A stretch of DNA of 64,000 bases from assembly GCA_903871875.1 (NCBI GenBank), contig CAIQIR010000096.1, positions 70,185 to 134,184 of the forward strand, in the 5' to 3' direction. The notes beneath the pieces were generated by a model. The model worked only from the letters and a program-made list of their open reading frames with translations, did no database searches and had not been told where the DNA came from. This DNA is from an uncultured Schlesneria sp. Its GTDB lineage: Bacteria > Planctomycetota > Planctomycetia > Planctomycetales > Planctomycetaceae. Positions within the stretch are counted from its first letter, which is position 1; each line of letters opens with the position of its first letter. Positions 1 through 64,000 of the stretch are shown one piece after another. The translations under genes were made by a program, and so were the position numbers.

Positions 1-770
1 GACGGATCGCCCTGGCCGAATGGATGACGTCGCCCACGAACCCCGCGTTCGCGCGAGCGACCGTCAATCGCTATGTCAGTTATCTTTTGGGACGAGGTCT
101 GGTCGAGCCAGTTGATGACCTGCGCGCGACCAATCCCCCGACGAACCCCGCCCTGCTGCAAATGCTGGCCGACGACTTTGTGAAGCAGGGCTTCAATCTG
201 AAGCAGCTGGTCCGCACGATCATGATGTCACGCCTCTATCAACTCGATTCGCAGCCGACCTCGCAAAATGTGGCCGATACGCGGTTCTACAGTCATTTCG
301 AAGTCAAACGATTGACGGCCGAACCGCTGCTGGACGCCATCGACTTCGCCGCGGGCACGCAGACGAAATTCAACAATCTTCCCCTGGGAACACGAGCGAT
401 CGAAATTCCCGATGCCGAGTATCCCGACTACTTTTTGAATACCTTCGCCAAGCCGCGGCGGATGAGTGTCTGTGAATGCGAACGATCGCCGGACGCCAAC
501 CTGTCGCAGGCCCTGCATACGCTGAACGGCGATATTCTGGCTACGAAAATCGCCACCGCCACGGGCCGCGTCGGACGGCTGGTGACCGAACAAAAATCGC
601 CGGCGGAAATCGTGACCGATTTGTACTACGCCACGCTGGGCCGAGCCCCCACAGCGGCCGAACTGGCCGCGTCGGAGCAGTTACTGACCGAGTACACCAC
701 GCCCAAAGAATGCTACGAAGACCTGCTGTGGGCGCTGATGAACTCGAAGCCGTTCTTATTCGTGCGATAA
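1..770 (+). CDS. DUF1553 domain protein, C-terminal part (cut by window edge)
   Basis: The reading frame is open from the first bases of the window, so the gene begins upstream and only about 255 C-terminal residues are visible. The segment starting 'RIALAEWMTSPTNPAFARA' followed by 'TVNRYVSYLLGRGLVEPVDD' is the hallmark of the DUF1553 domain that follows a DUF1549 domain in planctomycete surface or periplasmic proteins, often fused to a cytochrome-c-like Planctomycete_PGAMP/PSCyt1 module. These proteins are very numerous in planctomycetes and are thought to take part in polysaccharide or heme-linked catabolism, but the biochemical role is not established. The stop codon lies inside a perfect hairpin (763-805). 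The family call is firm; the function is open. Confidence 0.9.
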   Translation, partial: RIALAEWMTSPTNPAFARATVNRYVSYLLGRGLVEPVDDLRATNPPTNPALLQMLADDFVKQGFNLKQLVRTIMMSRLYQLDSQPTSQNVADTRFYSHFEVKRLTAEPLLDAIDFAAGTQTKFNNLPLGTRAIEIPDAEYPDYFLNTFAKPRRMSVCECERSPDANLSQALHTLNGDILATKIATATGRVGRLVTEQKSPAEIVTDLYYATLGRAPTAAELAASEQLLTEYTTPKECYEDLLWALMNSKPFLFVR

Positions 771-805
771 CGTTCACCGCGCGCGTTGCGGTGAACGTTA
801 TCGCA
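763..805. terminator. Perfect 18-bp hairpin between convergent genes
   Basis: TGCGATAACGTTCACCGC at 763-780 is exactly repeated as its reverse complement at 788-805 around a 7-base loop. It includes the stop codon of the upstream gene (768-770) and lies 14 bases before the end of the convergent Gfo/Idh/MocA gene. No T-run follows on either side. It is probably a bidirectional terminator or 3'-end stabiliser. Confidence 0.6.
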
Positions 806-819
806 CAGCGATCCCGTGA

Positions 820-2112
820 TCAGCTCGCATCTTCCGGTTCGTGACTCATCGTCAGTGTATTGGCGGGGACCATCTTCTGGTTCTCTTTGTCCCAGCCCAT
901 CATCTGGCTCGATCGCCAGCTTTCATTGGCCATATTCACCGCAACCACTCCGGCCATGCCCAATTCGATCGGGCAGTTCAATGCTTCGCCGTTCCGCAGG
1001 TGGTTGTGCAGGTTGGTGTGATGCAGGTTCTGGTCTTCGCCACCGGTCTTGGTATGTTCGGCCAGGACTTTTCCATCCTTGTCCTTGGCGACCCACCCGG
1101 TGGGCGTGAAGAACAGCGTGCCGCGGTAACCGCGGATCAGGTGATCGATCCCCACACGGTTACTCATCGTGCCGAGGACGTACACGGTCATCCCGCGGGG
1201 ATATTCGCAGATCATTTCAATGTTGTCGGGCAGGTCTCGGCCATCGGGCCATTGCCAGATGCCGCCCATGCCGACGACTCGGCGAGGATAGAGCAGATCG
1301 CAGGCCCGCATGATGCGGGTGATGCGGTGGATGAACAGGTCGGTGCAGATCCCGCCCGAGTAGGCCGAATAGCAGCGCCATTCAAAGTAGTGATGCGGAT
1401 CCCAGTCGCGCTTCTCGGCCGAACCGAGCCACGCGCTCCAGTCGAGATCGGCGGGCTTGGTCGTATTGGCGGCCACTTCGGCAGGCACGCGCCAGGGACC
1501 GGCCTTGGCGTCGTAACGTCGCACGTATTCGATCTGGGCCTGCACGACTTTGCCGATCACGCCTTTGCGAATGGCATCGCGGGCCGTGATGTAGCTGTCG
1601 TCAGACATGGCCTGCACACCGACTTGCAGCGGCCGACCAGTCTCTTTCTGCTTCTTCATCACCGCCTGGGCTTCGGGGATGGTGTGCGTCATCGGCTTTT
1701 CACAGTAGACCGCCTTGCCGGCATCCATTGCGTCGATCGTCATCGTCCAGTGCCAGTGCTCGGGGACGGCCACGATCGCGTAATCGATCTCTTTCAGATC
1801 CAGCAGTTTGCGGTAGTCGACAAACGAGTGCTGCGCGCCGATCGTTTCCTTGCCTTTGTCGGCCCGCGTCTTCCAGCAATCGGCGACCGCGACGGGCAGC
1901 AGATTGTTCTTCTCTCGCAGGTTGTTGATGACCTTCATATGTTCGTTGCCGATGACGCCGGCACCGATCAGACCGACACCAATCCGGTCGTTCGCTCCGA
2001 GCACGCGAGCGTAGCTCTTCGCCGTGAACGTGGCGGTTGTCGCCATCGTCGCTGCGAAAGAGACCTTTCCGGCCGTCGTCAAAAAAGAACGTCGAGAAAC
2101 GGTATCAGACAT
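820..2112 (-). CDS. Gfo/Idh/MocA family oxidoreductase, Tat-exported
   Basis: This is a predicted NAD(P)-dependent sugar or inositol dehydrogenase of 430 residues. A twin-arginine signal 'SRRSFLTTAG' opens the protein (residues 6-15), so it is probably exported folded with its cofactor. The Rossmann fingerprint GLIGAGVIGNEH lies at residues 48-59. The family EKP motif, whose lysine is catalytic, is at residues 138-140. The second half, with W- and H-rich segments such as 'DPHHYFEWRCYSAYSGG', is typical of the many secreted planctomycete paralogues that act on sugar acids or glycans. The substrate cannot be read from sequence. The gene follows the ceramidase-like gene on the same strand after a 245-bp gap containing a hairpin, so it may be separately transcribed. 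Confidence 0.9.
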   Translation of the reverse strand: MSDTVSRRSFLTTAGKVSFAATMATTATFTAKSYARVLGANDRIGVGLIGAGVIGNEHMKVINNLREKNNLLPVAVADCWKTRADKGKETIGAQHSFVDYRKLLDLKEIDYAIVAVPEHWHWTMTIDAMDAGKAVYCEKPMTHTIPEAQAVMKKQKETGRPLQVGVQAMSDDSYITARDAIRKGVIGKVVQAQIEYVRRYDAKAGPWRVPAEVAANTTKPADLDWSAWLGSAEKRDWDPHHYFEWRCYSAYSGGICTDLFIHRITRIMRACDLLYPRRVVGMGGIWQWPDGRDLPDNIEMICEYPRGMTVYVLGTMSNRVGIDHLIRGYRGTLFFTPTGWVAKDKDGKVLAEHTKTGGEDQNLHHTNLHNHLRNGEALNCPIELGMAGVVAVNMANESWRSSQMMGWDKENQKMVPANTLTMSHEPEDAS

Positions 2113-2273
2113 GGGTCAGGATTCCGGTCAAAAAGTAACGAGTCATCAAAGGTGCTCGGCAAGCACAAGCGCACCTACCCATCGTAATCGTCGCTGGGAG
2201 TGCGATCAATTCGTCAGGGCCGATTTGGGTGTTGTTGAAATCCGAAACGGGCGGTGACAAATCCACCCCAATT

Positions 2274-2311
2274 CGACAGGCACAGCGGCCAAAAGGCGCG
2301 AGTGCCTGTCG
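2274..2311. repeat. 10-bp perfect hairpin with GACAGGCAC arms
   Basis: CGACAGGCAC (2274-2283) and GTGCCTGTCG (2302-2311) form a perfect stem with an 18-base loop, in the gap between the ceramidase-like and Gfo/Idh/MocA genes. The GACAGGCAC core recurs at 18153-18161. It may be a REP-like extragenic palindrome or a terminator without a U-tract. Confidence 0.5.
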
Positions 2312-2357
2312 ATTGTGTTCCAGGCAATTCGTTCCACATCCCGCTTGAGGCGGCGGC

Positions 2358-3668
2358 CTAGTCAACCGCACCGGGCTTCGGGCACTTGTCGACAAATTCG
2401 AGCGATTTCTCGATCAGGATTTCTCCCGTCATTTCGCCCAACGAGGTCCGGCTGACATATTCGTAGCGCGGGAAGCTGTAGTAATCGACTTTCGTCAGGA
2501 TGTAGCCCAAGCCATCGTTGGTCAGGCCGAACAACAGATTGTGTTCGCCATGCATCTTCCGCTTGAGATAGAAGCCGATATTCGGCAGCGCTTCGCCGGG
2601 GATCGTCAAAATCTGAGCCGTTCCCAGGTTCACCACATTGATCTGACTCGTGACCGTGCGATCGGTGCTGTGGGGGTACTTGAGCGGCGAGGCCAGCATG
2701 ATGCTCCAGAGCAAGTCTGACTCGACGGGAAACTTGACGTCGACCGATCCACAAAACAGTTTGGGATTCTCTTGAACCTGCACTTTACCCACGAGACGCA
2801 GGGCTTCGTCGGCCATGGTGTGACCGATCCGCAGGCATTCGGCCCAGGTACCGTTATCTTCCCAGACGCCTCGCAGTGGGTCTTTGAGACGATTCAGATC
2901 GCGGTTATCCGCGGTGATCATGCCGCCCTGAGCCCCGTTCATGAAGATCCCCATGCCGCCCACTTGTTCTTCCAGTCGATCGGTCAGCGGTCCGACCAGA
3001 TCCGGGCTGAGAATCCCCCGGGAATTGCCGATGACTTCGGGGTGCACGGCGTAATTGACCAGCGTGACAATCGCTTTGTCCGAGGTATCCAGCGCCTGAA
3101 TGACACTCATCCGGCGATCGTACAGTTCCGGTGCATAATAGTTGTAGGCGATCTTGCCCTTCGCTTCGCCAGTGGCCACTTTCAGGCGGGCCGGCTTGAT
3201 CCCATCGAGTGCTTCGTTAATCGCTTCCGAGGTCTTCGCACAAACCGACTCGATAAAGTCCAGGTTGCTGGCCCCGGAGAAGCCGTAGCAATCGGGCGCA
3301 CTATGCGTGTGCGTCGAACCGATCATGATGTTCTTACCAGGGATTCGCGGGACCTTGGCGCGAACCCGATCACACAGCACCGAGGGGAAGCCCAACAGAT
3401 CCAGGCTGACGACGGCCAGTGTGGTGTCACCCTTCTGGAACACCACGGCGCGGGCCGTCAAATCACCTTGCTTTTCGCGTGAGGGAGCCCCGGGGCCAAT
3501 CCCGCCAGACACGGGCAACAAGGGGTTTGGTGTGATCACGCGTCGTCCGACGCCGACTTTCAGTTCCTGGGCCGACACGCTCAACGGCAACAGAACCAGC
3601 GCCAGGACGAGCAACGTGAGCCGATGAAGCATCGGGAAGGCCGTTTTTCCACAGAAAGGACTGAACAT
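2358..3668 (-). CDS. Secreted neutral/alkaline ceramidase-like hydrolase
   Basis: The 436-residue protein starts with a Sec signal peptide ('LTLLVLALVLLPLSVSAQE'), so it acts outside the cytoplasm. The start at 3668 is preferred because GGAG lies 9 bases upstream; an in-frame ATG at 3632 also leaves a signal peptide. The mature part opens 'VGVGRRVITPNPLLPVSGG' and carries 'GSTHTHSAPDCYGFSG', the His-rich metal-site and Ser region of the neutral/alkaline non-lysosomal ceramidase N-terminal family (PF04734). Planctomycetes carry many copies, mostly without demonstrated ceramidase activity, and the alternative is an unrelated amidase on other lipids or glycans. The C-terminal Ig-like domain of true ceramidases is missing, as is usual for these short bacterial members. 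Confidence 0.8.
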   Translation of the reverse strand: MFSPFCGKTAFPMLHRLTLLVLALVLLPLSVSAQELKVGVGRRVITPNPLLPVSGGIGPGAPSREKQGDLTARAVVFQKGDTTLAVVSLDLLGFPSVLCDRVRAKVPRIPGKNIMIGSTHTHSAPDCYGFSGASNLDFIESVCAKTSEAINEALDGIKPARLKVATGEAKGKIAYNYYAPELYDRRMSVIQALDTSDKAIVTLVNYAVHPEVIGNSRGILSPDLVGPLTDRLEEQVGGMGIFMNGAQGGMITADNRDLNRLKDPLRGVWEDNGTWAECLRIGHTMADEALRLVGKVQVQENPKLFCGSVDVKFPVESDLLWSIMLASPLKYPHSTDRTVTSQINVVNLGTAQILTIPGEALPNIGFYLKRKMHGEHNLLFGLTNDGLGYILTKVDYYSFPRYEYVSRTSLGEMTGEILIEKSLEFVDKCPKPGAVD

Positions 3669-5008
3669 CAGAGACTCCGTGACATAGGTGACAAAACGAA
3701 AATAATGATCAAACCATACGAAAACAGACGCGGAACTCAGTTTCCCGAACGTCGACATTCGGAACAGGAAACGAATCCCCGCACGCGACGGTTTGGCCTG
3801 ATGACCAAGCACTCAGGTCAAACCCAGGTCCTCCGCGGGAGGCCCTGTCATGGCCGATTCCGGCCGTCATATCCATCAACGTGGATCAATCCGTAATCTA
3901 CACCTGTCCAGCGTCTGCCGTCTACGCTGCGGGATCCTCCACGCCGCCTTTTTGAGGCTCGGTTGTGGCAGGCGGCCGGTGTGATGACTCGCAGGGAACG
4001 GACGTCAGATCTCAAGGTTTTGATGCCAAGTCCAGAGTGCTGCGCGTTCGGGGACATCGGTGACGCGGGACGAGTCACGGCGATCACCGTCGGTCGATTT
4101 GGTGAAAAAACGTTGGCCAAGTTGGCCAAGTTGGCAAACATCCCTGTTTTGTAGCGTTTGAGCCACATTGCCAATTGGCAATGTTGGCCAAGTTCCCTAT
4201 TTCGTAGCGTTTGACGATCCGCCTCCACGCCCACTCCTTCGGCCGCCGTGTGTAGGGACACATCGTCCGCGCCGACAAAGAAAACGCCCAAGAAAACGCC
4301 GGCGTTCCGACGATTGGCTCGTCGATCCGCCGAACCCGCCTTCCGTAACGAACTCCGATACCACCCGCCGCCGCCGCGCGTTCTGTCCATCACGCCGCAC
4401 ATCCTGTTTGTCACACCACGGCCATCGCTCACGACACGTCCCCCATTCACACCACCGCGCCGCGGTTTGACATGACCGTCCGTCCCGACACGATTCCCCC
4501 ATGAGTCACGCCGAGTGTCCGACCAGCAGCCGCGCAGTCGACTCGGCAACCTCACCAGGGCCGACAACCACCGCGCGATCCATTCGCCGACGACCGCCAG
4601 CACCGTCGCCCATGCTGAGTCCTTGATCTGTCGCAGCTCTCGTCGCGGTTCGCGCCACCGTTCCCGTCGCCGTTCAGCCCGTTCCTCCAATCGACCACGT
4701 CCAAGTTCCCGATTCACCGGTCCAGCAAGTTCCAACATCCCTGATCCCCCTGATAATCCGTGTCTCAAACGCCCCCAGTCCGCTCGCGATCAAGCCCGCA
4801 TCCCCACGCTGCCCACGAAATTTCTCGCCGCTGCAGACGACGACTGACGTGCGACAGTGCGTGAGGTGATAACATACGGAAAAAGAGACGCCGAACAAGA
4901 TCAACTCGCGCCTTGTTTCCAAACGTTTGGAAGACTGGTCAAAACACGAGGAATCACCGGCACTTACGCGGAATGAAAGGGGCGCCGAACGCGGAATTTT
5001 TCGCGAAG
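3669..5008. other. Gene-poor stretch, about 1.3 kb
   Basis: No convincing gene is seen here. A long minus-strand frame (about 3848-4768) is Arg/Gly-rich and low in complexity, with no recognisable domain. A section near 4620-4700 could encode an amphipathic helix ('SAWATVLAVVGEWIARW'), so a decayed membrane-protein gene cannot be excluded. The stretch also contains the 53-bp tandem repeat described separately. Confidence 0.5.
4111..4214. repeat. Two-copy 53-bp tandem repeat with TTGGCCAAG runs
   Basis: CCCTGTTTTGTAGCGTTTGA (4142-4161) recurs as CCCTATTTCGTAGCGTTTGA (4195-4214), exactly 53 bp later. Each copy is preceded by GTTGGCCAAGTT-type sequence, and TTGGCCAAG is itself tandemly repeated at 4113-4130. 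A short palindrome TTGCCAATTGGCAA (4169-4182) sits between the copies. No coding potential is seen. Confidence 0.7.
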
Positions 5009-5250
5009 CGGGTGGCCGCGGTTGGCGGCTTCGCCTACCGGGGTGGTTCTTACCACAAGAGGTTCAATCACAATCGACCCATTCGACTGGCTCTCCCGCG
5101 GTTCGGCCTTCCTCCCCGGGTAGCCAAGGTCGCTCCGCAACCTTTTGGGGCCGCAGGCCAGAGAGCCCGAAATCTCGAGCCAAACTCGTTGGCAAACCTC
5201 CTTCGGCTGTCGCCGCCGCGGTAGGCGAAGCCGCCAACCGCGGCCACCCG
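5009..5250. repeat. Palindromic intergenic element, copy A
   Basis: A perfect 32-bp inverted repeat bounds the element: bases 5009-5040 (CGGGTGGCCGCGGTTGGCGG and onward) are the exact reverse complement of 5219-5250. The right-hand part (5122-5250) recurs about 1.57 kb away at 6691-6823 with obvious similarity throughout, including CTCCGCAACCTTTTGGGGCC. The element has no reading frame of its own and ends 106 bp before the next gene. It looks like a non-autonomous, MITE-like mobile element or an extragenic palindrome family. Confidence 0.75.
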
Positions 5251-5274
5251 GCCCGAATTTCTTCGAAGAAATTG

Positions 5275-5335
5275 TTGACAAGTTTTTTTGATTGTGTGGA
5301 CAAGAGTTTGTCGTTGTATGATAAAATGTTGACAA
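5275..5335 (+). promoter_or_regulatory. Promoter with phased GACAA half-sites
   Basis: Upstream of the regulator gene, GACAA occurs at 5277-5281, 5299-5303 and 5331-5335, and as its complement TTGTC at 5308-5312. The direct copies are 22 and 32 bp apart, close to whole helical turns, and 5299-5312 is a small dyad (GACAA-N4-TTGTC). A sigma70-like pair overlaps them: TGGACA (5297-5302) and GATAAA (5320-5325), 17 bp apart. The downstream product has an N-terminal winged helix, so autoregulation is plausible but inferred. Confidence 0.5.
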
Positions 5336-5356
5336 CAGTCTCCGGAGTTTGCGTAA

Positions 5357-6418
5357 ATGGCCGCGAAGAGTTCCGAAATCCAGCAATTCGTCATCGATCA
5401 TGTCGACGAGCACCCGCGCGACATCGTTCGGCTGGCAGTGGAACGCTTTGGGATTACCCGCCAGGCCGTCAATCGGCATATGAAGATCTTGATGGAAGAC
5501 GGCGTGATCGAGGCCGAGGGGCGGACGTCCGAACGCTCCTATCGTCTCGTCCAGCACGAGCACACCTTTCAGCTTCCGCTCGCCGAGAATCAGGCAGAGG
5601 ATCTCGTTTACCGGGAATACATCGCTCCGTTGCTCGACGGACTGAAGAAGAACGTTCAAGACATTTTCTATTATGGGTTTACGGAAATGTTCAACAACGT
5701 GATCGACCACTCGGCCGGAACCATGGCGACCGTGAACGTCACACTGACCGCCAAGAGGTGCTCCGTTTTGATTGTCGATGACGGGATGGGCATTTTCGAG
5801 AAGATCAAAAGCCGGTTCGCCCTGCATGATCATCGGGCAGCAGTCCTCGAGTTGTCCAAAGGGAAGCTGACGACCGACCCCACGCGTCATTCCGGCCAGG
5901 GAATTTTTTTTACGTCACGCATGTTTGACTACTTCTGGCTGCGCGCGAATTCTCTGGTCTATATTCATCAACGGAATCAGGACGACTGGTTGCTCGAGAG
6001 AGATGACGAGGCATTGAGGGGAACCGGTGTCGGGATGGAAATCGCCACCGATTCGCTCACGACGACGAAAGAAGTGTTCGACAACTACACCGACTTGGAA
6101 TCAGATGATTACGCCTTCTCCAAGACCCATGTGCCGTTGTCCCTGGCAAAATACCACGACGAAGAATTGATCTCGCGCTCGCAGGCCAAACGGGTCTTGA
6201 GCCGGTTCGATCGATTTCACGAAGTGCTGCTGGATTTCAAAGGGGTGAATTCCATCGGGCAAGCCTTTGCCGATGAAATCTTTCGGGTGTTCAAACGCAG
6301 CAACCCGGAGGTCCACGTCATCGCCATCAATGCCAATCCCGGCGTGGCCCAAATGATCAGTCGCGCCCAATCCATCGACAGTGCACCATCGTCGCCCGAC
6401 CCCTCCCAGCCCGGGTGA
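5357..6418 (+). CDS. Winged-helix / GHKL ATPase / STAS-like (DUF4325) regulator
   Basis: A 353-residue cytoplasmic protein with three parts. Residues 5-65 form a DNA-binding winged helix ('RFGITRQAVNRHMKIL'). Residues about 85-235 are a GHKL (HATPase_c) domain with N-box E110-MFNN, G1 box DDGMGI (141-146) and G2 box HSGQGIFFTS (178-187). Residues about 270-335 match the STAS-like DUF4325 domain ('VLLDFKGVNSIGQAFADEIF'). Proteins of this build are thought to sense nucleotide or partner state and to regulate genes, and are frequent in accessory regions; no histidine phospho-acceptor domain is present. The start is supported by GGAG 9 bases upstream. The gene stands alone between two copies of a palindromic repeat, which suggests mobility. 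Confidence 0.85.
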   Translation: MAAKSSEIQQFVIDHVDEHPRDIVRLAVERFGITRQAVNRHMKILMEDGVIEAEGRTSERSYRLVQHEHTFQLPLAENQAEDLVYREYIAPLLDGLKKNVQDIFYYGFTEMFNNVIDHSAGTMATVNVTLTAKRCSVLIVDDGMGIFEKIKSRFALHDHRAAVLELSKGKLTTDPTRHSGQGIFFTSRMFDYFWLRANSLVYIHQRNQDDWLLERDDEALRGTGVGMEIATDSLTTTKEVFDNYTDLESDDYAFSKTHVPLSLAKYHDEELISRSQAKRVLSRFDRFHEVLLDFKGVNSIGQAFADEIFRVFKRSNPEVHVIAINANPGVAQMISRAQSIDSAPSSPDPSQPG

Positions 6419-6444
6419 TTGATTTCGCCGGGATGGCCTTGAGG

Positions 6445-6624
6445 TCAGAAAGCGGGTGGCCGCGGTTGGCGGTTTGTCTTTTTCCACCAGCCGAAAAACA
6501 TGAACCATGCTCCGAGAATGATCGTTGCTACGGACGTCGCCACGATAAGTTTGAGCGTTGGATGCGAAACCGTGAAACCCTTTTTGCGAGGATACAGAGG
6601 GGATGGGCGGGTCGCCGCGAGCAC
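6445..6624 (-). CDS. Possible small single-pass membrane protein
   Basis: A short frame starting at a GTG (6624) gives 59 residues with a clear transmembrane helix ('LIVATSVATIILGAWFMFFG') preceded by basic residues 'YPRKKG' and followed by 'WWKKTNR', the charge pattern of a real membrane anchor. No good ribosome-binding site is seen and the start is a guess. Its last residues are read from the half-copy of the palindromic element at 6452-6472, so insertion of the element may have replaced the original C-terminus. It lies downstream of, and on the same strand as, the secreted-protein gene ending at 6832. It could equally be the tail of a decayed gene. Confidence 0.35.
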   Translation of the reverse strand: MLAATRPSPLYPRKKGFTVSHPTLKLIVATSVATIILGAWFMFFGWWKKTNRQPRPPAF

Positions 6625-6658
6625 GACGTTTATTGCGTTTTATCCCGTTGTTTTCCAC

Positions 6659-6886
6659 CCTTGTTGATGACGGAGACCTCAAAGCAGGGTCGCCAAGGTT
6701 GCTCCGCAACCTTTTGGGGCCGCAGGTCAGAGAGGCTTAAATCTTGAGCCGAACTCGTTTGAAAACCTCCTCCGGCTGTCGCCGCCCCGGTAGGCTCGAA
6801 AGCAGCCAACCGGGGCCACCCGGGAAAACAATTATTCGGGTTGATCTGCTTTTTTGTCGCCCTTGTTGATGACGGAGACCTCAAAG
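6659..6886. repeat. 26-bp direct repeats enclosing palindromic element copy B
   Basis: CCTTGTTGATGACGGAGACC and the six following bases occur identically at 6659-6684 and 6861-6886. The right copy encodes the C-terminal 'FEVSVINKG' of the secreted protein; the left copy encodes the same peptide as an orphan. Between them sits element copy B (6691-6823), related to 5122-5250. The matching left arm of the element family is found separately at 6452-6472. This arrangement fits element insertion accompanied by duplication of the 3' end of the host gene. Confidence 0.7.
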
Positions 6887-7806
6887 TGATCGCGGCTGAG
6901 TTCCAGCGGGAAGTCTTTGCGTTCCGCCAGCGATTTGCTCGTTTCCACCGGCAATTTTTCGGGAGTCACGGTGATGGTCACGGTCGCTTGGCCGGGGATC
7001 GCTCGTTGGGGGATCTGAAAACTCTCGGTGTAGAATTCCCAATAACAACAGCGCTTCGGCAGCAGATGAGTTGTCTGGAGCACCGGCGAATTCTCGCTGA
7101 CGGGCCAGTCGATGACGGCTGTGATCTTCGTTGAGGCCGGAAGTGCGTCGATGCTGAGCATCGCCGGGGAGACCTTCGAGTCTGGAGCGGCGATCAGTTC
7201 GCGTGGAGTGATAAAGCCGATACTTAATCGAGCGGGCGTGGTCCCGAGAGCGAACTCCTTGATCCGGAGGAGTCTCGGAGCGACCGGGCCACCAAAGTAG
7301 ACCACCTTGGCTTCCGTCGGTGACTCCGCCAGCAAGGCATTCCAGCCCGCGTACATGGGGATCGTCTCGCCCAGCGTCAGCGACAGGCCGAACTGCTCTC
7401 CCGGTCCAGCACGGTCTGTTGGCTTGGAATAATTCCAATGACGCAAGTGAAAATCCTGGACGCGTGATCCATCGTCGAGCGTCCAGGCCTCGACCAGAAA
7501 ACGTCGATCCCAGCGTGAAGTGTCGAGCATCCGTTTGTCGGTCGCGGTCGCAGGCTCTCCATCATCGGTCAGATCGCGATTTCCATTTTTGTCCACATAC
7601 AGCCGATCGCCGTCTTGAACAATCCAAACGACCGATTGGGCCTCAGCCCCCAACACGAGCAGAGCATAAGCCGGTTTCGACTGGTATTTCGGTTCGCGTT
7701 CGATCCGTCGATCGACGCCGGAAACCAGCTCGTCGTCGGCCTCCAGCCCGGGTGCGACGAACAACATCATTACGAGGTACGACAGAAGAATCGCCGTTGT
7801 CTTCAT
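6832..7806 (-). CDS. Secreted protein of unknown function with Asp-rich loop
   Basis: The 324-residue product starts at 7806, where AAGGAG lies about 10 bases upstream; a further upstream start is in frame but lacks this. A Sec signal peptide ('ILLSYLVMMLFVAPGLEA') precedes a beta-rich mature part. A segment 'YVDKNGNRDLTDDGE' resembles the calcium-binding loops common in secreted planctomycete proteins of this size. I do not recognise a named domain. The last codons are duplicated just downstream, and the palindromic element B abuts the stop codon (9 bp away), so the present C-terminus may have been remodelled. Homologues are likely confined to planctomycetes, but this was not checked. Confidence 0.75.
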   Translation of the reverse strand: MKTTAILLSYLVMMLFVAPGLEADDELVSGVDRRIEREPKYQSKPAYALLVLGAEAQSVVWIVQDGDRLYVDKNGNRDLTDDGEPATATDKRMLDTSRWDRRFLVEAWTLDDGSRVQDFHLRHWNYSKPTDRAGPGEQFGLSLTLGETIPMYAGWNALLAESPTEAKVVYFGGPVAPRLLRIKEFALGTTPARLSIGFITPRELIAAPDSKVSPAMLSIDALPASTKITAVIDWPVSENSPVLQTTHLLPKRCCYWEFYTESFQIPQRAIPGQATVTITVTPEKLPVETSKSLAERKDFPLELSRDHFEVSVINKGDKKADQPE

Positions 7807-7929
7807 CCGTTTCGCTCCTTCGCGGCCCAAGTCGAACCAGCCCAGCATTGCAGTCGTCTCGCCTCAGCCATGATATCCGGCCACCCCGCGAATGCCAGAA
7901 ACGTCATCGGGACCAATGCTACTCGTCGC

Positions 7930-8329
7930 AGGATCTATCGAACTGTACGGTCACCGTTGGGCAGTGGAGGCCAATTTAAGAAACCTGAAGCAGACGTTGG
8001 GCATGGATATTCTGCGTACGAAGTCGCTGGACAATATTCTCAAAGAGCTCTCGATGTTCCTACTGGTTTACAATCTGGTCCGACTCGTGATGCCCAAGGC
8101 CTCACAAGAACAGGACGTGCCTCTGGAACGGATCCGTTTCGCAGACGCGCTCCGCTGGCTTTGACATACCAACTGCGACGCAGGCGCCGGTGCGCTGCTC
8201 GTGGTGCGCGCTCGGAAAGGACGTGTCGAACTTCATGTCAAAAAACGCCGACTGAAACAGTTTCCGGTCATGAGACTTCCACGCGATCAGCTTCGTAAAC
8301 GTCTACCGGAAAATGGAGATAAGTCTTAA
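7930..8329 (+). pseudogene. IS4-family transposase, C-terminal remnant
   Basis: The frame begins abruptly at about 7930 with 'IELYGHRWAVEANLRNLKQT', which contains the conserved C-terminal Y-(2)-R-(3)-E-(6)-K signature of IS4-type DDE transposases (here Y-GH-R-WAV-E-ANLRNL-K). It continues to 'RFADALRWL', meets an in-frame TGA (8162-8164), then resumes in the same frame with 'HVKKRRLKQFPVMRLPRDQL', the family's usual basic tail, ending at 8329. The N-terminal two thirds, including the first catalytic aspartates, are missing. No terminal inverted repeats were identified. The remnant marks the left border of the accessory island. Confidence 0.85.
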
Positions 8330-8512
8330 CTTAGTGCCATTCGGGCTAATCCCCGTTTTGGCCGCCACCCGCCAACCTTCTGACGCGGGAATTTAACTGC
8401 GCAAGAGCCTCGTGCAATAGGGTGAGGACAATTGGTTCAGTTCCATCAAGAATCGGCGGGGTCTTCTCGCGTTGGATCTCCCGAAGTGTTACTCTAGGCG
8501 GAGGTCGTCATT

Positions 8513-8893
8513 GTGAGAATCGTCGGAACGGACGTCGCCATGAGAGTTTACTGCAAGAATTATCACGATCCGAAAACCATCAACGTCAAGTTCTCCGGAC
8601 GGAGGGACTCCGGCAAGTCGGTCTGTCCGCCTTGGGCGAGCAACGGAGAATTACAGCAGATCCTCCTCGATCGTGCTTTGGTTCGAGAAGGTGAAGCCGA
8701 AGACTCCTTTGGTCGGCCGAAACGGCGATGGAACGCAGTCGAAGGCCACGTCTTTGTCGGAGTCTCCTGCAATACTGAAGACGGAGCCTACAATTGCTAT
8801 CCAGAGGTGCCACCCGATGGAGAATGTTATGCCGAGTTAATGCGTCGCCGTCAACGAACGCAATTGGAAGCAATGAACGAGAATGAGGATTGA
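8513..8893 (+). CDS. Unknown 126-residue protein, first gene of a cassette
   Basis: The start is GTG at 8513, supported by GGAGG 8 bases upstream; an ATG at 8540 is the alternative. The protein is soluble and fairly charged, with five cysteines (in 'RVYCKNY', 'SVCPPW', 'SCNTEDG', 'YNCYPEVPPDGECY') that could bind a metal or form a redox pair. No known family is recognised. Its stop codon is one base before the ATG of the ImmA/IrrE-like gene, so the two are almost certainly co-transcribed and translationally coupled. A toxin/antitoxin or effector/sensor relation is conceivable from the context, but nothing in the sequence shows activity. Confidence 0.7.
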   Translation: MRIVGTDVAMRVYCKNYHDPKTINVKFSGRRDSGKSVCPPWASNGELQQILLDRALVREGEAEDSFGRPKRRWNAVEGHVFVGVSCNTEDGAYNCYPEVPPDGECYAELMRRRQRTQLEAMNENED

Positions 8894-8894
8894 G

Positions 8895-10316
8895 ATGTCG
8901 ACGATTCGATTTGAGATAGAGTGGTGCGATCCAATCAGTGTCGATATTCCAGCTGACGCGAGCCTTGGGGAACTGGTGATTTGGGTTGATGACGATTGCG
9001 TTACTCGAAATCTAACGACTGGGACACGAGCTAATCGGGAATCATTCAGAGGGGTGTTCGGTAACCTTTCAGGGGTCGCGGATTGGTGTATTGAGAATTG
9101 GGCGTTCCTCGTGAATGAGTCGATAACGCCGTTTCCGAGATCTGCATTTCCCGACGGCGCTAGTGACCATGCTGTTCCTGGTCTTCGGGATGCCGAATTG
9201 GGATGGATGGCATCTGTCGAAGCGGGAGTTTCTGTCGCTTCGTTGGCCGACTGGCAACATCGGCACACGGTTGGGCATGCGACGTCGGAATTGGCGTTAC
9301 CGTCGTTAGTGGTAGTTCCAGAATCGAACGATCTGATTCTCGCAATCGATTCCCCGGCCGCCAGACTTAATGCCACAACTCACTTCATCAATTCTCGAAA
9401 GCGGCGGCGTGAATACACGATGTATGTTGTTCGAAGTGCGGACTTTCTCGGAGCCGTCAGTGGGTTCATTGACGAAGTGTTGGAGCGGTTAGCCAAGTTT
9501 TCCGAGGCTAGCAAGCTAACTGAATGGATGTGTAAGAATTGGGATGATGCACGCAAGCAGGCTCAAGATCCTGGAGTAATCGCGAGAATCCAATTTGGGA
9601 AGCTGGCATCACAAGAGCTGATGCAGCTGGAACGCGTCAATTCCCATCTCGCGGGTCTTGTTAAGGACACGCTCGCAGATTGCCCGATGATAGGCTCTCA
9701 CGATGAATTAGAACACCTCGCGAATACTATTGTTGAGTTGGGAGAGACGACCAACGACGTGGAATCCGTCGATCCAATCGCATGGAATGGGGTTACATCG
9801 GACGGCCCTGACTACCAGCAGGGCTATCGGTTGGCGCAAGTCGTGCGAGGAAAATTTCAGCTCGGAAATCGACCGATCAAGGAAATGGTCTCTGTGCTCA
9901 ATCGCGGTGGCCTCGCCGTGAAACCAGAGGTTAATTCAACGCTTTTCCGCAGTCTAGCTGTCCCATGTAAGGACGAGACTCGGAGCGTAGTCGTGTCCTC
10001 GATCGACGTGCGTGCAAGCACGCCAAATGGACATCGATTCGCGTTGGCGGCGACCCTCGGCCGTGCATTGTGGGATCAGGCGACCGAATCTCCAAATCTT
10101 CATGCGTTGGCACACGGAGATTTTGCTCGCATAAGCCGTTCTCGACGGGCTAATGCTTTCGCTGCCGAACTTTTGCTCCCTAGAGAGGTGTTTCTACTTC
10201 GCCTTGGCGGCACTGCGACTTCTTGGCAGATTCGAGAGCTTGCAGAAGAGTATGGGATTGCGAATTCAGCGGCAACCTGGCACGCGCAGAATCAGGGCGT
10301 GAAGTTGATGGCGTGA
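8895..10316 (+). CDS. ImmA/IrrE-like protein lacking metal ligands
   Basis: The 473-residue protein starts at 8895 (GAGG 6 bases upstream), one base after the preceding stop. Its N-terminal ~200 residues are unfamiliar. The C-terminal ~170 residues follow the ImmA/IrrE (DUF955) peptidase layout: helical 'YQQGYRLAQVVRGKF', then 'RFALAATLGR' where active enzymes have an HExxH helix, then 'RRANAFAAELLLP', the strongly conserved ANxFAAxLLxP block. Both zinc histidines are replaced (A and R at the HExxH positions, 381-390) and the third ligand before the AN motif is R/S. It is therefore probably a pseudo-peptidase acting in sensing or binding. Active relatives cleave repressors of mobile elements or stress regulons. 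Confidence 0.7.
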   Translation: MSTIRFEIEWCDPISVDIPADASLGELVIWVDDDCVTRNLTTGTRANRESFRGVFGNLSGVADWCIENWAFLVNESITPFPRSAFPDGASDHAVPGLRDAELGWMASVEAGVSVASLADWQHRHTVGHATSELALPSLVVVPESNDLILAIDSPAARLNATTHFINSRKRRREYTMYVVRSADFLGAVSGFIDEVLERLAKFSEASKLTEWMCKNWDDARKQAQDPGVIARIQFGKLASQELMQLERVNSHLAGLVKDTLADCPMIGSHDELEHLANTIVELGETTNDVESVDPIAWNGVTSDGPDYQQGYRLAQVVRGKFQLGNRPIKEMVSVLNRGGLAVKPEVNSTLFRSLAVPCKDETRSVVVSSIDVRASTPNGHRFALAATLGRALWDQATESPNLHALAHGDFARISRSRRANAFAAELLLPREVFLLRLGGTATSWQIRELAEEYGIANSAATWHAQNQGVKLMA

Positions 10317-10693
10317 TGTTCAAAAGGTCGCACAGTTGACTACGTCGAAGACACCCCCGGTGTCCACATGCCACCGACTTCTATTTGTTCCGGAACCAGC
10401 GTCTCTCTTCGCGGCCGTGTGGCGACCGCCTCACTGCCGCGATTGAGCGAAAGCTGGTCCCACGTGACGCCACCCCCCAGAAAATCGCGGTAGCTTGCTC
10501 AATTCAACCTGCCGGCTGTCGGAAGCTGATGGCCCGCACGCTTCGCCAGAATTCACCGCGCCGGAAATGCTTCGTAGCTGCTGCGATCAACCCGGCGGGA
10601 CTTAGGTCTCAATGTCCCCTTTTTGACTCGAATGGTCATGCCGTTTCGGCGACTTCTTGTCATGCGGGTTTCGTTACAAATCAAATCGAAGAG
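10317..10693. other. Intergenic region between convergent island genes
   Basis: No gene is supported. A segment near 10436-10455 (CGATTGAGCGAAAGCTGG) resembles CGATCGAGTGAAAGCCGG near 13741-13760, which may be a trace of shared repeat ancestry across the island. No hairpin terminator with a T-run was seen. Confidence 0.4.
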
Positions 10694-11707
10694 TCACTCG
10701 AAAGCGGGAAACATCCGCTCAAGAGTGCCATCTTCCTTCGTTCGTGCCACCTTCCTCAGCTGCCAGATTAAATCTTCCGACAAGTTCCTGTTCCACTCTC
10801 CCGATTGTCCCGGGCCAAAGGCTACTTCTTCTCCAAAATGGTTGTGTGAAACCGGCTGGAAGGTGAACTGAAGACCATCAAAGGTCTTCGAAATGTAATC
10901 ATTATGTTGTTCGACGTTTCCTCGATTTCTTACAGTCGCCCGCAGCGTCACATGGAGTGGCGAAGTTTGCCCGGGAAGCAATTGTTCTGGCGGTGAGCGT
11001 AAATACGCCTCTTCCAAGCTCGGAGCGGGTTGCTGATATCGCCAATAGACCCGCTCGCTATTCGGTATAAATCGAGCTCCCCATGATTCGGCAGAGCGTT
11101 TCGAGGTGTTCTTGACCCAGATAGTCAACAATGCCTCCAGCTCAGAATGTCGCTGCATCTCCTCATCGATTGCATTCAACATTGGGGCCTCAATAGTGCA
11201 GTCGATACTCACAACTTCAAGAATAACGCTCGTCAGGCGGCTTCGAAGCAGATCAAGATGGAAATGCGGCGCTGGTTCAGACTTCCCATAAAGCCGCCAA
11301 TAATAAACGGGTGGCGTTGTCTTGGCTTGGTGCGGTGCAGTCTGGCTGTCTCCAATCTCGACTATGAAAATCGACTCGCCCGCGTTGCCCGAAATCGGAA
11401 TCTCGTACACCTTGAAATCCTGAAGCGAGTACGAAACCGAGTTCTGAACTTTTGTTACCAACCAATCCATGGTCGGCTGTCTGCCAATCTTCTTGATGCA
11501 CGGTTCGATCTGACGAGTCTTGTCCGCAATTCCGAACACGAGGTTGCCGCCGCCGGTATTAGCAAATGCGGAAACCTGTTTGCCGAGTTCGGCGTCAATA
11601 TCCACGTCCGTGAGTTTCTTGGCAGATTTGAATTCCCATTTGTCATCTTCGGCAGGTGGCAGGACCAACAATAGATCGTCTGTCGTCTTAATTTGGGCCA
11701 AATCCAT
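10694..11707 (-). CDS. Schlafen-type AlbA_2 domain protein
   Basis: A 337-residue protein whose first ~150 residues form a Schlafen AlbA_2 (divergent AAA-4) domain: 'KWEFKSAKK' (24-31) followed by 'QVSAFANTGGGNLVFGI' (44-60), the conserved E-x-K and ANTxGG motifs. The region to about 150 ends with an 'IVEIGDS...YYWRLYGKSEP' block usual for the domain. The rest is a long beta-rich C-terminal part (from about 165) with no known family. AlbA_2 proteins occur as predicted transcriptional regulators and in phage-defence and RNase contexts; catalytic residues for RNA cleavage cannot be assigned. The gene lies alone, with a shared ~100-bp module upstream (11771-11878) also found before the HEPN-like gene. 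Confidence 0.85.
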   Translation of the reverse strand: MDLAQIKTTDDLLLVLPPAEDDKWEFKSAKKLTDVDIDAELGKQVSAFANTGGGNLVFGIADKTRQIEPCIKKIGRQPTMDWLVTKVQNSVSYSLQDFKVYEIPISGNAGESIFIVEIGDSQTAPHQAKTTPPVYYWRLYGKSEPAPHFHLDLLRSRLTSVILEVVSIDCTIEAPMLNAIDEEMQRHSELEALLTIWVKNTSKRSAESWGARFIPNSERVYWRYQQPAPSLEEAYLRSPPEQLLPGQTSPLHVTLRATVRNRGNVEQHNDYISKTFDGLQFTFQPVSHNHFGEEVAFGPGQSGEWNRNLSEDLIWQLRKVARTKEDGTLERMFPAFE

Positions 11708-11770
11708 GGTGTCTCAGGGGGCCTGAATTGACTTTTGGAGGTTCGCGGAAACAAAAAAGGGATGAGGCTG

Positions 11771-11878
11771 CTCTGTAGAAAAGGCCTTCCTTCGATTTTG
11801 ATAAGATGATACCAGTCGGCGATGTGCAAGACATGAGACTCACCGCGATAAGTGCTTCAAACGGCGTATGGACTCGAA
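11771..11878 (-). promoter_or_regulatory. Shared upstream module, copy 1
   Basis: The sequence 64-171 bases upstream of the Schlafen-type gene matches 13471-13573 upstream of the HEPN-like gene. Conserved blocks in plus-strand order are CTCTG(T/C)AGAAAA, TACCAG, CAA(G/A)ACAT, TCACCGCGA and CTTC(A/G)A. On the minus strand it contains TGGTATCAT, which resembles an extended -10 element. A short plus-strand frame from ATG 11833 (46 codons) runs through it, so a decayed divergent gene is the alternative reading. Confidence 0.5.
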
Positions 11879-12113
11879 TCCAACGCCAGCAAGTCGGCCA
11901 ACTCTTACCAGCCGAGACCGTGATGAGCGTGTTCAAAAGGCGGCGACACGACTTAAATGTCACGACGCACTGATCACCGCCGACGTCGAGGCCTGATGTT
12001 GATGGCTATCACTGTGATGATTCTGTAAATGGCGCCGCGTTTTCCACAAAGCGTACCGTCACCTTTTGTTGACCCATATGCATTGGCTGAGGCGGGGCAA
12101 CGCTTCTGCCTTA
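11879..12113. other. Remainder of gap between Schlafen-type and HEPN-like genes
   Basis: A short plus-strand frame could end with 'MSVFKRRRHDLNVTTH' near 11970; it has no recognised family and no ribosome-binding site. Nothing else is supported. Confidence 0.35.
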
Positions 12114-13442
12114 TCAGTGCTTCAACCTGAGTTTGTTCAGAATCTTCGCGAGAAAAATTTCGGCCAATACAAGTAATTGGAGATGGAGTTGTTGAAAATG
12201 GTGTGCATCGGTTGGATGTTCAGCGAGTCCCAGCCAACGGAACTTCGCCGCCAACTCGGTCCACGATTTCTGGATGTCCTTGTCTTTTCCGTGATCCGCG
12301 TCGTGCCGGGACCATTTGTTCCGTAGATGCTTTATGCACCAAATCAGGTCACAATCGGCTTTGCTCAATGGACCGCCATGCTCTTCGAGGAACCGGAGAT
12401 TGTCTCTACCGGCACCTTCGTAAAAAATGAAGTACAGACAATCGACAACGTCGGCGAATCGCCACCGGTCAGTCGGAGAGAGCCATGGTAGGTCATTAAA
12501 AGCAATCATCAGTCGCGTTGTCGGCTTGAAAATCTCCACCCCGGACTCCGAGGTTTTTCCTGCCTCGTTGCAAAGGGTTACCAATTCTAAAACCCGGCGT
12601 CCGCGCTGCGCGGTTTGAGCGGTAGTAGATGCAATTGTCATCGATTCGACGTCAAACTCGCCCACGATCGAAGGCGAGCCCAACAGTTCGTTTTGCTGGT
12701 CGAAGGGCGCGTCCAGTATCCTCGCATCGCCTGGTTCGTCATTATCGTCCGGTACTGCGATGAAATTGCTTACGGCATCCGCTATGCCGAGTAGTTGTTG
12801 CTCCGCAAGGTTCAGGCTTCCCCTTAACCGGGCTGCGATATCCGGCGAAGGATCGGCGGCGAGACGTTCTGTCGTAACTCTCACAAATTCGCCATAGGCG
12901 TTTGGCAACCCAAAAAGACGCGAAGATAGCTGTTCACGCTGCGAAAAAAGGCCGATATCCACCATTCGGTTCGCCAGCCCGATTGAGGTCACGTTCCACG
13001 CTAATTGGGATCGTGAAAACTGAGCGACGTCACACGACACGGAATTCAGTGCAAGAGCTTGTGCCGATAGTCTGTCAAACGCAGTGGATTGCAGTTGCAA
13101 CTGATCATGAATCGCGCGATAGGGTTCGGTGATGCGCTCGTTGACTGCTCGCAATTGATTGAGCTGGTTCGAAATGTCGTCTGAGAATCGCGGGTCAATG
13201 GCGAGCTTAGCGATCAGTAGGTGCTCCCGCTGCATGGCGGCCGCCGCTTGGGACAGGACGGTAAGTTGTGCTCGTGGGCTTACCGACTCTGCAATTTTTG
13301 TGATGGTCGAGGTTGGGGACGGAAATTGAATTGACTTAAGAAAATCGGACATCGCCGTGTAGGGGCTCAGGGTTGTTTGAATACGCGCGAAGTTTTCCGT
13401 CACTTCTTCCACCGCTCGATTGAGTCCTTCCAAGTTTTCCAT
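12114..13442 (-). CDS. Large helical protein with HEPN-like C-terminus
   Basis: The 442-residue product is helical almost throughout, with Gln/Leu-rich coiled-coil-like segments in the first 190 residues and an acidic linker near 230-260 ('VPDDNDEPGDARILDAPFD'). The C-terminal ~110 residues contain 'LRNKWSRHD' at 373-381. R374-N-K-W-S-R-H380 fits the R-x(4-6)-H signature of HEPN ribonucleases and lies in a helix after 'CDLIWCIKH', as in many abortive-infection HEPN proteins. No nucleotidyltransferase partner is adjacent. The assignment rests on this motif and helical context only, so RNase activity is inference. The same ~100-bp module as before the Schlafen-type gene lies 29 bases upstream of the start. 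Confidence 0.6.
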   Translation of the reverse strand: MENLEGLNRAVEEVTENFARIQTTLSPYTAMSDFLKSIQFPSPTSTITKIAESVSPRAQLTVLSQAAAAMQREHLLIAKLAIDPRFSDDISNQLNQLRAVNERITEPYRAIHDQLQLQSTAFDRLSAQALALNSVSCDVAQFSRSQLAWNVTSIGLANRMVDIGLFSQREQLSSRLFGLPNAYGEFVRVTTERLAADPSPDIAARLRGSLNLAEQQLLGIADAVSNFIAVPDDNDEPGDARILDAPFDQQNELLGSPSIVGEFDVESMTIASTTAQTAQRGRRVLELVTLCNEAGKTSESGVEIFKPTTRLMIAFNDLPWLSPTDRWRFADVVDCLYFIFYEGAGRDNLRFLEEHGGPLSKADCDLIWCIKHLRNKWSRHDADHGKDKDIQKSWTELAAKFRWLGLAEHPTDAHHFQQLHLQLLVLAEIFLAKILNKLRLKH

Positions 13443-13470
13443 GGTCGCTCGCTCTACGGGGTGATTGGTG

Positions 13471-13573
13471 CTCTGCAGAAAATGTCGAGATTTTTAAAAC
13501 ATGGTACCAGGCAGGGGTGAGCAAAACATCAAAATCACCGCGAAAGTTACTTCGAGTGGCACACGAACCTGCG
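13471..13573 (-). promoter_or_regulatory. Shared upstream module, copy 2
   Basis: This is the partner of 11771-11878. It holds CTCTGCAGAAAA (13471-13482), GGTACCAG (13503-13510), AAAACATC (13523-13530) and TCACCGCGAAAG (13535-13546) in the same order and similar spacing. On the minus strand TGGTACCAT resembles an extended -10, placing a transcript start shortly before the HEPN-like gene. Confidence 0.5.
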
Positions 13574-13807
13574 AGTGAGGCGCTTTTGGCGTAGTTCCAC
13601 TCATAGAGTCCGAAGAAGTTCACGCGGACGCTATTGTTCGCGTGCGTCGTGCGGAAGCCGTGATTGAAGCTCGACGATTGTGGCGTGGTGGAGTTATTGT
13701 ACGACACTCCCCACTGTGATACGTGATCGCGTTAAGGCCACGATCGAGTGAAAGCCGGTGCCGCAGGAAACTGCGGGCATGCTGCTCAAAACATTCCGAA
13801 CAGATAT
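13574..13807. other. Intergenic DNA with possible gene fragment
   Basis: On the minus strand about 13588-13707 encodes a protein-like piece ('RVNFFGLYEWNYAKS') without start, stop context or recognised family. It is probably a relic. Confidence 0.3.
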
Positions 13808-13931
13808 TGGGGCCGATCCAGGGGCGGCAATCTTGCGTGATCAATGTCTCTGAACGTGCCGCCGCTGTTGCTCGTTCCTGCAGCTGATGACCGCGCGTCG
13901 CCAAGGGGCGGTTCCGGTGCTAAAATGCGGG
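13808..13931 (+). repeat. Dispersed ~120-bp repeat, copy 1, with promoter-like end
   Basis: The stretch matches 15055-15168 almost throughout, apart from a ~10-base gap near the start. Shared blocks include TGGGGCCGATCC, GTGA-CAATG, CGCCGCTGT-GCTCGTTCCTG and GCGCGTCGCCAA. Both copies end in a -10-like hexamer (TAAAAT 13921-13926 here) followed by GCGGG, and both sit directly upstream of a plus-strand gene. Confidence 0.7.
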
Positions 13932-13997
13932 CGCTACTGGCCGTCAGAATGTCGGTTCGTCGTGATGGGCGTGGGCGCCGTTGAGGATGACGAAGTC

Positions 13998-14477
13998 ATG
14001 GAACCGATGATCGATACACCTGTTCGCCTGCGAAATGTCGAGCGAGACGACTTGCCGCGGCTGTATGAGTTCAACCTTGATCCTGACGCCAATCAGCTGG
14101 CCGCGACGATCGCTCGTCGGGCCGACGTTTTTCACGCTCGCTGGGAAAGGACACTGGCCGACCCGAATGTCGTTGCGAAAGCGATCCTTGTGGGCCATTC
14201 GCTGGCCGGATCCGTCGTTTGTTTCCCACAGGATGGTCTCGATCAGGTCGGTTATTGGTTGGGAAAGGAGTTCTGGGGCAAGGGCGTCGCTTCCCGAGCT
14301 TTGGAATTGCTGTTGAAACAGGTTCCCTCTCGTCCGTTGTACGCTCGTGTGGCCACCAGTAATCGGGCCTCGCTGCGGGTGCTGCAGAAATGCGGATTCG
14401 TGGTCGAACGAGTTCAGGTGTCGCCGGCAACGGAGCGCTATCTGGAATGCGAAGAGGCCCTGCTCGTTTTGAGATAG
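13998..14477 (+). CDS. GNAT family N-acetyltransferase
   Basis: The protein opens 'PVRLRNVERDDLPRLYEF' and carries the GNAT acetyl-CoA segment 'GYWLGKEFWGKGVASRALELL' (motif A, with the Q/R-x-x-G-x-G/A role played by GKGVAS), then 'ARVATSNRASLRVLQKCGF', the typical motif B of the RimJ/Acetyltransf_3 branch. It therefore transfers an acetyl group to an amine of a protein or small molecule; the substrate is unknown. The start at 13998 (160 codons) is chosen because it follows the -10-like TAAAAT at 13921 and has GAGG upstream; ATG 13965 is a possible longer form. The gene is monocistronic. Confidence 0.85.
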   Translation: MEPMIDTPVRLRNVERDDLPRLYEFNLDPDANQLAATIARRADVFHARWERTLADPNVVAKAILVGHSLAGSVVCFPQDGLDQVGYWLGKEFWGKGVASRALELLLKQVPSRPLYARVATSNRASLRVLQKCGFVVERVQVSPATERYLECEEALLVLR

Positions 14478-15054
14478 GTCGCGTGCATGTTGGCAAGGAC
14501 CGGTCGGCTCGGGAAGCCGGCTTCGTTAATGACGCCGGTCATTCAATCAGGAAAAAAGGGGATTTGAAACACGAAGGCTTCACGGCCTCCACTACACTGC
14601 GTTTACTTCGTTTAGGCAACATACAAGGGACGGAGGGCACAGAGAGAAAACGGAGAAAACCATCACGGGACAGATCAGCAGCCGAGCCAGTTCCTGGCGT
14701 CACCTCCTCTGATCTCCGTGTCCTCCGTCGCTCTGTGTTTCCAACTCCGTATTCCCGTGCTCATTTGCGTCGGCGAGACTGCACGGACCGGTGCATCGGA
14801 AGAAGAAATCCTCGACGAGCTGGTCGGTCCTTCAGACCTTTGACTGCGTGGGGGGATTGATTCCAGGGCCTGCGCCGAAGACGGCTGCGACCCTGGCTGG
14901 TGGGCTGGTTGGTCCTTTGACCGGAGGATCGGACGAAGAAATCCTTGTGAGGATTGTTCGTGGGACTGGTGTGTGCTGTCGTGAATCTGGCCGGTTCCGT
15001 CGTGGGCCGTTCCGCCTCTCTTTGGGGACTGTCCTCCGCTCTTCGAGCAGGTCC
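14478..15054. other. Intergenic region with inverted and direct short repeats
   Basis: No gene is supported. GACGGAGGGCACAGAGAG (from 14629) and GTCCTCCGTCGCTCTGTG (to about 14747) form an imperfect inverted pair of the 'cacagag/cggagg' kind often scattered between planctomycete genes. ATCGGAAGAAGAAATCCTCG (14795-14814) recurs as ATCGGACGAAGAAATCCTTG (14928-14947), 133 bp later. Confidence 0.5.
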
Positions 15055-15168
15055 TGGGGCCGATCCTGGCGTGAGCAATGCCGCTGAACGCGTCGCCGCT
15101 GTGGCTCGTTCCTGCAATCGGGGACGCGCGCGTCGCCAACGGGTGATCCCTGCGCTACAATGCGGGTC
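15055..15168 (+). repeat. Dispersed ~120-bp repeat, copy 2, with promoter-like end
   Basis: This is the counterpart of 13808-13931. It ends in TACAAT (15156-15161) followed by GCGGG, 41 bases before the HAD-phosphatase start codon. See copy 1 for the shared blocks. Confidence 0.7.
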
Positions 15169-15208
15169 AGGGATTTTGCGAACAATTTCACAAGGACGAA
15201 TACGGTCG

Positions 15209-15886
15209 ATGAATGTTTTGCTGTTTGATATCGATGGAACTTTGATTGATGCGGGTGGTGCGGGACAGGCGGCGATGGAAGATGCGTTGGCCGAGGAATT
15301 TGGTGTGCGGGGTCCGGTCACCGGGATTCATACTGCCGGTCGCACCGATCGTGCCATCGCCATGGATCTGTTTGACTTTCATAAGGTTGAAGTCAACGAC
15401 ACTCATTGGTCTCGCTATACCCGATCTTACTTCCGCCTGCTGCCCGATTCGCTGCGGACTCGGAGTGGCGTCGTGCTGCCCGGCGTGGTGGCGTTGCTCG
15501 ATCGACTGCGGCAGCGTGATGATGTGTTGCTGGGACTATTGACCGGGAATTTTGCCGAAGGGGCGCAGTTGAAGCTGGCTCATTATGGGTTGGCCGATCA
15601 TTTTCAGTTGGGCGGATTTGGTGACCATCATCTGGATCGCGACGATGTGGCCCGCGAAGCGTTTCGCGCCGTGCGGACTCGGCATCCGGAACTGGAGCCG
15701 CATCGCGTGTGGGTGATTGGCGACACGCCGTCGGATGTCAAATGCGGCCGCGCGATCGGAGCGAAGGTGCTGGCTGTCGGGACGGGCATTTTCTCGGTGA
15801 CGGAGCTCGAACCGCATCGGCCGGATGTCCTGCTGCCGAACTTGAGTGAGCCGGAAAGCTGGTTGCAAGCGGTGGGTCTGACGTAA
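15209..15886 (+). CDS. HAD-superfamily phosphatase (haloacid dehalogenase-like)
   Basis: The 225-residue enzyme has the HAD signature at its very N-terminus: 'LLFDIDGTLID' (motif I, both aspartates), 'GLLTGNFAEG' (motif II, Thr), a lysine-poor region before 'VWVIGDTPSDVKCGRAIG' (motif IV, the two aspartates that hold Mg2+). The cap inserted between motifs I and II is helical, as in phosphoglycolate-phosphatase-like members. The start at 15209 is fixed by motif I and by AAGGA 12 bases upstream; a longer frame upstream runs through the repeat and is rejected. It precedes the asparagine-synthetase-type gene by 135 bp on the same strand, so both may be co-transcribed. The substrate is unknown. 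Confidence 0.9.
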   Translation: MNVLLFDIDGTLIDAGGAGQAAMEDALAEEFGVRGPVTGIHTAGRTDRAIAMDLFDFHKVEVNDTHWSRYTRSYFRLLPDSLRTRSGVVLPGVVALLDRLRQRDDVLLGLLTGNFAEGAQLKLAHYGLADHFQLGGFGDHHLDRDDVAREAFRAVRTRHPELEPHRVWVIGDTPSDVKCGRAIGAKVLAVGTGIFSVTELEPHRPDVLLPNLSEPESWLQAVGLT

Positions 15887-16021
15887 GATCGCTGCGGCGA
15901 CTTTGCGTTTCACGGCCTGCGCAGTGTTTCTCCCCGTCGGATGTTCGGTCGGGTGCCTGGTCCTGATGTCGGTCATGTGCGGCGAATTGGCTGAGCGTCA
16001 TGTGGAAAAAGAGAAACAACG

Positions 16022-18013
16022 ATGTGTGGGATTAATGTTGTCAAAAACCTGAGCGGGAAGCCGGTCGCGGTCGCCGATCTGCGGACGATGTGTTCCGTGA
16101 TCGAGCATCGTGGTCCTGATGGCGGTGGATTCGCTGTGCTGGACCAGGGGAGTTTGGGTTTCGCTCATGTTCGACTGAGTGTGATTGATCTCGTCACCGG
16201 TGCTCAGCCGCTGAGTTCGGCGGATGGACAAGTCACGATCGTCTTCAATGGCGAGCTGTACGATTATCAGCACCACCGGGACGAGTTGGTGCGATTGGGG
16301 CATCAATTCCGGACGACGTCCGATACCGAAGTCTTGCTGCACCTGTACATGGAGCATGGTGTCGAGAGTTTCGCTCGTCTGAATGGCGAATTTGCGTTCG
16401 TCATTTGGGATGCGCGGTTTCAGCGGTTGATTGCGGTCAAAGATCGATTCGGCATGAAGCCGTTGTATTTTCACCGCACGGCGGACGAACTGTTTTTTGT
16501 ATCCGAAATCAAATCGCTGTTCGCGTTGCCGCGGGTGAAGCGGGCCTTTGATCCCGACTTTTTTGTCAGCGCTTACTTTGGCACCTTTACGCCCGAAACA
16601 CACGTGTTCAAGGATGTGCTTCCGCTGCCTCCCGGACACTACGTCTGTCTGGAGCGAGGGGTCTGGAGTGCGCCGCAGCCGTATTGGAAACCGACGTTCG
16701 CGACGCGGGCTTCGATGACGCTGGAGGAAGCGGCGGAAGGGGTGCGGGAACAGTTCACGCGCGCCGTGGCTCGGCGGATGGTGGCGGATGTGCCTGTGGG
16801 AACTTATCTGAGTGGCGGGATCGATTCGACGCTGGTCTGCGCGGTGATGTCGCAACTGTCGACCAGGGTCCGCAGTTTCAATATTGGCTTTGGCAACACG
16901 ACCTACGACGAATCGGCGCTGGCTCGTCGGATTGCCCGGCATTATGACGCCCAGTTCGAAACGGTCGATTGCACCAGCGAGCGGCTGGCGAACAATTTCG
17001 AGCGGACCGTGCGGCATGTCGAACAGCCGATTGTGAATCCGAATTCGATCGCGAAAGAGATTCTTTCGGGACTTGTCCGCGAGCAAGGTTATAAGGTCTG
17101 CCTGACGGGCGAAGGATCCGATGAAGTCTTCGGCGGATATCCCTATTTCAAACAAGAATTATTGTGGGAGATGATGAACGACGGGACACCGGACGAAGTG
17201 CAACTCGGCAAGTCGTTACTCAAGAAGTTTTGCGAAATGGAGAAGCGTTCGGAGGGGTTCCATTGGAATCGCGATGTCAAAGGCAGGGAACCGCTGCCCG
17301 GGTATCTCAAGCGAGCGAATTTCTATTATTCCCGGATGCAGGCCAGCAAAGCGTTCATCAAGAAGCTGTACACTCCCGAGTTTCTTAAAACGACCTCGGT
17401 CAAGTCGCCGCTGGAGTACTTCGAAAAGACGTTTGACACGGCGGAACTGCAGCCCTTGCAGAGCTTCAATGCCACGAAGCTGATGACCTATCAACAGCTC
17501 AGTCAATACATTATCCCGTGCGTGGGTGATCGCGTGGATATGGCGAATTCGATCGAAAGCCGGATTCCGTTTCTCGATCATGAACTGGTCGACTTCGTCA
17601 GCCAGATCCCGCCGGAACACTTCATGAACATCCGGGAACTGAAAGAAAAGAATCTGTTGCGGCTGGCGTTCAGCGAGTTATTGCCAGACTTCATGAAGTC
17701 AGAACACAAGCATCCGTTTATGTCGCCGAATTGGTATCGGCTTTACGAAACCCCCTTGGGTCGGGCTCAGTTCGACGATCTGCTGAATGCGGACCTGGTG
17801 CGTGAGGTGGGGATCTTTCGGCAAAGCTTCATCTCGGTGGCTCGCCTGCTGTGGAAGCTGCTGCCGCGATGGACCACTCGGTGGCGCAGGATCGATACGG
17901 CGATGGGCCAGGTGTGCAGCATTCATTTGCTGTATCGCATCATGCTGAAGTCGCCCCATAAAGGTGATGCCCATTTTCAGCTGACGGATTACAGTCCGAT
18001 GCACGGTGTTTAG
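16022..18013 (+). CDS. asnB: Asparagine synthase (glutamine-hydrolysing) family protein
   Basis: A 663-residue two-domain enzyme. The N-terminus MCGI puts the glutaminase nucleophile at Cys2, followed by 'EHRGPDGGGF' (28-37). The synthetase half has the ATP pyrophosphatase loop LSGGIDS at 263-269 and 'CLTGEGSDEVFGGYPYF'. Glutamine-derived ammonia is used to amidate an AMP-activated carboxylate. The canonical product is asparagine, but AsnB homologues in planctomycetes also sit in capsule, exopolysaccharide and natural-product clusters and modify other acids. Here the gene converges on an adenylate-forming enzyme and a condensation-like acyltransferase, so a specialised role is possible. The start is unambiguous because Cys2 is catalytic. 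Confidence 0.9.
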   Translation: MCGINVVKNLSGKPVAVADLRTMCSVIEHRGPDGGGFAVLDQGSLGFAHVRLSVIDLVTGAQPLSSADGQVTIVFNGELYDYQHHRDELVRLGHQFRTTSDTEVLLHLYMEHGVESFARLNGEFAFVIWDARFQRLIAVKDRFGMKPLYFHRTADELFFVSEIKSLFALPRVKRAFDPDFFVSAYFGTFTPETHVFKDVLPLPPGHYVCLERGVWSAPQPYWKPTFATRASMTLEEAAEGVREQFTRAVARRMVADVPVGTYLSGGIDSTLVCAVMSQLSTRVRSFNIGFGNTTYDESALARRIARHYDAQFETVDCTSERLANNFERTVRHVEQPIVNPNSIAKEILSGLVREQGYKVCLTGEGSDEVFGGYPYFKQELLWEMMNDGTPDEVQLGKSLLKKFCEMEKRSEGFHWNRDVKGREPLPGYLKRANFYYSRMQASKAFIKKLYTPEFLKTTSVKSPLEYFEKTFDTAELQPLQSFNATKLMTYQQLSQYIIPCVGDRVDMANSIESRIPFLDHELVDFVSQIPPEHFMNIRELKEKNLLRLAFSELLPDFMKSEHKHPFMSPNWYRLYETPLGRAQFDDLLNADLVREVGIFRQSFISVARLLWKLLPRWTTRWRRIDTAMGQVCSIHLLYRIMLKSPHKGDAHFQLTDYSPMHGV

Positions 18014-18149
18014 TGCGGGGGCGTTACGAAACCCACTCGACCAGAGTGGACACGCTTCATGAAATACCGTGTTTTGTCGGGCTAAGAGGTTTCAATGCCC
18101 CTTCACAGAGGTGTGCTGGGTCACTCGGGCTCGTTCACAGCGAAGAGAC

Positions 18150-18162
18150 GGGGACAGGCACG
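18150..18162 (+). repeat. GGGGACAGGCACG motif in convergent gap
   Basis: The 249-bp gap between the convergent asnB and acyltransferase genes has no gene. It holds this motif, whose GACAGGCAC core matches the hairpin arms at 2274-2311, and a small CCACTC/GAGTGG stem near 18040. A REP-like element is a possibility. Confidence 0.35.
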
Positions 18163-18262
18163 AGTTTCCCGGTTGCCCAAGGGCTCAGGTGGTTTGAACC
18201 GGGTGAAGGCCACTGTTTCGCTGCGGGAAATCGAGCCAGTCCCCGTGGCGTGAGCGATTGCG

Positions 18263-19717
18263 TCACTCGGGCGATTTGACAACGGTCGCTGCGTCGGCCA
18301 CAGCGACCAGGCCTGCGACGAATTCCCGCATCAACGTTTCGACTTGGGAACTCTGGAAGGCGGTGGTGCGGTAGGTGACGCTGACATTGGCTCGTTCGCC
18401 GAGCGTCGTTGTTGTGAAGGCCAAGGGAGTGGGCGGGCCCAAGGGAGTGATCCGCGAGTACTCGAGGACATCCGGGTCATTCCATCCCGATCGAATATTC
18501 ACATTGGAAAGGGACACCACGACGGGGGTGTTCAGTTGATAGAAGATCGAGCGATGCTTGTTGTTGATGACCAGATAATTGCTCGCGAACAGCGCCGATT
18601 TCAGTCCGTAGATCGATCGCACGCGTTCCCGCGGTTGTTTCAGCCGTCGCGTATGGTCGGCGATTTGTGCCGCGAGCGCCAGCGTGTCTTGCTGGTCCGT
18701 ATCCTTGAGGACCACGGTGGCGAGGCTCATGTAGGCGCCGAACACTCCTTTTAACGGGACGTTGGCGGCACCACGCAGATCGACGACCAATCCCAACCCC
18801 AGCTGCTTGCGGTGCCACGATTGCTGCCGGCCTTCCTGGGTAAACTTGCTCATCACCTGACCCAGAACCGCCAGGAAGAGATCATTGACACTGACATGGC
18901 AGTCTTTGGCCCGCAGGTGAAGTTGCGCGATCAAGCCTGCGGGGAATGTCGTTCGGAGAAAACCGGTCGTGAAATCGAGCGAGTTTTGTAACGGAATACG
19001 GTACGCGGACGCATGTTTAATCAGGTTTTGGATGGCTGCCCGCAGCGCGGAACCGAATTCCCAGGAATTCAGATGCGATCGAAACAGTTCGTGAAAATCA
19101 GGAGCCCGCCAGACCTGCGGTGATCGATTCTTGGCATCTTTGAGGCGAATCGTCGCGGGAAATTCGGTCTCGCGATAACGGTCCGAAATCCGCAACAACA
19201 GTTCGCGAATCGCGAGAGAATCGGCCAGCCAATGATTGTAGATCAGCCCCATTTCATAGGAATCATCGTCCCCCAGCCGCAGGAAAAACCGGAGTGGTAA
19301 CTCGTGGTCCTGAAACGAGAGATTGAGTTCCCGATTGAGATAATCCGTCAACGGCCCGGTGACCGATTCAAAGGCGATCCGTGAGGGCGGTGCGAATTGG
19401 ACCGCGTGATCCTGCCGGGTGAAATGGGGAGGGCCGAATCCCGACTCGGAAACGATGGCGGTGGCGGCGTCTTCCCATCGTCGTCGATGCGGAGTGCCAC
19501 GAAATCGAAGCACCTGTCCGGCCACGTACGGCCCGAATCTTGACCAGCGTCGCATCAAGACCTGCAACGCGTTTAGCCGCCACACCGGAGATAGCGGTAC
19601 CGGCTGACGGATCTTCGTCGGTCGCTCGACCTCGGCAGAAATCGGTGGCACGCGCGTGCGATCGATTTCCGAAATCGGGGCAGCCAGCATTTTACGATTT
19701 GTGTTGTGTTTGACCAT
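18263..19717 (-). CDS. Condensation-domain-like acyltransferase
   Basis: The 484-residue protein resembles the CoA-dependent acyltransferase/NRPS condensation superfamily. 'YNHWLADSLAIRELLLRI' at 160-177 fits the H-H-x3-D-G active-site motif in the degenerate form N-H-x3-D-S, keeping the catalytic second histidine. A later 'VVSLSNVNIRSGW' matches the floor-loop region near the C-terminus of such folds. It probably joins an activated acyl group to an amine or hydroxyl. The start at 19717 is chosen from the AAGG upstream; the frame continues far upstream into the previous gene, which is rejected. It follows the adenylate-forming gene by 56 bp, and the pair looks like an activation/transfer module. 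A wax-ester-synthase-like role is the main alternative. Confidence 0.65.
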   Translation of the reverse strand: MVKHNTNRKMLAAPISEIDRTRVPPISAEVERPTKIRQPVPLSPVWRLNALQVLMRRWSRFGPYVAGQVLRFRGTPHRRRWEDAATAIVSESGFGPPHFTRQDHAVQFAPPSRIAFESVTGPLTDYLNRELNLSFQDHELPLRFFLRLGDDDSYEMGLIYNHWLADSLAIRELLLRISDRYRETEFPATIRLKDAKNRSPQVWRAPDFHELFRSHLNSWEFGSALRAAIQNLIKHASAYRIPLQNSLDFTTGFLRTTFPAGLIAQLHLRAKDCHVSVNDLFLAVLGQVMSKFTQEGRQQSWHRKQLGLGLVVDLRGAANVPLKGVFGAYMSLATVVLKDTDQQDTLALAAQIADHTRRLKQPRERVRSIYGLKSALFASNYLVINNKHRSIFYQLNTPVVVSLSNVNIRSGWNDPDVLEYSRITPLGPPTPLAFTTTTLGERANVSVTYRTTAFQSSQVETLMREFVAGLVAVADAATVVKSPE

Positions 19718-19773
19718 CGCGTCAAGCCTTATCCGACGCCGGCAGATTGCCGCCGTCACGGACTGACTTATCC

Positions 19774-21207
19774 TTAGTGTTTCAACTCGCCGACACGCTG
19801 AAGAGAATCCGTCGTCGAATCTGGCCATCCCACTTCGTTGATGATTCGACGCATTTTTCCTGTTTTCGGATCGGGGGCTAATTCTGGCACAAAACGCACC
19901 TCGACAATCACGGATTCGGGAAGTCCGAATTCGCGCAGTCGGCCTGTCAATTGTTCTTCCACCGTCGTGCCGGCAATCGTGGCGGCATCGAGGAGTTGGA
20001 GCTGAAACTCGAGCCGATTCCGTTCTCGCTGATACACGCGCCACTCGCGGACACCCCGCATTGCACTGAAGACCGTGTGAAACATGATGCCCGAAAGAAA
20101 TCGCTTTGTATTGCCCTCGTTGACGCAAAGCAAATCTGCCGCGCGTCCTTCAATGCATTCGATCTGCGGCATGGGATTGCCATGACAGCGGTTCTCTGCC
20201 GACAGAGCAATGCAGTCGGCGATTTCATAGCGAATGAACGGTTGTGCGAAATTCGCGAGGTTGGTGACCAGCAGCTTGGTGCCCGTCGTTCCGGCGGGAA
20301 CGGGTTGATAATCGTTGTCGACCACTTCGACGTACGCCCAGTCCGCGTTGATATGCAATTTACGGCATCGCGGGCAGCCGTCACCCAGTTGCAGGCATTC
20401 TCCGGCTCCGTAGTGGTCAAAGACGGGAGCCTTCATCGCCGCTTCAATTCGAGTCCGGGCTCCTTCCGATAATTCTTCGCTGGAACTGGTGAGATACTTC
20501 AGGGACTTCAACTGAAGTCGATCGGGATGCATGGCGAGTGCTTCCAGAACGCTCGCATTGGCCGTAATAACGGCAGGTTGAAGATCGTTCAGGCGTTCGA
20601 CCAGATCGGGCTGTGCCGAAGCGAAACGTGTCACCTGGACAAAAGATCCGAGCAACTCCTGCATGTATTCCAAGGTCATGCCCGAAGGGTAGAAGCCTCG
20701 GCGAAAGGAAATGGCGGCCACTTTGCGGGGACGAAACAGGCGTTGGAAAGCCTCGTTCAAAGTGGGTTTCGCGACGGAGGACCGGGCGGCCATCAGCGCG
20801 AAGATCAATTCAATGCAGCGTCGATGCTGGACGATGACCAGCGGTGCACCCTGACTGCCGGATGTTTGAGTGACCGCATATTCACCCAGAAACCAGCGGC
20901 CGAGGTTGGCGGAATCCGCAATAAACGATTGTAGTTCGGCCAGCCGCAATCGTTTGTCGGTGACGACAGCATCATAGTTCCCGCGGATCTCGTCTTTTGT
21001 CGTGGGCGGAAGATCGGCGAGACGAAACTTGTTGACATTGATGGAGCGAAATTTCTGCCGGTAAAAGTCGGAATGCGCCATGGCGTGCCGCACGACTTTT
21101 TGCATCCGTGCGCGTTGAACTTGCTCCAATTTCTCTTTTGAAAACCTCATGGCCCCCTTCTGCAAATGCACGGTGGCAGCAAACCGGAGAGTTTGAAGTA
21201 AGGACAT
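19774..21207 (-). CDS. Adenylate-forming enzyme, PaaK/CapK-like
   Basis: This is a predicted carboxylate-activating enzyme (acyl-AMP, possibly acyl-CoA). With the start at 21207 (GGAAAG 7 bases upstream) it has 477 residues; a GTG at 21258 is in frame. Ligase features are the phosphate loop TSGSQGAP (115-122), YGAGE (266-270), 'PFIRYEIAD' carrying the usual hinge/ATP-binding acid, and 'GKMRRIINE' near the end, with a lysine where the catalytic one is expected. The N-terminus 'VVRHAMAHSDFYRQKF' is typical of the phenylacetate-CoA ligase/CapK branch. Three cysteines follow YGAGE (271, 278, 281) and, with 'KLH', might hold a metal. It leads a two-gene unit with the acyltransferase. The substrate is unknown. 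Confidence 0.8.
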   Translation of the reverse strand: MSLLQTLRFAATVHLQKGAMRFSKEKLEQVQRARMQKVVRHAMAHSDFYRQKFRSINVNKFRLADLPPTTKDEIRGNYDAVVTDKRLRLAELQSFIADSANLGRWFLGEYAVTQTSGSQGAPLVIVQHRRCIELIFALMAARSSVAKPTLNEAFQRLFRPRKVAAISFRRGFYPSGMTLEYMQELLGSFVQVTRFASAQPDLVERLNDLQPAVITANASVLEALAMHPDRLQLKSLKYLTSSSEELSEGARTRIEAAMKAPVFDHYGAGECLQLGDGCPRCRKLHINADWAYVEVVDNDYQPVPAGTTGTKLLVTNLANFAQPFIRYEIADCIALSAENRCHGNPMPQIECIEGRAADLLCVNEGNTKRFLSGIMFHTVFSAMRGVREWRVYQRERNRLEFQLQLLDAATIAGTTVEEQLTGRLREFGLPESVIVEVRFVPELAPDPKTGKMRRIINEVGWPDSTTDSLQRVGELKH

Positions 21208-21902
21208 GCGGGCGACTTTCCATAATTCGTCACGTGACTTTTGCGCGATCGAGTTCACCGAGGGGAACCTGTTTCCGCAAATTCGGACTCACAGGGTCAC
21301 ACAACCGTAACCTCTTGTCCAGCAGGACGATGTCAGTTTCGATTTCCTCCTGACGAGACGTTTTTCTGCGGTTTCGTCGGGGCCCAGCGAACGATCTGGC
21401 GAAAGCCCTGAAAGTCCCTTGTTTCAGGGGTGAAACGGTTTATACCGGCATTGAGAAACCCTGCAAACCCAGGCGAAGAAAATGAAGTGGCCCGCATATT
21501 TCGGGCCATTGGGCGCATCAGATGACGGTCTTTTTTGGCCACGGTAACGGATTTGTAGTACGGGCCGGAACGATGCGGGCCTGGCAAGACACGCGGCCTC
21601 TGGGGCCGTCGTCAGCCCACTGACGCTGTTCTCGGCGTTTGTACGACTCAGTCAGCCACGGGCAGGGGCATGGCAAACGCGACCGCCAGAACCGATTCCG
21701 CGATGAGTTCGCGGTTTCGAGTCCGTTATTCGAGGGGTTGGCGGCTCTGTTCGGCCCGGCGATTGGTCCGCCGGTCGACACAGATCGGGAGACGAATGCG
21801 TGCCGCACCTCGTCGTCGCATTGAACCAGGGTTTAAACGTCACGAATTGACGCCGGCGGGACGCCGCCATGATGGTGGAGGCGCTCGAAGGACCAAGATC
21901 GC
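21208..21902. other. Intergenic region upstream of adenylation gene
   Basis: No gene is supported. Two hairpins are visible: CCCTGAAA/TTTCAGGG (21406-21429, 8-bp stem) and GGCCCG/CGGGCC (about 21489-21507). Neither has a clear T-run. The second could end transcription of the operon that finishes with lptB or protect its 3' end, but this is a guess. Confidence 0.4.
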
Positions 21903-22691
21903 TCAGGCGACTTTCTTGTTGGCCGCTTCCTGCTGGCTTTGAAAGGCGCCCTTACTTTCGATGATCGATGTCGCGTCGAAGCGTTTGCCGAAGTAGTACT
22001 TCTGCGCATTTTCGTCGCCCAGCACCGTGGCCGCGTCGCCGCTGACCAGGATGCGCCCCGAAAAGACGATGTAACTGCGGTCGGTGATCGTCAGTGTTTC
22101 GCGTTCGCGATGGTCGGTCAACAAAATCGAGATACCGGTTTGCCGCAGGTCGGCGATGATGTCTTGGATACTGTGAATCGTGACCGGGTCGATCCCGGTG
22201 AACGGTTCGTCGAGCAGAATCAACTTGGGACGACTGGCCAGGCAACGGGCAATTTCCAGTCGTCGCCGCTCGCCGCCGGACAGTGTTCCCGCGGTCTGCT
22301 TGCGTTTTTCCGTCAAGCCGAACATGCCCAGCAGTTCATCTGCGCGGGCCATGCGGTCGCGGTACGAGAGCGGTTGGAATTCCAGCACGGCGAACAGATT
22401 CTGCTCGGCCGACAGCTTGCCAAACACGCTGTCGTTCTGAGGCAGATAGCCCATCCCATGCTGGGCGCGTTTATAGAGTGGCCAGCGCGTGACGTCGATG
22501 CCGTTGAAGATCACGCGGCCGGCGGTCGGGGTGACCAGGCCGACGGCCATACTGAAACTGGTGGACTTTCCGGCGCCGTTTGGCCCGAGCAGTCCGACCA
22601 CTTCTCCTTCCTCGACATGGAACGTGACCCCGTCGACGGCTCGTTTGCCGGGGTATTGTTTCACGAGTCCCTGACACTGCAATAAAGACAT
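21903..22691 (-). CDS. lptB: LPS export ABC transporter ATP-binding protein LptB
   Basis: The 262-residue ATPase has Walker A GPNGAGKST at 36-44, the ABC signature LSGGERRRLEIARCL, Walker B 'LILLDEPFTGIDPVT' and the switch histidine in 'ILLTDHRERET'. 'DEPFTGIDP' and 'DHRERETL' are hallmarks of LptB rather than of amino-acid importers. With LptF/G it powers removal of lipopolysaccharide from the inner membrane for transport to the outer membrane, consistent with a planctomycete Gram-negative-type envelope. The start is supported by GGAGG 8 bases upstream. The last ~20 residues ('FQSQQEAANKKVA') extend beyond the usual end. It is 28 bp downstream of the signal peptidase gene and co-transcribed with it. 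Confidence 0.93.
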   Translation of the reverse strand: MSLLQCQGLVKQYPGKRAVDGVTFHVEEGEVVGLLGPNGAGKSTSFSMAVGLVTPTAGRVIFNGIDVTRWPLYKRAQHGMGYLPQNDSVFGKLSAEQNLFAVLEFQPLSYRDRMARADELLGMFGLTEKRKQTAGTLSGGERRRLEIARCLASRPKLILLDEPFTGIDPVTIHSIQDIIADLRQTGISILLTDHRERETLTITDRSYIVFSGRILVSGDAATVLGDENAQKYYFGKRFDATSIIESKGAFQSQQEAANKKVA

Positions 22692-22719
22692 GTTTCGTCC
22701 TCCATGACGAATCGGATCA

Positions 22720-24561
22720 CTACCGAATCAGTTTCCAGCGCCACCATTGTGGATAGAACGGGATCACATATTCCGGATACGTATCGACGACCGGCGCTCC
22801 GCGCGGGTCGCGATCCGTACTGTGGTTCAAGACATTAAACCCTTTGCCGTTATTCAGGAAGGGGACTCCGTGCGGCCAGTAGATAAAGAAGGCTTTCCCC
22901 AGCAAGGCCTGTCGCGGCACGGCATGACGATTGATGGCATGCCGCCGGTTAGGCCACAGCCGGCTGTCCTGGCTGCGCGGGCTGTTGTCGCCCATCACGA
23001 AGAATTCGTCCTGACCCAGCCCGCGAAAGGTGACCTCGCGGGCGTTGCGGGCATACAGATCCCCATATTCCGCGGGATTGGACAGGCTATCGCGGATTCG
23101 CAACGAGTCCGCCAATTCCTGTTCGTGTCCGTCGTAGTCGTTGTTGGGCACGCTTTCGGCGCGATAGTAAATGTCTCGCTGCAAGACCAGGTTCGACACG
23201 CGAGCCGCCATTCCCCGCACGGCAAATCCGGCGGGAACCAGATCGGCCTGTTGAGGGTTACGATTCGCGGGAGCCGAGAATTCGGCACCGGATCCAAACG
23301 GAACGAGGCCGCTATTCAGCCAGCCGCCATTCACCCACAGGCACAGGCGATCGTCGACATTGGCGAACGTGATGTTGTATTTGCCCGGGCCATGGATCGG
23401 TGTCGCGGCCGAAGCCATCTTCACATCCATGGCCGTCGGATCGGTGGCCAGATCGTCATTTCTGAGCAGTGTCGCCGTGCCCGACGTCACATCGATCTGA
23501 CAGCGGTAACGCCTGACACCTTCGACCAGTTCCAGCAGTAACTCGGCCTGGGGCCCTTTGACCGACGTGATTTCGAGGGTGCAGTTCAGTGTCAGATCGC
23601 CGACCCAGAAACGATCGTCGTCCAGATTTGGTCCACGGCCGCCGGTGTAGGAGTTGTAGCCACAGAAATCGGTGATCAGTTCGGGACGAGCCTCTTTGGC
23701 CGAATCATCGTCGCCCGAGGAACTCCAATCGCCACGATGGGGGATCAGATGTTGATAGCGGACCCATTTGGTTTCTTCGACGGAGTCAATCGACAGGCTG
23801 CGGCTGGCGGCATCGCGTCGCCAGCTGTCGTCGTCCTTGTTCCAGCCATCCAGGGTCGTTTCGTCGGCGGTCTGGGCCATCGGCGTCCAGCGTTCCGGCC
23901 AACCCTTCGCCAAGAGATCGACGGGAGGATACCGGTCATCGTAAACGATCTGCTGCAGGACTTTTTGCTTGTTCGGGTTCTGTTTCCGCAGAATTTCAAA
24001 ACCACTTTGTTCGGCCTGACGGGCATACACATCGCCGCGAGAAATCCGAATGGATTCACCGGGCAAACCGACCAGCCGTTTGATGTAGTTTTTCTGCGGA
24101 TCTTCCGGATAGCGGAAGACGATGACATCCCAACGCTCGGGCGAACCGATCTGGTAGGGGAACTTATTGACCAGAATACGATCTCCCTTGAACACGGGCA
24201 GATCGCGGATTTTGTTCAGATGCCGGCAGTTTGGACAGACGGAATCATCGACGCGTCGCACCAGGTAACCGTCGTCGTCCAGTTCATCGCTGGCGCCGAC
24301 TTCGTACTTGTAGTGACACTCGGTACAGACGATGTCTTTGTTGCGGCCGAATAGTGTCGGGGCCATGGAGCCGGTCGGAATGACGAACGCTTCGGCGACG
24401 AAGGTCCGAAACAGCAGGGCCAGTACAAACGCAAAAGCAATCGATTCGAGCGTTTCGCGCGAGGCGTCATGGGGCGGACCGTGATGCGGCGTGCGTGACA
24501 CGGCCCGCGCCGGCTCGTTGGGCTTCGATCCAGCAGTGGCGATCGGACTGGACTTGCTCAT
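22720..24561 (-). CDS. lepB: Signal peptidase I with large inserted domain
   Basis: The 613-residue membrane protease removes signal peptides at the outer face of the cytoplasmic membrane. One transmembrane helix (about 39-60) leads to the catalytic Ser65 in 'IPTGSMAPTLFG'. The general base is Lys161 in 'NYIKRLVGLPGE'. The conserved box GDNSPRSQDSR is at 524-534. Two unusual additions are present: a four-cysteine knuckle pair (C79-x2-C82 and C109-x2-C112) between the Ser and Lys boxes, and about 320 extra residues (roughly 185-505) including a beta-rich, LamG-like part ('NCTLEITSVKGPQAELLLE', 'ITFANVDDRLCLWVNGG'). Ordinary family members have 200-330 residues. The ATG at 24561 is preferred over a TTG at 24576. 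Confidence 0.92.
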   Translation of the reverse strand: MSKSSPIATAGSKPNEPARAVSRTPHHGPPHDASRETLESIAFAFVLALLFRTFVAEAFVIPTGSMAPTLFGRNKDIVCTECHYKYEVGASDELDDDGYLVRRVDDSVCPNCRHLNKIRDLPVFKGDRILVNKFPYQIGSPERWDVIVFRYPEDPQKNYIKRLVGLPGESIRISRGDVYARQAEQSGFEILRKQNPNKQKVLQQIVYDDRYPPVDLLAKGWPERWTPMAQTADETTLDGWNKDDDSWRRDAASRSLSIDSVEETKWVRYQHLIPHRGDWSSSGDDDSAKEARPELITDFCGYNSYTGGRGPNLDDDRFWVGDLTLNCTLEITSVKGPQAELLLELVEGVRRYRCQIDVTSGTATLLRNDDLATDPTAMDVKMASAATPIHGPGKYNITFANVDDRLCLWVNGGWLNSGLVPFGSGAEFSAPANRNPQQADLVPAGFAVRGMAARVSNLVLQRDIYYRAESVPNNDYDGHEQELADSLRIRDSLSNPAEYGDLYARNAREVTFRGLGQDEFFVMGDNSPRSQDSRLWPNRRHAINRHAVPRQALLGKAFFIYWPHGVPFLNNGKGFNVLNHSTDRDPRGAPVVDTYPEYVIPFYPQWWRWKLIR

Positions 24562-24743
24562 GCGGTCTTCTAGCAAACGGAGGGGAAGCCAGGCAGGAGG
24601 CTCTTGTGGGTTCGTTCATTTCTGAAAGACACAACCGCGACCAATCTGATGCACGGAAGAGGAATTTTTCGGTTCCGTTAAAGTCGCAAGGAGTATAGCG
24701 GAAACCCTTTATCTCGAAAATGCGGATTGATCTGCAGGTCCAG

Positions 24744-25202
24744 CTACTTTAGCCCTAATGTCTTGACCGCGGTGGCATCGACTTCTTCGAGATAGGCCAG
24801 CAGCCGATCGCGCTGGTTGGTCAGATGACGGACTCGAAGCAGCGATTTGACGCGGGTGGTCAATTCCAGCCGATTGACGGGCTTGGTCAGGAAATCGTCG
24901 GCTCCCGCCTGAACGGCGCGTTCGATATCCCCCATTTCGGCCAGCGCCGTGACCATCAGGACGGGCAAATGACGAGTGGCGGCATCGGCCCGCAGCTGTT
25001 TACAGACTTCGTATCCGCTGACTTTCGGCATCATAATGTCGAGCAGGATCAGGTCCGGCTGAAATTCGGCGACCTTTTTGAGGGTTTCCCGGCCGTCGTG
25101 TGCCATCGCGATTTCATAGTCTTCGTCGGCAAGATAAGCATCGAGCAACTCACAGTTTTGCAGGTTGTCGTCGGCAATGAGGATTTTTGAAGTCGCAGAC
25201 AT
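24744..25202 (-). CDS. Single-domain response regulator with short C-terminal tail
   Basis: A 152-residue CheY-like receiver: 'KILIADDNLQNCELLDAYL' supplies the acidic pair, 'PDLILLDIMMPKVSGYEV' the phospho-acceptor aspartate, 'VLMVTALAE' the Thr switch and 'GADDFLTKPVN' the lysine. After the receiver comes a helical tail of about 30 residues ('VRHLTNQRDRLLAYLEEVDA'), without a DNA-binding or enzymatic output domain. It probably relays phosphate or acts by protein contact. The gene is alone, with no kinase adjacent; the nearest is the hybrid kinase at 51.6-54.3 kb. The start at 25202 matches the first strand; an upstream extension in frame is rejected. Confidence 0.9.
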   Translation of the reverse strand: MSATSKILIADDNLQNCELLDAYLADEDYEIAMAHDGRETLKKVAEFQPDLILLDIMMPKVSGYEVCKQLRADAATRHLPVLMVTALAEMGDIERAVQAGADDFLTKPVNRLELTTRVKSLLRVRHLTNQRDRLLAYLEEVDATAVKTLGLK

Positions 25203-25617
25203 GTCACTCACCGTCAGTGAAAAGGATTTTTTTATTGGGTGACGACCGTGGGATGGCGGTAGGGTTGGTCCCACCCTTTCCCCCAGTGGATCACGCCAGA
25301 AATATAGCTAGTTCACCGTCGGAGCGAAATCGGCGGGCCGGTTCCTGCGGGTCTCTTCGTGCAATCGGCCGGAATTTTTTGGGCGAGGGATTGCCGGCGG
25401 TCGACCGCTGATCATCAGGATCAGATCAGGATCGATTGATCGATGCCAGGCCGAGTCTGCGTGGCCCGACGGGACGAATGGCGGGTTCATTCGGGTTAAA
25501 ACATGATTCTGTCGACATTTATGCGATGACGCATCACAATCAATGTCAACGAGAGTTCGCGACCTGTGCGCCAACATCGTCTGATCCAGCCCACCCTACC
25601 CGGTCAATGATCCCAGC
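25203..25617. other. Divergent intergenic region
   Basis: The 415-bp gap between the divergent response-regulator and DUF6513 genes contains no supported gene. It presumably holds both promoters, but no convincing -35/-10 pair could be singled out. Confidence 0.4.
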
Positions 25618-27030
25618 ATGTCGCGCGAACGTCTGCTTTTTGTGACTGGCCGGCTGGCAGAACCGTCGTTGCGGGATGTGCTGAGACCGTTGGCCGAGCG
25701 TGTGGGGTTCGACTACGAAATTGCCGTGCTGGGAATCTCGGTTGCTGCGTTGATGCATGTCGACTGGCTGCGTCGCAAACTGGTGGTGCCGCCGGAAATG
25801 ACGCGGGTCATCCTGCCGGGATGGTGCTTGGGCGATCTGGACGCGCTGTCAGCCCCGTTCGGTGTTCCCTGCGTGCGGGGGCCCAAGGACCTGTTTGATC
25901 TGCCCGAATTTTTCGGGAAGCAAGGCCGGGCGACTCCGACACTCGACGAGTACGGAATCGAGATTCTGGCCGAGATCAATCATGCGCCGCGTCTTTCGGA
26001 AGACGAACTGCTTCGTCAGGCCAACTCGTATCGTGAATCGGGGGCCGACCTGATCGACCTGGGTTGTATTCCCGGCGAGCCGTGGGCCACGATCGGGCCG
26101 GCCGTCAAACGGCTACGCGACGACGGCTTTCGCATTTCGGTCGACAGTTTTGCTCAGGAAGAAGTCGAGGAGGCCGTCGCGGCGGGGGCCGAGCTGGTGC
26201 TGAGTTGCAATCAATCGAACGTGGCCTGGGCCAGCAAGCTGCCGGTGGAATTTGTCGTCATTCCTGATGATGTGCGCGATCTCGATTCGTGGGACACGAC
26301 TTGCCAGCGGCTGGGTGAAGCCGGTCGACCGTATCGTCTGGACCCGGTGCTCGAACCGATCGGCTTCGGTTTCGCCGCCTCGCTCGAACGCTATTTCGAA
26401 ACACGCCGCCGACATCCGGATGCGTCGATGATGATGGGCACGGGTAACCTGACGGAACTGACCGAAGTGGACAGTGCGGGGATCAGCTTTCTGCTGGCCG
26501 CGATTTGCGAAGAGCTGACGATTCACAGCATTTTGACCACGGAGGTCATCAATTGGAGTCGGACGGCGGTGCGCGAATTCGACCTGGCTCGGCGGCTGGT
26601 GCGGCACAGTCTGAAGAATCGAGTTCTGCCCAAGCATCTGGGCGGTCAATTGGTCTTACTGCGCGATCCCAAGCTGCGTGAAATTGGCGACGAAGGGTTA
26701 CGGCTGATGGCCGGCCGCCTGACCGATCCCAACTTTCGCGTGTTCGCGGAACGTGGTGAAATTCATGTGATGAACCGTGACGGTTACTGGCACGGGGCCG
26801 ACCCGTACGAGGTTTTTGATCGGATGCACGCAGACGTCGGCAGCCTGACGGCCGAGCACTCGTTCTATCTAGGGATGGAACTTTGCAAGGCTCGCACGGC
26901 CCTGACACTGGGCAAGCGATATCTGCAAGACGAAGCCCTGCGCTGGGGATTTTTAAGCGTCGACGAGATCAGCGCCGTCGCCCGTCGCAAGCATCGCAAA
27001 GATGCCGCCAACACGGACTCGAATCCCTGA
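25618..27030 (+). CDS. DUF6513 / dihydropteroate-synthase-like protein of C1 metabolism
   Basis: The 470-residue protein has an N-terminal ~130-residue region beginning 'RLLFVTGRLAEPSLRDVL', followed by a TIM-barrel related to dihydropteroate synthase ('SYRESGADLIDLGCIPGEP', 'FRISVDSFAQEEVEEAVAAG', 'MMMGTGNLTELTEVDSAG'). This combination is the DUF6513 family found with tetrahydromethanopterin-linked C1-transfer genes in methylotrophs and planctomycetes. A role in making or handling the pterin cofactor is inferred; it is not a standard folate-pathway FolP. No other C1 gene is in the window. It stands alone, ending 27 bp before a strong hairpin that separates it from a convergent gene. Confidence 0.8.
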   Translation: MSRERLLFVTGRLAEPSLRDVLRPLAERVGFDYEIAVLGISVAALMHVDWLRRKLVVPPEMTRVILPGWCLGDLDALSAPFGVPCVRGPKDLFDLPEFFGKQGRATPTLDEYGIEILAEINHAPRLSEDELLRQANSYRESGADLIDLGCIPGEPWATIGPAVKRLRDDGFRISVDSFAQEEVEEAVAAGAELVLSCNQSNVAWASKLPVEFVVIPDDVRDLDSWDTTCQRLGEAGRPYRLDPVLEPIGFGFAASLERYFETRRRHPDASMMMGTGNLTELTEVDSAGISFLLAAICEELTIHSILTTEVINWSRTAVREFDLARRLVRHSLKNRVLPKHLGGQLVLLRDPKLREIGDEGLRLMAGRLTDPNFRVFAERGEIHVMNRDGYWHGADPYEVFDRMHADVGSLTAEHSFYLGMELCKARTALTLGKRYLQDEALRWGFLSVDEISAVARRKHRKDAANTDSNP

Positions 27031-27057
27031 GTGGACGTATTTCGTGCAGGGTCTGCT

Positions 27058-27093
27058 CCGAGACAAGGCCTCGTCAAAAAGGCGTTGTCTCGG
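27058..27093. terminator. Bidirectional hairpin terminator
   Basis: CCGAGACAA (27058-27066) and TTGTCTCGG (27085-27093) pair perfectly, with an inner GGCC/GGC pairing around CTCGTCAAAAA. It lies between convergent genes. There is no long T-run, but the position fits termination from both sides. Confidence 0.55.
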
Positions 27094-27112
27094 GCGGATC
27101 GATAACGCTTGC

Positions 27113-29350
27113 TCAGTGTGACAGGCCGGTCAACAACCAGCTGACGGCGGCTGCCGCTTCTTTGTCGGCGGGACCGGCGTACGAGGTCAAATCGGAACTT
27201 CGGGCTGCTTGATAGTTGCTGGCGACTACCGACGGAGCCTGGGCACCTTCGCCCGATATCCATAGCGGATGAGGGGCCACCAGACCCAACAGGCCGGGAA
27301 CGTCTCCGTATTTCACCGCTCCGGGAAGCAGCATCGGGTCATAGGCCTGGGTCAGCGAGGCAAACCGGAAGCCGGCGGTTCCGATGGCGACTTTGTTGAC
27401 GGCGTCGCCCGCTTGGAATGCGGCTGCGGCGGCGATCGGGCCGGCGGTGCGGCCGAGTCCGATCAGATGCACGCCGGCTGGTTCGTATTTGCTGAACCGG
27501 CAGAAGGCGATCATGGTCAGTACGTCATGCACACGTTGAGAAAACAGTGGATGATTGTAGCCCAGCGTGTATCCGACAAATTCGCGGGGATTACGGACCT
27601 GACGGGATTTTGTCAGTGGCTGGCCGTCGGCCAGGAACTCGCCCTGATACAGCAAATCGGGAATCGCGACGGAGACTCCCGCGTCCAGCAACTGCTGCAC
27701 GTTGGCCGTCGGCGAACCATCGGCCTTCACCAGCGATTGTTTGCCATCGTCGGTGATCCAGACGGCGACATGTTTGTTCCAGTTGCGTGGCAGAAAGAAC
27801 AGCGTGGGAATTTCTTCCCCGCGCTTCGTCAGGCGAATTAACGTCCGGAATTTAAAGAGGTCCTCGCCTTCAACTTTGTCTTTGTTTTCTTGCTGCACAT
27901 CGTCTTTGCCCGGCAGCGAGCGGCCGATCATGGTCTGCCAGGCTCCGCCGATGATCTCGAGGTAATTGTTTCGCGATTTCGCGTCGTGCGGGACCAGCGC
28001 GGTCAATTGAGCGGCTTGATCGGCGGCAAAACCGTTAACAATTCGCAGTTCGTTCTCGACCGTTGATTCGGGAGCGGGATGTTCCGCGTTCCAGACGGTC
28101 GCTTCGGCCTGGGACAGCGGGACAAAGTCGCGTTCGACAATCGGACTTTGATGTCCCAGCTTCAGATGTTTGTTGAAAAATTCGTACATCATCTGGCGGC
28201 TAGGCTGATTGTAGTTGTGGGGGAACGGGCGGTATTTGCCTTCGACGTTGTCGGGCACACCCAGCATCGCGTAGTGCCGCTTCAATTCGGGCAGCCCCTT
28301 GGTTTCCAGATCGCGCGTCCAGTCATCGGCGGCCGTCAATCCCAGCGGACGAGGGGCCAAGAGTGCCGAGAATTCGATGTTGCCGGTGTTCACTCGCAGA
28401 TAACTGGCGTTTTCGCATGTGCAGCCCCCTTGCATGGCTGTCGAGACCATCACGGCGGGGAAAAATGCGGCCGGTCGCTGATCGACGGCACCCAGCAGGA
28501 ACGTTTGCGTGCCACCACCACTCGCCCCGGTCACTCCGATGCGTGACGCATCGACGTCGGGCAACGAGCTGATCCAGTCCAAGGCGCGAATCGAATTCCA
28601 GGTTTGCAGACCGGCGATATTCAGGCACCGCAGCTCGGATTGGGCGCTATACAAACCCCAGTGGTCGGGGCTGCTGAGGTCATCGCGTTGTTTCTTGAAC
28701 AGATGCACCAGGTCAAAGGACAGTGGCGCACCGTCGGCGCGGCCCAGCATGTCATACATGAACACGACGCAGCCCATCCTCGCCAAGTGAACACAGCGGG
28801 CCTGCAAGGGATAGCGTCCACTGGGAAACGTTTCGGCTTTGGTGGCCAGTTCTTTTTGGAATTCGGCTTCCGTTTGTTCGTAGAAACGACCGTTGGCCCA
28901 GTGACCGTACGGGCTGAGGACCGCCGGATATTTTCCTTGAGTCGGCGGAGCCTTGGGCCGATAGAGGCTGCCGGTGCAATACAATCCGTCGGCCGTGGGC
29001 AGAATGACGCGTTCGACCGTGTATTCCTCCCGGTCGACCTTGCCGTGCACGATCGGCTTTAGCGCCTGTTTGGTCGGCATGGGCCACAGGCCGGTGGCGA
29101 GCATGACCTGCCGGCGAACGTCGGCGGCCCGCTGCTGCCACTCGGCGACACTCGGACTGGGCTGCCACGAGAAATCGCCATCCAGGTCTTTGAGGAGGCC
29201 CAGTCGCACGTCCGCCGGTAGTGAACCTTCGGGCAGCACTCGCACCGCGGCGGCCGCGCGACGCGGGATCCCGATGGCGGCGGTGGAAGCGATGGCTATG
29301 GCGGCCAGTTTGAGGGCGGTACGACGATCCGTCGAAAAGGGGCCTGTCAT
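27113..29350 (-). CDS. Tat-exported alpha/beta-hydrolase (acetyl xylan esterase-like)
   Basis: A 745-residue protein with an N-terminal twin-arginine signal ('TDRRTALKLAAIAIASTAA'), so it is exported. The central part is an alpha/beta-hydrolase of the acetyl-xylan-esterase/dienelactone-hydrolase kind: 'YPAVLSPYGHWANGRFYEQ' gives an oxyanion-region HG-like segment, and 'RIGVTGASGGGTQTFLLGA' holds the nucleophile Ser in G-x-S-G-G. Planctomycetes carry many such long secreted esterases near polysaccharide-degradation genes; the true substrate is unknown. A second hydrolase-like half ('HVAVWITDDGKQSLVKADG' onward) may be a degenerate repeat of the fold. The ATG at 29350 is preferred over 29422, since it places the Tat motif near the N-terminus. 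Confidence 0.8.
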   Translation of the reverse strand: MTGPFSTDRRTALKLAAIAIASTAAIGIPRRAAAAVRVLPEGSLPADVRLGLLKDLDGDFSWQPSPSVAEWQQRAADVRRQVMLATGLWPMPTKQALKPIVHGKVDREEYTVERVILPTADGLYCTGSLYRPKAPPTQGKYPAVLSPYGHWANGRFYEQTEAEFQKELATKAETFPSGRYPLQARCVHLARMGCVVFMYDMLGRADGAPLSFDLVHLFKKQRDDLSSPDHWGLYSAQSELRCLNIAGLQTWNSIRALDWISSLPDVDASRIGVTGASGGGTQTFLLGAVDQRPAAFFPAVMVSTAMQGGCTCENASYLRVNTGNIEFSALLAPRPLGLTAADDWTRDLETKGLPELKRHYAMLGVPDNVEGKYRPFPHNYNQPSRQMMYEFFNKHLKLGHQSPIVERDFVPLSQAEATVWNAEHPAPESTVENELRIVNGFAADQAAQLTALVPHDAKSRNNYLEIIGGAWQTMIGRSLPGKDDVQQENKDKVEGEDLFKFRTLIRLTKRGEEIPTLFFLPRNWNKHVAVWITDDGKQSLVKADGSPTANVQQLLDAGVSVAIPDLLYQGEFLADGQPLTKSRQVRNPREFVGYTLGYNHPLFSQRVHDVLTMIAFCRFSKYEPAGVHLIGLGRTAGPIAAAAAFQAGDAVNKVAIGTAGFRFASLTQAYDPMLLPGAVKYGDVPGLLGLVAPHPLWISGEGAQAPSVVASNYQAARSSDLTSYAGPADKEAAAAVSWLLTGLSH

Positions 29351-29591
29351 CGGGTGCGTCTCGACTGGTAGGAGATTTCGGGAAAATTTCGGATTCAATC
29401 CGGCCGTCATAATAGAAATCAATGACGGTTGATGCGACTGATCGCCTCAGAATCATTACATTCAGGCAAAGAGGGTCGGAGGCTGACGGAACAGCGTCGT
29501 TGGACAATTGATAGTTGGAAGTCGCCTCCAGTATCCTCTCACGGCCCGCAAGAGGTTTGATCGATCGCTCCCGAAAAAAGATTCTTATTGC

Positions 29592-32500
29592 ATGAAGCCC
29601 ATTCAGAAGTTGCTCGTCGCCAATCGCAGCGAGATTGCGATTCGTATTTGCCGATCTGCCCACGAATTGCAAATTCGCACCGTCGCGATCTACACGCATG
29701 AAGATCGTTATGCGTTGCATCGCTTCAAAGCGGACGAGGCGTATCAGATTGGGCAACCCGGCGAGCCGATTCGGGCCTATCTTGATATTCCGGCAATCAT
29801 CCGGATCGCCAAGCAGGCCAATGTCGACGCCATCCATCCGGGCTATGGATTCTTGTCGGAGAATCCCGCACTGGCGGCCGCCTGTGACGAGGCCGGCATT
29901 GTCTTTGTCGGACCGACAGTGAAGATTCTGGAATCGCTGGGTAACAAGATCACGGCTCGCGAGATCGCTCGTAAGGCGGGCGTGCCGGTGCTGGGCGGCA
30001 GTTCCAAGCCGATTGCTGACGTGGCGGACGGTCAAAAACTGGCGGAAGCGACGGGCTATCCAGTCATGCTGAAGGCCGCAAACGGCGGCGGCGGACGCGG
30101 CATGCGCGTGGTGATGAAGGCGGAAGACCTGGCCGGCATGTTTGATCAGGCACAGCGAGAATCGATGACTGCCTTTGGTTCACCCGACATTTTCGTCGAG
30201 AAATTCATTCGTCAGCCACGGCATATCGAAGTGCAGTTGCTGGGCGACAAGCATGGCAATCTGGTTCATCTCTACGAACGTGATTGCTCGGTCCAGCGGC
30301 GGCATCAGAAAGTGGTCGAGATCGCTCCGGCGCCGTTCCTCGACGGTAAGATTCGCGACGCCATTTGTGATGCGGCGATCAAGATCGGCCGCGCCGTCGG
30401 TTATCAGAATGCGGGAACGGTCGAATTCCTGTTCGACACCGAACAGAACACGTTCTACTTTATTGAAGTCAATCCGCGGATCCAGGTCGAACATACCGTG
30501 ACGGAAGAAGTCACGGGGATCGACATTGTGAAGTCGCAGATCCTGGTGGCCCAAGGGACCCCGCTGTCGGACCCGGAAATCAACCTGGGATCTCAGGCCG
30601 AGATTAAAACGAACGGCTTTGCCATTCAATGTCGCGTCACTACCGAAGACCCGTCGAACAACTTTATGCCGGACTACGGCCGCGTGTCGCACTATCGTTC
30701 GGCGGGCGGAGCGGGTGTGCGGCTGGACGGGGGCAGCGCCTTTTCCGGTGCGGTCATCAATCCGTTTTACGACTCGTTGCTGGTGAAAGTTTCGGTCCGT
30801 GGTCGCCGGTTTGGCGATGCCGCGGCTCGGATGGAACGAGTGCTGCAGGAATTCCGTATTCGTGGCGTGAAGACGAATATCCCGTTCCTGATCAAGGTGA
30901 TGACTCATCCGAAGTTTATTGGTGGGGGATTCACCACGCGGTTCATCGACGAAACGCCCGAGCTGTTCCAGTTCGCGCCGCGGAAAGATCGCGCCACCAA
31001 GGTGCTGACGTTCCTGGCCGACACGATCTTGAATACGGGGAAGGTTCACGCCACGGCAGCGGTCAAAGTGGATCGCACACCGGCTCCGCTGCCCGCGATT
31101 GATCTGAATTCGCCCATTCCGCCGGGCACGCGAGATAAGTTCAAAGAACTGGGGGCGAAGAAGTTCTCGAAATGGGTGCTCGATCAGAAGCAACTGTTGA
31201 TCACCGACACCACCATGCGCGACGCGCACCAGTCGCTGCTGGCGACGCGGTTCCGCACGCATGATTTGCTGAATATCGCCGATGCGTATGCGCGACTGTG
31301 TCCGCAATTCTTTTCGCTCGAGATGTGGGGCGGAGCGACATTTGATACAGCGATGCGGTTCAACAAAGAATGCCCCTGGGACCGGTTGGTGCAGCTGCGC
31401 GAGCGGATTCCCAATATTCTGTTCCAGATGTTGCTGCGCGCCTCGAACGCCGTGGGCTACACGAATTACCCGGACAACGTCGTGGTGGAATTCGTGAAAG
31501 AGGCGGCCCAGGCGGGGATGGATGTCTTCCGCGTGTTCGATTCACTGAACTGGGCTCCGAATATGCGTGTGGCGATGGACGCCGTGTGCGAAACGGGCAT
31601 GCTGTGTGAAGCGGCGATCTGTTACACCGGCGATATCCTGAACCCGAATCGTCCGAAGTACGACCTGAAGTACTATGTGAACCTCGCCAAGGAACTCGAA
31701 AAGGGCGGGGCTCATCTGTTGGCCATCAAGGATATGGCCGGGTTGTGCAAGCCAGCTGCGGCGGCCAAGCTGGTGCAGACGTTGAAGGGTGAGATCGGGA
31801 TTCCCATCCATTTCCACACGCACGACACAGCCGGGATCCAGGCCGCTTCGATCCTGTCGGCCAATGACGTGGGGCTAGATATCACCGATGCCGCTCTGGC
31901 ACCAATGTCCGGTGGTACGTCGCAGCCCAACTTGAACACGCTGGTGGAAGCGATCCGGTTCTCGGATCGCAATCCAGGATTGGCCACTGAGCATCTGGAT
32001 TCCCTGGCGCGGTATTGGGAAGTTGTCCGACAGTACTACTTGCCGTTCGAAACGGTGATGCTGCCGGCCACGGCCGACCTGTATCAGCACGAGATGCCCG
32101 GCGGGCAGTACACGAACCTCTATCAACAAGCGAAAGCCCTGGGGATGGCCGACCGCTGGCCAGAAGTCTGTCGGGTCTACGCCGAAGTGAATCAACTGTT
32201 TGGCGACATCGTCAAAGTGACGCCCAGCTCGAAGAGCGTCGGCGATATGGCTCTGTTCATGGTGGCCAACGACTTGAAGTCGGCCGACGTCTTGAACGAT
32301 CAGAAAGACCTGTCGTTCCCGGAAAGCGTGATCGACCTGATCAGCGGCAAGATGGGACAACCACCCGGTGGATTCCCGCTGGCCGTGCAACGTCGTATTC
32401 TGCGTGATCGGCCACTGGTCACCGGACGTCCCGGCGAAAGCCTGCTGCCCGCTGATTTGACGGCCGCCGCCGAGAAGGTGCGAAAGATCGTTAAACGCGA

Positions 32501-33035
32501 TCCGACGAATCGCGATGTGATCACATGGCTGCTCTATCCGAAGGTGTACGAAGAATTCGTGGCGCACGAACTGGTCAATTCGGACACCAGTTGTCTGCCG
32601 ACGCCGGTCTTTTTCTACGGGCAATCTCCCGGGGAAGAAATCTCGTTCGATATCGAGCCGGGCAAACGCTTGATCGTCAAATTCCTGTCGATCAGCGATC
32701 CGCATCCGGACGGCAAGCGGACCGTCTTCTTCGAACTGAACGGCCAACCGCGCGATGTGACTGTGATCGACAAATCGCTGGAGCCGAAGGGATCCGCGAA
32801 CATCAAGGCCGACTCGGCAAACAGCAAACATATTGGTGCCAGCATGCCCGGCATGATTTCGACGATTGCCGTACAGGCGGGTGACAATGTCACGAAAGGC
32901 CAGAAACTTCTCAGTTTGGAAGCCATGAAAATGGAAACCAATTTGACGGCCGAACATGACGGCAAGATCGCTCAGATTCTGGTGAAGCGCGGTACCCAGG
33001 TCGCGGCCGGTGATCTGCTGATGACGTTCGAATAG
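29592..33035 (+). CDS. pyc: Pyruvate carboxylase
   Basis: A complete 1147-residue single-chain enzyme that converts pyruvate, bicarbonate and ATP to oxaloacetate. Domain order: biotin carboxylase (start 'KLLVANRSEIAIRICRSAHE', ATP-grasp glycine loop 'KAANGGGGRGMRVVM', 'ERDCSVQRRHQKVVEIAPA'), carboxyltransferase ('LITDTTMRDAHQSLLATR', the metal/pyruvate site, and 'HFHTHDTAGIQ'), and C-terminal biotinyl carrier domain with 'LEAMKMETN', biotinylated at Lys1113. The length agrees with the bacterial family. The start at 29592 precedes the conserved N-terminus; the frame extends to 29508 without conservation. A strong intrinsic terminator follows at 33084-33121. The gene is monocistronic and supplies anaplerotic oxaloacetate. 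Confidence 0.97.
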   Translation: MKPIQKLLVANRSEIAIRICRSAHELQIRTVAIYTHEDRYALHRFKADEAYQIGQPGEPIRAYLDIPAIIRIAKQANVDAIHPGYGFLSENPALAAACDEAGIVFVGPTVKILESLGNKITAREIARKAGVPVLGGSSKPIADVADGQKLAEATGYPVMLKAANGGGGRGMRVVMKAEDLAGMFDQAQRESMTAFGSPDIFVEKFIRQPRHIEVQLLGDKHGNLVHLYERDCSVQRRHQKVVEIAPAPFLDGKIRDAICDAAIKIGRAVGYQNAGTVEFLFDTEQNTFYFIEVNPRIQVEHTVTEEVTGIDIVKSQILVAQGTPLSDPEINLGSQAEIKTNGFAIQCRVTTEDPSNNFMPDYGRVSHYRSAGGAGVRLDGGSAFSGAVINPFYDSLLVKVSVRGRRFGDAAARMERVLQEFRIRGVKTNIPFLIKVMTHPKFIGGGFTTRFIDETPELFQFAPRKDRATKVLTFLADTILNTGKVHATAAVKVDRTPAPLPAIDLNSPIPPGTRDKFKELGAKKFSKWVLDQKQLLITDTTMRDAHQSLLATRFRTHDLLNIADAYARLCPQFFSLEMWGGATFDTAMRFNKECPWDRLVQLRERIPNILFQMLLRASNAVGYTNYPDNVVVEFVKEAAQAGMDVFRVFDSLNWAPNMRVAMDAVCETGMLCEAAICYTGDILNPNRPKYDLKYYVNLAKELEKGGAHLLAIKDMAGLCKPAAAAKLVQTLKGEIGIPIHFHTHDTAGIQAASILSANDVGLDITDAALAPMSGGTSQPNLNTLVEAIRFSDRNPGLATEHLDSLARYWEVVRQYYLPFETVMLPATADLYQHEMPGGQYTNLYQQAKALGMADRWPEVCRVYAEVNQLFGDIVKVTPSSKSVGDMALFMVANDLKSADVLNDQKDLSFPESVIDLISGKMGQPPGGFPLAVQRRILRDRPLVTGRPGESLLPADLTAAAEKVRKIVKRDPTNRDVITWLLYPKVYEEFVAHELVNSDTSCLPTPVFFYGQSPGEEISFDIEPGKRLIVKFLSISDPHPDGKRTVFFELNGQPRDVTVIDKSLEPKGSANIKADSANSKHIGASMPGMISTIAVQAGDNVTKGQKLLSLEAMKMETNLTAEHDGKIAQILVKRGTQVAAGDLLMTFE

Positions 33036-33051
33036 CCCGTGTCCCGACCTG

Positions 33052-33636
33052 TCAGAAGACGGTTTTGACCGGAAACCCATCAGACACGCGTCGCGAGCTC
33101 TCTTGCGGCGCGTGTTTTTTTCTAGAGCGGTACTGCCGCGGGCTTATCCAGGCCGGGGGGAATGTGTGCTGGGCAATCGGAATGGTACGCAGTCGATTGA
33201 TTGTGCTCACCCGCAATTTCCAGGCAAACCGTCCGTGAAACAGATATTTGATTTTGCGAGGGCGAACTTTCTGCGGGACGATTTTGAGCAGCGAAGACTT
33301 CGAATCGCGGCGAAAATGATGATTGATTTCGTCATGCCGATCCCACAGCAGCATTGATGCGGGAACAGCAATCAGCAGTCGTCCCTCGGGCCACAGCAGG
33401 TCCACCAGATCGGCCAGAATCTGCTGATCACGCCCAAGATGTTCCAGCACGTCGAGCGTGGTGATCAGGTCAAATGTTTCGTGTCGCACTGCGGAATCTT
33501 CCGGCAGTTTCGTTTCGATGCGATCGCGAAATGGGTTTTCGGCGGAGACCAGGTTGGCATCGCCTTCCGAGCCCCAGACATCGCCAAATTTCGCGAGTTC
33601 CGGCAGCGACAGTCCATCGTCGCAGCGATTTTTCAT
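33052..33636 (-). pseudogene. Class I SAM methyltransferase, decayed N- and C-termini
   Basis: The middle is clearly a Methyltransf_11-type enzyme: 'TFDLITTLDVLEHLGRDQQI' and 'LWPEGRLLIAVPASMLLWDR'. The N-terminus is cut at the SAM-binding glycine loop: 'NRCDDGLSLPELAKFGDVWG' stands where homologues have G-C-G-T-G preceded by some 50 residues, so the loop is lost. The C-terminus drifts into non-conserved sequence and runs through the intrinsic terminator of pyc (33084-33121). It would begin by a 4-bp ATGA overlap with the glycosyltransferase stop at 33633. It is probably a broken gene whose middle still reads openly. An active truncated enzyme is unlikely, because cofactor binding needs the missing part. 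Confidence 0.65.
33084..33121 (+). terminator. Intrinsic terminator of pyc
   Basis: ACACGCG (33084-33090) pairs with CGCGTGT (33109-33115), the inner CGC/GCG extends the stem, and seven T's follow (33115-33121). This is a textbook rho-independent terminator 48 bp after the pyc stop. Confidence 0.85.
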
Positions 33637-35336
33637 TCGCTGGCGGATAATTTCAGTTCAGCCCGACTGGGCTGGAAGACGTAAACGGGGGGATCTTCGA
33701 GGACATTGATCAATTTGGGTCGCGGTACCAGGTGTTCGGACGTCGTGACGCCGATCGCTTGCATGTGCTGGAACACCATGTGTTGCCAGGCGGTGAAGTA
33801 CGCCGTTTCGCTCCAGCCATATTTCGGATCGGGAGCGGCCGTCAGCTGCAGTGGTTCTTCTCCCGGTGGTAAGTACGGCGGAGGTCCAACCCACCAAATC
33901 TTGCCACCGGCCAGCAATACGGCATCGATTTGTGCCAGTTCGGATTGAATCGCTTCCGCGGGCGGCAGGCGCATCACGCGTTGATACAGTTCCTGATAGC
34001 CGTTGTGCTGGCGATCATGATCGACGTCAGGCAGAGTCATCCACTTGGCGGGGCCGTTGTAATAGCGATCAAAAGGAATCCCGTACCACCAGGGCATGAC
34101 CAGGACCAGATCTCCTTCGCGAACGCGGCTGGACAGATTACGGGCGACCAGATCGACTGAGGTCATTCGATAAGGCAGCGTCGAGGCAACTTCGGCGCAG
34201 ACCAGTACCGAGGCCACTAAGGCCAGGCGAAATCCCCAGTTTTCGCGCCGCGGTCGCCGCTTGAGCCACAGTTGGATCCCGATTTCGGTGGTGACAGCCA
34301 AGACCGTCAGGTAGGGCATGTAGTACCAGTTGGCGGTATGGGCTCCCAGAAAATTCATGTACCACCAGAAGCCAACGGTACTGACCCAGAAGAAGGTCAT
34401 GGCAAACAGGGCCAGATTCTGATCCGATTCGGATTGGGGCCGCTGATTGAAGGTGCGGGAGCAAACTCGGCGATAAACTTCTCGCGTGGCGATCGCGCCG
34501 ATCACGCACCAAATCACCTCTCGTGCGATTCCGCCCCAGGCGAGTGTGTTTCGAAACACACGCACACGCGTCCAGGATGAGATCGATGGCAGAAAGGGCT
34601 TGATGACAGCCGACAGTCGCGGCAGTACGTAGATCGCGTATGGAAGCATGCTGGCCGCCGAGAGGATTCCGACGGTACCGAAGCCGACACAAACCAGATA
34701 GCGGCGGCGAGACAACGCCACGACTCCGCAGCCAATGAATGTGGCCGCGAGCAGGAAGCAGTTTGTGTACGAGGATTGCACCGCCAGCAAGGCGGTGACC
34801 ATCAGGGCGGTCCATTGCCAGATTGACGGATGTTGCAGTGCATTCCACGAGACTCCGATCAGCACCAGCAGGGTCACAACACCCAGGCCATATCCTCGCA
34901 CTTCCCCGCCAAAAATGATCAGCGTGGGATCGATGCCTAACAGTAGCATTGACCACCAGGGAAATGAGAGACCTAACTGACGGGTCATCCACCAGAGCGC
35001 GGGGACAACTGCCAAGCCGCTCAGCAATCCCAAGGCGCGCACCGACAGATCGGTGCTGCCGAACAGACTGATCCAGCCGCGTAGCAGGACCTGCCAGAGG
35101 ACCGGAAAAGAATCATAGGTCAGAACATAAAACAGATCGTCGGTCGGTGCCGTCGCCATGTTGACGCTATGAATTTCATCTCGCCACAGGCCACCGGCAT
35201 TAGCATGCGCGATCCAGCGTGCGGTGATCGATGCCAGCAACATGACCAACACGGCGAACCCACGCCAGCCGATGGACCGACCTTCCGATGTCGTCGTGAG
35301 GGCATCAGACGATTGGAGGGGCGCTGATGATGCCAT
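33633..35336 (-). CDS. Multi-pass membrane glycosyltransferase (GT-C type), paralogue 1
   Basis: A 567-residue protein with about ten transmembrane helices and the GT-C first-loop signature 'GGLWRDEIHSVNMATAPTDD' (Asp/Glu pair after the first helix), as in ArnT/PMT-like enzymes that use polyprenyl-phosphate sugars. A soluble C-terminal part of about 150 residues contains 'GDLVLVMPWWYGIPFDRYY' and 'GKIWWVGPPPYLPPGEEP'. It is closely related to the protein at 39871-41640 across the whole length. The role is probably surface or lipid glycosylation with the neighbouring GT2 and methyltransferase. The start at 35336 is uncertain: ATG 35366 is also open and neither has a strong ribosome-binding site. 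Its stop overlaps the start of the methyltransferase relic. Confidence 0.8.
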   Translation of the reverse strand: MASSAPLQSSDALTTTSEGRSIGWRGFAVLVMLLASITARWIAHANAGGLWRDEIHSVNMATAPTDDLFYVLTYDSFPVLWQVLLRGWISLFGSTDLSVRALGLLSGLAVVPALWWMTRQLGLSFPWWSMLLLGIDPTLIIFGGEVRGYGLGVVTLLVLIGVSWNALQHPSIWQWTALMVTALLAVQSSYTNCFLLAATFIGCGVVALSRRRYLVCVGFGTVGILSAASMLPYAIYVLPRLSAVIKPFLPSISSWTRVRVFRNTLAWGGIAREVIWCVIGAIATREVYRRVCSRTFNQRPQSESDQNLALFAMTFFWVSTVGFWWYMNFLGAHTANWYYMPYLTVLAVTTEIGIQLWLKRRPRRENWGFRLALVASVLVCAEVASTLPYRMTSVDLVARNLSSRVREGDLVLVMPWWYGIPFDRYYNGPAKWMTLPDVDHDRQHNGYQELYQRVMRLPPAEAIQSELAQIDAVLLAGGKIWWVGPPPYLPPGEEPLQLTAAPDPKYGWSETAYFTAWQHMVFQHMQAIGVTTSEHLVPRPKLINVLEDPPVYVFQPSRAELKLSASE

Positions 35337-36005
35337 GCCGTAATCCCATTCCGCCGTCGGATTCATGGAGGATGATGTCGTGCCGACCCTGACGTGACAC
35401 GTCGTACACAATGCGCTCGCGATGCGGAGCCCGCTCATTCTTTCTGTTTTCGAGCCGGCGACGGATCGGCGGGGTCATATCAATAAGGTCAAAATGGGTC
35501 AACGGCGATCTCGGCCCGTTCGTTGCCGTTTCTCCTGACCCCACGGGTACTTACCGTCGCATCGAGCAGCTCAGGTCGCCGTGATCCTGACGAAATATCT
35601 GGTCAGCCAGAAAAGTTGCTTGTTCAGCGGTGTTGCCGGGCGACGTACCTAGCGGGAGTTCTTTTCCTCGTACGAGAGTGTGCCCGACGAACATTCGAAG
35701 CATGAGCAAGAACGTCGGTCGCCGCAAATCACCGATTTGTGGGCGGCCACGACCAAGGATCAGTTCTCACTGCAAGTTCTCCCGATTTGTCACTCACGTG
35801 GTGGAGTTAGCCAAGGAACCGCTGCAATTGTCTGAACAGCGCTGCTTGAAAGCCGCCTGGAGTAGTGCGAATGGCGAAGTTCGCAACTGCAAAGTCATTC
35901 GCTGACACGATTCCGGTGCCGGACGGATCGGTGACGCAGCTTTTTAAGCAGCGGTTCTGAAGCCATTGCCCCGCGATCCCGGTCACGTCGTCAATTGGCG
36001 TCGAT
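35337..36005. other. Gene-poor gap in glycan region
   Basis: No gene is supported. A minus-strand frame ending near 35807 ('FAVANFAIRTTPGGFQAALF') and a plus-strand frame from 35702 ('VTHVVELAKEPLQLSEQR') look faintly protein-like but overlap each other antiparallel and match nothing I know. Gene relics are possible. Confidence 0.35.
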
Positions 36006-36815
36006 TTACGCGGCTTTCGATTCGCGGACATCACCGTGCGTGTCGGCCGCGTCCTGACGTGCTGCGTGATCGAAGGCGAGCTTTCTGATGACGAGATCCG
36101 CATCATCGCGTTCGGCGACGATCGCGTACACGGCACAGGAAATTTGTCGCACAATCGGTGTCCATTCCACCGCCGGCTCAAGGGCTTTCATTAGTTTGGC
36201 CAGACCGGTCGGGCAAAAGAAGGGCACGAAGCCGGCCCACTTTTTCCAGACGACCCGTCCGCCCTGAGATTTTACCCAGTGATTGATGCGAGTCGACGAG
36301 AAGGATTGTTCGTTGTGTTCCCGGTGATAGGGCGACAGTTTCTCAATGATTTTCAGGCCAGGGTTCCAGCCGTTCGGTTCGACAATCAACACGCGACGGG
36401 CCACTCGGAGGGCGTCGGCGATGGCCAGATCCGGGTGATCCATGTGATGCAGGACCCCGCGAAACTGGACGACATCAAACGAGTCGCGTTCGAAGGGCAG
36501 GTCCGATCCCGAGCAGACTTGGAAATTGACATCGCGATTGGGGGCTCGGGCGATGGCGGCGGAGATGGCTTTCGAGGAAAGATCGATGCCCGTGATCTGA
36601 CGGAGATTTCCACGTCGATACAGCTCGATCGTATATTCGCCATCACCACAACCGACGTCGAGTACTCGAAGTCCGGTCCAATCCATGGTTTCGATGGCCA
36701 AATCGATCAATCTCGCGTTGGCGGTCACGGCCGAATAGCGGGCTCCCGTCGAATACTGGTAAGTTCCATTCGCTTCGACATCGGCGTCAAAAGGCTGGTA
36801 TTCGCGGAGACTCAT
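36006..36815 (-). CDS. Class I SAM-dependent methyltransferase
   Basis: The 269-residue enzyme has an intact SAM-binding motif I 'LRVLDVGCGDGEYTIELYRR', the acidic motif II in 'QITGIDLSSKA', and 'DSFDVVQFRGVLHHMDHPDL' (motif IV region), i.e. a Methyltransf_11/25 fold. C-terminal residues are long and partly hydrophobic ('WKKWAGFVPFFCPTGLAKL'), as in enzymes acting on lipid-linked or quinone-like substrates. The acceptor is unknown; its place among glycosyltransferases suggests glycan or lipid methylation. The last ~25 residues ('RQDAADTHGDVRESKAA') are charged and probably disordered. It is transcribed towards glycosyltransferase paralogue 1, with a 669-bp gap between them. Confidence 0.88.
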   Translation of the reverse strand: MSLREYQPFDADVEANGTYQYSTGARYSAVTANARLIDLAIETMDWTGLRVLDVGCGDGEYTIELYRRGNLRQITGIDLSSKAISAAIARAPNRDVNFQVCSGSDLPFERDSFDVVQFRGVLHHMDHPDLAIADALRVARRVLIVEPNGWNPGLKIIEKLSPYHREHNEQSFSSTRINHWVKSQGGRVVWKKWAGFVPFFCPTGLAKLMKALEPAVEWTPIVRQISCAVYAIVAERDDADLVIRKLAFDHAARQDAADTHGDVRESKAA

Positions 36816-37296
36816 CGATTAACCCATCCCTTGGTAAAAAGAGTGTCGTCCCGATCCTTGGGAGGACTGACGATCGCCTTCGTCATGAGGTGCAGATCAT
36901 TTCGGTCTTGCCCCATTTGCGAGAGGAATCGTGTCTCAATCTGGTTGACCCGCCCGTCATCGGGGCGGGAGTCTAGGTCATCATGAAAATGGCCACAATA
37001 TCAGTCGAATCTGTGGCTTCTGGGTGTTGTTGGCGGCGGGGTTCGCGGGGCTCGATTTGTCTTGCGAGTTCCTCGCGCCATCGCGCTGTGGAATGGGAAA
37101 ATCGGCCAGCACGGGACGCCGCATTTCTGGATTGCCGCAAATTCCTGTCGCGGATACCATTGCGGACGTCATAACCGGTCGCTTGGACGCGCGGGTGGGG
37201 CACCGAAAGATGAGTGAAAAACGGCTGCGGACAAAGACCTGCCGTTGCCAATGAAATTGGGTGCACCAGCTGAGTTTTGAAACAGGATTTCGCGGG
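36816..37296. other. Divergent intergenic region with GC-rich hairpin
   Basis: The gap lies between the methyltransferase and the DUF2142 gene. A 7-bp stem CCCGCCC/GGGCGGG (36949-36969, loop GTCATCG) is the only clear structure. No gene is supported. Confidence 0.4.
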
Positions 37297-39636
37297 ATGG
37301 CACAAGTCAGTTCGAGTCCGGGGAATCCCGACCGCAACGACGCCCGCGATCCGCTGGTGCGTGTTGGTGGAATCCGCCTGCTCGCGTCTCCCGAATGGTT
37401 CTTTTTAGCGATCGCCATTCCGTTCGGAATGGCCCTGCTGATTCTCACACCGCCGATTCAATCGCCCGACGAAGATTTTCATCTGTTGCGGGCTTTTCAA
37501 CTTTCCGAAGGTCGAGTGATCGCGGAAAAACGAGGGGACGAGACCGGTGGGGAATTGCCCATTTCACTGGGGCAATTGATCGACCGATTTGCTCATCTTC
37601 CTTTTTACGAAGAACAGAAAACGAACGTTGCCGAAATTCGAGAGGCGTTTTCGATTCCGTTGAACGCGTCCGAACGGCAATTCATGGGTTTTTCCACGAT
37701 CGCACTTCAGCCGCCGCTGGGGCACGTGCCACAAGCGGTCGGTCTGTTACTTGGCCGACAAGTGACGCAGTCCGTCCTGGTTGGTCTGTACCTGGGGCGG
37801 TTTTTCAATCTACTGGCGTCGGTATTGATCGCCTTCTGGGCCATTCGGCGGACGCCGGTTTGCAAGTGGGGATTTGTCGGCCTGTCGCTGCTGCCGATGG
37901 CCTTGTTTCTGGCGGCATCGCTGTCTTCGGATGGGCTGACAAACGCGTTGACCAGCCTGTTTCTGGCCGAGATTCTTCGTGCGGCCTTTGGAGATTCCGA
38001 ACGCCTGACGACTCGAGATTTGAGCTGGTTGACCGTGCTGGGTGGTGTTGTCGGCGGTTTGATCAAACAGGCTTACTTTCCGCTGGCAATTTGCTTCCTG
38101 CTGATTCCCATTCGCAAACTGGGGTCAGCCCACCGGTATGGGATGGCGCTGGCCCTGGTTCTGGGAGTGACCTTCCTGGGTACGGCCGCCTGGGGGTTTG
38201 TCGTCAAAGATATCTACTCGCCCGCTCGTTTGACCCAGGGGATTAACGTCGAAGAACAAATGGAACTGATCCGTTCCGATCCCGGTTCGATGGTCAAAAC
38301 GCTGGGATGGACCGTCTTTTATCAGTTTCGCGCCAAGATCAAGCAACTCGTCGGGGTGCTCGGATGGGGCGATGTTCCGTTACCCTCGGCAGCACGAAAT
38401 TTGGACCTGATCTGCCTCGCGGGGTTGTTTCTTGTCGACTTCACGCCGCGTACGGCGCTGAAGAAGCGACAGGTGCTGATTGCCTTGGGAACGGTTTCGT
38501 TCATCAGTCTCTTGGTGCTGATCTTGTTGCATTTGACCTGGAACCCGGTGAGCTTCCCTTACGTTCGCTTTCAAGGCCGCTATTTCATTCCTGTCGCGCC
38601 CCTGTTGGGCATCTTGTTTTCGCAGCTGGCCGGCCGCGTGTCGCCGGTCGTCTTGCGCTGGCTGCAGCGCGTTCGCCCACTGAGCGTTGCCGGGCTTCCC
38701 TGTGTGTTGCTGGTGGCGATCTGGAGTCTTTATCAGCGGTACTATGTTGATTCACCGGATGAGATGGTCAAGCGACATGTCCGGTTTGCGATTGAGCGAA
38801 TGGAAATGGGGGAAAGTCTGGCCGAAGCCCGTGCCGGTTTGCGAGAATCGCTGCAATTAATCTCGGAACACGAACATCGCCTGAGACGTGTGAGTGAAAG
38901 TGAAAAGCAGCAGGTCGTTTGCCTGCTTGAGGCGCGTGATGCTCCTGATGCAATCCGCCGACTGACGGAATTGGGTTCCTCTTCGCGAAAAGGCGAAGCC
39001 CTGCTGTCATTGATGCTGGGGAAAATCCGGGCGGCTGATGGCGACTACACCGCCGCGCTGGCTTGCTTCGAAAAGGCGAATCAGCTGGTTCCGGGCAACG
39101 AGATGACGGCTTTCACGCTGTGGAATATGCGAGATTTCTCTCGCAAGATGCAGACAATTCAGCAAGCGGTGTGGCAACAGGCCCATCCGAATTCCATCGA
39201 ACTATGCAGCACGGCCGCTGGCGCCAGCCCGAGTGTGCTTCCGCCGCTTGAGTTTGCGGTGACGACGTTCGGTGGTGCGTTGAACGATGCGCCCGACATG
39301 GTCTGGCGCTGTCAGACTCCGAGCGGTGAAACGATCCGCTTCGATCAACCGGACTCGTCGAATTCCGATGTGCGGTCGACGGCGTTCTTCGCCTGCTCGA
39401 CGGCACCGATTCCCAGTTATTTCACGCCGACGATGGATAAGCCGTTTCCGACGGTGGTCGGCAAACGAGTCTTCGTCTTTCCGCCACCATTGAACGCCGT
39501 ACTGCTAAACGACGATCAGGTCTCGTGGTTCTACCAGCGTCGTCTAATCGATCTCGCGGATGATGAATTCAAGCGGGAAATGGCTTATCGCGAGGAACGT
39601 CAACTGACGTTTCCGCTGAGTGCCTTACCCGATTGA
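37297..39636 (+). CDS. DUF2142 membrane protein with TPR-like C-terminus
   Basis: A 779-residue protein. The start at 37297 has AGGA 9 bases upstream; a GTG at 37261 is in frame. After a first helix ('WFFLAIAIPFGMALLI'), 'TPPIQSPDEDFHLLRAFQLS' is the acidic first-loop signature of DUF2142, a GT-C-like family of predicted polyprenyl-sugar glycosyltransferases found in capsule and teichoic-type loci. About ten transmembrane helices follow to residue ~490. Then comes a cytoplasmic or periplasmic helical section with a tetratricopeptide-like repeat ('KIRAADGDYTAALACFEKAN') and a beta-rich end. The TPR-bearing extension is unusual for the family and could recruit a partner. It stands alone between divergent glycan genes. 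Confidence 0.78.
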   Translation: MAQVSSSPGNPDRNDARDPLVRVGGIRLLASPEWFFLAIAIPFGMALLILTPPIQSPDEDFHLLRAFQLSEGRVIAEKRGDETGGELPISLGQLIDRFAHLPFYEEQKTNVAEIREAFSIPLNASERQFMGFSTIALQPPLGHVPQAVGLLLGRQVTQSVLVGLYLGRFFNLLASVLIAFWAIRRTPVCKWGFVGLSLLPMALFLAASLSSDGLTNALTSLFLAEILRAAFGDSERLTTRDLSWLTVLGGVVGGLIKQAYFPLAICFLLIPIRKLGSAHRYGMALALVLGVTFLGTAAWGFVVKDIYSPARLTQGINVEEQMELIRSDPGSMVKTLGWTVFYQFRAKIKQLVGVLGWGDVPLPSAARNLDLICLAGLFLVDFTPRTALKKRQVLIALGTVSFISLLVLILLHLTWNPVSFPYVRFQGRYFIPVAPLLGILFSQLAGRVSPVVLRWLQRVRPLSVAGLPCVLLVAIWSLYQRYYVDSPDEMVKRHVRFAIERMEMGESLAEARAGLRESLQLISEHEHRLRRVSESEKQQVVCLLEARDAPDAIRRLTELGSSSRKGEALLSLMLGKIRAADGDYTAALACFEKANQLVPGNEMTAFTLWNMRDFSRKMQTIQQAVWQQAHPNSIELCSTAAGASPSVLPPLEFAVTTFGGALNDAPDMVWRCQTPSGETIRFDQPDSSNSDVRSTAFFACSTAPIPSYFTPTMDKPFPTVVGKRVFVFPPPLNAVLLNDDQVSWFYQRRLIDLADDEFKREMAYREERQLTFPLSALPD

Positions 39637-39870
39637 TTGTCAAGTTGAGTTGGCAATTGTTAACCAACGTCTGCGATCCGGAAAATTCCGTCCATTCCTG
39701 GCAGGGCTTGGGGGACTTGGACCAGCGCGTCACTGAATCCTGTTCGCCGGTCAGGCTCTCTTGACGTCAGGGCACCGGTTTTTGAGGTGGCTGCGGATCG
39801 GTGAACGGACCGTAATGTTGGTCAGTCGACTGTTGTCGCGGTCGGGGCAATGGCCTCCATGACTCGCCGC

Positions 39871-41640
39871 TCATCTCAACTGGCGAGGCGGATTCACCAA
39901 GGTCGCCGCTGTTTCGAAATTGGCGGGTTCCACGACAAATACGGGAGGATCCTCGCAGGGATTGACCATGCGCGGCCGCTTGAGCGTCCGTGCATCCACG
40001 TTGACGCCCATCGATTGCATGCGAGCGATCGCCGTCTGTTGCCAGGAGGTCAGGTAGGCCGCTTCGCTCCAGCCATACTTGGGATCGGGAGCACCGGCAA
40101 GCGTTAGCGGTTCGCGTCCCGGTGGCAACAAGTTCAGCGGGCCGACCCACCACACCTTGCCGCCTTTTGCCAGGGTTTCTTCGATTTTCTTCAGCTCTTC
40201 CTGAATGCCATCGGCTGTCGGCAGCGGCATCACCCGCTCTTTCTGTTCCTGATAAGCCAGATGGTGATCGATGTGATCGACGTTGGGCAGATTGGTCCAA
40301 GCGGCCGGCCCGTCATAGTACCGACCGAACGAAATCCCCACATACCAGGGTGTCACGACCACCAGGTCGTCAGGGCCGACCACTTCGCTTAAATCGCGGG
40401 CAATCAAATCGATCGTCGTCAAACGATAGCACACGCGGGGAATCACTTCGTAAAGAATGGCGGCGCTGGAAAACAGGATCAACCCCATCAACAGCATTTC
40501 CTGTTGCGGCTTGCCGATGGTGAACTTGGTGATCAGCTGTTCTGGCGTTTCCAGGCTGAAGATCAGTGAATCACGTCGAGGCTGTTGTCGGAACCACAAG
40601 CCCATGGAAAGTTCGGTGGTCACGGCAAGCAGAGTCATCCAGGGGAGGTGGTACCAGGGCGCGGTTTGCACACCCAAAAAGTACATGTAGAACCAGAAGC
40701 CGGTCGTTCCGACCCAGAAGAAGGGTACCAGGAAGGTGACCAGGTCCTGATCTTCCCGTGTTTGCTCGGGCCGCTTGGCAGGCCAGAAGAACAGTCGTTG
40801 CAGCAGCCCGGTAAAACCGATCAGGCCGATCGCCGCCCATAGTAAACCGCGTGTATAACCACCCCATTTGTAGGTCTGTCGGAAGATCTTCACCGGCAAA
40901 GATCGTGGTACCGGATCATGGACGATGTTGATCACCTTGGAAAGTCGGGGAAAGACGAACAATGCGTAGGGAACCATACTGGTCGCGGCCAGCATTCCGA
41001 TCAGACCGAAGCCGATACAGACGGCAAAACGGCCGCGACGGACAGCCACGACACCGCAGGCCACAAAGGTCGCGAACAGTAAAAAGCAATTGGTGAAGGA
41101 CGACTGAACCGCGAACAGCGCGGTTACGATCAAAGCCATCCAGCGCCAGACAGTTGGCTTTTGCAACGCTCGCCACGATACGCCCAGCAAGATCAAAAAG
41201 GCGAAAATACCCAGTCCGTAACCACGAACTTCTCCGCCGTAAACGATCAGGCTGGGATCCAGTCCCATCAGGACCATCATCCACCAGGGGAATTGCACTC
41301 CGAACTGTCGTGCCGACCACCACATGGCCGGAATGGTTGCCAGACCGATCAGCATCCCCAGCACTCGTACGGAAGCATCGGTACTGCCGAAGACGGCGAT
41401 CCAACTTCGCAGCAATGATTGCCAACAGGCCGGGATCGAATCGTTCGTCAGCACGAAAAAGAGATCATCCGCTGGCAAGGTGGCCATGTTCACACTGTGA
41501 ACCTCATCGCGCCACAGGCCTCCTGCTGAAGAGTAAGCAAGCAGCCGAGGGACGATCAGCGCGGTCAAAATCAGAATCCGTGGCACCCATTTCTTCAGGC
41601 GTTCTTGAGAGCAAAGCGGGGCGGCTACTGATTCAACCAT
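39871..41640 (-). CDS. Multi-pass membrane glycosyltransferase (GT-C type), paralogue 2
   Basis: The 589-residue protein starts at 41640, with a strong GGAGG 8 bases upstream; the frame extends to 41730 without such a site. It shares the 'GGLWRDEVHSVNMATLPADD' signature, 'VFGSTDASVRVLGMLIGLAT', 'GGEVRGYGLG' and the soluble tail 'GKVWWVGPLNLLPPGREPL' with the protein at 33633-35336; the two are clear duplicates. About ten transmembrane helices precede the tail. An insert of about 25 residues before the last transmembrane helices ('LIFSLETPEQLITKFTIGKP') distinguishes it from paralogue 1. It probably transfers a sugar from a polyprenyl carrier; donor and acceptor are unknown. The 234-bp gap to the DUF2142 gene holds nothing recognised. 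Confidence 0.82.
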   Translation of the reverse strand: MVESVAAPLCSQERLKKWVPRILILTALIVPRLLAYSSAGGLWRDEVHSVNMATLPADDLFFVLTNDSIPACWQSLLRSWIAVFGSTDASVRVLGMLIGLATIPAMWWSARQFGVQFPWWMMVLMGLDPSLIVYGGEVRGYGLGIFAFLILLGVSWRALQKPTVWRWMALIVTALFAVQSSFTNCFLLFATFVACGVVAVRRGRFAVCIGFGLIGMLAATSMVPYALFVFPRLSKVINIVHDPVPRSLPVKIFRQTYKWGGYTRGLLWAAIGLIGFTGLLQRLFFWPAKRPEQTREDQDLVTFLVPFFWVGTTGFWFYMYFLGVQTAPWYHLPWMTLLAVTTELSMGLWFRQQPRRDSLIFSLETPEQLITKFTIGKPQQEMLLMGLILFSSAAILYEVIPRVCYRLTTIDLIARDLSEVVGPDDLVVVTPWYVGISFGRYYDGPAAWTNLPNVDHIDHHLAYQEQKERVMPLPTADGIQEELKKIEETLAKGGKVWWVGPLNLLPPGREPLTLAGAPDPKYGWSEAAYLTSWQQTAIARMQSMGVNVDARTLKRPRMVNPCEDPPVFVVEPANFETAATLVNPPRQLR

Positions 41641-42329
41641 ACTGATTCCTCCCTGTATGTCCGTTGCGAAGGGACGGGGCACCAACGCTGCGGACGTGTC
41701 AGTCATCCATGACCTGAAGCGATCTCTCAAAGACGTTGCGGGAATCTCACGCCAAGGCTCAGCACCGTCACCGAGACCTTTCGATCTTCATTTCCCAGCT
41801 CGCTGATCTTGAGAAAGATGCCGAGGCGAGTGTGACGATTGCCGTTCATTTCTCTGGCAATTCGATACATGCTTCGCGTCTTGATCGACCGCTTCGGACC
41901 GGCAGATTATGCCAGAACGTTTTTTGGGGCAAGACGGGAATTTGAGGGTGAAACATCAACGAACGTTGTTCGGAAACGTCGGCGAGATCGACCGTTTCGA
42001 ACTGCCCGATAAACAGTATACGGAGGTGTAGTAAGTGGCCTGCAAGGTTACCTGAACTCACCGCTGCCATGTTGTCGGTTGAGTCATTCCATTCGACAAA
42101 ACGTCGCCAAAATTCGACTTGACGCAAATTGAATTTTCATCGAGTCTGCGGCCGAGTCTGCGGCACTGGGGGCCTTGCCGTGGGTGGTTCCGATCCGCGA
42201 GCGCGCGAAGGATCCCAGTGACACCGTCATGCAACCGTTGCCAGCGATTTCGTTGATTAACTGCTGCCTTGATGTCTGACAAAGATTCAGCCGACTGCTG
42301 TTTGCGACTAAAGGGGGGGGGCTGCAGAG
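41641..42329. other. Divergent intergenic region with G9 tract
   Basis: The 689-bp gap lies between glycosyltransferase paralogue 2 and the GT2 gene. It holds a tandem 12-mer CGAGTCTGCGGC repeated near 42138-42161, and a homopolymer of nine G (42313-42321) eight bases before the GT2 start codon, exactly where a Shine-Dalgarno is expected. No gene is supported. Confidence 0.5.
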
Positions 42330-43457
42330 ATGCATCACGTGCATTCATCACATTCGAACAAAATGTCGAGGCGTCGGCCGAGTGTGGCTCGCGTGTCGTT
42401 TGTCGTACCAGTCTACCGCGGCGCACCTTTCTTGCGTGAACTGGTGCAAGCGTTCGAAAAGGTTCGCAACGAGTGGGAAACCGAATCGGCGCCGATGGCT
42501 CTCGCGGAAGTCATTTTCGTGGATGATGCTTCCAAGGACGATTCGTTTTCGATCCTCGAGGAATTGCAAGCACAGCATTCTTGGGTGCGCGTGCTGCAGC
42601 TTTCTCGAAACTTCGGTCAACATCCGGCAACGGTGGCGGGAATTCTTCATACCAGCGGCGACTGGGTTTGTACTCTTGACGAAGACCTTCAGCATCCGCC
42701 CGAATGTGTGTCGGAATTGTTGGCCGCGGCCGTGAAAGACTCGTGCGATGTCGTCTATGCCAAACCGATTTCTCAAGTGCATGAATCACCCTGGCGTGAC
42801 ATGGGTTCGCAGCTGTTTAAAGCTCTCAACAGCCGTCTGGCCGGTAATGCTCACGTCAAAGACTTCAACAGTTTTCGGCTGATGCGCGGCAGTGTCGCTC
42901 GTGCGGCGGCGTCTGTGTCGTCAGCGGAAACCTATTACGATGTCGCGCTATGTTGGTTTACGAACCGCATCGGCAGCCATCCGCTGGTGCTGAAAGATCG
43001 GCGGTTTATTGAGCGACGCCAGAGCGGATACAACCTTTTCGGATTGCTCTGCCACGCTCGACGTATGCTGGTGTCGTCGAAAATCGACGTGCTGCGGCTA
43101 GGGGCGGTCGTGGGAGGCCTGGCTCTGGTCAGTGCCTTTGTAATGGGCGTTCGAGTGTTGGTGTGCAAGCTGTTCTTTCCTGGCGTGATTCCGGTTCAGG
43201 GATGGGCTTCGCTGAGTCTGATGGTGCTGTTCTTCGGTGGGCTGACGACGTCCATGATGGGGATTGCACTCGAATACATCATGATTATCCTGATGAAGAC
43301 GCAGGGACAGCCGACCTTTCTGGTGATTGACCGCAGCCAGGATCGATTACTCAGGCCCTGGTTCGAACGACTCGGTGGTGGTGCGTCATCGGCAACGGAA
43401 TGGCAGGAATCAGAGGAGTTGGTCACGGAGTGGTTTGAACCGCGGAGTGCGGCATGA
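42330..43457 (+). CDS. Family 2 glycosyltransferase with two membrane helices
   Basis: The 375-residue enzyme has a cytoplasmic GT-A domain: 'VSFVVPVYRGAPFLRELV', 'VIFVDDASKDDSF' and 'GDWVCTLDEDLQHPPE' (the D-x-D-type metal site), then 'RFIERRQSGYNLFGL'. Two transmembrane helices at the C-terminal end ('LGAVVGGLALVSAFVMGV', 'LMVLFFGGLTTSMMGIALEY') match the GtrB/ArnC/DPM1-like branch, which loads a sugar on undecaprenyl phosphate. Such a product would be the donor for the GT-C enzymes nearby. The start at 42330 sits 8 bases after a G9 tract; ATG 42363 is the alternative. Its stop overlaps the next gene by 4 bp (ATGA), so the two are coupled. Confidence 0.88.
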   Translation: MHHVHSSHSNKMSRRRPSVARVSFVVPVYRGAPFLRELVQAFEKVRNEWETESAPMALAEVIFVDDASKDDSFSILEELQAQHSWVRVLQLSRNFGQHPATVAGILHTSGDWVCTLDEDLQHPPECVSELLAAAVKDSCDVVYAKPISQVHESPWRDMGSQLFKALNSRLAGNAHVKDFNSFRLMRGSVARAAASVSSAETYYDVALCWFTNRIGSHPLVLKDRRFIERRQSGYNLFGLLCHARRMLVSSKIDVLRLGAVVGGLALVSAFVMGVRVLVCKLFFPGVIPVQGWASLSLMVLFFGGLTTSMMGIALEYIMIILMKTQGQPTFLVIDRSQDRLLRPWFERLGGGASSATEWQESEELVTEWFEPRSAA

Positions 43458-44434
43458 TTCTGTTAACACCTGAGCAACCGGCGGAAGCGAGCAATCGCCC
43501 TGCAGCTGTGATGTTGTTTGGTGCGGGCCTGGTCGGTTCGGCCATTTCGACCACGATGCAGAAATCGGCCACGCTCGCGGCCACGACGCTGCCGCTCGAT
43601 TGGCACCGCGCGGATTTGTTTCCCGAGCAACTCGCATTAATCGAGACCCGATTTAGGGACGTGATGGCTCAGGCGACTGAGTCATCTGGATCCGAGCGGG
43701 CCGTGCAGATTGTTTGGAGTGCCGGTCAGGCCGGATTCTTTTCCACGGATGATCAGGTTGCTCGCGAACTGGAACTGTACGAAGAGGTGCTGCATTTCAT
43801 CGAACGGATGGCCTGCCGCTATCCGACGGCATCCTTCACCATGGTTTTGATCAGTTCGGCTGGCGGCTTGTTTGAAGGACAAAAAGGCGTGGGTGCCGGT
43901 TGTGTGCCGATGCCGACTCGTCCCTACAGTCGGCTCAAATTGCAGCAAGAACAGCTCTTGCTGAACAGCACGGCTCCGCTGAGTAAAAAAGTCTATCGCC
44001 TGACTTCCGTCTATGGATACATTCGTAGTCGTCAGCGCCGAGGGTTGATTCCCACGCTGGTGGCCAATGGCATGTGTCAGCGACCCAGTCAGATCACCGG
44101 GTACGCGACGACCATGCGAGACTACGTCTGGGTCGACGATGTCGCCGAATATATCTCGCGAACGTTGCTGGAAGAAGATTTCTCGCCTGAGGATGTAGTG
44201 GCGATTCTGGGTTCCGGAAAGCCGTCCTCGATTCTCGAGATCCAGCAGATTGTGGAAAAGACCATCTGCCGACCCTTGTATCTGCATTTCTCGCCCGATG
44301 TCGCGAACGGTACGACGATGTCGTTCGACGCCGGAGCTTTGCCCAAGAATTGGCGCCCCAGCGAACTTTCGACCAACGTTCGCAAGATCGCCGTCGACGC
44401 GATGTCTCGTCAAACGGTCTTCACCGACGTGTGA
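43454..44434 (+). CDS. NAD-dependent epimerase/dehydratase-like protein
   Basis: A 326-residue extended short-chain dehydrogenase. The N-terminal 'AVMLFGAGLVGSAISTTMQ' is a modified Rossmann loop (G-x-G-x-x-G). 'MVLISSAGGLFEG' followed by 'RPYSRLKLQQEQLL' gives the Ser and the Y-x3-K catalytic pair. 'TTMRDYVWVDDVAEYISRTL' is the conserved sugar-nucleotide-epimerase segment. It probably modifies a nucleotide-sugar for the GT2 encoded just before it, with which it overlaps by 4 bp. The glycine loop is preceded by 18 residues not needed for the fold, and overall conservation is weaker than in GalE/RfbB, so the reaction is left open. Confidence 0.8.
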   Translation: MILLTPEQPAEASNRPAAVMLFGAGLVGSAISTTMQKSATLAATTLPLDWHRADLFPEQLALIETRFRDVMAQATESSGSERAVQIVWSAGQAGFFSTDDQVARELELYEEVLHFIERMACRYPTASFTMVLISSAGGLFEGQKGVGAGCVPMPTRPYSRLKLQQEQLLLNSTAPLSKKVYRLTSVYGYIRSRQRRGLIPTLVANGMCQRPSQITGYATTMRDYVWVDDVAEYISRTLLEEDFSPEDVVAILGSGKPSSILEIQQIVEKTICRPLYLHFSPDVANGTTMSFDAGALPKNWRPSELSTNVRKIAVDAMSRQTVFTDV

Positions 44435-44785
44435 AAGACCGGTCTCTTTCCAGTCCCCCGCGGTGTCCAGGAAAAAGTGTCCAAGTTCCGGGCGCGACGA
44501 ACGCTAATCCAATGGTTGACGTGTGATCGCGGATCGGAACGGTCATTGGATCACGCGGTGCCTCCACGCGATCATTGATAAATTCGATTGCGCAAGATTC
44601 ATCCGGTCCAATTGGGATCGAACTTCCGTTGATGTTCTGAGAATTTGTCGTCGGCCGACTCGATTCGATCGCCTCGAAAAAAATCCTTGCTGGATGGGCA
44701 TCGGGCGAATAGAAAAGCGGTGGTCAATCACGTATGGTCCATGTCGGAAATTATGGTTACGAAATCGAACGGACGAGAATCACTC
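44435..44785. other. Intergenic gap before isochorismatase-like gene
   Basis: No gene is supported. GTGTCCAGGAAAAAGTGTCC (near 44463-44482) shows a short GTGTCC direct repeat. A longer upstream frame of the next gene runs through here without conservation. Confidence 0.4.
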
Positions 44786-45331
44786 ATGAAACGGGCATTG
44801 CTGGTCATTGACGTTCAGAATGAATATTTCACCGGGGCTTTGCCCATCACTCATCCCGTGGGGCATCTCGAAACGATCCTGAACACCATGGATCAGGCGG
44901 CGCGAAAAAAGGTGCCGACGGTTGTCGTGCGACATCATCAGCTGCAAAGCGACTCGCCCATTTTCCGGCAGGGATCAGCCGAATGGGAATTGCATCCGGA
45001 AGTTGCCAAGCGTCCCGCCGATCTGCTGCTGGATAAGACGTTGCCCGGAAGTTTCACCGGCACCGGACTGGAATCGTGGTTGAAGTCGGGCGGAATTGAT
45101 ACGGTCACGATTTGTGGCTACATGACCCACATGTGTTGCGATACCACGGCGCGGCAGGCGATGCATCTAGGCTACAAGGTCGAATTTCTCTCCGATGCGA
45201 CGGGGACTCTTCCTGTTTCCAATTCCGCCGGTGCGGTCACGGCAGAAGAACTTCATCGATCGATCCTTTGTGCCCAACAAATGTTTATCAGCGAAGTCTT
45301 GAGTTCGGCTGCCTGGCTCGATCGAATCTAA
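44786..45331 (+). CDS. Isochorismatase-like cysteine hydrolase
   Basis: The 181-residue enzyme has the fold's three catalytic residues: Asp in 'ALLVIDVQNEYFTGALP' (residue 9), Lys in 'LLLDKTLPGSFTGTGLES', and Cys in 'VTICGYMTHMCCDTTARQA', with the cis-peptide 'GYMTHM' before it. It hydrolyses an amide, ester or vinyl-ether bond of a small molecule; members include nicotinamidases and N-carbamoyl hydrolases, and the substrate cannot be told. The start at 44786 is fixed by the conserved N-terminus. It leads a run of same-strand genes (TIM-barrel isomerase, UbiA), with gaps of 84 and 61 bp, that may be one transcript. Confidence 0.9.
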   Translation: MKRALLVIDVQNEYFTGALPITHPVGHLETILNTMDQAARKKVPTVVVRHHQLQSDSPIFRQGSAEWELHPEVAKRPADLLLDKTLPGSFTGTGLESWLKSGGIDTVTICGYMTHMCCDTTARQAMHLGYKVEFLSDATGTLPVSNSAGAVTAEELHRSILCAQQMFISEVLSSAAWLDRI

Positions 45332-45415
45332 GTCGCTATTCGCTCTGCCGGAAGAAATCGACCGAGCGGCTACCCTGTTTGTCTGCCTGTATTTTCTCGA
45401 TGTTCAGGGATTTTC

Positions 45416-46240
45416 ATGACGCGTTCTGCTGTGACTGTCAGTCTGGTGGCCGAATCCAAGGGGGGGCCATTTGTGTTCTGGGACGATCTGCCCGCTGCTT
45501 GCCGTCAGGCCCAGGAATTGGGATTTGATGCCATCGAACTGTTCGCTCCCGGGCCGGACGCGGTGTCGGCCGCTGAATTGACTTCGCTGCTGAAGTCGCA
45601 TGGACTGCGCCTGGCCGCGGTCGGGACAGGCGCGGGTTGGGTGAAGCACAAGTTGACACTCACCAGTCCCGATGCCGCCGTCCGCGGAAAGGCCGCGGAT
45701 TTTATTCGGTCGATGATCGATTTTGGCGGCCCGCATGGCGCCCCGGCGATCATTGGTTCCATGCAGGGGCGATGGGGTGATGGCGTCTCGAAAGATCAGG
45801 CGATCTGCTGGCTTCGCGACGCATTGAATGAGCTGGGCGAACATGCTCGTCAATTTCAGGTGCCGTTGATTTACGAGCCACTGAATCGTTACGAGACCAA
45901 TCTGGTGAATACCGTCGCGGCCGGCGTGGAATTGATGACGTCTTTACGGACGGACAACGCTCGGTTGCTGGCCGATCTGTTTCATATGAATATCGAAGAG
46001 GTGGATCTGGCGGCGGCCTTGAAGGCCGGAGGGAAGTGGATTGGTCATATTCACTTCGTCGATTCGAATCGACGACCGGCGGGTTGCGGCCATCTGAACT
46101 ACGCGCCGCTGATTGCGGCACTTCAGCAGATCGGCTATTCCGGCTATTTGTCGGCGGAAGCGTTGGCGTGGCCCGATCCGCTCGCCGCGGCGCAGCAAAC
46201 GATTCGCGAGTATCGACGCCTGACGGGGGCGGTCGCGTAA
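45416..46240 (+). CDS. Sugar phosphate isomerase/epimerase, hydroxypyruvate-isomerase-like
   Basis: A 274-residue xylose-isomerase-like TIM barrel. Conserved metal ligands are visible in 'VPLIYEPLNRYETNLVNTV' (Glu), 'RLLADLFHMNIEEVDL' (Asp/His), 'WIGHIHFVDSNRRPAGCGHL' (His, Asp) and 'GYLSAEALAWPDP' (Glu), the layout of hydroxypyruvate isomerase and related ketose epimerases. It interconverts a hydroxy-keto acid or free ketose with bound divalent metal in the cytoplasm. It follows the cysteine hydrolase and precedes UbiA on the same strand. The substrate is uncertain; planctomycetes have many paralogues. Confidence 0.85.
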   Translation: MTRSAVTVSLVAESKGGPFVFWDDLPAACRQAQELGFDAIELFAPGPDAVSAAELTSLLKSHGLRLAAVGTGAGWVKHKLTLTSPDAAVRGKAADFIRSMIDFGGPHGAPAIIGSMQGRWGDGVSKDQAICWLRDALNELGEHARQFQVPLIYEPLNRYETNLVNTVAAGVELMTSLRTDNARLLADLFHMNIEEVDLAAALKAGGKWIGHIHFVDSNRRPAGCGHLNYAPLIAALQQIGYSGYLSAEALAWPDPLAAAQQTIREYRRLTGAVA

Positions 46241-46301
46241 GCTTCGTAAAAGAGAAACTGTCGAAGTTGGTTTTGTTGTTTCGTCGGTCGTACGGACTGC
46301 C

Positions 46302-47192
46302 ATGTTTTCAAAAATTCGCCAGCTGCTGGAAATGATCCGATTCACTCATACGGTGTTCGCGTTGCCTTTCGCTTTGTTGTCGGCGGCGATGGCCTGGCAG
46401 CATCCTGATAGTCCGTTCTCGTGGACACAGTTGGTCGGGATTGTGGTCTGCATGGTGTGTGCCCGGTCGGCGGCGATGGCCTTTAATCGCATCGTTGATC
46501 GGCAAATCGATGCTCAAAACCCGCGGACCGAAAAACGGCATCTCCCCGCGGGATTGCTCAGCCTGCCCACAGTGATCGCATTCACACTTGTCAGTTCCGT
46601 GGGATTCGTGGCGGCGACACTGATCTTTCTGCCGAATCCCTGGCCGCTGCGTCTGTCCGTGCCGGTGCTGCTGTTTTTGTGTGGGTATTCGTATGCCAAA
46701 CGCTTCACGATCTGGTGTCACTATTGGCTATCGGCCGCATTGATGTTGTCGCCGCTGGCGACATGGATTGCGATTCGTGGCGAAGTGGCCCTCGCGCCGA
46801 CCCTGTTATCGGCCGTGATTTTTTTCTGGGTGGGCGGGTTCGACATTCTGTATGCCTGTCAGGATGCGGTCTTTGATCGGTCACGTCAGCTGTTCAGCAT
46901 CCCGGCCCGCTGGGGCATTCCCGTCGCCTTACGAGTCGCCTTGATCAGTCATTTGATGACGATCGCTTCGTTGTTTGCGCTCTGGCACTTCGCCGGATTG
47001 GGCCCCGTGTTCTTGTTGGGATGCCTGGCCGTCGCGGGGTTATTGCTGTACGAACATTGGCTGGTCACGCCCGCGGATCTCACGAAAGTCAATGTGGCCT
47101 TCTTTCATGTGAATGCGGTCGTCAGTCTCGGCCTCTTGGCTGTGGGACTGGCCGACATTTGGTTGTCGAAGTTCGTCGGCGACGGTCACTGA
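46302..47192 (+). CDS. UbiA-family polyprenyltransferase (probably MqnP-like)
   Basis: A 296-residue integral membrane enzyme with about eight helices. The two aspartate-rich motifs are 'AFNRIVDRQIDAQNPRTEKR' (N-x3-D-x3-D) and 'GGFDILYACQDAVFDRSRQL' (D-x6-D-x3-D), which bind the prenyl diphosphate through Mg2+. It attaches a polyprenyl chain to an aromatic acceptor. The short, RTxxRxLPAG-containing form ('PRTEKRHLPAGLLS') is like the 4-hydroxybenzoate/futalosine-pathway enzymes used for menaquinone by planctomycetes, but no other quinone gene is nearby to prove it. Its last 7 bases overlap the convergent RidA gene. Confidence 0.88.
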   Translation: MFSKIRQLLEMIRFTHTVFALPFALLSAAMAWQHPDSPFSWTQLVGIVVCMVCARSAAMAFNRIVDRQIDAQNPRTEKRHLPAGLLSLPTVIAFTLVSSVGFVAATLIFLPNPWPLRLSVPVLLFLCGYSYAKRFTIWCHYWLSAALMLSPLATWIAIRGEVALAPTLLSAVIFFWVGGFDILYACQDAVFDRSRQLFSIPARWGIPVALRVALISHLMTIASLFALWHFAGLGPVFLLGCLAVAGLLLYEHWLVTPADLTKVNVAFFHVNAVVSLGLLAVGLADIWLSKFVGDGH

Positions 47193-47536
47193 TTGGCGGC
47201 GGCTGTGATGACCATTTCCACGCGATATCCCGGCGACAATCCCGCCTGGACGCAAGCCCTTGACGGGGCATGTCCTTCCGGCACCCAACTGTCCCACAAT
47301 TCGTTCAGGATCGGGCCGTCTTTCAGGTCCGTCAGATAGATTAAGACCTGTAGTAATCGTGTACGATCGGCACCAAAGACGGCTAGTCGAGCGTCGATTT
47401 GAGTGAGGATTTGGACGATTTGGCCGCGAATGTCCGCTTTTGGATCGTCGGCCACCTCGACAAAGTGGGCCGTTCCGCCGTGAATCACGATATCGGACCA
47501 GCGGCGAGTGACTCCGATTCTCTGAATGTCAGTCAT
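47186..47536 (-). CDS. RidA (YjgF/YER057c/UK114) family protein
   Basis: The 116-residue protein keeps the Rid fold order: 'RRWSDIVIHGGTAHFVEVA', 'IRGQIVQILTQIDARLAVFG', 'LLQVLIYLTDLKDGPILNEL', 'APSRACVQAGLSPGYRVEMV'. The arginine in 'PSRACV' corresponds to the residue that binds imine intermediates in active RidA enamine/imine deaminases. It likely removes reactive enamines from PLP chemistry. The start at 47536 follows an AAAGGG-containing leader; the longer frame to 47677 is not conserved. It is convergent with ubiA (7-bp overlap) and stands alone. Confidence 0.88.
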   Translation of the reverse strand: MTDIQRIGVTRRWSDIVIHGGTAHFVEVADDPKADIRGQIVQILTQIDARLAVFGADRTRLLQVLIYLTDLKDGPILNELWDSWVPEGHAPSRACVQAGLSPGYRVEMVITAAANQ

Positions 47537-47666
47537 TTTTCCATCCCTTTTGAAGTCACACCACCGCTGCAGACGACGTATAATCAGCTGACGTTGCCGC
47601 TTGCCGTTCAGGTTGACGGTGGGGGTGACTTTGACAGGAACAGGCTTTTTCCTCAAGGCGGCGAGC

Positions 47667-48638
47667 ATGCCGATCACATCGGTTCAATCCAATGATGCGA
47701 TGGGAGAAGAATCGCCCCTGGAAGTCGATCCTTCGGTGCCTGTCCCTCCTTGGCTTGTTGCCCATCGCGAACGTCAGGCCAAGGCTGCTGCGGAAAGACC
47801 GCGTTCGCCCGCGGAACCAGAACCTTCGGTTCCACCGAAGGTCTCGCCTGCGGCGGCTCGAACAAAGCCCAAGCTGAAACTGGACCTGCCTGCGATCGTT
47901 GAGGCGACAAAACCCGCGGACGAGGCGGATGACGATCGGCATTGGTTGGTTCGATGGATCTCGCGTCACAGTACGATCAGCATCCTGGTCTCATTAGCCG
48001 TGCATGCCGTGGTGCTGGCGACGCTGGCCTTTATTTACATCTCGCAGGTGACCTTCCAGGATACGATTAATCTTTGGGGTGTCGTGGGTGAAAACGAAGA
48101 GGTCGGCAGTGAGATGGTCATTGATACCGCGCTGCCGATCGATGCGGGCGAGTCGGCACCACTGCAGATGACGGATGTTTCGAAGTCGCTCGAATCCATG
48201 GGGTCGGGAAGTAGCGTTCCCGAAATGGTGCGCGTAGGGATGGGCGGGAAGGGTTCTGGAGGGGGCGAAGGCGGCAACGGGACGTCGATGGGAGTGCCCA
48301 GTCTGAAGATCCCCGGGCATGCCCAAACAAAGGGCAGCTTTAGTGCCTGGACCGATCCTCGCGATCCGAAACCGAACGAGAACTATTCGATTGTGATTCA
48401 GATGCGCTTGCCGACGAACGTGAAGAAATTCCGTGGGTCTGATTTGTCAGGGTTGGTCACTGGCACAGATCGCTATCGACAAGAAATTCGCTTCAAATCG
48501 ACAGATCAATTTCCCGTGGAAAATGGCGTGGTCGAACTGCGGATTGTTGTCCCGGGCGGTGCCCTGCGCGTCCGCGATACGATTCGAATCGAATCAAAAC
48601 TGCTGCGTGAAAAGCAGACCTTCGAAATCGAGTTCTAA
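47667..48638 (+). CDS. Single-pass membrane protein with Pro-rich N-terminus, unknown
   Basis: The 323-residue product starts at 47667 (AAGG about 9 bases upstream). The first ~95 residues are Pro/Ala/Glu/Lys-rich and presumably disordered in the cytoplasm. One transmembrane helix follows ('ISILVSLAVHAVVLATLAFI'). Then comes a linker with Gly-Ser stretches ('MGGKGSGGGEGGNGTSMG') and a beta-rich ~100-residue end ('NYSIVIQMRLPTNVKKFRG', 'IVVPGGALRVRDTIRIESKL'). The layout is like TonB or a scaffold spanning the periplasm, but no TonB box partner or known domain is seen. The frame upstream of the start overlaps the RidA leader region and is not used. Function unknown. Confidence 0.8.
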   Translation: MPITSVQSNDAMGEESPLEVDPSVPVPPWLVAHRERQAKAAAERPRSPAEPEPSVPPKVSPAAARTKPKLKLDLPAIVEATKPADEADDDRHWLVRWISRHSTISILVSLAVHAVVLATLAFIYISQVTFQDTINLWGVVGENEEVGSEMVIDTALPIDAGESAPLQMTDVSKSLESMGSGSSVPEMVRVGMGGKGSGGGEGGNGTSMGVPSLKIPGHAQTKGSFSAWTDPRDPKPNENYSIVIQMRLPTNVKKFRGSDLSGLVTGTDRYRQEIRFKSTDQFPVENGVVELRIVVPGGALRVRDTIRIESKLLREKQTFEIEF

Positions 48639-48755
48639 GCGAAGTCTCGCTGCGGAGAACTTTGATGCGACGCCAGTTAACCGAGCCCGTTGTTCAGCGG
48701 TCGTCCGCAACGCGACTCGATGGACTGGCGACAATTCGCCCGGACGGCGATCCCA

Positions 48756-50006
48756 CTATTTGCTGCCAATGCAATAAAGATGAGTGTCGGTGCGAAGCAG
48801 AATGTGCCCGTTGACAAAGACCGGTGTGGCCACTGTCTGGGTGCCATCCAGTTCGTTCTCGGCCAGGATTTTGAACTGGTCCCCCTGAGCCAGAACAAAG
48901 GTCTTACCATCTTCCCGGGTAAGATAAATCTTGCCGTCGGCCAGGATGGGTGACGAACTGAATCCGTGACGATTTTTTTCCATGTGACCAGACCACAGCT
49001 TCTTGCCGGACGTGATTTCGACGCAGGTCAATACGCCTTTATCACTGAGGATATAGGTTTTTCCATTGGCCGCGGCCGGTGTGGGAACATCCGAGCCATC
49101 GCCCTGCTGACGCCAGATCACGTGCGATTTGGTGACATCGCCCTGACCACCCAGCTTGATGGCCGTGACCGATTCACCCCGTCCATAGGGAGCCACCACA
49201 ATCCCATCGAGGACCGCAGGTGAGGCGATCGATCGAAAGTATTTGTGCCGTGTTGGATTCAAGCCTCCGACGCGCCAAATTTCTTCACCCGTGTCGGCGC
49301 GATGAGCCGTGACATGATCGGCACCCAAGACGATCAGCATCTCTTGGCCCTGATAAGTCAGGACCACGGGCGTGGAGTAACTTTGCGCGGCCTCTTCCGG
49401 CGCATCGAGGTTTCGATCGACCTTCCAAGTGACATTTCCGGTCGCTTTGTTGAACGCTGCCAGATAGGAACCGCCCGTTTGCATCACGGCGATCACACAA
49501 TCATTTTGAGTGAGAACGGGCGAGGTACCCAAGTCCCACCACAACGTATCTTCGCCGAATTTTTCCTGCAGATTGATTTTCCAGAGACTTTTACCGGCGA
49601 AATCCAGGGCCGCCAGATCGCCGCTCTTGAAGTAGGCGAAGACCAATTGACCGTCGGTGACGCACGAGGAATTCGAGCCCGAGGCTTTTTTGTTCTTGCC
49701 CGGTTTTTCCGTACCGATCTTCTGGTGCCAGCGTTCGGTGCCTTGCAGATCGTAGTCCAAGACGGCGTTGGCGCCCTCCATGCCGCAGGTCAGGAATACA
49801 TGATCGCCCCAGACAACGGGCGTGGATGATCCGCGTCCAGGAAGTTTCACTTTCCAAGCGACGTTTCGACTTTCATTCCATTCGGTGGGGTAGCCTGTGC
49901 CTTCGGCGACACCGTTCAGGCTGGGGCCGCGCCAGTTGGCCCAATTACCCGCCCACACTGGCAAGGACAGAGCCAGAATGCAGCATACGGTGGCAATCAA
50001 TCGCAT
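48756..50006 (-). CDS. Secreted PQQ-like beta-propeller protein
   Basis: The 416-residue product has a Sec signal peptide ('LIATVCCILALSLPVWA') and then 'NWANWRGPSLNGVAEGTGYP', the N-terminal phrase of the outer-membrane-assembly-BamB-like/PQQ_2 proteins that planctomycetes have in large numbers. Repeated blades with W-docking motifs follow ('FAGKSLWKINLQEKFG', 'KATGNVTWKVDRN', 'ADTGEEIWRVGG', 'ITSGKKLWSGHMEKN'). No PQQ-binding catalytic residues are identified, so a structural or binding role is as likely as a dehydrogenase. The start at 50006 is chosen because AAGGA lies 7 bases upstream; ATG 50015 is adjacent. It is divergent from the FMN oxidase gene. Confidence 0.88.
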   Translation of the reverse strand: MRLIATVCCILALSLPVWAGNWANWRGPSLNGVAEGTGYPTEWNESRNVAWKVKLPGRGSSTPVVWGDHVFLTCGMEGANAVLDYDLQGTERWHQKIGTEKPGKNKKASGSNSSCVTDGQLVFAYFKSGDLAALDFAGKSLWKINLQEKFGEDTLWWDLGTSPVLTQNDCVIAVMQTGGSYLAAFNKATGNVTWKVDRNLDAPEEAAQSYSTPVVLTYQGQEMLIVLGADHVTAHRADTGEEIWRVGGLNPTRHKYFRSIASPAVLDGIVVAPYGRGESVTAIKLGGQGDVTKSHVIWRQQGDGSDVPTPAAANGKTYILSDKGVLTCVEITSGKKLWSGHMEKNRHGFSSSPILADGKIYLTREDGKTFVLAQGDQFKILAENELDGTQTVATPVFVNGHILLRTDTHLYCIGSK

Positions 50007-50362
50007 CGGGGACATCCTTCTCTCGTTCGGCCGCAATGGAAATCAGATCAACGTTTTCGCTCGTGAGGCACGAGGCGATCTGGCGTTGCCGTCTTCAGTG
50101 ATCGTCTTGGCCGAATATACCGGCAATCGAATTCGATTGGCAACACGCGGAATTTCACCCTGATGAGAATGGCAGTATTCCCAGAACATCGTATTCTGAA
50201 GCGATATTCGTTTGTGCAACATCAGATCTTTCCCCGAGGTGCCTTTCGGAACGACGACGGACCGTGTGAGCATTTCTGACAGGGGCCGCGTGTTCGTGGT
50301 CAGATCGAGATCAGGCCGCTTGAATCGCAATGAGGTCGCAGGCTGCTGAGGAGAAGATTGAG
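50007..50362. other. Divergent promoter region
   Basis: The 356-bp gap between the PQQ-propeller gene (minus) and the FMN oxidase gene (plus) should hold both promoters. No convincing hexamer pair or operator is singled out, and no gene is supported. Confidence 0.4.
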
Positions 50363-51526
50363 ATGAAGACGTTCGGCGAATTTGAGAATGAGATCTATTT
50401 TGACGGGCTGCGAGGCGTGCTTCCCAAACTGCCCGTCGATATGGCTTCACTCGAGAAGAAGGCGATTGCCGCCTGGCCGGACTCGATCGTGTCTTATGTC
50501 CAAGGTGGTTGCGGTGACGAGCGGACACAGGACGTGAATGTGACCGCATTTGAAAAATGGGGATTGATTCCGCGGATGATGGTCGATGCCCGCCAGCGGG
50601 ATCTGTCGATCGAGCTGTTTGGCATGAAGTTCCTCACACCGATCTTTCTGTGTCCCGTCGGCGTCTTGGGGATTTGTGCTCAGGACGGACATGGCGATCT
50701 GGCGACCGCGCGGGCCGCTGCCAAGACGGGTGTGCCGATGGTCGCGTCGACATTGTCGGTGGATCCGATCGAAGCGGTCGCGGCGGAATTCGGCGACGTT
50801 CCCGGCTTTTTCCAACTGTACACTCCCAATGATCGCGAGTTCGCGGAAAGTTTGGTGCGTCGCGCCGAGGCGGCGGGGTGCAAAGCGATTGTTGTCACGC
50901 TGGATACCTGGGTGGCGGGCTGGCGGCCCCGGGATTTGAATCAGTCCAACTTTCCACAACTGCGGGGACATTGCCTGGCCAATTATTTCTCCGATCCCGT
51001 TTTTCGGTCACGTCTTCCCAAGCCTCCGGAAGAGGATCGGCAATCGGCCATTAATCGATTCTGCCAGGTCTTTGGTAGCTCACTTACCTGGGCGGACCTG
51101 CCTTGGCTACGCTCGCTGACCAAGCTGCCTTTGATCCTTAAGGGAATTTGCCATCCTGACGATGTTCGTCAGGCGATCGACGGCGGAGTCGATGGCATCT
51201 ATTGTTCGACTCATGGCGGCCGACAAGCCAACGGCGGGATCGCCTGTCTGGACATGCTACCCGCGGTGGTGAAGGCGGCGGGAAAAGTGCCGGTGTTATT
51301 CGATTCGGGCGTTCGATCCGGGGCGGACATCGTCAAAGCGCTGGCGCTGGGCGCGACGGCGGTCGGCATCGGCCGTCCCTATACCTGGGGTCTGGCACTT
51401 GATGGAACAGACGGCATCGTACATGTGCTGCGCTGTCTGCTGGCGGAAGCAGATCTGCTAATGGCCATTGACGGTTATCCCCGCCTGACCGACTTGAAGC
51501 CATCGGCATTAATGCGTGTCTCGTGA
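50363..51526 (+). CDS. FMN-dependent alpha-hydroxy-acid oxidase/dehydrogenase
   Basis: The 387-residue flavoenzyme starts at 50363 (GAGGAG 9 bases upstream). Its TIM barrel carries the family residues: 'FLTPIFLCPVGVLGICAQDG' and 'GVPMVASTLSVDP' near FMN, 'LPLILKGICHPDDVRQAID' with the lysine that stabilises N1 of FMN, 'YCSTHGGRQANGG' with the catalytic His and Arg, and 'VLFDSGVRSGADIVKALALG' then 'GIGRPYTWG' for phosphate binding. Related enzymes oxidise lactate, glycolate or mandelate to keto acids. It resembles lactate 2-monooxygenase-type members ('WGLIPRMMVDARQRDLSIEL'), but substrate and electron acceptor are not decidable. Its 3' end converges on the hybrid kinase gene, 38 bp apart. Confidence 0.9.
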   Translation: MKTFGEFENEIYFDGLRGVLPKLPVDMASLEKKAIAAWPDSIVSYVQGGCGDERTQDVNVTAFEKWGLIPRMMVDARQRDLSIELFGMKFLTPIFLCPVGVLGICAQDGHGDLATARAAAKTGVPMVASTLSVDPIEAVAAEFGDVPGFFQLYTPNDREFAESLVRRAEAAGCKAIVVTLDTWVAGWRPRDLNQSNFPQLRGHCLANYFSDPVFRSRLPKPPEEDRQSAINRFCQVFGSSLTWADLPWLRSLTKLPLILKGICHPDDVRQAIDGGVDGIYCSTHGGRQANGGIACLDMLPAVVKAAGKVPVLFDSGVRSGADIVKALALGATAVGIGRPYTWGLALDGTDGIVHVLRCLLAEADLLMAIDGYPRLTDLKPSALMRVS

Positions 51527-51564
51527 CGGAAGGTGCTGATCCGTCGTCGCCTTTCAGAAATCCG

Positions 51565-54330
<2,766 letters not shown>

Positions 54331-54652
54331 CGGGCAAAACTCCCGCCGAAGTCTGTTTTTTGCTGGTGGAAGTTGTTGGAACAAGTTCCCACGTGGTTAC
54401 CAGACGTCGGATGGCACTGCGGATTCTGCTCGGACGGCTGTCAGTTCAACGTGAATCAGGTGTCCAGTCCAATTCGTTGCAAAACTGATTCCAATAACGT
54501 CCATTCCGCAGCGGTTGTGATTTGTGAGCGGGGCTTTTGTCGCCGTCGGAAAGTTCAAGCTAGCAACGCGCCGTGATTCATTCAACGTCTTTTCGCCGCG
54601 TAGTCCAAACCGAAATCATCGAAGACCGGAATTACCGGATTGCCTTTGACCT
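54331..54652. other. Intergenic gap upstream of hybrid kinase
   Basis: The 322-bp gap between the caspase-like gene and the hybrid kinase gene, both on the minus strand, has no supported gene and no clear hairpin or operator. Confidence 0.4.
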
Positions 54653-55792
54653 TCATTCTTCGTGTAACCGAATCGAATCTGGCCCGATCCATTCGTCCGC
54701 CGACGCGCCGTAACCGTCATAGCGGACGAAATGCAGTCCGTACCAACCGTCCCTGACCGTGGCCGGATACCATTTCTGGTCCATTTCCCATTTCACCAAT
54801 ACCTTGTCACCCGCCGCAAACTGTGGCGGCTGATAAGGGCGTCGGCGATCGGGGCCAACCCATTCGTCCCATGACGAATCGAAGTTGACATAGTGCACTT
54901 TTCGTTTTTCCCCATCGGTTCCAATGGTTTTGGCCCGATACCACTTCCCGCGATATTCCACTTCGATTCGGGCGCCCAGTCGTGGGTTGGACGAGGGTTT
55001 GGCCGGCACAACGACCGTTCCGGCCGGAAATCCCTCGGTCGAAAAGAACATGGATTTTTGACCTTCGACGAAGGCCAGTTCCGACTCGCTGTGCTTGGCA
55101 ATTTCGGCCAAGGTGACGGTCCGGTCGGCGTCGAGATCGACGACCGATTCTCCGCGTAACCCCTGCAGCACGCCATCGCTGAAAGTCCAATGTCCGGTCG
55201 ACGAATTATGGGAATACGACGAAGTGAGAACCGCGTACGCAATTGGTGACTGATGATGCTTGCGAGCCTGATCATACAGCGCCCCGGAATGGCAACAGTC
55301 GGCCATCAGCAGCGCCTGCCGACCATGAAATCGTTCTTCGATCAGCGCGAAGATGTCGCGGACATTCCAGGCGTTAACGTGATTGGCCCCGGCATCGTAA
55401 TTGGCAAACCAGGTTTCGTCGGCGCCGCGATCACGACTGCCATGCCCGCAAAAATAGAACACCAGCAAATCGCCAGGTTGAGTTTGATCGAGCAGCCTGC
55501 CGAATTCCTGACTGATGCGAGTCCGTGTGGCATAGGCATCTTGCAGATAGACGATGCGATCTTTGGGTACGCCGGCCTGTTCGAAGAACTGGACCAGTTG
55601 TTCGTCGCGACGATTGATTTTGGCGGCTGGGAACGAATGGAACACTTCCGGGTGCTGCCATTCCAACAGCCCGACGACAAACGCCCAGGTCTTCGCGGGC
55701 TTCCAATGCGGACGCTCGTCCGCCAAAGCCGGCCGCATGGAAAGCAAAACCGATCCGACCAGACACCAGACGAATCTGCGGAACAGTTTCAT
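54653..55792 (-). CDS. Secreted caspase-like (C14) protein with tandem Tudor/Agenet-like repeats
   Basis: The 379-residue protein has a signal peptide ('FVWCLVGSVLLSMRPALA'; start 55792, GGAG 9 bases upstream). Residues 35-250 form a caspase-fold peptidase: 'KTWAFVVGLLEWQ', 'LLVFYFCGHGSRDRG' with catalytic His117, and 'ALLMADCCHSGALYD' with Cys166 or Cys167 as nucleophile. The C-terminus has two similar beta-barrel-like repeats, 274-320 ('VEYRGKWYRAKTI', 'DEWVGPDRRRPY') and 325-379 ('VKWEMDQKWYPATV', 'DEWIGPDSIR'), resembling Tudor/Agenet or chromo-barrel modules. Such metacaspase-like proteins are common in planctomycetes, and their substrates are unknown. The repeats may bind peptides or glycans. 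Confidence 0.85.
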   Translation of the reverse strand: MKLFRRFVWCLVGSVLLSMRPALADERPHWKPAKTWAFVVGLLEWQHPEVFHSFPAAKINRRDEQLVQFFEQAGVPKDRIVYLQDAYATRTRISQEFGRLLDQTQPGDLLVFYFCGHGSRDRGADETWFANYDAGANHVNAWNVRDIFALIEERFHGRQALLMADCCHSGALYDQARKHHQSPIAYAVLTSSYSHNSSTGHWTFSDGVLQGLRGESVVDLDADRTVTLAEIAKHSESELAFVEGQKSMFFSTEGFPAGTVVVPAKPSSNPRLGARIEVEYRGKWYRAKTIGTDGEKRKVHYVNFDSSWDEWVGPDRRRPYQPPQFAAGDKVLVKWEMDQKWYPATVRDGWYGLHFVRYDGYGASADEWIGPDSIRLHEE

Positions 55793-55931
55793 GTGGCAGG
55801 CTCCACGCGATGACAAAGTGCGAATCGGGCGGGGATTTTGTTGCGGATGACGGCTTAACGGTGGGGCGTGACAAGGCACCGCGTTGATGACCTCCGAATT
55901 TCAGGATCTTCTCTCTTAGCGAGCGGACGGC

Positions 55932-56159
55932 TCAGGGAGTTGGCTGTTTGATCGGTTGTTCGCCTTTTTCTCCTTTTTCTGGAGGACGGACCGACAAATC
56001 CAAAGTCATGATATAGACGCCTATTCCCACCAGCATCAGTACGAGTGCGATCCAGGTCTTCCAATCGCGATGGGCTCGCTGCCAGTACGGTTCCCCGAGA
56101 CTGTCTTTTTTGAGGTTTGTGTGTTCGTTGGGGGCATTCGGATGTTTCGAGTGCGTCAT
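55932..56159 (-). CDS. Small single-pass membrane protein
   Basis: A 75-residue protein with start at 56159 (AAGG about 11 bases upstream); ATG 56216 is in frame but without a ribosome-binding site. A polar N-terminus ('EPYWQRAHRDWKTW') leads to a single helix 'IALVLMLVGIGVYIMTLDLS' and a charged Pro-rich tail. The arrangement is typical of small planctomycete inner-membrane proteins of unknown function. It lies on the same strand between the aldolase and caspase-like genes, 145 bp downstream of the former. Confidence 0.65.
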   Translation of the reverse strand: MTHSKHPNAPNEHTNLKKDSLGEPYWQRAHRDWKTWIALVLMLVGIGVYIMTLDLSVRPPEKGEKGEQPIKQPTP

Positions 56160-56304
56160 CAGGTGTCTGCCTTGTTGTCCACGCGGTGTTGATCGTGTGG
56201 CGGTGTGATCGGTCATTTACGGGAATCGTCCGTCGCGACAAATGCTGTTCGCAACGGAGCTCGGCACGAACCAGCCGGCAGGTTGTCGTCTCAAATCAGT
56301 CCAT

Positions 56305-57327
56305 TCAGGAATTCTCCATGGCAGAATTGTATTCGCCGCGGCGTGCTGCCCGGTTGCAATGAGCGCGATGATACAGAGCCTGCTGCGCGGCGGGTACGTT
56401 GGCGTCTGCGCCTTTCCAGATCTCGAGAGCCGGTTGTTGGATTGCCCGGGCATAGGAAAACGCGAGTGCCCACGGCATTCTCCCCTGGAAACGAATATTC
56501 ATCGCGTTCAAACGTGCCGACGCCAGTTCCGCGGATTGTCCGCCTGACAAGAAGGCGATACCAGGAACCGCCGCCGGAACTTTGCGTAACAGACAGTTCA
56601 CGGTGGCGTCGGCCACCTCGTCGACCGAGTCCTGTTTGGGACAGGTTAGTCCCGGCAGCACCATGTTGGGTTTCAGAATCATCCCTTCCAGGATGACTCG
56701 CTGGAGGTAAATCTGGTCAAAAACGGTTTGCAGAACTTGTTCGGTGACATCGCCACACCGCTGTAACGGGTGCGAGCCGTCCATCAGCACTTCAGGCTCG
56801 ACAATTGGGACCAGCCCCGCTTCCTGACACAGCGCGGCATAGCGAACCAATGCGTGCGCATTCGCTTCCAGGCAACCGCGACTGGGGATGCCGTCACCGA
56901 TCGTGATGACCGCTCGCCACTTGGCGAATCGGGCACCCAATTGAGCGTAGCCCTTCAATCGAGCGCGTAATCCATCCAGCCCTTCAGTAATCTTCTCGCC
57001 CGGATGGGCGGCCATGTCTTTGGCTCCGGCATCCACTTTGATGCCGGGGATGATTCCCACATCCATGAGTGCTTTGGCAAACGGAGTGCCGTCCTTCTTC
57101 TGTTGGTGAATCGTTTCGTCGCTTAGGATTGCTCCGTTGATGCAATCGCCAAGTCCCGGTGTCGTGACGATCATTTCTCGATAGGCTTGCCGAGTTTCTT
57201 CCGTCTGAGGAATTCCCAGGGCGGCGAACCGCTTATTACACGTCGCATTACTTTCATCCATGGCCAGCAGGCCTTTGTCGCCCGCGACCATCGCTTTTGC
57301 CGTGTCCCTTAATTCTGAAATGTTCAT
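56305..57327 (-). CDS. fba: Fructose-bisphosphate aldolase class I
   Basis: The 340-residue aldolase cleaves fructose 1,6-bisphosphate through a lysine Schiff base. It has the class I layout: 'KGLLAMDESNATCNKRFAAL', 'GTPFAKALMDVGIIPGIKVD', 'WRAVITIGDGIPSRGCLEAN', 'LVPIVEPEVLMDGSHPLQRC' and 'RVILEGMILKPNMVLPG' with the Schiff-base Lys, ending 'FLSGGQSAELASARLNAMN'. The start at 57327 has GGAG 9 bases upstream and overlaps the preceding stop by 4 bp (ATGA). It is the last gene of the central-carbon operon and links hexose-phosphate to triose-phosphate. Confidence 0.95.
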   Translation of the reverse strand: MNISELRDTAKAMVAGDKGLLAMDESNATCNKRFAALGIPQTEETRQAYREMIVTTPGLGDCINGAILSDETIHQQKKDGTPFAKALMDVGIIPGIKVDAGAKDMAAHPGEKITEGLDGLRARLKGYAQLGARFAKWRAVITIGDGIPSRGCLEANAHALVRYAALCQEAGLVPIVEPEVLMDGSHPLQRCGDVTEQVLQTVFDQIYLQRVILEGMILKPNMVLPGLTCPKQDSVDEVADATVNCLLRKVPAAVPGIAFLSGGQSAELASARLNAMNIRFQGRMPWALAFSYARAIQQPALEIWKGADANVPAAQQALYHRAHCNRAARRGEYNSAMENS

Positions 57328-57653
57328 TGGGGATTGCTCCATTTCCAATTTCGGACTTCGGGTCGATCCTCACCATGTTTGTCGATGTGTTGCTTGTGTT
57401 CGAGCAGCTTTTCTGAGAGTTGCTGCTTCACGCAAAATCCCTTGGTTCCCGTCTGGGGTAACCGGTCGCTGGCGTCGATGGCAAAACGGAAGCGATTCAA
57501 ATTGTGCGGAGCTGTGATGCCGACCTCCGTCGTGATCGTACCGACTTGATCGCCGCGAACGTGAATATTGTCGTGATTGGTACGGCGATCGTCATTCACC
57601 GCTCGCCAATCAGCGTCAATCTTGTTGAGCAATTCAGGAGTCAGTGTGATCAT
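57324..57653 (-). pseudogene. Phosphoketolase with in-frame internal deletion (N-term joined to C-term)
   Basis: A 109-codon reading frame. Residues 1-22 ('LTPELLNKIDADWRAVN') align with the extreme N-terminus of phosphoketolase, where homologues read '...KxDxYWRAANYLSVGQ'. Residues 23-109 ('RRTNHDNIHVRG', 'GTITT', 'LNRFRFAIDASDRLPQTG', 'EHKQHIDKHGEDRPEVRNWK') align with the last ~87 residues of the same enzyme, ending in the family's terminal P-E-x-R/N-x-W-x-W. About 680 codons, with both thiamine-diphosphate domains, are missing, so the product cannot be catalytic. Several otherwise conserved positions of the C-terminal part have drifted ('RGDQVG' for RGYxEEG). Start and stop overlaps with ackA and fba (ATGA both) are intact. 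A full-length copy may exist outside this window. An assembly deletion is the alternative. Confidence 0.8.
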
Positions 57654-58930
57654 GTCAACGCTCCCGAATTGGCCGCGGTTTCCAGCATTATGGCGACAGA
57701 TCTGGCAATCATCCGTTCTTCGTCCGTGCCAATGACACGCACCTTGACCGGACTGGTCTCCGTCGAAATGAGCGTGGCGTTGGAATCATTGCGAGTATCA
57801 TCCAATACGATTCCGAGGAACTCCAGCCCTTCGCAAATGCGACGACGGATCTCACTCGAGTTTTCACCAATTCCGCCAGCGAAGACCAGTGTCTGAAGCC
57901 CGCCCAGCGCCGCGGCGAAAGAGCCGATCCCCTTCTTGGCCTGGTAACAGAATAAGGCAATCGCCTCGGCCGCTCGCACGTCTTCGCTTTGCCGTCGCAG
58001 CAAATCTCGCGTATCGGAACTGGTTTCCGAAACACCGATCAGACCTGACTGGTGATTCACAAGATCGTCGAATTGATCGGTTGTCAGCCCTGCGGTCCGC
58101 TGCAGGAATCGAACCAGGCCCGGATCGAAATCGCCGGAGCGGGTTCCCATCATCAATCCTGAAGCTGGGGTGAACCCCATCGTCGTGTCGAGGGATTGAC
58201 CGCCCCGGACGGCCGCGAGACTGGCTCCGGCACCGAGATGCGCCAAAATGACTTGGCCCTGGGCTTCATCGGGACCGGCGACACGGGCCAGTTCTTCCAG
58301 CAGATAGGTGTACGACAAACCATGAAAGCCATACCGCCGAACGCCCATGCTCTCGAACCGCCGCGGAATCGGCACGATCTGGGCCACGCGGGGCATGTCG
58401 TGATGAAAGGCCGTATCGAAGCAGGCGACTTGAAGTAAATTTGGGAATCGCCGTTGAGCCGCTTCGATCAATTCGATTTCACCGGGCAAGTGATCCGGGT
58501 CCCAGGGGCTGATTCGGCGCAATTCGTCAATCAATGCGTCCGTGACACGTTCCGGTTGAGAGAAGCGACTTCCGCCGTGGACGATGCGGTGCCCGATGGC
58601 GGTGATTCGGGACAGTCCGATTTCATGTGCGAGCCAATCGATCAAGAGGTCGATTCCGGCCTTCTGGTTGGGTGCATCGACAGGCCGAACTTCTTCACGA
58701 GGTCCCTTTGTCCAGCACAGGACCCAGTGGGCCTTGACCGAGCCAATTCGCTCAATTCGACCAGAGAGCAATCTGGCGGACAGATTCGTTTGATCGAAGA
58801 GGCCAAACTTCAGGCTGGATGAACCTCCATTGATTGTGAGGATCAACGAATGATCTGCACGTTCGTTTGTGACGGACGCGGTGTCGGTTGCCGAATGAGG
58901 TCCAGAAGAAGGTGCGAAAGCGGCGTTCAT
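57650..58930 (-). CDS. ackA: Acetate kinase
   Basis: The 426-residue kinase interconverts acetyl phosphate + ADP and acetate + ATP. Motifs: 'LILTINGGSSSLKFGLF' (phosphate-1, N-terminal), 'GHRIVHGGSRFSQPERVT' (catalytic His/Arg), 'VACFDTAFHHDMPRVAQIVP', 'YGFHGLSYTYLLEELARV', 'LAHLGAGASLAAVRGGQSLD' (adenosine loop) and 'LVFAGGIGENSSEIRRRICEG'. In a phosphoketolase pathway it uses the acetyl phosphate that enzyme makes, and here it directly precedes the phosphoketolase remnant with a 4-bp overlap. The ATG at 58930 is chosen; a GTG at 58978 is in frame. The ~25 residues before the conserved start are Ser/Thr/Pro-rich. Confidence 0.96.
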   Translation of the reverse strand: MNAAFAPSSGPHSATDTASVTNERADHSLILTINGGSSSLKFGLFDQTNLSARLLSGRIERIGSVKAHWVLCWTKGPREEVRPVDAPNQKAGIDLLIDWLAHEIGLSRITAIGHRIVHGGSRFSQPERVTDALIDELRRISPWDPDHLPGEIELIEAAQRRFPNLLQVACFDTAFHHDMPRVAQIVPIPRRFESMGVRRYGFHGLSYTYLLEELARVAGPDEAQGQVILAHLGAGASLAAVRGGQSLDTTMGFTPASGLMMGTRSGDFDPGLVRFLQRTAGLTTDQFDDLVNHQSGLIGVSETSSDTRDLLRRQSEDVRAAEAIALFCYQAKKGIGSFAAALGGLQTLVFAGGIGENSSEIRRRICEGLEFLGIVLDDTRNDSNATLISTETSPVKVRVIGTDEERMIARSVAIMLETAANSGALT

Positions 58931-59225
58931 GGGATGCGACTCGTCATCAAGTTCGTTACCGGTCGGGGTGGTTGACACGAGTTGGGAGTGTCGAAGCAGA
59001 CGTCCACTCAGGCGATCGTCGTCAATGTCGATCGGTGCAAGAAGTCTACCAAAGTCGACGTCTGACGAAGTGACGTTTTGCTGAGATTGCGAACTGACTG
59101 CCGGGTCTGACCCGACTCTGTTGGACAGTGCACTTTCCGCGACGCCAACTTCCGAATTTCAAGCCGGAGTCGGCGTGATGGATGTCTGATAACGACAAGT
59201 AAACCGGCCCGGTTCTGGTTGTTGT

Positions 59226-60239
59226 TCAGGCGGATTTTTCCTCGTGGCCACCGAATTGGAAACGCAGGGCTGACAGTAGCTTGTCGGCGAAGTCGGCTTG
59301 TCCTCGCGAATCAAAGCGTTCGTAAAGCGCCGCACTCAGCACAGGAGCGGGAACCGATTCATCAATCGCCGCCATGACGGTCCATCGTCCTTCTCCCGAA
59401 TCGGAAACGCGTCCCGAGAATTTGGACAAATCGGGATTCTCGAGCAATGCCGTGGCCGCTAGATCCAGCAGCCAGGACGAGATAACACTGCCGCGGCGCC
59501 AGACCTCGGCAATGTCATCCAATTTCAGGTCATATTGGTAGAGTTCGGGATTGCGGAGTGGTGTCGTTTCCGCGTCTGCCGTGCGTTGCTGTTTTCCGGC
59601 ATTGGCGTGGCGGAGAATATTCAGCCCCTCGGCATATGCGGCCATGAGACCGTATTCGATCCCGTTGTGAACCATTTTTACGAAGTGACCGGCACCGCTG
59701 GGACCACAGTGCAGATACCCATGTTCGGCCTGACTGGCATCGCCGCTACGACCCGGCGTCCGCATCGCGGAATCGACGGCAGGCGCCAACGAGGCAAAAA
59801 TCGGATCCAGACGCTGAACGACGGCGTCATCACCGCCGATCATCTGACAATATCCCCGTTCCGCTCCCCAGACGCCGCCACTGGTGCCGACGTCGACGTA
59901 GTGCATGTCTTTCGATTTCAACTCGGCATGGCGGCGAATGTCATCGTGGTAATACGAATTGCCGCCATCGATGACGACATCGTCACGTTCGAGCAATGGC
60001 ACGAGGGAACTGAGCGTCTGATCGACCACGGCCGCGGGGACCATCATCCACACGGCACGTGGTTTTTTCAGATGCTGGACAAAGTCTTCGATCGATGCCG
60101 AACCAATCGCCCCTTCTTGTGCAAGGGCCTGAACGGATTTCGCCTGAACGTCATAGACGACACATCGGTGACCGGCCCGCATCAGACGCCGCACCATGTT
60201 GGTTCCCATTCGACCCAGGCCGATCATACCGATTTCCAT
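59226..60239 (-). CDS. gnd: 6-phosphogluconate dehydrogenase, decarboxylating (short form)
   Basis: The 337-residue oxidoreductase converts 6-phosphogluconate to ribulose 5-phosphate. 'MIGLGRMGTNMVRRLMRAGH' is the NAD(P) Rossmann loop, with GLGRMG at 7-12. 'VDVGTSGGVWGAERGYCQMI' is the substrate-binding segment, and 'GAGHFVKMVHNGIEYGLMAA' carries the catalytic Lys and the HNGIEY motif. The short length is the GntZ/YqeC-like branch, commonly NAD-preferring. A leader with GAAGGGCGAG is well placed upstream. It lies 78 bp after transketolase and about 300 bp before ackA in the same direction, making part of a pentose-phosphate operon. Confidence 0.95.
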   Translation of the reverse strand: MEIGMIGLGRMGTNMVRRLMRAGHRCVVYDVQAKSVQALAQEGAIGSASIEDFVQHLKKPRAVWMMVPAAVVDQTLSSLVPLLERDDVVIDGGNSYYHDDIRRHAELKSKDMHYVDVGTSGGVWGAERGYCQMIGGDDAVVQRLDPIFASLAPAVDSAMRTPGRSGDASQAEHGYLHCGPSGAGHFVKMVHNGIEYGLMAAYAEGLNILRHANAGKQQRTADAETTPLRNPELYQYDLKLDDIAEVWRRGSVISSWLLDLAATALLENPDLSKFSGRVSDSGEGRWTVMAAIDESVPAPVLSAALYERFDSRGQADFADKLLSALRFQFGGHEEKSA

Positions 60240-60317
60240 TTGGCTCGCCCTTCCCGTGATAATGGGTGGTGTCGGTCCTGTGGTGAAATCCGTTCTCGGC
60301 CGGTGGTCACCGTGCGA

Positions 60318-62363
60318 TCAGACGCCTCCCTTTGCTCGACCGAGCACCGCTTTGGCTTGCTGGCACACATTGTCGGCAGTGAAACCAAAGTGTTTCATCA
60401 CTTCTTTACCTGGGGCCGACGCACCGAAGCCGTTGACTGCTACCACAGCAATCTGCGGGCCGACGTAGGAATTCCAGCCCAATGGTGTGCCTGCTTCGAT
60501 CACGAGCAAGGGAACCCCCTGAGGTAGAACGCTGTCCCGATATTCCTGTGTCTGGCTGGAGAAAAGGTTGGTACTGGGCACGCTGACGACGCGGACCTGG
60601 ATCTTTTCGGCAGCCAGTTTTTCTGCCGCTTCCAGTGCGAGGCTGACTTCGGAACCGGATGCGATGAAAATGATGTCGGGTCGGGCACCCGCGGGCGCGT
60701 CCGCCAGGACATAGCCCCCTCGCGAAACCCCGGCGGTCAGGCTGGGATACTGAGCCAGATCCAGCACTGGGAGTGCCTGACGAGAAAACACCAGACAAAC
60801 GGGACCGTGGCGATGTTCGAGGGCGAATTTCCACGCCTGAACCGTTTCGTTCGCGTCGGCGGGCCGGATGACCGTCATTCCGGGGATCGAGCGCAATCCT
60901 AACAGTTGCTCGACAGGTTGATGGGTCGGTCCATCCTCACCCATGCCGATACTGTCATGAGTGAAAACATAAATCACTGGCAGGTGATTCATCGCCGCCA
61001 GTCGCATGGGAGGACGCATATAGTCACTGAAGACAAGGAACGTTGCTCCGTAGGGGATCAGTCCTCGGTGCAAGGCCATGCCGTTCAACACGGCGCCCAT
61101 CGAATGTTCGCGAATGCCGAAGTGCATGTTGCGTCCGGCTGGACTGTCGGGTTCGAAACTTGCGAAGCCGTCCATATTCGTGAAGGTGCTGGGAGCGAGA
61201 TCGGCCGAGCCCCCCATCAACTCAGGTACAACTTTGGACAGAAAATTGATGGCCTTGCCCGATGCGGTTCGGGTGGACATCGGACCATCCTTCGGTTGGA
61301 ACTTCGGAAGATTGGCGTCCCAGCCGGAGGGTAGCTTGTTGGACATGACTCGTTGGAATTCGGCGGCCAGGTCGGGGTGTTGCTTCGCATAAGCATCGAA
61401 GCGGGCCTGCCACGCCTGTTGTGCGGCACTGCCTTTTGTGACCGATTTTCGAAAGTGTTCCTGTGCTTCGGAGGGAATCAGGAACGGTGGTTCCACTGGA
61501 AAACCCAGCTTCTCTTTGGTCAGACGAACTTCATCGAGCCCCAGCGGTTCTCCGTGAGCGCCCGCTGTATCCTGCTTGTGTGGACTGCCAAAACCAATGT
61601 GGCTGTGAATCTGAATTAACGATGGCCGATTGCGTTCTTTTTGGGCCGCTTTCAGTGCGGTAGCGACCGCCTCTACGTCGTTGGCCGTTTCCACTCGCTG
61701 AATATGCCAGCCGAAAGCCTCAAATCGAGCGGCGCGGTCTTCGGTGAACGCCAGATCCGTGTTTCCCTCGATGGTGATATGATTGTCGTCATACAGGACG
61801 ATCAATTTACCCAGTTGCAGGTGACCGGCCAGTGAACCCGCTTCGGACGAGATGCCTTCTTCTAAATCGCCGTCGCTCGCCAACACATAGGTGTAATGGT
61901 CCACAACGTCGTGACCGGGCCGATTGAATCGAGCGGCCAAGGCCACTTCGGCCAGAGCCATGCCGACCGCATTGACGATCCCTTGGCCCAACGGACCCGT
62001 CGTCGCCTCGACCCCTGCAGTCAATCCGTGCTCGGGATGTCCGGGAGTGCGGCTGCCCCATTGTCGGAAACGTTGAATTTCCTCCATGGGCAAGTCGAAA
62101 CCGTTGACGTGCAACAAGGCGTAAAGCAACGCGCTGCCGTGTCCGGCAGAAAGAATAAACCGGTCCCGATCAGGCCATTCTGGATCTTTTGGATTGAATT
62201 TGAGCAAACGATCCCACAGGGCATAGGCCATTGACGCCGCTCCGAGCGGTAACCCCGGGTGGCCCGAGTTCGCTTTCTGCACCATGTCGACGGCCAGAAA
62301 GCGAAGCGTGTTGATGCAGATCTCATCCAGTTTTGGCGAAGGGACGGTTGGAGAAGTGGACAT
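60318..62363 (-). CDS. tkt: Transketolase
   Basis: A complete 681-residue thiamine-diphosphate enzyme of the non-oxidative pentose phosphate pathway. The N-terminal pyrophosphate domain has '[20 protein letters not shown]', '[20 protein letters not shown]', '[19 protein letters not shown]' and the ThDP/Mg site '[20 protein letters not shown]'. The pyrimidine domain has '[18 protein letters not shown]' (catalytic Glu) and '[20 protein letters not shown]'. The C-terminal domain ends '[20 protein letters not shown]'. The start at 62363 is right before the conserved N-terminus, with GAGGAG upstream. It is the first gene of the tkt-gnd-ackA-(phosphoketolase remnant)-fba series. Confidence 0.97.
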
Positions 62364-62903
62364 GGCGGCGTAATTGCTCCTCGTACAGTGACGGAATCGA
62401 GTGTGGTGGGATCTTCATCGGTGCCGATGACGGATAGGAATCGCTTTCCAAGCTCCTGGCCATCGAACGGTCGTCTGGGATCTGTTGGTGTCGTCGCCGA
62501 ACCTCCGGCGACAATCGATCATCAGCCTCGCATGGTGTCGAGGCCGACGATTTTCACCATAGATTCGCACGGCCGACACAAATAAGCCATCCAACAAGCG
62601 GTCAGGTTCGCTGGCTGTCTGGCCAATCTGCTTCGATTGAGTGCAAATCTCTGGCGGAACAGTATCGATTGTGTTCTGACTAAATTGAAGAATGCCGCCC
62701 AAATTCGGCACGGATGTCGCTCTGGCAGCGTTAGGTTTGTCGCGCGAAGATGATTCGCTGGAATGGTTTATGACAAATTCTTCCGAGCGATTCATTTGAC
62801 TCGCGGATTCCCAGAGTTGATTGGCCAATGGTGGACTCAGGCGAGACGATCGTATTCTGCATTTCTTATTCCGCGAACCGGCCGGTCGAGTCTGGACGAG
62901 TGA
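62364..62903. other. Intergenic region upstream of transketolase
   Basis: The 540-bp gap between the phosphatase gene and tkt on the same strand carries no supported gene; a 137-codon minus frame (62415-62828) shows no domain or conservation-like pattern. It probably contains the operon promoter, but no hexamer pair stands out. Confidence 0.4.
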
Positions 62904-63560
62904 TCAACCACAAGTGTGATGGCGATCGTTCCACAGCTGGATGACGGGATCTTGGACTTGATGCTCGTAGCCGACAATGCTTAATGACGCGGTTCCCAAG
63001 TAGAAAAACTGTCCCGCATCAGCCGCCAGACCCAGCCAACGAGCGGCCAGGACACGCAGAAAGTGACCACTGGAGAAAAGCAGCACGGTTCCTTCGATGG
63101 ACTGAATCTTGCCAAGCACTCGATCTGCACGCCGGCCGATGTCGGCTACGGTTTCTCCACCGGGGCATCCGTCACGGAACAGTTGCCAGTCAGGCCGACT
63201 CGCCCGAATTTCGCTGCTGGTTTTGCCTTCGTAGTCGCCGTAATTCCATTCGACCAGATCCCGGTCCACTTCGGCGACGTTGCCAAAACCGGCCAATTCA
63301 CAGGTGCGCGAGGCACGTTGCAAGGGGCTCGTGAAAATGCGGGAAAACGGCAGGCTACTCAATCGGTGACCAAGCTGAGTGGCATTGCGTTCGCCGCGTT
63401 CGGTCAAGGGAAGATCCGTCAGACCCGTATGTTGACCTGTCACGGACCATGCCGTTTCGCCGTGTCGAGCAAGATAGGCGGCCGTCAGGTTCAGATTCGT
63501 GCTGCTCATGGCGGACCTTAAAGGAGGCTGATCTTTGCTGCGACTCCTCTCGGTGGTCAT
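62904..63560 (-). CDS. Histidine phosphatase (phosphoglycerate-mutase-like)
   Basis: The 218-residue enzyme shows the RHG motif 'AAYLARHGETAWSVTGQHTG', with the phospho-acceptor His, then 'FSRIFTSPLQRASRTCELAG' (Arg), 'VEWNYGDYEGKTSSEIRA' (Glu) and 'TVLLFSSGHFLRVLAARWLG' (second His), the complete catalytic set of branch 1. Such proteins are broad phosphatases or cofactor-dependent phosphoglycerate mutases; the 'YGDYEGKT' form is closer to phosphatases of sugar phosphates. The start at 63560 overlaps the carbonic anhydrase stop by 4 bp (ATGA). ATG 63509, with AAGG 6 bases upstream, is an equally good start giving 201 residues. Confidence 0.9.
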   Translation of the reverse strand: MTTERSRSKDQPPLRSAMSSTNLNLTAAYLARHGETAWSVTGQHTGLTDLPLTERGERNATQLGHRLSSLPFSRIFTSPLQRASRTCELAGFGNVAEVDRDLVEWNYGDYEGKTSSEIRASRPDWQLFRDGCPGGETVADIGRRADRVLGKIQSIEGTVLLFSSGHFLRVLAARWLGLAADAGQFFYLGTASLSIVGYEHQVQDPVIQLWNDRHHTCG

Positions 63561-64000
63561 TTTGTCACGGAGGGGCTGGCGGCGTTGTCAAAGCCATTGA
63601 TCAGCACTTTGATATGTCCCGTCTCGACGGAATACAACCAACCATGAATTCGGGGAGCGATCCCTTGTTGATGAAACGTCCGCAGCAACGAAAGACTGTG
63701 AAGATGTCCCACTTGAATTTTCACATTCTCTTCGGACAAGAGAGTCAACTGTTCGTCCCGTGTCAGATTCCGCTGTAAAGCGGCCTGTTCCATGAGTTCT
63801 TTCGCTGGGCGTGACGCCAGCAACCAATCGGAAATGTAGCGGTCGGAAAGTCCGTCGTAGATGGCCAGGATGCCACCGCATCGCGTGTGTCCGCAGACGA
63901 CGATATCGGGAACCTTCAAGTGGACAATCGCAAATTCCAGGATCGCGGCAAGGTTGGTATCGCTGTAAGCCACAATATTGGCAATGTTACGATGAGCGAA
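63557..64000 (-). CDS. Beta-class carbonic anhydrase (N-terminus beyond window)
   Basis: The frame is open to the window edge, so the N-terminal part with the first zinc cysteine is outside. The visible 147 codons start 'FAHRNIANIVAYSDTN', the conserved strand after the first Cys-x-Asp-x-Arg, and 'VPDIVVCGHTRCGGILAIYD' holds the His and Cys zinc ligands (H-x2-C). The C-terminal 'RIHGWLYSVETGHIKVLING' is the usual last strand. The enzyme hydrates CO2 to bicarbonate, the co-substrate of pyruvate carboxylase and others. It overlaps the phosphatase gene by 4 bp and is translated before it. Confidence 0.93.
   Translation of the reverse strand, partial: FAHRNIANIVAYSDTNLAAILEFAIVHLKVPDIVVCGHTRCGGILAIYDGLSDRYISDWLLASRPAKELMEQAALQRNLTRDEQLTLLSEENVKIQVGHLHSLSLLRTFHQQGIAPRIHGWLYSVETGHIKVLINGFDNAASPSVTK

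Follow-up and report, generated by a model that had tools for sequence, protein, structure and literature searches.

The module shared by two unrelated accessory genes in a Schlesneria genome is very probably the end of a decayed IS5-type insertion sequence

Insertion sequences (IS) of the IS5 family have, like the element described here, a single DDE transposase, a length of about 970–1010 bp and short terminal inverted repeats. Our element differs from the family as modelled (NF033579, PF01609) in that its NF033579 scores lie just under the curated cut-off and in that its copies in the window are decayed. MITE-like elements and other internally deleted IS derivatives keep both ends and have lost the middle of the transposase, which is also the case for one relic of about 300 bp at this locus. 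That relic differs from such derivatives in being a single, point-mutated copy with no sign of mobilisation as a unit. It is well known that IS can carry promoters and that their ends can lie within 100 bp of genes (PMC9208149). The promoter ends of IS903 and IS981 precede a gene by less than 100 bp (PMC9208149), as do the ends at our locus; the latter differ in that no promoter was recognised in them.

We analysed a stretch of 64,000 nucleotides from an uncultured Schlesneria sp. (the window), where an earlier note had described the same module of about 100 bp ahead of two otherwise unrelated minus-strand genes. A repeat finder aligned 11771–11878 with 13471–13573 around an ungapped core of 72 bp (11794–11865 and 13489–13560) with 72% identity. 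Gapped local alignment of the two copies over ~140 bp gave a score of 249, compared to a mean of 83 (sd 14, maximum 136) for 2000 dinucleotide-shuffled pairs, so that the repeat is real. The orientation of the copies, the blocks that they share and the distances to the starts of the Schlafen gene (11707) and of a gene for a 442-aa protein (13442) were all as the earlier note had described. Searching the genome with each copy, as that note had proposed, returned one further strong match at C40:14692–14798 (E 4e-15 and 6e-19), near the start of a neighbouring gene on that contig. A four-copy profile of the module, which combined the three copies of this genome with one from a congener (G012), recovered those three places, all of them IS ends, and no further convincing copies in this genome. 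Copy 2 also matched weakly near 46200 (score 168); this alignment was heavily gapped, lay outside the IS homology detected by nhmmer and was set aside.

On contig C40 the module forms one terminus of an element of 969 bp. The inverted repeats of this element are 14 bp long and have one mismatch (TGCTATGTAGAAAA at one end and inverted TGCTCTGTAGAAAA at the other). The transposase between the repeats belongs to DDE_Tnp_1 of the IS4/IS5 superfamily (PF01609, E 1.1e-18, above the gathering score). Four relatives in other Planctomycetota (L053–L056) have open transposase frames and terminal inverted repeats of 16–32 bp, and their terminal repeat is GGCTCTGTAGAAAAC with one or two changes at most. 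The motifs DST, DAGYD and ETVMSMIKR were invariant in the transposases compared. For the C40 copy and all four relatives the closest NCBIfam model was NF033579 (transpos_IS5_2), with 132 bits for C40 and 123–131 bits for the relatives against a curated cut-off of 140. The C40 transposase (L012:4355–5245) has an in-frame stop at codon 39 from the aligned ATG, where the relatives read on; because of this stop, even the best-preserved copy may be inactive.

The C40 element matched the window at 13469–13800, 11768–11876, 11871–12067 and 10442–10614, with E values from 2.5e-40 to 5e-12. The two aligned segments stand as a repeat but had been drawn too short, since homology to the parent element covers 11768–12067 and 13469–13800, and the count of two copies in the window gives way to a third relic of the same IS type (relic C). 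Relic C, the Schlafen gene, relic B, the 442-aa gene and relic A follow each other in this order, and the transposase reads on the plus strand in all three relics (Table 1). In relic B, positions 42–150 of the IS query, which cover the left terminal inverted repeat, the leader and the first codons of the transposase, are joined to positions 824–1026 (C-terminus of the transposase and right terminal inverted repeat), and the outer arm AAAAAAGGGATGAGGC precedes the left repeat. Relic A has 70% identity to the C40 element over 341 columns (blastn) and the other end of the element is absent. Relic C is situated past the far end of the Schlafen gene.

Table 1. Positions of the IS relics and of the two neighbouring genes in the window
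Feature	Position	Strand	Evidence
Relic A, same IS type: terminal inverted repeat with leader and 5' region of transposase	13469..13800	+	nhmmer E 2.5e-40
Relic A, decayed transposase start VSKTSKSPRKLLRVAHEP..., several in-frame stops	13517..13801	+	tblastn 13634-13711
Relic B: internally deleted IS5-type element	11768..12067	+	nhmmer/blastn with C40 element, E 3.9e-15 and 2.6e-21
Relic B, left terminal inverted repeat TGCTCTGTAGAAAAG, equal to block CTCTGyAGAAAA	11769..11783	+	alignments
Relic B, decayed transposase start MCKT*DSPR*VLQTAYGLE, two stops	11822..11876	+	
Relic B, right terminal inverted repeat GTTTTCCACAAAGC, followed by outer arm	12039..12052	+	
Relic C: internal transposase fragment, query 306-475	10442..10614	+	nhmmer E 5.2e-12
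Schlafen AlbA_2-domain protein, 337 aa, outside element	10694..11707	-	Pfam PF04326 E 4.4e-16
442-aa orphan protein, outside element	12114..13442	-	

Each of the shared blocks has a place in the element. CTCTGyAGAAAA is the IS terminal inverted repeat and TACCAG is within the leader, between the terminal repeat and the start codon. The block TCACCGCGA corresponds to the codons for Ser-Pro-Arg at the N-terminus of the transposase; we read it as coding because the transposases of L053–L056 begin with MxxTSKSPK/R at the aligned site. The short divergent frame through copy 1, which had been suggested in passing to be a relic gene, carries stops and is most likely a dead transposase. The order and spacing of the blocks would thus be conserved as homologous IS sequence and not as binding sites.

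Together, these data support the idea, to which we give a probability of about 96%, that the module would be that end of an IS5-type insertion sequence at which the transposase starts, several copies of which were inserted and then decayed. An element of about 970 bp would have inserted several times in the interval bounded by genes for a ceramidase and a HAD phosphatase, the inserted copies would have decayed through deletion and point mutation, and the resulting relics would now be interleaved with two minus-strand accessory genes. The data show the IS homology with its inverted repeats and stops, the coding origin of the blocks, a near-complete element on C40 and related elements elsewhere in the Planctomycetota; how many insertions took place and the inertness of the relics are our inferences. 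The earlier suggestion of two insertions of modular cassettes holds in so far as a separate IS insertion is the best reading of each copy; we found no evidence that the IS carried the two genes. Our reservations about the IS reading are that no target-site duplication was made out, that relic A is one-ended and that all three ends are near start codons. The stretch is an ordinary IS graveyard, a variable locus with repeated IS insertion. This removes a false lead, in that blocks ahead of unrelated genes are the ends of mobile elements, partly coding sequence, and not regulation, and it singles the stretch out as one in which, in this planctomycete genus, IS have inserted repeatedly and genes have turned over.

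No clear target-site duplication was seen beside the repeats, and the boundary of the element is blurred by the outer arms. Arms resembling AAAAAGGGGTCAG(R)NC occur just outside the terminal repeats in the window (11751–11768 and 12053–12071) and in L012, L045, L053, L056 and L074. They represent an inverted repeat that is longer (about 31 bp) or else a palindrome preferred as a target; AAAAAGGGGTCAG... may be part of either the element or its target.

The placement of the IS ends bears on whether they were captured as outward promoters, driving the Schlafen gene, the 442-aa gene and the neighbour on C40, which would give them similar expression through common descent. In this genome all three ends are 28–63 bp (within 75 bp) ahead of an outward-facing start codon, where the chance of such placement is about 0.13 each for a random intergenic point and random direction in this window. 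The sequence TGGTAyCAT in the two window copies looks like an extended -10, and IS ends acting as promoters, including that of IS903 of the IS5 family, are documented (PMC9208149). Against this, a consensus scan for promoters of the sigma-70 type found none in 11600–13900, with 1.3 expected by chance. Reverse-complemented, TGGTAyCAT is part of the IS leader, and it recurs as TGGTATCAT in two relics of congener G012 that have no close outward gene start (beside L045 no nearby gene is directed outward, and for L073 the first such start comes at a distance of about 336 bp). In the C40 copy TGTTATCAT replaces TGGTATCAT. In L074 the terminal repeat, and in L053, L054 and L056 the end on the promoter side, points at the 3' end of a neighbouring gene. 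We consider promoter capture unlikely, and it is possible that the placement near gene starts reflects some bias or co-option. The stronger proposal, that remnants of the same IS were kept as parallel outward promoters for new genes, at least one of them defence-like, is more doubtful still. If true, it would mean that repeated insertion of one IS wired unrelated accessory genes to similar expression. The earlier proposal of common control of two effectors is not supported: the module is an IS end, TGGTAyCAT is inherited with it, no sigma-70-like promoter was found, and copies in other genomes do not precede genes, an outcome that the earlier note itself had named as refuting its reading.

As to the two genes themselves, the Schlafen-type assignment was borne out (SLFN_AlbA_2, E 4e-16). 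The 442-aa protein had been called HEPN-like. We could not confirm this, as it matched no Pfam, PADLOC or NCBIfam family and its sole HEPN-like trait is an R-x5-H-like string, RNKWSRH; a single-sequence structure model had a mean pLDDT of 42 and was unusable. No relatives of this protein were found in 59 relatives, 392 genomes of the phylum, plasmids or viral contigs. Relics lie on either side of both genes, neither of which was detected in 14 congeneric genomes, and the content between the ceramidase and HAD genes differs in congener G007, where about 10 kb with other genes separates the two. This pattern would fit delivery of the two genes as cargo of a compound or passenger-gene element, with the module as the cassette boundary. 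However, the relics share one orientation, and every one of them is a piece of a complete transposase element. Relic B, which alone has both ends, contains neither gene, no other IS copy examined carries either of them, and the best relative of the Schlafen protein in other genomes is distant (31% identity). We therefore regard IS cargo as very improbable.

Least credible of all is a shared transcription-factor site or leader RNA controlling both genes, for which the ordered, similarly spaced blocks ahead of two genes would speak: the blocks are an IS terminal repeat and transposase codons, the three copies in this genome are all IS ends, the module matched no Rfam family, and the covariation check that had been suggested found compensatory change in 0 of 9 pairs of a consensus fold of four copies. 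Homology to the IS refutes a regulatory or RNA element as the origin of the similarity.

Several other features were seen nearby. A second repeat (13797–13931 and 15044–15166) is 78% identical over about 115 bp, precedes a GNAT acetyltransferase gene and the HAD phosphatase gene, and ends near GCTA(A/C)AATGCGGG. No other copies of it were found in the genome except a 30-bp partial match on contig C29. The region 7892–8164 encodes a C-terminal fragment of another DDE_Tnp_1 transposase (E 3e-6) and is a different IS relic. The region 8883–10316 encodes a protein of 477 aa that has a peptidase M78 (IrrE-like) domain and weakly matches RmrA models of PADLOC. Short frames at about 5068–5300 and 6630–6790 have similar translations (LRPQKVAE-like strings) and form another repeated segment around a HATPase/DUF4325 gene at 5357–6418.
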